From Rhodobiaceae bacterium (GTDB taxonomy: Bacteria > Pseudomonadota > Alphaproteobacteria > MED-G09): a stretch of DNA of 34,236 bases. Below the pieces are notes generated by a model that searched no databases, was not told the origin of the DNA, and was given only the letters and a program-made list of their open reading frames with translations. The position numbers were made by a program, and so were the translations under genes. Positions 1-34,236 of this stretch are shown piece by piece; within the stretch, counting starts at the first letter, position 1; the number at the start of each line of letters is the position of its first letter. The stretch is taken from positions 1-34,236 of the forward strand of contig PBNH01000008.1 in assembly GCA_002723035.1 (NCBI GenBank), read 5' to 3'.

Positions 1-554
1 TCAATTACACCAGGACAAACACAATTTATTCTAACTCCTGTATTAGCTAACTCAATAGCCATATCACGAGTAAAAACTACTAAGCCTCCCTTTGCGCTTC
101 CATAAGCTGTAGAGAGCGGAAAGCCCACTAATCCGTTTAATGAGGAAATATTAATAACACTTCCTGATCCAGCATCAACCATACCGGGGACAATATATTT
201 ACACATTAACCAAGGACCCTTAAGGTCTGTATCGAGAACTCTATCCCATTCTTCTAGTGTTGTTTTGTCATAAGTTTGATTGAGTTCGGAACCAGCATTG
301 TTAACAAGAACATCTACTTTATCCCAAGTTTTGTATGCATGATCTGAAACTGCTTTGACATCAGATTCGATTCTTACATCACATTTAATTGCATCAACCG
401 AAGATCCCATTTCTTCTGCGAATGAATTAGCTGTATCTATATCTATATCGGCAATAAGAACATGTGCGCCTTCTTCAACAAAGCGTTTAACTGTTGCAGC
501 TCCAATACCGCTAGAGCCACCTGTGACTATACAATTTAAGCCTTTAAGGCGCAC
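1..554 (-). CDS. Short-chain dehydrogenase/reductase, C-terminus cut by window edge
   Basis: The first 184 residues of a classical SDR oxidoreductase (FabG/glucose-dehydrogenase type, NAD(P)-dependent, cytosolic). Visible in order: the TGGSSGIG nucleotide-binding loop about 10 residues in, an acidic LIADIDID stretch after beta-2 that favours NAD(H), the NNAG motif, a Ser-rich NISS strand, the YGSAK catalytic Tyr/Lys pair and RINCVCPG. About 60-70 residues are missing at the left edge. I start it at a GTG (554-552), 11 bases after the stop of the reverse-strand gene upstream; the purine-rich end of that gene can serve as ribosome binding site, and no ATG lies suitably close. Substrate cannot be told. 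It probably shares a transcript with the Bax-inhibitor-like gene. Family certain, function unassigned. Confidence 0.85.
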   Translation of the reverse strand, partial: MRLKGLNCIVTGGSSGIGAATVKRFVEEGAHVLIADIDIDTANSFAEEMGSSVDAIKCDVRIESDVKAVSDHAYKTWDKVDVLVNNAGSELNQTYDKTTLEEWDRVLDTDLKGPWLMCKYIVPGMVDAGSGSVINISSLNGLVGFPLSTAYGSAKGGLVVFTRDMAIELANTGVRINCVCPGVI

Positions 555-565
555 AATAGACTCTT

Positions 566-1285
566 TTAGTCTCTTCTTCCCATAAACTGAAGAATGAAAA
601 GGAATAGGTTAATAAAATCTAAGTAAAGTGTTAAGGAGCCCATAATCGCAGACTTTTCAGCTGCTTCAGCGCCACTGTATTGAACTCTATTTAACCAATC
701 TCTTTTTATTTTCTGTGTATCCCAAGCGGTTAATCCTGCAAAAATTAAAACACCCAAAATACTGATTATGAATGACATCTGACCGCTGCCAACAAAAAGA
801 TTTATAACTGACGCAATAATTAAACCAAAAAGTCCCATTATTAAAAAAGCTCCCATTGCAGAAAGATCTTTTTTTGTAGTATATCCCCATAAACTAAGGC
901 TAGCAAATGCACCAGCGGTTACAAAAAATGCTTGAAAGACTGCTGTTCCTGTATAAGCCAGAAAAATATAAGACAAAGATAATCCCATTAATCCTGCAAA
1001 AACCCAAAATACTGATTGTGCTTTTGAGGCAGACATTGAATTAATTTTTGAAGCAAAATAAAAAACAACACCTAATGGAGCAAACATAACAACATAAATT
1101 AACATTGTATTTGCTATTGCCACATATAAACCAGATGTAGCAGAAAACCATGCAACTATTCCCGTTAAGGCTAAGGCTGCAGACATATAATTATATACAC
1201 GAAGCATATGCGATCTTAAACCCTCATCAATCTGAGCTTGGCTTAAATTTGCTATGCTTGATTGTGCATTATTAAAATTGTTCAT
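566..1285 (-). CDS. Bax inhibitor-1 / YccA-YbhL family membrane protein
   Basis: A 239-residue polytopic inner-membrane protein. About seven hydrophobic segments are visible (near residues 33-50, 54-75, 90-110, 112-133, 143-165, 170-188 and 215-233) after a polar N-terminus. Diagnostic BI-1/UPF0005 features are AGLTAWDTQKIK near residue 183, with an Asp of the proposed proton/calcium-sensing pair, and the C-terminal LYLDFINLFLFILQFMG segment. Bacterial members have been linked to calcium leak or to FtsH modulation (YccA); the role here is unknown. A CGGAGT ribosome binding site sits 7 bases before the ATG. The gene is divergent from the pterin dehydratase, with about 109 bp between them that should hold both promoters. 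The SDR downstream begins 11 bases after its stop. Confidence 0.9.
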   Translation of the reverse strand: MNNFNNAQSSIANLSQAQIDEGLRSHMLRVYNYMSAALALTGIVAWFSATSGLYVAIANTMLIYVVMFAPLGVVFYFASKINSMSASKAQSVFWVFAGLMGLSLSYIFLAYTGTAVFQAFFVTAGAFASLSLWGYTTKKDLSAMGAFLIMGLFGLIIASVINLFVGSGQMSFIISILGVLIFAGLTAWDTQKIKRDWLNRVQYSGAEAAEKSAIMGSLTLYLDFINLFLFILQFMGRRD

Positions 1286-1394
1286 TTTAAACTCCGTATA
1301 ATTCGTTATATTGATAATTAATTATATTGTATAACTATGATTTTATTCAAGCCCAACTATAAAATTATTATATTATTGAGAGGTTATCATAAAA

Positions 1395-1688
1395 ATGGCT
1401 AAAAAAATATCTTTAAAACAAAGAAACGAGAGCCTTAAGAAGCTTAATGGATGGAAAAAAACTAGAGGAAAAGACTCAATTGAGAAAGATTTTATCTTTA
1501 AAGATTTTCAATCAGCCTTTTCTTGGATGACAAAGATAGCATTTGTTGCCGAAAAAATGGATCACCATCCTGAGTGGTTTAACGTCTACAATAGAGTAAA
1601 AGTAACTCTAACAACTCATGATGCAGGTGGTATTACTCAACTCGACATTGACCTGGCAAGTACGATGAATAAAACTTCAAAGTATTGA
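1395..1688 (+). CDS. phhB: 4a-hydroxytetrahydrobiopterin (pterin-4a-carbinolamine) dehydratase
   Basis: A 97-residue protein matching the PCD/DCoH family in length and motif: E53-K-M-D-H57-H58-P59, Tyr65, T74-H75 and a downstream Asp84 form the active-site signature. It dehydrates 4a-hydroxytetrahydropterin, recycling the cofactor of aromatic amino-acid hydroxylases. No phenylalanine hydroxylase is nearby, so a general pterin-recycling or molybdopterin-related role, proposed for orphan PCDs, is equally possible. GAGAGGT about 10 bases before the ATG is a usable ribosome binding site. The TGA is followed with no gap by the stop codon of the convergent dehydrogenase gene (TGACTA at 1686-1691). 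Confidence 0.93.
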   Translation: MAKKISLKQRNESLKKLNGWKKTRGKDSIEKDFIFKDFQSAFSWMTKIAFVAEKMDHHPEWFNVYNRVKVTLTTHDAGGITQLDIDLASTMNKTSKY

Positions 1689-2474
1689 CTACTTAGGAGC
1701 CATCCTTATTGCCCCATCGAGCCTAATACTCTCACCATTAAGCATTTCGTTCTCACAAATGTGTCTCGCCATAAAACCATACTCTTTTGGATAACCTAAT
1801 CTGGAAGGAAATGGTATTTGAGCACCGAGTGATTGTTTAAGTTCATCTGGAGCACCAGCAAATAGTGGAGTATCAAAAAGTCCTGGAAGAATAGTATTTA
1901 CTCTTATTCCCTCTCTTGAGAGATCTCTCGCAACTGGAAGTGTCATTCCAACAATTCCACCTTTTGAAGCTGAATAAGCTGCTTGTCCAATTTGACCATC
2001 TTCGGCTGCAACAGAAGCAGTATTTATCACTACACCTCTTCCACCATCATCAGTTATGGGATCTAATGTCATCATACCAGCAGATGAGTAAGCTATGCAT
2101 CTAAAGGATCCTATTAAATTTACCTGTATTACTGTATTGAATGGGTCTAGCGGATGTGGAGTTATATCACCACTTTTTCTATCTCTTGAAGCAGTTTTAA
2201 CGGCAATACCAATACCTGCACAGTTGATTAGTATTCTTTCTTGACCAATTTCACTTCTGGATTTTTCAAAAGCTGCAATGACACTTTCATCGCTTGTAAC
2301 GTTTGATTCACAAAATACTCCGCCCAGTTCAGAGGCAACAGCTTCACCTTTTTCTGCGTTAAGATCAAAAAGTGCACATTTAACACCAAATTTTGATAAT
2401 TCACGTGCTGTTGCTTCACCAAGACCAGATGCCCCGCCAGTAATAACAGCGCTAATATTTTCATCTAATTTCAT
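1689..2474 (-). CDS. HSD10-like 3-hydroxyacyl-CoA / 17-beta-hydroxysteroid dehydrogenase (SDR)
   Basis: A 261-residue SDR closely resembling human type-2 3-hydroxyacyl-CoA dehydrogenase (HSD17B10). It has TGGASGLG at residues 12-19, an Asp-ended FDLN beta-2 that prefers NAD, NCAG, catalytic Ser154, Tyr167 and Lys171 within the family-typical QAAYSASKGGIVGMTLP, then PGLFDTPL, PFPSRLG and a GESIRLDGAIRM C-terminus. The likely reaction is NAD-dependent oxidation of 3-hydroxyacyl-CoA, for example of short or branched chains in fatty-acid or isoleucine breakdown. AAAGGAA lies 7 bases before the ATG. It starts 15 bases after the EamA transporter gene and ends the reverse-strand trio that begins at 4411. 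Confidence 0.92.
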   Translation of the reverse strand: MKLDENISAVITGGASGLGEATARELSKFGVKCALFDLNAEKGEAVASELGGVFCESNVTSDESVIAAFEKSRSEIGQERILINCAGIGIAVKTASRDRKSGDITPHPLDPFNTVIQVNLIGSFRCIAYSSAGMMTLDPITDDGGRGVVINTASVAAEDGQIGQAAYSASKGGIVGMTLPVARDLSREGIRVNTILPGLFDTPLFAGAPDELKQSLGAQIPFPSRLGYPKEYGFMARHICENEMLNGESIRLDGAIRMAPK

Positions 2475-2489
2475 TTTATTTCCTTTAGT

Positions 2490-3407
2490 TTAAATTTGTT
2501 CGAATTCTTGTTTTTTACTTTTCTGAATTTTAGCCTCTCTCCTCACAATATACAATGTAGATAAAATAATAATCGAGGATCCAATTAAGGTATTTATACC
2601 AAATATTATTCCGAAAATTAAAAAATCAACCGCTGCACTAGCCAATAATCTTACATAATCAATAGGGGCAATAACTGATGCCTCGCCAATGGCATATGCT
2701 CTTATAAAAAAATTATGAGCTATCGAGGCACAAACTGCCATTATTAAAATTAAAATTAGTTGATCAAAATTAGGAGTAACCCAAACTAAAATTGCTGGGA
2801 TAATCATTATTGGAATACTCACTACATTTGAATAAAACATTAAAGTTATTGGCTGATCATACTTCGAGACAACTTTAACGAAAATTGCTGCTCCTGCAAA
2901 CGCAATTGCTGCGCCAAGTGCCGATATAGCTGCTACATTGTAATTTCCTGAGGGATTAAGCATAATTATGACGCCCAAAAAACCAATTAGGGCAGCAATA
3001 GTTCTTTTTAATCCAACTTTTTCATTTAAAAAAATTGCAGCTAAAGGAACAACAAAAAGCGAACTAGAAAATCTTATTGCTTGAGCATCAGCTAGAGGCA
3101 TATTAACTATAGCATAAAAACCCATCATTATACCAAGAGCGCTAATTGTACCCCTGGCAATTTGTAAAAGGGGAACCTTTGTATTAATACCACCTTGGGA
3201 AAGGCCTGCCTTGATCAAAAAAGGCAAGATTACTATTAAACTAAATGAAGCTCTAAAAAAAGAAATTTGAAATGCATGAAAATCATTGCCTAGATATTTT
3301 GCTAATGCAGCCATCGTAGTAAATGCGAATACTGACATAAAAAGCCAAAAGGCACCTTGAAGATTATTTGATAGACCTGATATAAAGTCTATTATTCTAT
3401 CAAGCAT
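2490..3407 (-). CDS. EamA/DMT-superfamily transporter
   Basis: A 305-residue protein made almost entirely of hydrophobic segments: about ten helices in two EamA repeats, the first around residues 15-145 (FTTMAALAKYLG, PLADAQAIRFSS), the second around 155-290 (LGAAIAFAGAAIF, ASVIAPIDYVRLL). This is the drug/metabolite transporter superfamily, which exports metabolites or amino acids across the inner membrane; the substrate cannot be inferred. Its ATG overlaps the stop of the upstream oxidoreductase by one base (TAATG at 3409-3405), so translation is probably coupled. A short charged C-terminal tail (RREAKIQKSKKQEFEQI) is cytoplasmic by the positive-inside rule. Confidence 0.9.
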   Translation of the reverse strand: MLDRIIDFISGLSNNLQGAFWLFMSVFAFTTMAALAKYLGNDFHAFQISFFRASFSLIVILPFLIKAGLSQGGINTKVPLLQIARGTISALGIMMGFYAIVNMPLADAQAIRFSSSLFVVPLAAIFLNEKVGLKRTIAALIGFLGVIIMLNPSGNYNVAAISALGAAIAFAGAAIFVKVVSKYDQPITLMFYSNVVSIPIMIIPAILVWVTPNFDQLILILIMAVCASIAHNFFIRAYAIGEASVIAPIDYVRLLASAAVDFLIFGIIFGINTLIGSSIIILSTLYIVRREAKIQKSKKQEFEQI

Positions 3408-4411
3408 TAACTGCGAACCCTAACGACAACCTTTCCTTTTGCTTTTCTATCCGCTAAGTCTCTTATGGCTTTAGCCCCGTCTTTTAAATCATAAACTTCA
3501 GAAATATGAGGTTTTAAAAAACCATCTTCATACATTTTTAAAAGATCATTAACATTATCATTATGCTCATTAGGGAATAAGGTTTTAAAGGCCCCCCAAA
3601 AAACACCTACAATTTGGCATCCTTTCAATAGGGTTAAGTTCAATGGTATTTTAGGTATATAGCCTGCAGCAAAACCAACAACTAAATATCGTCCATCCCA
3701 AGCAATTGCTCTTAAGGTTGGTTCAGCATAATCAGCACCAACTGGGTCATAAATTACATCAACACCCTTTCCATCTGTCATATCTTTAATCTGGTTTGAA
3801 AGAGCTTTTTGATCATCCCTATCTAGGTCTCCAGTTTTATAAACCAAAACCTCATCAGCACCGTGATCTCGGCAAATATTTACTTTCTCTTCTGATGATG
3901 CTGCAGCAATGATACGAGCCCCCATAGCTTTACCAATTTCAACGGCCGCTAAGCCAACTCCACCGGCTGCTCCCAAGACAAACATGCTTTCACCTTTTTT
4001 TAGCTTAGCCCTATCTTTTAAGGCATGGTGCGAAGTTCCATATGTCATTAAAAAAGATGCTGCGGTATCAAAATCCATACTCTCTGGAATTGGAGTTAAT
4101 GATCCTTGGTCTACAGATATTTTTTCTGCAAAGGATCCCCATCCCGATGATACAATTACCCTATCACCAATATCAAAACCTTCAACACCCTCACCAATCT
4201 CTGAGATTATTCCTGCAGACTCTCCGCCAGGAGAAAAGGGTAATGATGGCTTGAACTGATACTTGTCTTCGATTATTAAAACATCTGGAAAATTTACTGA
4301 GGAAGAATAAATATCCACTATTACTTTTCCAGCGCTTATTACTGGATCGGCAACTTCTTCATAGGATAATGTTTCAGGTGGTCCAAATTCTTTACATAAG
4401 AGAGCTTTCAT
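3407..4411 (-). CDS. NADPH:quinone oxidoreductase-like MDR enzyme (zinc-independent)
   Basis: A 334-residue medium-chain dehydrogenase of the quinone-oxidoreductase/enoyl-reductase branch. The N-terminal GroES-like half has SSSVNFPDVLIIED and PFSPGGESAG where zinc alcohol dehydrogenases carry Cys and His ligands, so no structural or catalytic zinc is expected. The Rossmann half has VLGAAGGVGLAAVEIG (about residues 143-158) and an AASSEEK basic/Ser pattern compatible with NADPH. Another in-frame ATG lies four codons upstream, but it is itself part of the GGAG ribosome binding site; I start at the ATG ending at 4411, which gives the usual MKALLCKEFG. First gene of a three-gene reverse operon. 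Substrate unknown; possibly quinones or acryloyl-CoA-like enones. Confidence 0.9.
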   Translation of the reverse strand: MKALLCKEFGPPETLSYEEVADPVISAGKVIVDIYSSSVNFPDVLIIEDKYQFKPSLPFSPGGESAGIISEIGEGVEGFDIGDRVIVSSGWGSFAEKISVDQGSLTPIPESMDFDTAASFLMTYGTSHHALKDRAKLKKGESMFVLGAAGGVGLAAVEIGKAMGARIIAAASSEEKVNICRDHGADEVLVYKTGDLDRDDQKALSNQIKDMTDGKGVDVIYDPVGADYAEPTLRAIAWDGRYLVVGFAAGYIPKIPLNLTLLKGCQIVGVFWGAFKTLFPNEHNDNVNDLLKMYEDGFLKPHISEVYDLKDGAKAIRDLADRKAKGKVVVRVRS

Positions 4412-4514
4412 TGGTATCTCCAAAAAATTTATTTACTATCTTTAAACTGAAAAAAACTATACGCCAAGATATTAAAAATGTTAGATCTTTAAGCATTATT
4501 TTTTGAGGAATAAA

Positions 4515-4997
4515 ATGCGCGGCTATTTTGGATTTGGAGCAGAAGGAATTTCAAAGCCTATGAATATGGGTAACCTTGTGAGATCAGCTCATGCGTTTGG
4601 TGCTCAGTTTGTATTTACAGTTTCAGCTCATTATTCAGTAAGAGAGGGTAAGTCAGACACATCAAAAGCGCCGAATCATTTACCTTGGTATGATTGGGAT
4701 AGTTGCGAAGATATGATTTTACCGAATAAATGTAAATTAGTTGGTGTTGAGTTAGTAAATGATGCTATTGAGCTACCCTCCTTTCATCACCCAAAGCAGG
4801 CAGCATATGTACTAGGACCAGAAATGGGTTCTTTATCAGAGGAAATGACAAAGAAATGTGATTATATTGTAAAAATTCCCACAAAATTCTGTATAAATGT
4901 TCAAATTGCTGGATCAATCGTTATGTATGATCGAATTAGATCTTTAGGAAAGTTTGCTCAAAGGCCTCAAACTGAAGTTGAACAAAAAAATGAATGA
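4515..4997 (+). CDS. SpoU/TrmH-family RNA 2'-O-methyltransferase
   Basis: A 160-residue SPOUT methyltransferase with all three family motifs: motif 1 [15 protein letters not shown] near the N-terminus (Asn and Arg of the catalytic site), motif 2 [16 protein letters not shown], and motif 3 [19 protein letters not shown], which forms the trefoil-knot SAM site. It would 2'-O-methylate a ribose in tRNA or rRNA; the target base is not evident and it lacks an added RNA-binding domain. I start at the ATG at 4515 because GAGGAA lies 4 bases before it; a TTG four codons upstream would leave no ribosome binding site. The last 8 bases overlap rlmN, so two RNA-modification genes are coupled. Confidence 0.9.
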
Positions 4998-6138
4998 AAA
5001 TAATAATAATAATAACAAAGGATCAAGTTTAATTGGTCTAACTAGAGAAGAGATCAAAGATTTACTAATAAAATTTGATATACCTGATCAACAAATAAAT
5101 ATGAGGATTAACCAAGTATGGGGTTGGATATATAATAGAGGCGTAAGCTCAATTGACGAGATGACAACTCTTTCTTTGGATTTAAGAGAAGAATTAAAAA
5201 AGCACCATAATCTTGATAGACCTGTAATTGCCGATGAACAGACATCAGAAGATGGTACGAAAAAATGGTTATTAAAGTTTAACGATAATTCTGAAATTGA
5301 AACAGTCTTTATCCCTGATAACGAAAGAGGAACATTATGCGTTTCAAGCCAAGTTGGTTGTACCCTAAATTGTACTTTCTGTCATACAGGAACACAAAGG
5401 CTAGTAAGAAATTTATCTTCGCAAGAAATTATATCACAGGTTGTTGTGGCTAAAGACTCCCTTGGAGAATGGTCTAAAGAACAAAGAAAAATAACCAATA
5501 TTGTTATGATGGGAATGGGTGAGCCATTATATAACTTTGAGAGTGTAAGAGATGGAATACTTACTATGTCTGATGATGCCGGACTATCTATCTCGAAAAG
5601 AAAGATAACTTTATCAACATCAGGTATAGTTCCTAAAATAAAAATGGCAGGTAATGAAATTGGGTCAATGCTTGCAATCTCTCTTCACGCTACAAATAAT
5701 GATCTCAGAAACGAAATTGTACCTATCAATAAAAAATACCCAATTGAAGAATTGATTGAAGCATGCAGAAATTATCCAGTTCTCTCAAATTCTAAAAGAA
5801 TAACTTTTGAATATGTAATGTTAAAAGGTGTTAACGACTCTGAAGCCGAAGCAAGAGATCTAGTGAAGTTAATTTCTGGTATACCAGCAAAAATTAATTT
5901 GATACCATTTAATTCATGGCCAGGGTCTTCATATGAATGCTCAGACTGGGATCAAATTGAAAAATTTGGAAATATAGTAAACAGAGGTGGTTATGCAAGC
6001 CCTATCAGAATACCCAGAGGAGAAGATATTTCTGCAGCCTGTGGGCAATTAAAAAGTGATACGAAAAAAATAAGGGCATCTGAAAAGTATAAAAAAGAAC
6101 TTGCAAAAATTGAGAGTAAGCGTATAGGACGGCTATAG
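4990..6138 (+). CDS. rlmN: Dual-specificity 23S rRNA (A2503-C2) / tRNA (A37-C2) methyltransferase RlmN
   Basis: A 382-residue radical-SAM enzyme that makes 2-methyladenosine in 23S rRNA and some tRNAs. The cluster motif is C124-x3-C128-x2-C131 within [11 protein letters not shown]; Cys351 in ISAACGQL is the resolving Cys; [18 protein letters not shown] and [21 protein letters not shown] are typical of RlmN rather than Cfr. An N-terminal helical domain ([17 protein letters not shown]) matches the family. I start at the ATG at 4990, inside the end of the preceding methyltransferase gene. The start is followed by an unusual Asn-rich run (residues 2-9) from repeated AAT/AAC codons. No strong ribosome binding site is visible, so translational coupling is likely. 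argG begins 20 bases downstream. Confidence 0.97.
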
Positions 6139-6158
6139 TTTAATTCGGAGAGTGGAAA

Positions 6159-7367
6159 ATGAGTAAGGACAAAAAAATAAACAAAGTTGTTTTGGCCTAT
6201 TCAGGAGGTCTTGATACTTCCGTTATTTTAAAATGGCTTGAAGAAAAATATGAATGCGAGGTTGTCACCTTTACAGCTGATCTTGGTCAGGGTAAAGAGC
6301 TTGATGATGCAAAAGAAAAAGCTAAATCACAAGGTGTTAAAGAAATATTCATAGAAGATCTAAGGGAAGATTTTGTTAAAAATTATGTATTTCCTATGTT
6401 TAGAGCAAATACATTGTATGAAGGAAAATACCTTCTTGGCACTGCCATAGCTAGGCCCCTAATTGCGAAGAGACAAATAGAAATTGCACATGAAGTTGAA
6501 GCTGATGCTGTTTGTCACGGAGCAACTGGTAAAGGGAATGATCAAGTAAGATTTGAGTTAGCTTATTATGGTTTAGATTCAAATATTAATGTTATTGCAC
6601 CTTGGAGAGAATGGGATTTAAATTCAAGAACAAAACTTATAGATTTTGCAGAGAAACATCAAATAACCATCACAAAAGACAAAAGAGGAGAAGCCCCTTT
6701 TTCAGTTGATGCAAACCTTCTACATACATCATCAGAAGGAAAATTACTTGAAGATCCATCTGTAGAATGTCCAGAGGATGTGTACCAAAGAACTATTTCC
6801 CCTGAGAAAGCGCCTGATGAACCAACATATATTGAAATAGGTTTCTTTAAGGGTGATCCAATTTCAATCAATGGAAATAAACTTTCACCGGCTGAAATTC
6901 TTACCGAATTAAATAGGATTGGTGGAGAAAATGGTGTTGGTAGATTAGATTTTGTTGAAAATAGAAGCGTAGGAATGAAATCAAGAGGAATATATGAAAC
7001 TCCTGGTGGAACAATTTTGCTTGAAGCACATAGAGGTATCGAACAGATAACCCTTGATAGAGAAGCCTGTCATCTCAAAGATGAAATAATGCCAAAATAT
7101 GCCGAATTAATTTATAATGGTTATTGGTTCTCCTCAGAGAGAATAATGCTACAAAAGCTAATTGATGAAAGTCAAAAAAATGTATCGGGTGAAGTAAGAG
7201 TTAAAATATACAAAGGGAGTGCTGTCGTAATTGGCAGATCTTCCGAACAATCACTTTACTCTCTTGAGCATGTAACTTTTGAAGAGGATAGTGTTTATAA
7301 TCAAACTGATGCTGAAGGGTTTATTAAAATTAATGCATTAAGACTTAGGTTATCAAATAAAGACTAA
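6159..7367 (+). CDS. argG: Argininosuccinate synthase
   Basis: A 402-residue ATP-pyrophosphatase-family ligase that condenses citrulline and aspartate using ATP in arginine biosynthesis. The P-loop-like [11 protein letters not shown] is at residues 13-23; [15 protein letters not shown] and the Asp/citrulline-binding APWREWDL and [19 protein letters not shown] follow; the C-terminal oligomerisation region has [20 protein letters not shown]. Length is standard. CGGAG lies 7 bases before the ATG. It follows rlmN by 20 bases and ends by sharing CTAA (7364-7367) with the stop codon of convergent folD. Confidence 0.98.
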
Positions 7368-8263
7368 AGCTCAAAGTCAGAAAAATCGATATTATTTTGA
7401 GAACAAGTTGCTACCAATGTATTTAATAAAAGGCACGCAATGGTCATTGGGCCTACTCCACCTGGTACTGGTGTAATGGCAGAAGATTTTTTTCTAGCCC
7501 CATCAAAATCTACATCACCAACTAACTTGGTTTTTCCTTCTCCCTTTTCAGGCGCCGGCAATCTATTTATACCTACATCTATAACAACGGCACCATCTTT
7601 AACCCAATCTCCCTTAATCATCTCAGGTATACCTACAGCCGCAACTAAAATATCTGCTGATAAACATACTTCCTTTAAGTTTTTTGTTCTGGAATGACAA
7701 ATTGTTACTGTACAATTTTCTCTAAGTAGCAATTGTGCAATTGGTTTTCCAACTAAATTTGATCTACCAACAATTACAGCATGCAAACCAGATAAAGAGG
7801 GTAATGAATCCTTGATTAATAGAGACGCACCTTTTGGAGTACAAGGGACTAAGCCTTTTAAGCCATTTGCTAGGTAGCCAGAATTTAAAGGATGAAGACC
7901 ATCAACATCTTTCGAAGGTATTATTCTCTCTATTATCTTTTGCTGCTCCATGTGTTTTGGGACAGGAAACTGAACTAAAATACCATTAACAGATTTGTCG
8001 GAGTTTAATTGCTCAACCTTTGCTAAGAGATCATCTTCAGGCGTACTCTCTGGTAGACGATATTCAAAAGAATTCATTCCAGCTTCTTTTGTTTGTATAC
8101 CTTTATTTCTTACATATATTTCACTGGCTGGATCATTACCAACTAATACAACCGCTAAACCAGGAGTTATTTTATACTTTTCTCTTAAATCATTTACTGC
8201 AATCTTTAATTTCTCTCTAAGACGAGAAGCATAATCTTTTCCATCAATAATAGAAGTTGCCAT
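7364..8263 (-). CDS. folD: Bifunctional methylenetetrahydrofolate dehydrogenase / methenyltetrahydrofolate cyclohydrolase
   Basis: A 299-residue cytosolic enzyme interconverting 5,10-methylene-THF, methenyl-THF and 10-formyl-THF, the last being the formyl donor for PurH, which is also in this window. Seen: Y50-V-R-N-K54 with the catalytic Lys, [22 protein letters not shown], the NADP-binding [28 protein letters not shown] and the closing [19 protein letters not shown]. Length is normal. The ribosome binding site is weak (AAGAAG); the ATG is 6 bases after the yggT stop, so the two genes are cotranscribed. Confidence 0.98.
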
Positions 8264-8269
8264 ATCTTC

Positions 8270-8554
8270 TTACACCATAGGCCAATACTCTCTGAGTAGA
8301 GATCTTAAAAAGTAAATTATTAAAAGTGCTATTATGGGTGATATATCTAGTCCGCCAAAATTAGGTAAAAAAGATCTAATTTTTCTGAAAACTGGGTCAG
8401 TTAACCGCCATGATGTTTCATGAAACATTCTAACTATTTGATTTGAGTTATTAATAATATTCAGTGATGATAGCCAACTAAAGATGACTGCAATAATAAT
8501 TACCCAGGAATAAAGATCCAAAATAGCATCAATGAGAAGAAATATTGAATTCAT
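8270..8554 (-). CDS. YggT family membrane protein
   Basis: A 94-residue integral membrane protein with two hydrophobic helices (about residues 1-28 and 68-88) flanking the family signature: PVFRKIRSFLPNFGGLDISPIIALLIIYFLRSLL closely follows the YggT pattern of a proline-rich loop, GGLDISP and a second helix. YggT proteins are poorly characterised, with links to osmotic shock and envelope functions in other bacteria. It lies between the M13 peptidase gene (71 bases upstream) and folD (6 bases downstream). No ribosome binding site is obvious. Confidence 0.9.
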   Translation of the reverse strand: MNSIFLLIDAILDLYSWVIIIAVIFSWLSSLNIINNSNQIVRMFHETSWRLTDPVFRKIRSFLPNFGGLDISPIIALLIIYFLRSLLREYWPMV

Positions 8555-8625
8555 TATAAATGTTTACTATTTGTCGGAGATGTTTTCAACATGCAAATTC
8601 AAACCTTAAATATAGAAGCCACTTA

Positions 8626-10647
8626 CTACCAGATTAGTATAATCTCGTCATCAGATTTATAAAGTTTATCACCTTTTTCAGTGGAAAAGGCTTTATGAAA
8701 TTCCTTCATATTGATTATAACACCATCTACTCTAAACCTTGAGGGAGAATGAACACTAGTAGCAACTCTCATCTCATAAATTTCATCTCTAAATTTGACT
8801 CTATCTGACTGAGCTGTTCCTATAAAAAATCTTTGTTCACCTGTATAATTATCAATAATTGGAGATGGCTCTCCTTTTAAAGAAATTTTATATGCCCTAA
8901 AAGCCGCTTTTGCTCCTCCTAGGTCGGCAATATTTTCTCCAAGAGTAAGTTCACCATTTAATTTTCTTCCAGGTAATACTTCGTATTGAGAGTATTGATT
9001 TGCTAATAGAGCGGTTCTTTTATCAAAATTATCTCTATCTTCCTTTGTCCACCAATTTCTTAAATTACCATCTCCATCAAATTGAGAACCCTTATCATCA
9101 AATGCATGGCTTATTTCATGTCCAATTGTAACCCCTATAGCGCCATAATTTACTGCATCATCTGCCTTAGGATTAAAATTTGGTGGCTGCAAATAGGCTG
9201 CTGGAAAAACAATTTCGTTTTTTGTTGGACTAAAATAAGCGTTAACAGTCTGAGGAGACATGGACCATTCACGTCTATCAACGGGACCGTTTAGTCTTTC
9301 TAGAGCTTTTTTATAACCAAAAATAGCAGAATTATTTAAATTACCATACAAATCATTTGGATTAATTTCTAAACCCTCATAATCATCCCAAACCTCGGGG
9401 TAACCAATTTTAACTCTCATTTTAGATAGTTTCTCAAGAGCTCTTTTCTTAGTCTCATCGGACATCCATTCTAGTTCTTGTATTCCAATTCTGTATGACT
9501 CAAGTAAATTATCAACAAGAATTTCCATCTTATCTTTATACTCAGGAGGGAAAAAGTCATTTACATAAATTTTACCCAGCGCATCCCCCATTATACTATT
9601 TACGAGTCCTACAGCTCTTTTCCATAGATCGGGTAGTTTTTCTCTACCAGTTAAAATCTTTGAAAATTCAAATGATTCCAAGATAAAATCATCTGATAAA
9701 GATCCCGCGGATCCTTTTACTAAACGAACTATCAAGTAATCTTTCCACTTATCAATGGGTATCTCATTCATAAGATCAATCAACGCAGTGATATAAACTG
9801 GAGACTCAACAATAAACTTATTTTGACTTCCTAACCCAAGCTCCTCCACCCATTCATTCCAGTAGTTACCACCTAAATCATATAATCGATCTTTTTCATA
9901 TGGATTATAAATCCTCTCTGGATCACGCATTTCTAATCTTGATAACTGTACTTTTGCTAATTTATTCTCTATTTCAAAAGCACTTAAAGCTCTCTGCTTA
10001 GGGTTTTTTATAGAAGCTAGCCTTAATAGATTTTCTATATGAGTAATATATGCACCACGGATCTCTTTATAATTATCCTCTAAATAATAATCCCTATCAG
10101 GAAGCCCAAGGCCGCCTTGATCAAAATAAATTGTATAATTTAGAGGATCCTTTAAATCATCGTAAATAAATATTCTTAACGGTATAGATGACCCAGATTT
10201 GATAGATCGTGAAAAATATTGCCATAGATCTATGACATTTGATATCTCAGAAATTATTTTTAACTCTGGCAATATTGGATCATAGCCTAGTCTATTGACT
10301 TTATCTCTATCAATGAAACTCTTATACAAATTAGCAATTTTCAATTCTTCATCAGAAATAAATGAATCGTTATTTTCAATCCTTTCGATAATTTTTTTTA
10401 TTAGCATATCTTGATTAGAATAAGACTCCTCTCTTAAAGTCATATATGAACCCCATCCAACTTGGTCATCGGGTATTGGGGTATTATTTAACCAATCGCT
10501 ATTAACATGGTCGTAAAGACTGTCTTGAGGTCTAACTAAATAATTAAACTCATTAGGGTTTATTCCAGATACTGAATCTTCAGCATAAGAAATAATTGAG
10601 GAAAATATGATATTTAAAAATAAGACTATATATATAATTGATTTCAT
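8626..10647 (-). CDS. M13 family (neprilysin/PepO-like) zinc metallopeptidase, exported
   Basis: A 673-residue gluzincin that cleaves short peptides at the amino side of hydrophobic residues. A signal peptide (MKSIIYIVLFLNIIFSSIISYA) suggests a periplasmic or lipid-free envelope location. The large N-terminal M13 domain starts DSLYDHVNSDWL; the catalytic part has NAYFSPTKNEIVFPAAYLQ, zinc motif H510-E-I-S-H514, GENIADLGG with the third ligand Glu571 and Asp575, and the VHSPSRFRVDG substrate strand. The C-terminus is IILIW, lacking the penultimate-region Cys of many members. I start at the ATG at 10647 because AGGAA lies 6 bases upstream and it gives a proper signal peptide; the ATG seven codons earlier overlaps the stop of the upstream SDR gene. 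Confidence 0.95.
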   Translation of the reverse strand: MKSIIYIVLFLNIIFSSIISYAEDSVSGINPNEFNYLVRPQDSLYDHVNSDWLNNTPIPDDQVGWGSYMTLREESYSNQDMLIKKIIERIENNDSFISDEELKIANLYKSFIDRDKVNRLGYDPILPELKIISEISNVIDLWQYFSRSIKSGSSIPLRIFIYDDLKDPLNYTIYFDQGGLGLPDRDYYLEDNYKEIRGAYITHIENLLRLASIKNPKQRALSAFEIENKLAKVQLSRLEMRDPERIYNPYEKDRLYDLGGNYWNEWVEELGLGSQNKFIVESPVYITALIDLMNEIPIDKWKDYLIVRLVKGSAGSLSDDFILESFEFSKILTGREKLPDLWKRAVGLVNSIMGDALGKIYVNDFFPPEYKDKMEILVDNLLESYRIGIQELEWMSDETKKRALEKLSKMRVKIGYPEVWDDYEGLEINPNDLYGNLNNSAIFGYKKALERLNGPVDRREWSMSPQTVNAYFSPTKNEIVFPAAYLQPPNFNPKADDAVNYGAIGVTIGHEISHAFDDKGSQFDGDGNLRNWWTKEDRDNFDKRTALLANQYSQYEVLPGRKLNGELTLGENIADLGGAKAAFRAYKISLKGEPSPIIDNYTGEQRFFIGTAQSDRVKFRDEIYEMRVATSVHSPSRFRVDGVIINMKEFHKAFSTEKGDKLYKSDDEIILIW

Positions 10648-10657
10648 CGATATTCCT

Positions 10658-11452
10658 TTACATTGCACTTATTCCGCCATCAATTTTTAATTCTGCTCCA
10701 GTTACAAATTTGGACTCATCACTCGCTAAGTAAAGAACTGCATAAGCAACATCGTCAGTATCACCAACAACACCAAGAGGTATTTGCATAGAAAGCTTTT
10801 GCAAAAGTTCATCTCGCTCAAGAGGTGGTTTATTTCCACGTCCACCTGACAACCACCCATCTAAAATTGGGGTATTAATAAATGTAGGATGGATTGAATT
10901 ACATCTGATTTGATAACCCTGCCTTGCGCAATGGAGAGCAACTGATTTAGACATCATCCAAACGCCCGCCTTGGCTGTATTGTATGAAACCATATTATGT
11001 CCTGCAATTAATCCAGATATAGAGGAAGTATTTACTATTGATCCAGGAGCATAATTCTTCATAATTGGAATAGCATATTTACAGCCCAGGAAAACACTAT
11101 CTGTGTCAATCTTCATAATATTTTGAAATGTCTCATAGTCAGTATCTTCTACCGTTGATCCTCCGCCAATTCCAGCATTATTAATGAGAATATTTAATCC
11201 GCCCATTAAGTCCTCTGCTTGCTTCAGAGCTTTTTGCCATTGAGTTTCGGATGAGACATCTAAAGAAACAGCAAAAGCCATACCTGAATAATCTTTATTA
11301 ATTTTTTCAGCTACCTCTATAACTCCATCTTCATTAATATCGCAAACAACAACTTTTGCCCCTTCCTTTGCAAGCATAATAGCTATTGCCTCGCCAATAC
11401 CCTGTGCTGCACCAGTAACGAAAGCCATTTTTCCTTCAACTCGTCCAGTCAT
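10658..11452 (-). CDS. Short-chain dehydrogenase similar to 3-beta/17-beta-hydroxysteroid or cyclic-alcohol dehydrogenases
   Basis: A 264-residue classical SDR. TGAAQGIG at residues 13-20, VVCDIN with an Asp selecting NAD, NNAG at 91-94, a catalytic Ser in NTSSISG (143/144), Tyr157 and Lys161 (SYNTAK), and a GAELKIDGGISAM C-terminus are all present. The insert HPTFINTPILDGWLSGGRG before the C-terminal helices and the overall pattern recall bacterial 3(17)-beta-hydroxysteroid and cyclopentanol dehydrogenases, but the substrate cannot be fixed. AGGGGA lies about 6 bases before the ATG. It sits between dsbD (68 bases upstream) and the M13 peptidase (10 bases downstream). Confidence 0.9.
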   Translation of the reverse strand: MTGRVEGKMAFVTGAAQGIGEAIAIMLAKEGAKVVVCDINEDGVIEVAEKINKDYSGMAFAVSLDVSSETQWQKALKQAEDLMGGLNILINNAGIGGGSTVEDTDYETFQNIMKIDTDSVFLGCKYAIPIMKNYAPGSIVNTSSISGLIAGHNMVSYNTAKAGVWMMSKSVALHCARQGYQIRCNSIHPTFINTPILDGWLSGGRGNKPPLERDELLQKLSMQIPLGVVGDTDDVAYAVLYLASDESKFVTGAELKIDGGISAM

Positions 11453-11520
11453 AATTTCCCCTAAACATATTTATAATTATAAAAAATTTATCTTATCCAT
11501 CAAATTTTAAATGGCTAGAA

Positions 11521-13548
11521 TTATCTTGTATATTCATTAAAAATTTGTTTTGAAAGAATAGCAGGAAGAATTTTAGGATTTTTTGTATCCTTTTTCCAAT
11601 ATAAATATAAAGGTACTCCTCCACGCTTGTATTTTTCAAGTTCTTCGGTTATTTTTGGATCGTAATTTGTCCAATCAGCTACTAAATAAATAATATTACC
11701 ATTTGATACAGACTCTTTAAAAAATTTTGAATTAAATACAACGGCTTCATTAACTTTACATGTCAAACACCAATCAGCAGTAAAGTTTACTAATACATTT
11801 TTACCTTCAGACCTATATTGATTAACCTTTGCTGTTTCCCAGCTTTCTCCAATTATCAATTCCTTGGGCGTTGATATTCTTTCAGCGTCATATGAGAAAA
11901 TAATATAAAAAACACCTAAAATAGCTGCTGAAAATGATAAAAATCTATTAATAATTCTTAGATGATTCATCTTGTAAATTGATAGAGATGTAATAATTAA
12001 AAGTAATGCTATTAATAAATCCCTAAGACCAATAAAACCTGATTGTCTTTGCACAACCCAAGCTAACCATATTGCTGTTAAAAGCATCGGGATTGACATT
12101 ACTTGTCCTACCTTAACCATCCATTCACCAGGCTTGGGTAATAAAATTAAACTAGAAGGTATTAATGATAAAAACATTGTTGGAAAAGCTACGCCAAAAC
12201 CCAATGATAAAAATATAAATGAAGATACATGTAATGGTTGTGAAAGCCCCCATCCTATAGCAGCTCCCATAAAAGGTCCTGTACAAGGTGTTGCCACAAT
12301 TACCGTGAGACAACCAAGTAATAAAGAATTTAAATATCCCGTACTTTTTGATCCTAAATTTCCTAACTTAGTAAAAGAGGTGCCTATTTCAACCTTAAAA
12401 AGCAGAATAAAAGCTATGCTAAAAAATAGTAATGATAAGAGAGTTGATACAACACTTGATTGCAATTGCCATCCCCAGCCAACAGCTTGGCCAAGATTCC
12501 TAAAAATGAAAGTAAGAGATAAAAGGGCCAACATGCTTAACTCGACACCCAATCCAAATACTAAACCATGGCGCCAGGCATTTTTTTCAGATGACTCTCT
12601 CACAAAAGACATTACTTTAAGAGCTATAACAGGAAAAACACATGGCATAATATTTAAAATAATTCCACCAAAGAAAGCGAGAATGATAGCGACTGCAAAG
12701 GATAAATTTGATGTCCCTGGTATTTCTATTCTATCAACATAGCTTATTGATTGATCAATTTGAAATGTTTGCTTAGTTTTAGCAAACTGTATCTCCAAAA
12801 CTCCAATTGCATTTTGTGCATTGTTAGAATATTTAATTGGGCGTTCAACAATCAATTTTGTAGAATTTTCTAGATTGTAAAAATCTTGCTTTGATGAATA
12901 TTTAATTAAACCCTTATTTTCTGGAAAAAAGTAAGCTTGAGTTATGTCATTATTTTTATTTTCCCATTCTATTGAGAGATAATTATCAGATGCTTCAACA
13001 AATAATTTTCTATCAAAGTTTATAGGTAATTCACTATACCATGATGACAAAATTTCTCGTGAAAATTGAATATCCTCTTTGGAATAACTGCTCAAATCAA
13101 AATCAATAACAGCTTTCTCAGGTATACAAATTTTTTCACAAATCAAAAAATCTATTTCAAAAATAGATGGTCCATTTTTAATATACGCGCTATCAACAGA
13201 AAAAATTGCTGGTAGCACCACCTCATCATAGTAACCATAAGTCATGAGTGGTTCCTCTGGGGTTTTCTGAGGAGAGGGCCATAAGAGTTTTTTAAATTCT
13301 ATTGACCCAGCATTTTTCCATTGAATCTCTGCAGGAAGCCCAGAATCTCCAGGATTTTTCCAATATATATGCCAGCCAGGTTCAATTTCAAATTTAATAC
13401 CTATAATAAAATCTTCATTAACAACTATCTCATTGGTTTCAACTAGTAATTCAATTTTTGCATGACTTGTATCGACTGAAGCAAGCTTCGCATTTACAAA
13501 AATTGGAAAAATAAAAATTATAAAAAATAATATTAATTTTTTTTTCAT
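11521..13548 (-). CDS. dsbD: Protein-disulfide reductase, DsbD/ScsB family
   Basis: A 675-residue three-domain membrane protein that carries reducing power from cytosolic thioredoxin to periplasmic partners such as cytochrome-c thioreduction or DsbC-like proteins. After a signal peptide (cleavage near VNA-K, residue 20) comes a periplasmic domain with Cys137 and Cys141 (ICEKICIPE). About eight membrane helices follow, with the redox Cys in NIMPCVFPVIALKVM and ATPCTGPFMGAAIGWG. The C-terminal thioredoxin-like domain has W593-C594-L-T-C597. The TM Cys contexts resemble the ScsB/DsbD-alpha type found in alphaproteobacteria rather than E. coli DsbD. The ribosome binding site is weak. It is divergent from tsaD with about 158 bp between. 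Confidence 0.93.
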   Translation of the reverse strand: MKKKLILFFIIFIFPIFVNAKLASVDTSHAKIELLVETNEIVVNEDFIIGIKFEIEPGWHIYWKNPGDSGLPAEIQWKNAGSIEFKKLLWPSPQKTPEEPLMTYGYYDEVVLPAIFSVDSAYIKNGPSIFEIDFLICEKICIPEKAVIDFDLSSYSKEDIQFSREILSSWYSELPINFDRKLFVEASDNYLSIEWENKNNDITQAYFFPENKGLIKYSSKQDFYNLENSTKLIVERPIKYSNNAQNAIGVLEIQFAKTKQTFQIDQSISYVDRIEIPGTSNLSFAVAIILAFFGGIILNIMPCVFPVIALKVMSFVRESSEKNAWRHGLVFGLGVELSMLALLSLTFIFRNLGQAVGWGWQLQSSVVSTLLSLLFFSIAFILLFKVEIGTSFTKLGNLGSKSTGYLNSLLLGCLTVIVATPCTGPFMGAAIGWGLSQPLHVSSFIFLSLGFGVAFPTMFLSLIPSSLILLPKPGEWMVKVGQVMSIPMLLTAIWLAWVVQRQSGFIGLRDLLIALLLIITSLSIYKMNHLRIINRFLSFSAAILGVFYIIFSYDAERISTPKELIIGESWETAKVNQYRSEGKNVLVNFTADWCLTCKVNEAVVFNSKFFKESVSNGNIIYLVADWTNYDPKITEELEKYKRGGVPLYLYWKKDTKNPKILPAILSKQIFNEYTR

Positions 13549-13706
13549 AGTTGTTTCTTTCTAATTATTCTCTAAACCTAATAATTAAACTTCAAATTTT
13601 TAAATCTTCAAAAGATTAACATTCATGCATAAACATATTAAAAGATCATTAAAGCAAAGTTTTAGTTTATGATAGCCTATTTATAAAGAATAAAAATTTG
13701 AAACCT

Positions 13707-14765
13707 ATGAAAAAAGAAAATGTTAAAATTCTTGGTATTGAAAGCAGTTGTGACGAAACGGCTGTTTCTATTGTTGAGGTCAGCAAAAATGATAAAGGTA
13801 AAATTCTATCCAATATTGTTTTTAGTCAAATAGATGAGCACTCTCAATATGGTGGAGTGGTCCCAGAAATAGCATCGAGATCTCATGTAGAAACCTTAAG
13901 TCCATTAATAGATCAAGCGCTTGAGGAGGCTTGTTTAAACATTAGAGAAATTGACGGAGTTGCGGCTACATCAGGACCAGGATTAATTGGAGGCTTAATT
14001 GTGGGATTAACAACTGCAAAAGGGCTAGCGCTTGGATTAAATATACCCCTCATAGGTGTTAATCACCTTGAGGGTCATGCCCTCACCCCTATTCTTACAA
14101 ATGATATTTCACCACCATATATTTTGTTGCTTGTGTCAGGTGGACATACTCAGCTAATTATGGTCAAAAGTATTGGTCAATACTCCCAGATCGGAACAAC
14201 AATTGATGATGCTGCAGGCGAAGCTTTTGATAAAGCTGCTAAATTTTTAGATATCGGATATCCTGGAGGTCCAGCATTAGAAAATTTAGCAAAAAAAGGT
14301 AATAATAAGAAATATAATTTCCCAAGACCTTTGCAAAACTCTAATGAGTGTAATTTTTCTTTTTCTGGGCTAAAAACTTCTTTAATTAGAGAGGCTAAAA
14401 AAATTGAACCCATTAATAGCGAAACACTTGCTGATTTAGCTGCTTCATATCAAGAAGCAATAATTGATTGTATAATAATAAAATCAGAAAAAGCTATTAA
14501 AAAAATATTGAAAGAAAATAAAAATATTGAAATTAAATATTTTGTTGCTTCTGGAGGTGTTGCATCAAATAAAGCAATTAGAGATAGTTTAACAGTGCTT
14601 ACCAATAAGCATGAAATGAAATTCATCGCACCCCCAATGAAATTTTGTACAGATAATGCAGCAATGATAGCATGGGTAGGAGGTTTAAGATTACTAAGAG
14701 GCCAAAAAGATAAATTGAATATTCCAGCAAGAGCAAGATGGTCACTTGAAGAGATGAGAATTTAA
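13707..14765 (+). CDS. tsaD: tRNA N6-adenosine threonylcarbamoyltransferase TsaD
   Basis: A 352-residue ASKHA-fold enzyme that transfers the threonylcarbamoyl group to A37 of ANN-decoding tRNAs, working with TsaB and TsaE (neither is in this window). GIESSCDETAVSIVE opens the protein; the metal ligands H120 and H124 are in NHLEGHAL; LLVSGGHTQL, DDAAGEAFDKAAKFL, GGPALENLA, FSFSGLKTSL and VASGGVASNKAIRD follow, with the DNAAMIAW metal Asp near the end. I start at ATG 13707; a TTG three codons upstream is the only other close start and neither has a clear ribosome binding site. gpsA starts 10 bases after the stop. Confidence 0.98.
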   Translation: MKKENVKILGIESSCDETAVSIVEVSKNDKGKILSNIVFSQIDEHSQYGGVVPEIASRSHVETLSPLIDQALEEACLNIREIDGVAATSGPGLIGGLIVGLTTAKGLALGLNIPLIGVNHLEGHALTPILTNDISPPYILLLVSGGHTQLIMVKSIGQYSQIGTTIDDAAGEAFDKAAKFLDIGYPGGPALENLAKKGNNKKYNFPRPLQNSNECNFSFSGLKTSLIREAKKIEPINSETLADLAASYQEAIIDCIIIKSEKAIKKILKENKNIEIKYFVASGGVASNKAIRDSLTVLTNKHEMKFIAPPMKFCTDNAAMIAWVGGLRLLRGQKDKLNIPARARWSLEEMRI

Positions 14766-14775
14766 GAGGTAGTAA

Positions 14776-15786
14776 ATGAAGGAAGATAATAAAAATTATA
14801 GAGAAATCTCTGTCATTGGTGCGGGTGCATGGGGAACAGCCTTGGCTGAAGTAATAAGTCGTAAGGGAAATAAAGTAAGTCTATGGGCTAGAGAAAATGA
14901 TGTGGTAAATAGTATAAATACCTCAAATACGAATGACCTTTATTTACCAAATATTAAATTATCTGAACTTATAAGTGCTCATAATGATCTTAGTAACGTT
15001 TTAGAATGTGATTTAATGTTAATGGTTACTCCTGCGCAATTTATGCGATCCGTTCTTGATAATATAAAAGATAATCTTCATGAAACAATCCCAATTGTTT
15101 TATGTTCTAAAGGCATAGAAACAAAAACATTAAACCTAATGAGTGAAATAGCAGAAGCTATTATACCTAATAACCCTCTGGCTATTTTATCTGGGCCAAG
15201 CTTTGCAATTGACGTAGTAAACAATAAACCCACTGCCGTTACTTTAGCTTGCAAAGACCCAGATGTTGGAAAAAATATTGCCGATAGAATCAGCCTTCCA
15301 ACATTTAGACCATATTTGAGCGAAGATGTCATAGGTGCTCAAGTAGGTGGTGCTACCAAAAATGTTATAGCTATTGCGGCTGGGGTTGTGGAGGGTCAAA
15401 ATCTTGGTGAGAGCGCTCGTGCGGCAACTATAACAAGAGGTTACAGCGAAATAAATCGCTTAGCTATTGCATTGGGAGGTCAAGAGGAGACATTGTCTGG
15501 ATTATCTGGAATGGGAGATTTACTTCTAACATGCAACTCTGTAACCTCTCGAAATTTTTCATTGGGAATAAAGCTAGGACAAGGACTAAGTACAGAGGAG
15601 GCTACAAATAATTTATCCTCTGTCGCAGAAGGAATGTATTCAGCAAAGGCTATAGATAAATTATCAAATAAACTTGGTATTGAAATGCCAATAACAAATG
15701 CAGTTAAAGACTTAATAGACAAAAATAGATCAATTGATGAAATAGTTGATAATCTTCTATCACGGCCTATAAAAAAGGAGAAATAA
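14776..15786 (+). CDS. gpsA: NAD(P)-dependent glycerol-3-phosphate dehydrogenase
   Basis: A 336-residue cytosolic enzyme reducing dihydroxyacetone phosphate to sn-glycerol-3-phosphate, the backbone for phospholipids. The dinucleotide motif is G15-A-G17-A-W-G20; VLCSKGIE, SGPSFAIDV, catalytic Lys195 in GGATKNVIAIAAG, and TCNSVTSRNFSLG are all family landmarks. AGAGGT at 14765-14770 gives a good ribosome binding site. The stop overlaps the next start by one base (TAATG at 15784-15788). The tsaD-gpsA-yciI order is a familiar alphaproteobacterial arrangement. Confidence 0.98.
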   Translation: MKEDNKNYREISVIGAGAWGTALAEVISRKGNKVSLWARENDVVNSINTSNTNDLYLPNIKLSELISAHNDLSNVLECDLMLMVTPAQFMRSVLDNIKDNLHETIPIVLCSKGIETKTLNLMSEIAEAIIPNNPLAILSGPSFAIDVVNNKPTAVTLACKDPDVGKNIADRISLPTFRPYLSEDVIGAQVGGATKNVIAIAAGVVEGQNLGESARAATITRGYSEINRLAIALGGQEETLSGLSGMGDLLLTCNSVTSRNFSLGIKLGQGLSTEEATNNLSSVAEGMYSAKAIDKLSNKLGIEMPITNAVKDLIDKNRSIDEIVDNLLSRPIKKEK

Positions 15787-16055
15787 TGCTTTACTGTTTA
15801 ATCTGCCAAGATAAAAAAAATGCTATTGAGACAAGATTGCAAAATAGAGAAGATCATTTAAAGTATGTAGCTGAAACTAATGTAGTAAAATATGCTGGTC
15901 CATTTTTATCCGAAGATGATATAATGATAGGAAGTTTAATTGTAATAGATGTCGAAAATAAAGATGAAGCTAATAAATGGTCAAAGAATGATCCTTATAA
16001 AAAAGCGGGTCTTTTTAATAAAGTGGAAATTTTTAAATTTAAACATCTGATCTAA
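15786..16055 (+). CDS. YciI-like (YCII domain) protein
   Basis: An 89-residue single-domain protein of the YCII fold (dimeric alpha-beta ferredoxin-like, with a conserved His/Asp pair suspected to be catalytic). Diagnostic points are REDHLKYV with the His, VKYAGPFLSEDDIMIGSLIVIDVENKDEANKW, and the NDPYKKAGLF motif with the conserved Asp. Biochemical role unknown for most of the family. Its ATG overlaps the gpsA stop, so it is translationally coupled. Its last four bases (CTAA, 16052-16055) also contain the stop of the convergent sdhAF4 gene. Confidence 0.9.
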   Translation: MLYCLICQDKKNAIETRLQNREDHLKYVAETNVVKYAGPFLSEDDIMIGSLIVIDVENKDEANKWSKNDPYKKAGLFNKVEIFKFKHLI

Positions 16056-16240
16056 AAATCACTAGTAATACCATTCTTTTCCCAATCATTAAATCTAGTA
16101 GGCTCAGGGCCATCTCGTCCATCTAATTCTTTAGGAAGCTTTGTCTTGGTTAATTTATTTTTTCTATCAGCTGCTTCTTTCAATGCTTTTTTGGCATTAA
16201 TTTTTTGCTTTTCCTTAATTTTATCTATGTTTTTGGACAT
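16052..16240 (-). CDS. SdhAF4-like succinate dehydrogenase assembly factor (DUF1674)
   Basis: A 62-residue highly charged protein. The N-terminal half is Lys/Glu/Asn-rich and probably disordered or helical; the last 25 residues carry the family signature, with DGRDGPEPTRFNDWEKNGI ending in SDF. In mitochondria SdhAF4 chaperones the flavinylated SdhA subunit of succinate dehydrogenase; the bacterial homologue is expected to do likewise, though no sdh gene is here. It lies head to head with rsmB (45 bases between the two ATGs) and tail to tail with the YciI gene. No ribosome binding site is visible before its ATG. Confidence 0.9.
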   Translation of the reverse strand: MSKNIDKIKEKQKINAKKALKEAADRKNKLTKTKLPKELDGRDGPEPTRFNDWEKNGITSDF

Positions 16241-16285
16241 AAATATATATATAGCCTAACAATAGTAAAAAATAAAAGCTTGATT

Positions 16286-17602
16286 ATGAATAATTTAAAA
16301 AAAAATAATATTAATAAACATGGAACTTATACTAGAAAGAAAGCTATAGAAATTCTGGTAGAAATTCTTGAAAAGAATAAACCTTTAGATAATGCATTCG
16401 AGGTATCTACAAAAAGAAGTTTACATTTCTCAAAACTTATAAATGAAGACAAATCTTTCTGTAGGCTTCTTATTTCTACAACACTTAGAAATTTAACATC
16501 CATTGATTATCTGTTGTCTAAATTTTTATCAAAACCATTAGATAAGACACCATTAAAAATTTTGATGATTTTGAGGATTAACGTAGCGCAAAGCTTCTTT
16601 TTAAAAACTCCAGATCATGCTGTTGTTAATACATCGGTAGAATTATGTGGAAAAAAATGGAAAGGTCTAGTTAACGGTTTAAGTAGAGAGATTTTAAGAA
16701 ATAAAGAGAAAGCAAAAAAGTATCTTAGTGAAAGTAATAAAATTCCAAAATGGCTATTGAATAGATGGAAAAGAGACTGGGCTAAAAATTACAGTGATAT
16801 TATTTCCGGACATCTTAACTTAAATCCACCAATAGATCTTTATGTAAAAAACGACACAGATTATTGGGCGAAGAAATTAAATGGAAAAAAAATAGGAAAT
16901 AATTCAATACGACTTTATACACCGGGATTAGTATCCAGATTAGAAGGTTATGAGGATGGTGAATGGTGGATACAAGATTTTTCTTCACAAATTCCGGTTA
17001 ATCTATTAGATATACAAAATAATGAAGATGTTCTTGACTTGTGTTCAGCCCCGGGTGGAAAGACAGCACAATTAATTTCTTTAGGGGCAAATGTTACATC
17101 TATAGATAATAATAAAAAAAGACTTATTAGGCTTGAGCAAAACCTTAAAAGATTAAAATATGAAGCAGTTATAAAAAATAAAGATATCAGAAATTTTTCA
17201 TCAAAAAAAACTTGGCCAAAGATTATTTTAGATGCTCCTTGTTCTTCTACTGGTACTTTAAGAAGGAATCCTGAAATAATGCATCAAAAAAAAGATAGAG
17301 ATATCCTATCTTTGTCAAAACTTCAATCTGATTTACTTGATAAAGCTTGGGATTTATTGAAAGAAAGAGGTACGCTAATATATTGCACCTGTTCTTTAGA
17401 AAAAGAAGAAGGCGAATACCAAATTAAAAATTTCTTAAAAAGAAAAAAAAATTCATTATTGGATAAGATTAATGAAAATGAAATTGATAAAAAACTAAAA
17501 GCATCAAATAAAAATAAATGGCTTAGAATCTTTCCAAATAGCCTAGATCATGAAGGAGGTAATGATGGCTTTTTTATTGCAAGAGTTAAGAAAATTACTT
17601 GA
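16286..17602 (+). CDS. rsmB: 16S rRNA (cytosine-967-C5)-methyltransferase-like protein RsmB
   Basis: A 438-residue m5C RNA methyltransferase. An N-terminal NusB-like helical domain (residues about 10-145, with AIEILVEILEKNKPLDNAF and SIDYLLSKFL) is joined to a Rossmann-type SAM domain: DLCSAPGGKTAQLI, DAPCSSTGTLRRNPEI with Cys319, and CTCSLEKEEGE with the nucleophile Cys369. The frame is open 81 bases further upstream, but that extension would overlap the sdhAF4 start region and code for a low-quality leader; I start at ATG 16286, which gives the usual short basic lead-in. The protein is unusually rich in Lys and Asn, reflecting AT-rich DNA. rpe follows after 39 bases. Confidence 0.93.
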   Translation: MNNLKKNNINKHGTYTRKKAIEILVEILEKNKPLDNAFEVSTKRSLHFSKLINEDKSFCRLLISTTLRNLTSIDYLLSKFLSKPLDKTPLKILMILRINVAQSFFLKTPDHAVVNTSVELCGKKWKGLVNGLSREILRNKEKAKKYLSESNKIPKWLLNRWKRDWAKNYSDIISGHLNLNPPIDLYVKNDTDYWAKKLNGKKIGNNSIRLYTPGLVSRLEGYEDGEWWIQDFSSQIPVNLLDIQNNEDVLDLCSAPGGKTAQLISLGANVTSIDNNKKRLIRLEQNLKRLKYEAVIKNKDIRNFSSKKTWPKIILDAPCSSTGTLRRNPEIMHQKKDRDILSLSKLQSDLLDKAWDLLKERGTLIYCTCSLEKEEGEYQIKNFLKRKKNSLLDKINENEIDKKLKASNKNKWLRIFPNSLDHEGGNDGFFIARVKKIT

Positions 17603-17641
17603 GAACTTGCTTCAAAATAAAAGCTCTGTTAATGAATTTAA

Positions 17642-18304
17642 ATGACTAATGAAATAAAAATTTCTCCTTCTATTTTATCAGCTGACTTTTCTTGCTTAGG
17701 AAAAGAAATCGAAGCAATCACAAATGCAGGCGCAGATTATATTCATGTAGATGTTATGGATGGTCATTATGTGCCTAATTTAACAATTGGACCTGAGGTC
17801 ATTAAAGATATTAGAAAATCTTCCTCAAAGACTTTTGATGTTCATTTGATGATTAAACCAGTTGATCCTCTGTTAAAGGATTTTGTAGAAGCCGGATCAG
17901 ATATAATTACCTTTCACCCTGAGGCAGAAAATAATCCAAAAGAAACGATTAAAAAAATAAAAAACCTAGGATGTAAAACTGGTATTTCTCTAAATCCATC
18001 AACAAGTGAAAATGTTCTTGAAGATCTAATTATGGATCTAGACTTAATTTTAGTTATGACGGTGGTTCCTGGCTTTGGAGGTCAAAGTTTTATGGAAGAT
18101 CAACTTATTAAGATAAAAAAAATAAGAGAAATGATTAATGAAACAGGGAAAAATATTGACCTAGAAGTCGATGGTGGAATCAATTTTGAAACTGCCCCAA
18201 AAGTTATTGAAGCAGGTGCTAATGTTTTAGTTGCGGGTACAGCAACTTTTAGTGGTGGGCCAGATATGTATGAAAAGAATATTAAAACTTTAAGAGGTTT
18301 ATAA
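17642..18304 (+). CDS. rpe: Ribulose-phosphate 3-epimerase
   Basis: A 220-residue TIM-barrel enzyme interconverting ribulose-5-phosphate and xylulose-5-phosphate in the pentose-phosphate pathway. Landmarks in order: ISPSILSADFSCLG, metal-binding H35-V-D37-V-M-D-G-H-Y-V-P-N, FDVHLMI with His68, VVPGFGGQSFM, LEVDGGIN with the catalytic Asp, and VAGTATF for phosphate binding. Standard length. Its TAA is directly followed by the purH ATG; AGAGGT in its last codons serves as the purH ribosome binding site, so the two are cotranscribed. Confidence 0.98.
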   Translation: MTNEIKISPSILSADFSCLGKEIEAITNAGADYIHVDVMDGHYVPNLTIGPEVIKDIRKSSSKTFDVHLMIKPVDPLLKDFVEAGSDIITFHPEAENNPKETIKKIKNLGCKTGISLNPSTSENVLEDLIMDLDLILVMTVVPGFGGQSFMEDQLIKIKKIREMINETGKNIDLEVDGGINFETAPKVIEAGANVLVAGTATFSGGPDMYEKNIKTLRGL

Positions 18305-19885
18305 ATGACGGCCATAAAAAGAGCGCTTATATCGGTTTCTGATAAAAAAGGAATAGTTAAATTTGCAGGTGCTCTCATTGATGCTGGAATTGAAATTATA
18401 TCTACAGGTGGGACATTTTCTGAACTCAAAAATGCTAATATTGACGTTCAGGATGTATCGTCGGTAACAAGTTTTCCAGAAATATTAGATGGAAGAGTTA
18501 AAACTTTACATCCAAAAATACATGGTGGACTTTTAAATATACGAAGCAATAAGGATCATCAAAAGACAATCAATGAACAAAAAATTGAAAATATTGATTT
18601 ACTGGTTGTTAACCTATATCCATTTGAAAAAAAAATTGAAAGCGATTCCGACTATAAAACCTGCATTGAAAATATAGATATAGGAGGCCCTGCTATGATA
18701 AGAGCTGCGGCTAAAAATCACGAAAGTGTTGGCGTTATTGTTGATCCAGATGATTACGATGAAATTATTAATGAGATAAATAATAATAATTTATCATTAA
18801 AAAAGGACACTCTTAAAAGATTGGCACTTAAAGCATTTGCAAGAACAGCAGCTTATGACTCTATAATATCAAATTGGCTATCAGATGAACTATCTATACC
18901 ATTAGATAAGTATAGGTCTATTGGAGGAATTGAACATCAAAACCTTAGATATGGAGAAAACCCTCATCAAAAAGCTAAATTCTATAACGACGGATCAAAT
19001 GTCTGTGGGTTAATAACAGCCGATCAAATTCAAGGAAAAGAACTTAGTTATAATAACATTAATGATACTAATGCAGCATTTGAATTAGTTTCAGAGTTTG
19101 ACCCCAACCTCGAACCTGCAGTTGCAATAATCAAACATGCAAATCCTTGCGGAGTTGCAATTGGAAATAGTTTAAAATCAGCATATCAAAAAGCACTGAG
19201 ATGCGACTCTGTATCGGCTTTTGGAGGTATTATTGCATTAAATAAAGAGTTAGACAGTGAAACAGCTAAGGAAATTTCTGAAATATTTACAGAGGTAATC
19301 ATCGCTCCTTCAATAAGTGATGAGTCAAAAAATATTCTATCTAAAAAGAAAAATCTTAGGATTTTAGTCACAGGTGGACTTGCGGATCCAGAAAAATCTG
19401 GTGTAATGATTAAATCTGTTGTAGGTGGCTTTCTAGCACAAACAAAAGACAACATTATAATAGATAAAGAAAATTTAAAAGTTGTTACTGAACGACAGCC
19501 CTCAGAACAAGAACTAAATGATTTATTGTTTGCTTTTAAAGTTGCTAAGCATGTTAAATCAAATGCAATTGTCTATGCAAAAGATGGCTCAACCGTAGGT
19601 ATTGGCGCTGGTCAAATGAATAGACTTGATTCCTCAAGAATAGCTGCTCGAAAATCTGATGATGCAGCAAAAATGATAGATTTAGAAGAACCCTTGGCTA
19701 TTGGATCGGTCGTTGCATCAGATGCATTTTTTCCGTTTGCTGATGGTCTTATGGCAGCAGCCGATGCAGGAGTTACTGCTATAATTCAACCTGGTGGATC
19801 AATTAGAGATGATGAAGTAATCGAGGCGGCAAACAATGCAGACCTTGCAATGTTATTTACTGGAATAAGACACTTTAATCATTAA
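18305..19885 (+). CDS. purH: Bifunctional AICAR formyltransferase / IMP cyclohydrolase
   Basis: A 526-residue cytosolic protein catalysing the last two steps of purine synthesis. The N-terminal MGS-like cyclohydrolase domain (about 1-190) shows [34 protein letters not shown] and [15 protein letters not shown]. The C-terminal transformylase domain has [11 protein letters not shown], the catalytic K277-H278 in [36 protein letters not shown] and [10 protein letters not shown]. Complete. It uses 10-formyl-THF, the product of FolD encoded at 7364-8263. A 55-bp AT-rich gap separates it from the convergent nhaB, the only non-overlapping convergent protein pair in the window. Confidence 0.99.
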
Positions 19886-19940
19886 TCTTCTCAAAAATCT
19901 ATTTTATAAATTGACACTTATTATACTTTTGAAACCAATT

Positions 19941-21422
19941 TTAAAAAAATGGAAGAATAAATATAACAGATAAAACACCTATAACAGATAGAACAACAGT
20001 ATAGGGAAGAGCCATTAAAACCATTCTAAAATAAGAAAGACCCAGTAAGGGCGCAACAGATGATGTTAACAGAAATAAGAAAGCTGCTTGCCCATTTGGT
20101 GTTGCAACACTAGGAAGATTTGTTCCACTATTAATAGCAATAGCCAATAAATCAAACTGCTCTCTACCAATAGCTCCACTATCCAAAGCGGCCTTTACCT
20201 CACTTATATAAATTGTTGCAACAAAAACATTATCGCTTATCATTGATAATATTCCGTTAACCATAAAAAACATTGGTATTTGTGTCTCTTGCTTAAGAGT
20301 CAAAACATAGTTTATTACAAAAGAGAACAAATGTTGGTCATGAATTACTGCAACAATTGCAAAGAAAACAACAAGAAGTGCTGTAAAAGGCAGTGCCTCT
20401 TCAAAAGCTTTACCTAACTGATGTTCCTCTATTACGCCATTGAATGCTGTTAAAAGAACAATTATCATTAAACCAATCAAACCCACGGCGGCTAAGCCAA
20501 AGGCAAGAGAAAAAACCAATATGACCGCAACTAAAGCTTGTGTGATAATTTTCGTATTTTGCGTCTGAGTTCTCTTTGAAGACTCACTTTTATCAAAATC
20601 AATGAGAATCTTTTTTATATGATCTGGTAATTGAACCCCATATGAAAATAATGAAAATCTCTCTAATAGATAACAAGTTAATAGACCAAAAATAAATACT
20701 GGAAAAGAAATAGGGAGCATTTTTAAAAAGAATTCAACAAATGACCAATCTGCTACACTAGCTATTAAAAGATTCTGAGGTTCACCAACTGTTGTAGAAA
20801 CTCCTCCTAAAGCTGTTCCAACGGCACCATGCATTAAAAGATTTCTCAGAAAACCTTTAAATATTATAAAATCATCTGAGTTCTCAGAAAAACCATCTTC
20901 TTGTTCAGCAACGTTTTTATAAACATTATAAAAGCCTACAGCTACAGCAATCAAAACGGCCATAACTGTTAATGCGTCTAAAAAGGCTGATAAAAAAGCG
21001 GCAGAAAAGACAAATAAAAATGATAAGGTTCTTTTATTTTTTATACTTATTAATAATTTGGTAAAGATAAACAAAAGAAAATCTTTCATAAAATAAATAC
21101 CTGCCACCATAAAAACCAAAAGCAAGATAACTTTTAGATTAGCATCTACTTCATAATAAATCTGTTTCGTATCTGTTAGCCCCATAATAACAGACTCAAT
21201 TGCTATCAAGCCCCCAGGCTGCAGTGGGTAACACTTAAGTGCCATAGCTAGAGTAAAAATAAATTGAATTAAAATAATCCATCCAAGTATAAATCCAGCA
21301 GGAAGACCCATTGATTTCAAAACCAATAGAATAATTGGGTTAGCGATCAGAAAAGAAATAATTGTATTCTTATACCAATTTGGCGCCGCTCCTAGAAAAT
21401 TACAGTAAATAGAATGAATCAT
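19941..21422 (-). CDS. nhaB: Na+/H+ antiporter NhaB
   Basis: A 493-residue polytopic inner-membrane antiporter of the IT superfamily. The N-terminus [22 protein letters not shown] and [19 protein letters not shown] match the distinctive NhaB start; [62 protein letters not shown] and [26 protein letters not shown] are further family blocks. It exports Na+ in exchange for protons, as expected for a salt-water organism. TAGGAGAT lies just before the ATG. It lies 92 bases downstream of the TonB receptor gene on the same strand; whether it is under the same cobalamin riboswitch is unclear. Confidence 0.95.
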
Positions 21423-21514
21423 ATATATCTCCTAGTTTGTAACCAATTAAAGAATCTAAATATTGAATTAACATAATTTAATTAAAAAAAACAAGCTAAA
21501 CAAAAAAGGTTAAA

Positions 21515-23335
21515 TTAAAAATTTACTTTAATTCCGAACAAACCAGATCTATTAGGAGTTCCATAACCAAAAACCTGTTGATAATCTTCATCAAATAAAT
21601 TCTCTATACTAAAATATATTTCACTAAAGTTATTTAACTTATAAAATATATTAATATCAGCCCTTGACCAAGAATTAAGATTACCGTAAGTGCTAATTTC
21701 TGAGCCATTATATTTAATTTTAATAGATCCTGATAATTTTGAAGATGACACATATGTTAATCCCAGTTCACCAGAGTCCTTTGGAATATTAATTAACCTT
21801 AATCCACTTCCATCTATAGAATCTATATAAGAATAGTTTATAAATAGATTTAATGTTTCTGAAATTTTAGAACTTGTAGAAATTTCAAACCCATCAGATT
21901 CCACAAAATCAATATTTTCATAACCTCCTAAACTAAATGAAAAATTAATTTGGTTGTTAACATCTTGTTTAAAGTAAATAAGATTGAATGAAAATTTATC
22001 TTCTAAAGTATAATCAAAACCTAAATCAAAAGAAGTTGACTCTTCAGGCCTAATATTAATATTTGCACTTTTAGCGCCGCAGCAAAAGAAAGTTGTTTGA
22101 AAAATAGTTGGAACCTTGAAACCTTCACCCCAACTTGATTTTATTGAGATGTTCTCAGATATTTTATAAACAGCGGCAATCTTTCTTGTTGTTTTAGAGC
22201 TAAAACCTTTATTGTCATCATTCCTTATTCCAGCAGAAACAACTAAATCCTTGATTGGCTGAAATTGGTAAAGAAAAAAAAGACTATCAATTGATAATTT
22301 ATCTAAATTTACACTGCTTTCCTCTTGCTCAAAACCAAAAGCTATTTTATTGAATTTACTAAATCTTGTATTTCCCTGATAACGATATAACTTCCTATCC
22401 CCATCAGCTCCGAATGTAAGATTATTGTCAGTAAAATAGTCTCTGCTTATATCTGATTGATTAAAAGAAAATGTATTTTCTAATTTTTCACCAAATAAAT
22501 TAAATTTTATTGTAAGATTACCAATAAATTCTTCAGTAATGCTTCTTTCATCGCCATCTTGAACACCTGTAACAAAACCAAAACTATCGTATTCAACATC
22601 TGATTTAATATAAGATAATAATCCTTTTATCTCGATATTATTAACTTCAATATTTCCCTTAAGAGAATAAGAATTTGTTTCAAATCCGTCTTTCTCAATA
22701 TTCCCATCTTTTTTATCTGCTTTACTAATCCCATCCAATGAAGTGCCATCAACTAAAAATAAAAAATTACCAAAATTACTAACTAAACCAAATTCAGAAT
22801 TAATTTTTTTTAATCCAAAACTACCAGTTTCAGCGAGTATATTTACAGAATTATCTTCTGCTGACTTTGTAAAAATATTTACAACACCTCCAATTGCATC
22901 CGAGCCCCATAAAGTAGACTGAGAACCTCTTAAAACTTCTATCCTCTCTATATTGGAAGTATCTAGGTATTCGAAATTATAACTACCGCCTGGTGAGGAT
23001 GCATCGTTTACAGGGACCCCATCAACAAGGACTAAAGTTTGTGAACTAGATGCGCCCCTAATTCTTACTGAGCCAACACCCCCAAAACTCCCATTCTTTT
23101 TTGTGGTAACTCCAGGAGAGGAGGAAATTGCATCTATTGCACTTCGAATACCTCGCAGCCTTATTTCATCTTTGCTTAAAATAAATATACTTGAACCAAA
23201 ATTACCCTCAGATGTTTCTATTCTAGCACCCTTTACAATAATTTCTTTTACTTCGCTAGCAAAAGAGCTACTTATAGAAGAAATACTTATCGAGAATATA
23301 ATAAATAAAATTAAATTGTTTAAAAAATTTTTCAT
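21515..23335 (-). CDS. btuB: TonB-dependent outer-membrane receptor, BtuB-like (cobalamin uptake)
   Basis: A 606-residue outer-membrane protein. A signal peptide (about 1-27, ending SSFA-S) is followed by a TonB-box-like VKEIIVKGARIE, a plug domain (about 40-150) with SPGVTTKKNGSFGGVGSVRIRG, TLVLVDGVPVND, IERIEVLRGSQSTLWGSDAIGG and VNIFTK, and then a barrel of amphipathic strands ending GLFGIKVNF with the C-terminal Phe recognised by the Bam machinery. Its length is like E. coli BtuB. The cobalamin riboswitch directly upstream makes vitamin B12 or another corrinoid the expected ligand. GAGG lies 5-6 bases before the ATG. No btuCDF genes are in the window. Confidence 0.93.
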   Translation of the reverse strand: MKNFLNNLILFIIFSISISSISSSFASEVKEIIVKGARIETSEGNFGSSIFILSKDEIRLRGIRSAIDAISSSPGVTTKKNGSFGGVGSVRIRGASSSQTLVLVDGVPVNDASSPGGSYNFEYLDTSNIERIEVLRGSQSTLWGSDAIGGVVNIFTKSAEDNSVNILAETGSFGLKKINSEFGLVSNFGNFLFLVDGTSLDGISKADKKDGNIEKDGFETNSYSLKGNIEVNNIEIKGLLSYIKSDVEYDSFGFVTGVQDGDERSITEEFIGNLTIKFNLFGEKLENTFSFNQSDISRDYFTDNNLTFGADGDRKLYRYQGNTRFSKFNKIAFGFEQEESSVNLDKLSIDSLFFLYQFQPIKDLVVSAGIRNDDNKGFSSKTTRKIAAVYKISENISIKSSWGEGFKVPTIFQTTFFCCGAKSANINIRPEESTSFDLGFDYTLEDKFSFNLIYFKQDVNNQINFSFSLGGYENIDFVESDGFEISTSSKISETLNLFINYSYIDSIDGSGLRLINIPKDSGELGLTYVSSSKLSGSIKIKYNGSEISTYGNLNSWSRADINIFYKLNNFSEIYFSIENLFDEDYQQVFGYGTPNRSGLFGIKVNF

Positions 23336-23340
23336 TAAAA

Positions 23341-23362
23341 CCTCACAAAAAAATCAAATAAA
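23341..23362 (-). promoter_or_regulatory. Ribosome binding site and U-rich leader of the BtuB-like gene
   Basis: Read on the reverse strand, the hairpin at 23396-23363 is followed by a T-rich run (TTTATTTGATTTTTTT) and then GTGAGG, ending 5 bases before the ATG at 23335. The T-run is what an intrinsic terminator needs after its stem; the GAGG is the ribosome binding site. Either may be the controlled element of the riboswitch. Confidence 0.5.
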
Positions 23363-23396
23363 CAACGAAACTTCAAAAAAAGAAGTTTTTACGTTG
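23363..23396 (-). terminator. Hairpin between riboswitch and btuB-like gene, candidate expression platform
   Basis: Forward-strand CAACG and AAACTTC pair with GAAGTTT and CGTTG around an A7 loop, with a 3-base bulge; on the reverse strand the structure is followed by a T-rich run. This looks like a weak intrinsic terminator placed exactly where a riboswitch-controlled one should be. Its stem is AU-rich, so termination strength is uncertain; it might instead affect ribosome access. Confidence 0.5.
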
Positions 23397-23439
23397 CAAC
23401 TATTTTGTCGTTTCAAAGAAGATACCTTGCCCTAGAGAC

Positions 23440-23615
23440 TATTCCCGGTCTTGGACGAACGACTTAATGGCAGGTTTCCTGGCTTATAGATCAATGCTCA
23501 AAATCGCCTTACCAGAATAAACCAGTGGCATAATGATTTCTTACTTCCTAAATACAGTTACGGGTATAGCACAGTATTTTAAACTGTTTCCCTCTTAGCT
23601 AAAAAGCACCATTGA
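23440..23615 (-). ncRNA. Cobalamin (AdoCbl) riboswitch
   Basis: Reading the reverse strand from 23615, the conserved cobalamin aptamer blocks appear in order: ATGGTGC, GAGGGAAACAG, GCTATACCCGTAACTGT, GCCACTGG, GGTAAGGC, then the B12 box AGCCAGGAAACCTGCC (23484-23469). AATGG and CCATT at the two ends (23613-23609 and 23470-23466) can form the closing P1 stem. A further short stem-loop (GTCGTTCGTCCAAGAC) after the B12 box is the likely kissing-loop partner. Established behaviour of the class is repression of the downstream gene when cobalamin binds. It precedes the BtuB-like receptor gene, an expected target. Confidence 0.95.
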
Positions 23616-23646
23616 TTGAAGTTTTATCAGTGTTTTTAAAAAAAAC

Positions 23647-23676
23647 AATAAAAAAATTCATTTATGTACTTGACAA
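23647..23676 (-). promoter_or_regulatory. Possible promoter of the riboswitch transcript
   Basis: On the reverse strand TTGTCA (23676-23671) is followed after 18 bases by TTTATT (23652-23647), a modest sigma-70-like match about 30 bases before the riboswitch aptamer. The -35 element overlaps the forward-strand TTGACA at 23670-23675, so divergent transcription to the small YRG gene may compete with it. The call is by eye and weak. Confidence 0.3.
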
Positions 23677-23736
23677 ACCTGTGTTATATGTGTAACTCAT
23701 GTATCATATGTAATATTTTAAAACTGATTTAAGGAG
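23670..23736 (+). promoter_or_regulatory. Leader of the YRG small-protein gene: TTGACA box, inverted repeat, strong ribosome binding site
   Basis: A perfect -35-like TTGACA sits at 23670-23675. No convincing -10 box is found at 16-18 bases; TATCAT at 23702 is too far. GTTATATGTGTAAC (23684-23697) is a near-perfect inverted repeat that could be an operator. AAGGAG (23731-23736) lies 6 bases before the ATG and is the strongest ribosome binding site seen in the window. Confidence 0.4.
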
Positions 23737-23742
23737 AAAACT

Positions 23743-23901
23743 ATGAAAAATCAATATAGAGGAAGTCAAAATATAATTTCTGAAAAAAAAGTATCTTTAA
23801 GTAAAGGCTTTTATAGAGGTGCCAGCCACAATGGTTTTAAATTTGAGAAATTAAATTCTGATCAAAATCATAAAAAAATGTATAGAGGTCAAGAGCAATA
23901 A
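23743..23901 (+). CDS. Small basic protein with three YRG motifs, function unknown
   Basis: A 52-residue reading frame. The translation begins MKNQYRGSQN, continues SKGFYRGASHNG, and ends KKMYRGQEQ: the tripeptide Tyr-Arg-Gly recurs at residues 5-7, 24-26 and 47-49, each preceded by a Gln, Phe or Met and followed by a small or polar residue. No hydrophobic segment, Cys or signal peptide is present; it is rich in Lys, Asn, Ser and Gln. A perfect AAGGAG 6 bases before the ATG and internal repetition argue that it is translated. From memory, the motif recalls short cyanobacterial proteins of the DUF4278 type, which also carry YRG, but I cannot confirm homology. It stands alone, divergent from the cobalamin riboswitch transcript. 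Confidence 0.65.
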   Translation: MKNQYRGSQNIISEKKVSLSKGFYRGASHNGFKFEKLNSDQNHKKMYRGQEQ

Positions 23902-24024
23902 AGTTAATAAACAATTAATATCTTCTGAAGAAAAAAAGAAGAGAATATTTATTGCAAGTTAAGTATCAGACTATTATTCTAGATCACTTGACAAAGTCAA
24001 AACTAAACAAATAAGAATATAAAA

Positions 24025-24044
24025 CTCTAACTGATCAATTAGAG
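24025..24044. repeat. Inverted repeat CTCTAA-8 bp-TTAGAG
   Basis: CTCTAA and TTAGAG surround CTGATCAA, making a 6-bp stem with an 8-base loop. The same TTAGAG half-site appears at 24061 and in the perfect palindrome at 24101-24118, so three related elements lie within 95 bases. Confidence 0.55.
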
Positions 24045-24100
24045 AAAAATAAAGAGATATTTAGAGATATAGATCAATTTGTTGATTTCACCAGTTGGAA

Positions 24101-24118
24101 TTAGAGATATATCTCTAA
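24101..24118. repeat. Perfect 18-bp palindrome TTAGAGATATATCTCTAA
   Basis: The sequence equals its own reverse complement over 18 bases. No T-run follows on either strand, so it is a poor terminator; a dimeric-regulator binding site is more natural. A half copy, TTAGAGATAT, lies 40 bases upstream at 24061-24070. Confidence 0.7.
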
Positions 24119-24150
24119 ACATCTGAATATTTATTAATAAAAAGATTAAA

Positions 24151-24210
24151 ATTATAACTATTTTATTCAAATTATAACTATTTTATTCAAATTATAACTA
24201 TTTTATTCAA
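24151..24210. repeat. Perfect tandem repeat, 3 x 20 bp
   Basis: The unit ATTATAACTATTTTATTCAA is present three times without mismatch and ends 2 bases before the CCA end of tRNA-Gly. Read on the reverse strand, each unit begins TTGAAT and ends TATAAT, elements like promoter hexamers but 8 bases apart. It lies immediately downstream of the tRNA in its transcription direction. No protein frame uses it. Confidence 0.95.
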
Positions 24211-24212
24211 AA

Positions 24213-24287
24213 TGGAGCGGGCGAAGAGATTCGAACTCTCGACCCTCACGTTGGCAACGTGATGCTCTACCACTGAGCTACACCCGC
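24213..24287 (-). tRNA. tRNA-Gly (anticodon GCC)
   Basis: On the reverse strand the 75 bases fold as a cloverleaf: acceptor GCGGGTG/CGCCCGC, D stem GCTC/GAGC around AGTGGTA, anticodon stem TCACG/CGTGA with loop TTGCCAA (anticodon GCC), a 5-base variable region, T stem GAGAG/CTCTT around TTCGAAT (one G-T pair), discriminator T and an encoded CCA. It decodes GGC and GGU. It stands alone, not in an rRNA operon. Confidence 0.98.
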
Positions 24288-24302
24288 AATAATTCATGAG
24301 TG

Positions 24303-24331
24303 ACATTATTTGAAAGTTTAATAGATGTAAA
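24303..24331 (-). promoter_or_regulatory. Candidate tRNA-Gly promoter
   Basis: Reverse-strand TTTACA (24331-24326) and TAATGT (24308-24303) are separated by exactly 17 bases and would start transcription about 8 bases before the mature tRNA 5' end. The -35 matches 5 of 6 positions; the -10 is weak. Confidence 0.4.
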
Positions 24332-24359
24332 TAAGAATGGATAAAATTTATACATAATT

Positions 24360-24388
24360 TATAAAGCTATTTTATTATTATCTATAAT
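24360..24388 (+). promoter_or_regulatory. Candidate promoter of the RHH-PII gene
   Basis: A perfect TATAAT at 24383-24388 has only a weak -35-like TATAAA at 24360-24365 (17-base spacing). It would give a leader of roughly 17 bases before the ATG at 24412. In such AT-rich DNA chance matches are common. Confidence 0.35.
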
Positions 24389-24411
24389 TATGTATTATAA
24401 AAAAAGATAAT

Positions 24412-24906
24412 ATGAAAAAACAAGATCAAAGAATACAACTGGTAGCATCTACTGAGTTTCGTAATGATGTTGATAGATGGCGTAGAGAACAGACAGATCT
24501 CCCTTCTCATTCTGAGGCAATAAGGAGACTTGTTAAGATAGCTTTGCGCTCTGGGGATGGTGAAACAATGAAAATGATTACAGCAATAATTAGACCTCAC
24601 AAATATGAGGAAGTAAGAAACGCATTAATTGATATTGGAATAGAGGGTCTATCTGCAACTGAGATAAGAGGGTTTGGAAGACAAAGAGGGCAAACAGAAA
24701 TATACAGAGGTGCTGAATATAAGACCACAGAAGTTCCGAAAATAAAAATTGAAATTGTTGTTCCCGCAACCAAATTAGATCAAGTTGTAAATATTATAAG
24801 TAAAAGTTCTGAGACAGGAAAAGTAGGTGATGGAAAAATATTTGTAAGCAATATTGATCAAGCAATAAGAATTAGAACTGGTGAAACACAAGACGACGCT
24901 CTCTAA
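24412..24906 (+). CDS. Fusion of a ribbon-helix-helix DNA-binding domain to a complete PII (GlnB/GlnK) signalling protein
   Basis: A 164-residue protein with two intact domains in one frame. Residues 6-47 are a ribbon-helix-helix unit: a QRIQLVAS strand, helix FRNDVDRWRREQTDLP, then SHSEAIRRLVKIAL. Residues 53-164 are full-length PII: MKMITAIIRPHKYEEVRNAL, the T-loop GFGRQRGQTEIYRGAEY with Tyr103 equal to uridylylation site Tyr51, VPKIKIEIVVP with the Lys58 equivalent, TGKVGDGKIF (ATP-binding B-loop) and the IRIRTGE C-loop. PII senses ATP/ADP, 2-oxoglutarate and, through GlnD, glutamine, normally by binding partner proteins; attached to a DNA-binding domain it might act directly on promoters (inference). 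Linker residues 48-52 are SGDGE. No glnA, amtB or ntrBC is adjacent; cnoX follows after one base. The upstream ribosome binding site is weak, whereas a better one precedes the internal ATG. Confidence 0.9.
   Translation: MKKQDQRIQLVASTEFRNDVDRWRREQTDLPSHSEAIRRLVKIALRSGDGETMKMITAIIRPHKYEEVRNALIDIGIEGLSATEIRGFGRQRGQTEIYRGAEYKTTEVPKIKIEIVVPATKLDQVVNIISKSSETGKVGDGKIFVSNIDQAIRIRTGETQDDAL
24553..24570 (+). promoter_or_regulatory. Internal ribosome binding site and ATG inside the RHH-PII gene
   Basis: GGGGATGGTGA (24553-24563), an unusually G-rich stretch for this DNA, lies 4-10 bases before the in-frame ATG at 24568, which is exactly where an ordinary PII protein begins (MKMITAII). Internal initiation could yield free PII of 112 residues next to the fused form. 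It may equally be only the coding of the SGDGE linker. Confidence 0.4.
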
Positions 24907-24907
24907 A

Positions 24908-25840
24908 ATGGAAATAGAAAGTTTTAACAATAATTTCGAGGATCATTCTTTAAATAAAGATTCTGTAATAATAGAAGTTATAACAGAAAATTTTATGACT
25001 GATGTAATTGAAAAATCAAAAGAAACGCCAGTAATTGTCGATTTTTGGGCTCCATGGTGTGAGCCATGTAAACAACTTACGCCAATTATAGAAAAAATTG
25101 TAAAAGAGAAAAATGGCAATGTTATTTTAGCCAAAATGAATATAGATGAGTCCCCAGAGGTAGCCCAACAATTAAAAATTCAATCTATACCTGCTGTAAT
25201 GGCTTTTAATGAGGGTCAACCTGTTGACGGGTTTATTGGCATCCAACCAGAAAAGAATATCATTGATTTTATAAACAAGATTGGCTCTTTAAAAAATTCC
25301 TCAACTATAGAAGAAAATATTATTGCTGGTAAAAAATATATTAACGATGGTGACATTGAGACAGCTTCTTTAGTTTTTTCTGAAATTCTTAAAATTGAAC
25401 CAGAAAATATCTCAGCAAAATCCATGTTGGCAAGGTGTCTTCTCAGGAGCAATCAAATAGATGAGGCTGAAAATATAATTAACAGCCTTCCGGCTAATGC
25501 TGAAAGTAATCAAGATTTCATCTCAGTCAGATCTGAAACTGAAGTTTTTAAAAATGTGAAAAATAATCCAATATCAAATGAGCAAGAAGATAAACTCAGA
25601 GGGGATATTGATACAAATCCAAAGAATCAACAACTAAAACTAGATCTTGCTAAATTACTATTGGCAAAGGGTGAAAATGAAAACGCAATAAATGAGTTAA
25701 TGAAAATTATTGAATTTGACCCAAAATGGAATGACGGTGAAGCAAGAAAACAACTTATTGAGATTTTTAATATTCTGGGTAATGAAAATATTCTGGTCAT
25801 AGAAGGTAGAAAAAAGCTCTCAACAATGCTATTTAGTTAA
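24908..25840 (+). CDS. cnoX: Thioredoxin-like chaperedoxin with TPR tail (CnoX/YbbN type)
   Basis: A 310-residue cytosolic protein. Residues about 20-125 form a thioredoxin domain (VIVDFWAPWCEPCKQLTPIIEK) with W50-C51-E-P-C54 and the cis-Pro in IQSIPAV; residues about 140-310 are helical repeats of the kind that follow thioredoxin in CnoX (GDIETASLVFSEILKIEPENISAKSMLARCL; GENENAINELMKIIEFDP). CnoX protects unfolded clients under oxidative stress and passes them to chaperones. The retained CxxC implies redox activity, unlike the SxxC form of E. coli. I start at ATG 24908, one base after the PII stop; a GTG nine codons earlier lies inside the PII gene. The Lon-N gene follows after one base. Confidence 0.92.
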   Translation: MEIESFNNNFEDHSLNKDSVIIEVITENFMTDVIEKSKETPVIVDFWAPWCEPCKQLTPIIEKIVKEKNGNVILAKMNIDESPEVAQQLKIQSIPAVMAFNEGQPVDGFIGIQPEKNIIDFINKIGSLKNSSTIEENIIAGKKYINDGDIETASLVFSEILKIEPENISAKSMLARCLLRSNQIDEAENIINSLPANAESNQDFISVRSETEVFKNVKNNPISNEQEDKLRGDIDTNPKNQQLKLDLAKLLLAKGENENAINELMKIIEFDPKWNDGEARKQLIEIFNILGNENILVIEGRKKLSTMLFS

Positions 25841-25841
25841 A

Positions 25842-26492
25842 ATGAAATCATTTAAAGAATTCAAAAATATTAATGATCTGCCACCCAAGGTTTCGGTCTT
25901 TCCCTTAGCAGGAGCCCTATTGCTTCCAAGGACACAACTACCTCTTAATATTTTCGAAAATAGATATTTAGAAATGGTTGATGACGCAATGTCTAATAAC
26001 AGGTTGATAGCAATGATTCAATCAAACAAAGATGAAGGTGACGAGCTCTATAAAACTGGATGCTTGGGAAAGATTACTTCATACAGTGAGGTTGCTAATA
26101 GCAGAATGCTAATTACATTATCGGGTGTATGCAGATTTAAAATTGGTCAAGAGCTCGAAGTGGTTACTCCCTATAGACAATTCCAAGTAAATTATGAGAA
26201 ATTTTCCTCTGATATTATTAAAGGGTGTGGAGAAGAGGAAGTTGAAAGAGAGAAGCTTGTTGAATCACTTAAAAAATACTTAGAGCATAATAATCTTACT
26301 ATTGATTGGGATGCTATTAACAACTCATCAACAGAATTACTTGTAAATTCATTATGCATATTAAGCCCTTATAAACCTCGAGAAAAACAAGCATTACTTG
26401 AAGCAGAAACATTATCGAAAAGAAGCGAAATGTTAATCGCGATGACGGAAATGTCTATGACATCTGGTCCAAGTACAGAACAAATGCAGTAA
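25842..26492 (+). CDS. Lon N-terminal (substrate-binding) domain protein
   Basis: A 216-residue stand-alone LON/PUA-like domain: VSVFPLAGALLLPRTQLPLNIFENRYLEMVDDAMSNNRLIAMIQ is the classic Lon-N opening, followed by YKTGCLGKITSYSEVANSRMLITLSGVCRFKI and helical SPYKPREKQALLEAETLSKRSEML. No ATPase or protease domain is attached, so it may be an adaptor; its actual role is unknown. It is regularly found beside a TPR thioredoxin and a Trm112-like gene in alphaproteobacteria. No clear ribosome binding site, with a one-base gap from cnoX suggesting coupling. Confidence 0.92.
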   Translation: MKSFKEFKNINDLPPKVSVFPLAGALLLPRTQLPLNIFENRYLEMVDDAMSNNRLIAMIQSNKDEGDELYKTGCLGKITSYSEVANSRMLITLSGVCRFKIGQELEVVTPYRQFQVNYEKFSSDIIKGCGEEEVEREKLVESLKKYLEHNNLTIDWDAINNSSTELLVNSLCILSPYKPREKQALLEAETLSKRSEMLIAMTEMSMTSGPSTEQMQ

Positions 26493-26498
26493 GATATT

Positions 26499-26675
26499 AT
26501 GAGTAAAGAAATTGATCCAAAATTATTAGAAATTCTTGTTTGTCCCCTAACAAAGGAAACATTATCCTGGGACAAAGAGAAAAATGAATTAGTTAGCAAA
26601 AAAGCTGGCTTAGCGTACCCAATAAAGGACGGTATTCCAATAATGCTGCCAGATGAAGCAAGAAAAATTAATTAA
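26499..26675 (+). CDS. UPF0434 / Trm112-like small protein (YcaR family)
   Basis: A 58-residue protein beginning [19 protein letters not shown] and ending [20 protein letters not shown], an unmistakable UPF0434 pattern. Only one Cys (in CPLTK) of the zinc-ribbon positions found in E. coli YcaR is kept, as I recall for other alphaproteobacterial members. Trm112 proteins activate methyltransferases in eukaryotes; the bacterial role is not settled. It starts 6 bases after the Lon-N gene and shares TTAA (26672-26675) with the stop of the convergent ubiH-like gene. Confidence 0.93.
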
Positions 26676-27898
26676 ATAATATTTGATCCAGGCTTTAATC
26701 CATTTAATAAGTTAGGTCTAGTTAAAGCTCCCCCCGATGCCTCATTTAATAAAAAAAGTTTTAGTGGCTTATAAGTATCAGCTAACTTCATGATATTTCT
26801 TCTAAGTCCTTTTGCCAATGAAGTTTCCGCATGATAAATCGAATTCAAGAACCCAATGCTATTTATTAAGACCTCTGTTTCAATTTTTCTTTTTTTATCA
26901 AATAATAAAATTGATGGGCACTGAAATAAATCCAGGCCTAACTTCTGAGACTCTGCAATAGCGTCAGCGATATATGCTATGTCCCTTAAACTTTGATTCC
27001 ATGCTTGCCCGGCCATAGGATGCATTGCTCGAAGAGCATCACCAACAAATATTGCACTATTTGAAATTGATTTTATGCCAGTTAATTTTTTTAAAATAAA
27101 AGAGCTTGGTCCTTTTGAGATAGAAATTTTTCCCAAATAATCAGAACAAAGATTATTGAGGCTTTCCTCAAGTCTTTTTTTTGATGATAAAAGTGAAGAA
27201 ATATTATCTGTTTTTTCAGTCCAAACTAAAGAGCTGTAATTATTCCCTCTTTTATTATTCATTGGTAATAATGCAAGTGGTCCGTTTTTCTGAAAGAATT
27301 GAAAAGCGTAACCTTTATGACTTTTTGAATGCCTAAGTGTTGCGGATATGGCTGTTTGACCATATTCAAAAAAATTATATTTAACATTGTATATTTTTTG
27401 CAATTCAGAATTTAATACTTCTGTAAAAATTACAGCTCCGCACAAAAAAGATTTCTTATTTTTAAAGATTATTTTTGTATGATTGCTCTCTTTCTGAATA
27501 TCAATTACTTCATCTTTTATAAATTCACTATCTTCTAGCTTAAGGGCTTTGTCTAAGGATTTTTCTATTGCAGAATGCTCTGCAATATAAGCGATATCTT
27601 CATCAACAAGATCCCTATCAAAGGTTAGTCGTGATTTTATTCTCTCATCACCTAGTCCACCTTCAATAACTACCATTTTTTTTACAGCCTCAGTTTTCAT
27701 GTCGGCACCAAGAATATGAAGCATTTTTTTGGATGCAACTGAAAGAGCAAGACTCCTAGTGTCATCATTAGTTATATTATTAAAATTTTTGTCGGTAATA
27801 ATTTTAAAGGATATGCCGGCATTACGGGCAACAAGTGACATTGCTTTTGCTGATAAATTGTTGCCAAAAATAACTAAGTCATAAAAATTTTTTTTCAT
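26672..27898 (-). CDS. UbiH/COQ6-family FAD-dependent hydroxylase, divergent
   Basis: A 408-residue protein matching the ubiquinone-ring hydroxylase family. The C-terminal FAD motif is well kept: [22 protein letters not shown] (Gly286, Asp287), the family-defining GD...HP..GQ..N.GLRD pattern, and [19 protein letters not shown] is the usual second block. The N-terminal dinucleotide fold is degenerate: [14 protein letters not shown] stands where GxGxxG is expected. It might therefore bind FAD differently or have lost activity; the intact C-terminal half suggests the former. I start at the ATG ending at 27898, since the 16 upstream codons are only a hydrophobic run of an AT-rich leader; neither start has a clear ribosome binding site. 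Position beside ftsK matches the recalled alphaproteobacterial order. Confidence 0.85.
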
Positions 27899-28038
27899 AA
27901 ATAAGCTTATTAATATAATTAATAGAAAAATGGAATTGATTTTCAATTTTAATCAGAAAGTTCTTGCAGATTATTGTATTAACAAGTGATTATGTAACTG
28001 ATTCGCAATTTTTAATAATTTTGCTAAATGGATAACAA

Positions 28039-30279
28039 ATGAATGTTATAAAAAGATTATCTAATTATTTATCAAATCTTTTTGTTAGTTTTAAAAATAG
28101 ATTATATAAAATTTTTTTTGGCTTCATAAATATTCTAATTGGCTTTTTTACTATTGGTGTAGGTTTAATATTTTTAATTGCGATCGGCTCATATAATAGC
28201 CTTGATCAAAGTTTAAATACAATATCTGATAAACAAACACTAAATTATCTTGGTGAGCCTGGAGCTTACATAGCTGATATTTTTGTGCAATTTTTTGGGA
28301 CGGTATCAATATTAATACCGATAATAATTATTTTATTTGGTTTCTATAAAATCATTAAAAAAATAAATAAATTTTGGCTTAGAATTTTCTCTTTAATTAT
28401 AGGAACATCTCTCCTGGCTGCCTCTTTTAGTAAGGGCTTTGGAAATGGTGGAATAATTGGCTCTTTGATAGCAGATGAAGTAAAAGCAATAATATATAAA
28501 CTTAGTATTTCTTTTAACAACGACTTTTCACAAGCTAAGTCATTTATTGCTTCCGTATATATAATTTTAGGTTCATTAGGCGCTCTTTTAATAACTTTTG
28601 GAATTTTACCTGCAAAGGGTGCAGAAATTAAAAAAGAAGTTTATTTTAAAGACACTCCAAGTGGTGATGAAATAATTACTGAAGTAATGCCAACAAAGCA
28701 AAAGAAAATGCTTTTTACAGCTAGACCAAAAATAAAAAGAAAGAAAACTGCTCAAAAGACTAATATCAGTAAAAACAATATATTGGATAATAAAACTGGC
28801 TATGAGCTCCCTTCCTTAGACTTGCTAAATAAAATCCCTGATGAGAGAAATAAAAAGAGAATTTCAGAGAAACAAATTGGAAGAAATAAAGATTTACTCG
28901 AAAGGACGCTTACTGATTTTGGAATTAATGGAAAAATAATAGGTGTTAATCCAGGTCCATTTGTTACTCTTTATGAACTTGAACCAGCTCCGGGCGTAAA
29001 ATCTTCGCGAGTTATTTCACTTGCAGATGACATATCAAGATCAATGAGCTCTACATCTGCTAGAATAGCTGTCATTCCAGGAAAAAACTCCATTGGTATT
29101 GAGCTACCAAATGATGATAAAGAAACTGTTTATTTAAAAGAGATTCTTGAAAGTAAAACTTTTGAGAATAAAGAGGACGGGATTGCTCTAAGTTTAGGTA
29201 AAAATATTGGGGGTGAGTCTACCATTGCTGATTTATCTAGGATGCCTCACCTTATGATAGCCGGAACAACAGGATCTGGTAAATCAGTTGGCATAAATGG
29301 GATGATTTTATCCATGCTTTATAAATTTAAACCGGAAGATTGTCGTTTAATTATGGTTGATCCAAAAATGATTGAACTTTCAGTTTATGATGGGATACCT
29401 CATCTTTTGACACCAGTGATCACAAACCCAAAAAAAGCCGTTGTTGGGTTAAAATGGGTCGTAAGAGAGATGGATGATAGATATAATAGGATGTCTAAAC
29501 TGTCTGTTCGAACAATGGATGCGTTCAATAAGAAAGCGGAGGAATATAAAAGAAAAGGTAAAAAATTTAAGAGAAAAATTCATACTGGTTATGATAATGA
29601 ATCTGGACAACCTCTTTATTCTGAAGAGGAAATAGAACCTAAAAAAATGCCCTTCATAGTTGTTGTTATTGATGAAATGGCTGACCTTATGTTAGTTGCA
29701 AGAAGCGACATTGAACATTTAGTCCAAAGTCTTGCTCAAAAAGCAAGGGCAGCAGGTATACACCTAATAATGGCTACCCAGAGACCTTCTGTGGATGTCG
29801 TCACAGGTACAATAAAGGCTAACTTTCCTACAAGAATAGCTTTTCAGGTTGCATCAAAAATTGACAGCAGAACAATCCTTAACGAAATGGGAGCCGAACA
29901 ATTACTTGGTAGAGGTGACATGCTTTATATGTCGGAAGGAGGTAAAGTTGTTAGAGTTCACGGACCTTTTGTATCAGATAATGAAGTTGAGGACGTAGTT
30001 CGGTTTATTAAAAATCAAGAAACACCAGAATATATAGAGTCATTAACAAAAGAGGAGGGTGAAATAAATTCTGGTATTCAACAAAATGACTCAAATGATG
30101 AATTATTTAATCAAGCAGTTGAGGTTATAATGAAAGATAAAAGAGTTTCAACTAGCTATATTCAAAGAAAATTACAAATAGGCTATAATAGAGCTGCACG
30201 AATTATCGAAAAAATGGAAGACCAAGGAATTATTTCAGAACCTAATAACAAGGGCAAAAGAGAGATTTTAGGAAAATGA
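28039..30279 (+). CDS. ftsK: DNA translocase FtsK
   Basis: A 746-residue septal DNA pump that clears the chromosome terminus and activates XerCD recombination at dif. About four membrane helices lie in residues 25-195; a short basic linker (RPKIKRKKTAQKT) replaces the long linker of E. coli FtsK; the alpha/beta motor has the Walker A loop G409-TTGSGK415-S, MVDPKMIELSVYDGIPHLLTPVIT, VVVIDEMADLM (Walker B) and MATQRPSVDVVTGTIKANFP. The C-terminal gamma winged helix (QAVEVIMKDKRVSTSYIQRKLQIGYNRAARIIEKME) recognises polarity sequences. A weak GGAT ribosome binding site precedes the ATG. Its end overlaps lolA as ATGA. Confidence 0.98.
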   Translation: MNVIKRLSNYLSNLFVSFKNRLYKIFFGFINILIGFFTIGVGLIFLIAIGSYNSLDQSLNTISDKQTLNYLGEPGAYIADIFVQFFGTVSILIPIIIILFGFYKIIKKINKFWLRIFSLIIGTSLLAASFSKGFGNGGIIGSLIADEVKAIIYKLSISFNNDFSQAKSFIASVYIILGSLGALLITFGILPAKGAEIKKEVYFKDTPSGDEIITEVMPTKQKKMLFTARPKIKRKKTAQKTNISKNNILDNKTGYELPSLDLLNKIPDERNKKRISEKQIGRNKDLLERTLTDFGINGKIIGVNPGPFVTLYELEPAPGVKSSRVISLADDISRSMSSTSARIAVIPGKNSIGIELPNDDKETVYLKEILESKTFENKEDGIALSLGKNIGGESTIADLSRMPHLMIAGTTGSGKSVGINGMILSMLYKFKPEDCRLIMVDPKMIELSVYDGIPHLLTPVITNPKKAVVGLKWVVREMDDRYNRMSKLSVRTMDAFNKKAEEYKRKGKKFKRKIHTGYDNESGQPLYSEEEIEPKKMPFIVVVIDEMADLMLVARSDIEHLVQSLAQKARAAGIHLIMATQRPSVDVVTGTIKANFPTRIAFQVASKIDSRTILNEMGAEQLLGRGDMLYMSEGGKVVRVHGPFVSDNEVEDVVRFIKNQETPEYIESLTKEEGEINSGIQQNDSNDELFNQAVEVIMKDKRVSTSYIQRKLQIGYNRAARIIEKMEDQGIISEPNNKGKREILGK

Positions 30280-30872
30280 ATATAATAAAAACCTTTTTTG
30301 TAACATTTATAATATTAATTTTATTTACTGCGAATTCCCAATCAAAGGAACTCGATTCTATTTCAAATAATGATTGGCTGATTTCTCTAGAACAATATTT
30401 TTTTAGCCTAGGCACCGTGAAAGGTGAATTTACCCAAATAGATCAAATTGGTAATATTGCAAAAGGTATCTTTTATTCAAACGGTAAGGGCTCAATAAGA
30501 TTTGAATATTCTGCTCCATCTGAAATGTTAATTATAATAAATAAAGGTATTTTTGCAATTAAAGAGAAAAGAGATAGTAAAGTAAACTATTATTCTCTTG
30601 AAGATAGTCCTCTTGCAAATCTTCTTTCAAAAGAATTGGCATTAGATGATTTCCATATTAACAGCCTTGAGATAAAGGGGAGAGTTGCAACTATAGAACT
30701 AAGAACAAAAAAAAGTTCACTGAGAAATTCAATATTTATAACTGCCGACTATCCACAACCTATTCTTAGACAGTGGAAGATTATTGATACTCAAAAAAAA
30801 GAAACAACAGTCTTTTTCTCAAAAATAAAGTCAATAAATTCAATAATGGACAGCTTTTTTGAAATTAAATAA
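30276..30872 (+). CDS. lolA: Outer-membrane lipoprotein carrier LolA
   Basis: A 198-residue periplasmic chaperone that ferries lipoproteins from LolCDE to the outer membrane. A signal peptide (about 1-23, IIKTFFVTFIILILFTANSQS) precedes the LolA fold: LEQYFFSLGTVKGEFTQIDQIGNIAKGIFYSNGKGSIRFEYSAPSEMLIIINKG is typical, and SPLANLLSKEL and WKIIDTQKKETTVFFSKIK fill the rest. The ftsK-lolA ATGA overlap (30276-30279) indicates coupling; this pair is widespread in alphaproteobacteria. Confidence 0.95.
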   Translation: MNIIKTFFVTFIILILFTANSQSKELDSISNNDWLISLEQYFFSLGTVKGEFTQIDQIGNIAKGIFYSNGKGSIRFEYSAPSEMLIIINKGIFAIKEKRDSKVNYYSLEDSPLANLLSKELALDDFHINSLEIKGRVATIELRTKKSSLRNSIFITADYPQPILRQWKIIDTQKKETTVFFSKIKSINSIMDSFFEIK

Positions 30873-30940
30873 AACTTTTTAATAAAAATATAGAAACTCT
30901 TAATTATTATTGGTAAGAATGTACATCATTAAAAGGATGG

Positions 30941-32014
30941 ATGAAAATGATTAAGAAAATGAAAAAAGCAGAAACTACAAGAAGAAGATTTATTTCTGGA
31001 TTTAGCTTACTATCAGCAGGAATAATTTTGCAACCATTATCTCTATTCTCGCAAGAAGAAAATCAAATTTTAAATATTGGTTCACCTGATAATTTTTTAT
31101 CCGACAAATTAATTTCAAGCTTCCAAAAAAGTATTAACTCATCAATTAATTCTATAACCTATGATTCTAATTCTAATATTAATTTTAATAATAATAATTA
31201 TGATGTGCTTATTGGAAGAGGTTCTTATTTAGAGGGCTTGATTGATGATGGTAAAATTGCAGAACTAAATAAGAGTCTTATTCCAAACAATTCTTTTATT
31301 GATCCAAAATTTAACAATTCTGCTTTTGATAAAGATAGAAAATATACAATACCACTTTCATATGGGGCAATAGGCATCGCTTATAGAAAAAGTAAGTTTT
31401 CTGAACCGCCCTCCACGTGGAGGTGGCTGTTAGACTCAGATAAATATGCCGGAAAAATTGCCTTATTGGGTGATGGAAGAACCTTAATCCAAATAGCACT
31501 AAAATATATGGGTGTAAGTCTAAATACAAATGATCCGATGTGGATTAATCAAGCGGAAAAACTTTTAAAACGCCAGAAAGTAAATATTAAAGATTTCGGC
31601 AAAAAAAATGGAAAAGAGCTTTTAATTAATGGTGAAGTTGATTTAGCAATTATTAGCAGTGAAGAATTTAAGAAAATTGATAATAATGATATTGGGTTTA
31701 CGTTCCCCAGAGAAGGTAGTTTAATTTGGCAGGATTGTGTTTGTATTTCAAATGCATCACTTAAAATTGAGGAAAGCCACTCAGTAATAAATTCTATGCT
31801 GGATCCAAAAAATTCAAGGTCAATTGTTGAGAATCTTCAAACAGCAACCCCTAATATTATGGCCCTAGACATATCAAAGAAAAGTTACAAAGAAGACTCA
31901 ACAATCTTTCCTAATGAACAAATTATAGAACGATACGAGGATACCTCAACCATATTAGACTTTGATTATGAGATGATGATCGAAGAAATGTGGGATAATA
32001 TTTTAGACGCATAA
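30941..32014 (+). CDS. PotD/extracellular solute-binding-like protein with Tat signal
   Basis: A 357-residue protein of the family-1 bacterial solute-binding (spermidine/putrescine, PotD-like) type. The N-terminus TTRRRFISGFSLLSAGIIL has a twin-arginine-type motif and hydrophobic core, so periplasmic export through Tat is likely. The body has YDVLIGRGSYLEGLIDDGKIAELNKSLIPN, YTIPLSYGAIGIAYRKSK, TWRWLLDSDKYAGKIALLGDGRTLIQIALKYMG and INGEVDLAIISSEE, matching PotD block by block. No ABC permease or ATPase is nearby, so the ligand and partners are open. The AAGGA box is 3 bases from the ATG at 30941 but 9 from the next ATG at 30947, which may be the true start. Asn-rich stretch near residues 70-85. 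Confidence 0.85.
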   Translation: MKMIKKMKKAETTRRRFISGFSLLSAGIILQPLSLFSQEENQILNIGSPDNFLSDKLISSFQKSINSSINSITYDSNSNINFNNNNYDVLIGRGSYLEGLIDDGKIAELNKSLIPNNSFIDPKFNNSAFDKDRKYTIPLSYGAIGIAYRKSKFSEPPSTWRWLLDSDKYAGKIALLGDGRTLIQIALKYMGVSLNTNDPMWINQAEKLLKRQKVNIKDFGKKNGKELLINGEVDLAIISSEEFKKIDNNDIGFTFPREGSLIWQDCVCISNASLKIEESHSVINSMLDPKNSRSIVENLQTATPNIMALDISKKSYKEDSTIFPNEQIIERYEDTSTILDFDYEMMIEEMWDNILDA

Positions 32015-32026
32015 TCTTAAATTCAA

Positions 32027-32830
32027 ATGAATGTACGCTTATTAAGTTGGAATATTAACTCTGTAAGATTGAGAATTAGTGCCTTGAAAAAGGTCGTAAG
32101 GAAATTTAAGCCAAATATAGTTTGCTTACAGGAAACTAAGTGTCCTAATGAACTTTTTCCCTTCGATGATATAAAAAAATTAGGGCTTTCAAATATTCAT
32201 GTGAATGGTATCAAAGGCTATCATGGTGTTTGTATAGCTACAGACTTGCCTGTTAAAAAAGTTGAACAAAAGGATTTTTGCGGCAGAAATGATGGAAGGC
32301 ATTTATCTCTCCAGTTAAAAGTAAAAAATAATTTTTTAAATATTCATAATTTTTATGTTCCAGCAGGTGGTGATGAGCCAGATCCAAAAATAAATGAAAA
32401 ATTTAAACACAAATTAGATTTCTTAGATGAGGCGACAGAATACATGAAATCAAAAGAAAAAAATGCTTACACTGCACTTGTAGGTGATCTTAATATTGCC
32501 CCACATGAAAATGATGTCTGGTCACATAAGCAACTATTAAAAATAGTTAGCCATACGCCTTTAGAAATAGAAAAATTAAATAAATTCCAAAGTTCAATTA
32601 ATTTTATTGACTCATTGAGAGAATTTCATCCACTTTCTGAAAAGCTCTACAGCTGGTGGAGCTATAGATCAAAAAACTGGGAAGAATCTGATAGGGGAAG
32701 AAGACTTGATCATATTTGGATTACTCAAAAATTAAATAAAATGATAACAAAAGCTTCAATTGAAAAAGATGTAAGGAGATGGGACAGGCCTTCCGATCAT
32801 TCCCCTTTAATAGCAGATTTTAAATTTTGA
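32027..32830 (+). CDS. xthA: Exodeoxyribonuclease III / AP endonuclease
   Basis: A 267-residue EEP-fold DNA-repair nuclease that cuts at abasic sites and removes 3' blocking groups. LLSWNINSVRLR opens it (metal Asn), CLQETK carries the metal Glu36, NFYVPAGGDEPD, LVGDLNIAPHENDVW (catalytic Asp and Asn) and RRLDHIWI ... PSDHSPLIADF (catalytic Asp/His) complete the site. Length is standard. It follows the PotD-like gene by 12 bases. Its TGA is directly followed by the stop of the convergent regulator (TGACTA at 32828-32833). Confidence 0.97.
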   Translation: MNVRLLSWNINSVRLRISALKKVVRKFKPNIVCLQETKCPNELFPFDDIKKLGLSNIHVNGIKGYHGVCIATDLPVKKVEQKDFCGRNDGRHLSLQLKVKNNFLNIHNFYVPAGGDEPDPKINEKFKHKLDFLDEATEYMKSKEKNAYTALVGDLNIAPHENDVWSHKQLLKIVSHTPLEIEKLNKFQSSINFIDSLREFHPLSEKLYSWWSYRSKNWEESDRGRRLDHIWITQKLNKMITKASIEKDVRRWDRPSDHSPLIADFKF

Positions 32831-33487
32831 CTAACATATATAGTAACCATTTTCAGAACTTTCTATAGAAAGTACATTTTTAAATGGAGTGATTTTTTTT
32901 CGTATTGTATAAATGTGTGTAGTTAGTGTTTTTGTTTCAATATCTTTATTGTAGCCCCAAACTTTATTTAATAAATAATCTTGGCTTATACTATCCCCCT
33001 TTGCCTCAATTAAGTGCCACATTATTCTGGCTTCTTTATCAGTAAGCTTTACTGAATTATTAAACCCTTTTATTACTTTACCGGTCATATCTAAAATTAT
33101 TTTTCCAAATTTTAAATTTGAGTAATCAATTATATCTCTTTGAAGGATAATATTTTCTATTATTTTCAATAATTCGTTAAAATAAAAAGGAGCTTTTAGA
33201 AAGATAAATGAATTCTTTTCTAAGGTTAAAATATCTTCAGATGAACCAATAATAATTGCCGGAAAAAAGTAAGAAGCCTCAGATAATAATTTTTTAATTT
33301 TTGCTACTTGCTCCTGTTTAACGGAATAAAAGATAGCTACATCATTTTTTTGAAATTGATCATTATTGGTTATGTCAGAAAAATTAACTCTTATGATTAA
33401 ATTACAATATGATAACGAGGAAAATTGTTCCTCAAAGACTAAATTAAAGAAAATATCCTCAGAAAAAAGAAAAACTTTACTTTTCAA
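32831..33487 (-). CDS. PhoB/OmpR-type transcriptional regulator with degenerate receiver domain
   Basis: A 218-residue protein. The C-terminal half (about 120-218) is a clear OmpR winged helix: VKLTDKEARIMWHLIEAKGDSISQDYLLNKVWGYN with a THIYTIRKKI recognition helix and SENGYYI wing. The N-terminal half has the layout of a receiver (MKSKVFLFSED, a final FLKAPF like the KPF motif), but DVAIFYSVKQ stands where the phosphoacceptor Asp should be, and no acidic pocket is seen. It is likely phosphorylation-independent. The start is a TTG (33487-33485) that overlaps the yggS stop as TTGA and has AAGGGA 6 bases upstream, so translation is coupled. No sensor kinase adjoins it. Confidence 0.85.
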   Translation of the reverse strand: MKSKVFLFSEDIFFNLVFEEQFSSLSYCNLIIRVNFSDITNNDQFQKNDVAIFYSVKQEQVAKIKKLLSEASYFFPAIIIGSSEDILTLEKNSFIFLKAPFYFNELLKIIENIILQRDIIDYSNLKFGKIILDMTGKVIKGFNNSVKLTDKEARIMWHLIEAKGDSISQDYLLNKVWGYNKDIETKTLTTHIYTIRKKITPFKNVLSIESSENGYYIC

Positions 33488-34194
33488 TTTTTATCCCTTG
33501 GTCCCATTATTGCCTCTCCAACTCTTATATGAGTTGCGCCTAGTGCTATAGCTGTTTCAAAATCATTACTCATACCCATGCTTAAATATTTTAACATATT
33601 TTTTTTTGATAGCTTATTTAATAAAGCAAAATATAGTGATGGCTCTTCATCTGGGGGCGGAAGGGTCATTAATCCATTAATACTAATCTTTGAATAATTT
33701 TTTGCCTCGATAAAAAATTTATCCATATTTTCAATATAAATTCCATTTTTTGAACTTTCTTTTGAAATATTAACTTGGAGAAATAATTCTTTTATAGTTG
33801 AACCTTTAGTTATATTTTCATTTATGATTTTTAAAGTCTTTGTTTTATCAACCGAATGGATAGCTGTGAAAAGATTGATTGCAATTTTTATTTTATTTGA
33901 TTGAATTGGTCCAACCATATGAAGCTCAATATTTTTATTGCTAGATAGAGTCTTTGACCATTTTTTTTCGGCCTCTTGTACTTTATTTTCTCCAAAAAAT
34001 AGATGGCCAGCATCTATGAGTGGTTTTATTTTCTCAAAATCAAATCTTTTTGTGACAACAATTAATTTTATTTCAGATGGGTCCCTGTTAAATTTAACTG
34101 CAATCTTTTCAATTCTACTTTTTATAATTTTAAGATTTTTTTTAGTATCTGTCATTGCTTCTTTATCTTTATTGTTTACTTTATCGAATATCAT
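33484..34194 (-). CDS. YggS family pyridoxal-phosphate homeostasis protein
   Basis: A 236-residue fold-type III PLP-binding protein without known enzymatic activity; it buffers PLP and affects amino-acid and keto-acid balance in many bacteria. The PLP lysine is K49 (IKLIVVTKRFD); HLFFGENKVQEAEKKW, HMVGPIQSNKIK, LQVNISKESSKNGI, GLMTLPPP, LSMGMSNDFETAIALGATHIRVGEAIMG are all family blocks. Two in-frame ATGs (34194 and 34155) are possible; the downstream one would give a more typical N-terminus of about 223 residues, and neither has a strong ribosome binding site. The regulator downstream overlaps by 4 bases. Confidence 0.93.
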   Translation of the reverse strand: MIFDKVNNKDKEAMTDTKKNLKIIKSRIEKIAVKFNRDPSEIKLIVVTKRFDFEKIKPLIDAGHLFFGENKVQEAEKKWSKTLSSNKNIELHMVGPIQSNKIKIAINLFTAIHSVDKTKTLKIINENITKGSTIKELFLQVNISKESSKNGIYIENMDKFFIEAKNYSKISINGLMTLPPPDEEPSLYFALLNKLSKKNMLKYLSMGMSNDFETAIALGATHIRVGEAIMGPRDKN

Positions 34195-34236
34195 AAATAA
34201 TAAAATATAAAAGTTTGAATTAATTCATTTTGAGAT

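Follow-up and report, generated by a model that had tools for sequence, protein, structure and literature searches.

In cyanobacteria, the DUF4278 domain (PF14105) makes up the N-terminus of IF17, a glutamine synthetase (GS) inactivating factor, in which it raises stability and is dispensable for inhibition (PMC6316151). The genes that mainly adjoin glutamine aptamers in cyanobacteria encode DUF4278, which is typical of the small genes under these aptamers (PMC6316151). Prochlorococcus encodes a free-standing DUF4278 protein of 7 kDa, PMM1846, whose function is not known, and GS regulation in picocyanobacteria has been described as unclear (PMC6316151). The inactivating factors (IFs) are stated to be unique to cyanobacteria, in which several small proteins act through binding PII or enzymes (PMC7760959). 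Despite this prominence of DUF4278 genes at glutamine aptamers, the free-standing DUF4278 proteins lack an assigned role, which makes them of interest.

The window analysed here, the whole stretch of 34,236 nucleotides, comes from a PS1-clade (OCS116) marine alphaproteobacterium and encodes a 52-residue protein with three Tyr-Arg-Gly (YRG) units. This protein adds a divergent alphaproteobacterial member to a known, uncharacterised family. The protein is proposed, with a probability of about 0.4, to be a DUF4278-type flexible binder of a partner protein, the partner likely acting in nitrogen assimilation.

Reading frame and conservation of the YRG gene

23731..23736, + strand: ribosome binding site AAGGAG, 6 bases before the ATG
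23743..23901, + strand: gene of the 52-residue YRG-repeat (DUF4278-like) small protein; open frame, present in 10 of 18 family genomes, pN/pS 0.16
23755..23763, + strand: YRG unit 1 (residues 5-7), the same in all 11 aligned proteins
23812..23820, + strand: YRG unit 2 (residues 24-26), the same in all 11 aligned proteins
23881..23889, + strand: YRG unit 3 (residues 47-49), the same in all 11 aligned proteins

The frame is open over 52 codons, ends in TAA and is probably skipped by length-filtered gene calls. The earlier note had pointed to an AAGGAG at good spacing and to YRG at residues 5, 24 and 47; both are confirmed by the sequence and its translation, and a G-rich ribosome binding site is also kept in the relatives. 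The protein has three Tyr and three Arg residues, every one of them within a YRG unit. That this repetition exceeds chance, as was also claimed, is borne out by two counts. Among 4764 six-frame stop-to-stop stretches of the window, nine contain one YRG, none contains two and this frame alone contains three. Two YRG units arose in 32 of 500,000 residue shuffles of the protein and three in none; any tripeptide occurred at least three times in 60 of 20,000 shuffles.

The gene is found at the same place in 10 of the 18 family genomes searched (7/10 of its own genus, 3/7 of the sister genus and 0/1 of a third genus); the named close relatives are PS1-clade or OCS116 records and one MAG filed under Rhodobiaceae. 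Tandem copies are present in two of the three sister-genus carriers, as two adjacent copies with three YRG each in G010 and with the second copy truncated by the contig end in G012. Five relatives of the genus are 83-96% identical to the window protein, G006 is 45% identical, and the sister-genus proteins are 38-42% identical. Of the 15 positions that are invariant among the aligned proteins, the three YRG units account for nine.

The earlier note had proposed comparing synonymous with non-synonymous change and had held that loss of the open frame or of the YRG spacing in relatives would speak against a gene. Both features are retained in the relatives, the pooled pN/pS over six genomes of the genus is 0.16, and pairwise dN/dS ranges from 0.02 to 0.22. 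In the same six genomes, variable sites at codon positions 1, 2 and 3 number 11, 8 and 24. The YRG codons vary only synonymously (TAT/TAC; GGA/GGT/GGC/GGG), and selection therefore acts on the peptide. The YRG frame is thus a real, conserved gene under strong purifying selection. A chance open frame without a protein product, for which its shortness and its absence from 8 of 18 family genomes (some incomplete) could be cited, is extremely improbable in the face of conservation across two genera, synonymous bias, invariant motifs and an in-frame tandem duplicate.

In G002, G003 and G011, the interval from the TonB receptor gene to the PII gene was read and contains no trace of the YRG frame, and in these genomes the absence is real. 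The remaining absences may reflect incomplete genomes; the genome of the window itself is 61% complete. Selected genes of approximately 50 codons occur in the streamlined genomes of this lineage and are easily overlooked.

Kinship with DUF4278 and distribution of the family

The window protein, like most of its relatives, matches a single Pfam family, DUF4278. The window protein aligns with residues 1-50 to positions 1-55 of the 57-position profile, and its score of 15.8 bits (E 0.018) lies under the Pfam gathering score of 25.3 bits. Two sister-genus orthologues exceed this cut-off (25.8 and 26.8 bits), and two further copies score 21.3 and 22.0 bits. A 60-residue protein with three YRG units, encoded in a different alphaproteobacterial family (G137, likewise G240), reaches 25.8 bits; it is not syntenic. 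Because the window protein itself falls under the cut-off, homology rests on these intermediate sequences, through which it is well supported. The likeness to DUF4278 that the earlier note had suggested thus holds as kinship through the orthologues and the G137 protein, but not by the window protein's own score.

Sequence searches suggest that DUF4278 is rare outside cyanobacteria. Above the cut-off, it was found in one of 289 sampled alphaproteobacteria and in none of 349 genomes drawn from the Pseudomonadota, and the control Synechococcus elongatus passed in the same genome search; single six-frame stretches were scored, so that weak members such as the window protein can be missed.

A viral origin of the gene was rejected, since the viral contigs and phage records searched yielded no relatives and PHROG profiles match only weakly. 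The sister-genus protein matches phrog_28819, phrog_545 and phrog_5049 (E 1.9e-5 to 0.004) and has no direct match among 50,697 phage records. For the window protein, the match to phrog_5049 reaches no better than E 0.22 and spans 11 residues. The plasmids searched for YRG relatives yielded nothing convincing. A separate observation concerns a 264-residue protein encoded in the window's genome (L046:1366-2160, - strand) and in G004 (L104:916-1710, + strand). It carries EEGLYRGIKHSRFIEK, which is very close to KEGLYRGIKHSNSIEK of the sister-genus small protein (E 5.5e-5 per genome); judged from the sequences, this likeness is probably due to chance or convergence.

Genomic neighbourhood

23689..23714, + strand: conserved upstream element TGTGTAACTCATGTATCATATGTAAT, aligned in seven genomes
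23928..24104 (wider span 23902-24104), + strand: remnant of a second small gene, tblastn match of 84%, internal stop, start lost
24213..24287, - strand: tRNA-Gly (GCC) between the YRG and PII genes (ARAGORN, Rfam)
24412..24906, + strand: PII (P-II) gene, its product extended at the N-terminus by 52 residues (PF00543, E 2.2e-27, residues 53-158)

The upstream element is probably part of a promoter or operator. Its core, GTGTAASTT, is shared with the sister genus, and in the genomes searched near-exact copies occur only at the YRG gene; G002, which has no YRG gene, still has the upstream element GTGTAACTTA. A wider regulon was rejected: the 19-base form is near-exact only at the YRG gene, with other matches at the level of the reversed control, and the 13-base palindrome form gave few scattered sites (5' of a TonB receptor gene in G010, 5' of a cupredoxin gene in G000 and within a transporter gene in G006), which form no coherent regulon. 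In G010, a perfect palindrome, GTGTAAGTTACAC, stands before a TonB-dependent receptor gene (C1:16024-16036; L111, L115) and resembles the YRG upstream element.

Riboswitch control of the YRG gene was likewise rejected. Neither a glutamine aptamer nor any other Rfam family was found at the gene up to E 10, no glutamine aptamer was found upstream of the gene in relatives, and RF01739 gave nothing above the cut-off in 18 genomes. A cobalamin riboswitch (23452-23628, - strand, 102.1 bits) precedes the TonB-dependent receptor gene at 21515-23335, which probably encodes a BtuB-like vitamin B12 receptor.

In G001, G005, G007 and G008, an intact 67-codon gene begins immediately behind the YRG stop (TAAATG), and it is under selection in these four relatives (pN/pS 0.09-0.22). 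In the window copy the start is missing, the frame is shifted and a stop lies inside. A single damaged copy could contain sequencing errors; the gene is also damaged in G004 and G006, and real decay is more likely because three copies are affected. No convincing family match was obtained for its product. An obligate partnership was rejected, as the YRG gene stays intact in the window, G004 and G006 despite the damage to the second gene, and a relative of the latter stands alone elsewhere in G003. The second small gene is a companion that the YRG gene does not require.

In each of the ten genomes with the YRG gene, the gene that follows on the same strand encodes PII. This positional link is weak because the opposite-strand tRNA-Gly intervenes and the entire block is syntenic, and the two genes are no more than candidate members of one system. 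No nitrogen genes stand beside the distant homologue in G137. The N-terminal extension of PII, MKKQDQRIQLVASTEFRNDVDRWRREQTDLPSHSEAIRRLVKIALR..., is conserved in three genera of the family and resembles a ribbon-helix-helix by eye. Pfam and PDB searches gave no match confirming this fold, and the predicted model of the fusion is poor and not confident; a DNA-binding PII fusion, if true, would be unusual.

Proposed function and comparison with known systems

The gene product would be a short, basic and probably flexible DUF4278 or YRG-repeat protein, whose three Tyr-Arg-Gly units are the likely contact points for a partner protein. It would work stoichiometrically by binding an enzyme or a signal protein, without being an enzyme itself. 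Protein binding, flexibility and the nitrogen link are inferred, the latter because the cyanobacterial DUF4278 proteins provide an analogy for a partner on the nitrogen side: what is known of them points to nitrogen control via small proteins (PMC6316151), an aspect that the earlier note had not raised. By this analogy, the partner would most likely belong to nitrogen assimilation, as PII or a PII target, and family analogy together with position makes a PII-related partner the best single guess. A nitrogen role is plausible. The purifying selection, the invariant YRG units, the DUF4278 kinship, the PII neighbour in 10/10 genomes, the lack of a confident fold and the cyanobacterial precedents (DUF4278 in IF17 and in small genes under glutamine aptamers; small proteins that bind PII or enzymes) count in favour of the binder. 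Against it count the sub-cut-off DUF4278 score, the aptamer that was not found, the intervening tRNA, the synteny, the context in G137, the several family genomes without a YRG gene, the GlnII-like GS, and the derivation of flexibility from a six-sequence model.

AlphaFold gave no confident fold for the YRG protein (mean pLDDT 55.1), and as evidence of disorder this low value is weak because the model was built from only six close sequences. A calculated pI of 10.07 and a low-confidence model without a fold fit binding to nucleic acids or to a protein surface, the two modes named in the earlier note, equally well. The aromatic-basic-glycine units could accordingly contact RNA, for instance in a chaperone or a ribosome-associated peptide, as the basic pI, the Tyr-Arg-Gly units and the unpredicted fold would allow. 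This alternative is nevertheless unlikely: Pfam, NCBIfam and PHROGs of known function give no match to a nucleic-acid-binding family, and published DUF4278 work concerns protein inhibitors and not RNA (PMC6316151).

Similarly doubtful is a free-standing stability or adaptor module that stabilises or delivers another protein with no direct tie to nitrogen. It would agree with the N-terminal part of IF17, which is dispensable for inhibition and protects from degradation (PMC6316151), and with the G137 homologue, which is not next to nitrogen genes. The stability role was, however, established for one domain within a larger protein and not for a free small protein, and only PII is consistently linked as a candidate client.

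The YRG units might also copy the T-loop of PII (TEIYRGAEYKTTE) and compete with PII for partners such as an ammonium channel (AmtB) or the uridylyltransferase GlnD. The T-loops of the two PII proteins in this genome both contain YRG, and in the G137 homologue the third unit reads YRGADYK against YRGAEYK in the PII T-loop; the PII gene is a neighbour and GlnD is present. Yet only a few residues are alike, and the window protein (YRGASHN) shows the resemblance less clearly. An unrelated amidase of the same genome (L046) contains EGLYRGIKHS, so that such matches arise without shared function, and a PDB search with a profile of the YRG proteins gave no PII chain up to E 10. T-loop mimicry is therefore improbable, and the same low probability is given to the broader claim that the protein mimics the T-loop or otherwise binds PII partners in marine alphaproteobacteria. 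Were this broader claim true, DUF4278 would be a class of nitrogen-signalling peptides that extends past the cyanobacteria and works by a so far undescribed mechanism.

For the preferred reading, a flexible binder with a nitrogen-side partner, the GS of the clade is relevant. Next to the second PII gene lies a GlnII-like GS whose best model is NF041605, at 367.8 bits and thus under the cut-off of 500. GlnD is present in the clade; among twelve family genomes, PF08335 gave only GlnD-type matches in nine and none in three, and GlnE was not detected by this search. Two matches of equal score in G005 probably represent one gene on two contigs. The four other alphaproteobacteria with PF08335 matches each have GlnD- plus GlnE-like proteins. 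The pairing of a GlnII-like GS with glnB, with GlnD kept, is seen at L083:3024-4524 and L084:1741-4458. Because the GS is GlnII-like and no GlnE was detected, it is unlikely that the cyanobacterial mechanism of GS inhibition is copied here. An alphaproteobacterial member in a lineage with another GS type and no GlnE detected offers a comparison to separate inhibition of cyanobacterial GS from a more general function of the family.

Compared with IF17 (GifB), in which DUF4278 is the N-terminal moiety (PMC6316151), the YRG protein is similarly basic with conserved arginines. The GS-binding, GS-inhibiting C-terminal part is missing, as the match covers residues 1-50 and the protein ends at residue 52; the setting also differs, with a GlnII-like GS and no aptamer found. 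From the cyanobacterial DUF4278 members in general, it is set apart by its alphaproteobacterial host, its score under the cut-off and the lack of a detected aptamer. It resembles Prochlorococcus PMM1846 in being short and YRG-bearing with a near-full-length match to the profile, PMM1846 being a comparable 7-kDa protein of a streamlined marine bacterium (PMC6316151). The cyanobacterial PII binders PirA, CfrA/PirC and PipX show no sequence relation in the family libraries, and only the place beside the PII gene suggests a likeness; these small nitrogen-signalling proteins act by binding (PMC7760959), a mode that, by analogy, the YRG protein may share.
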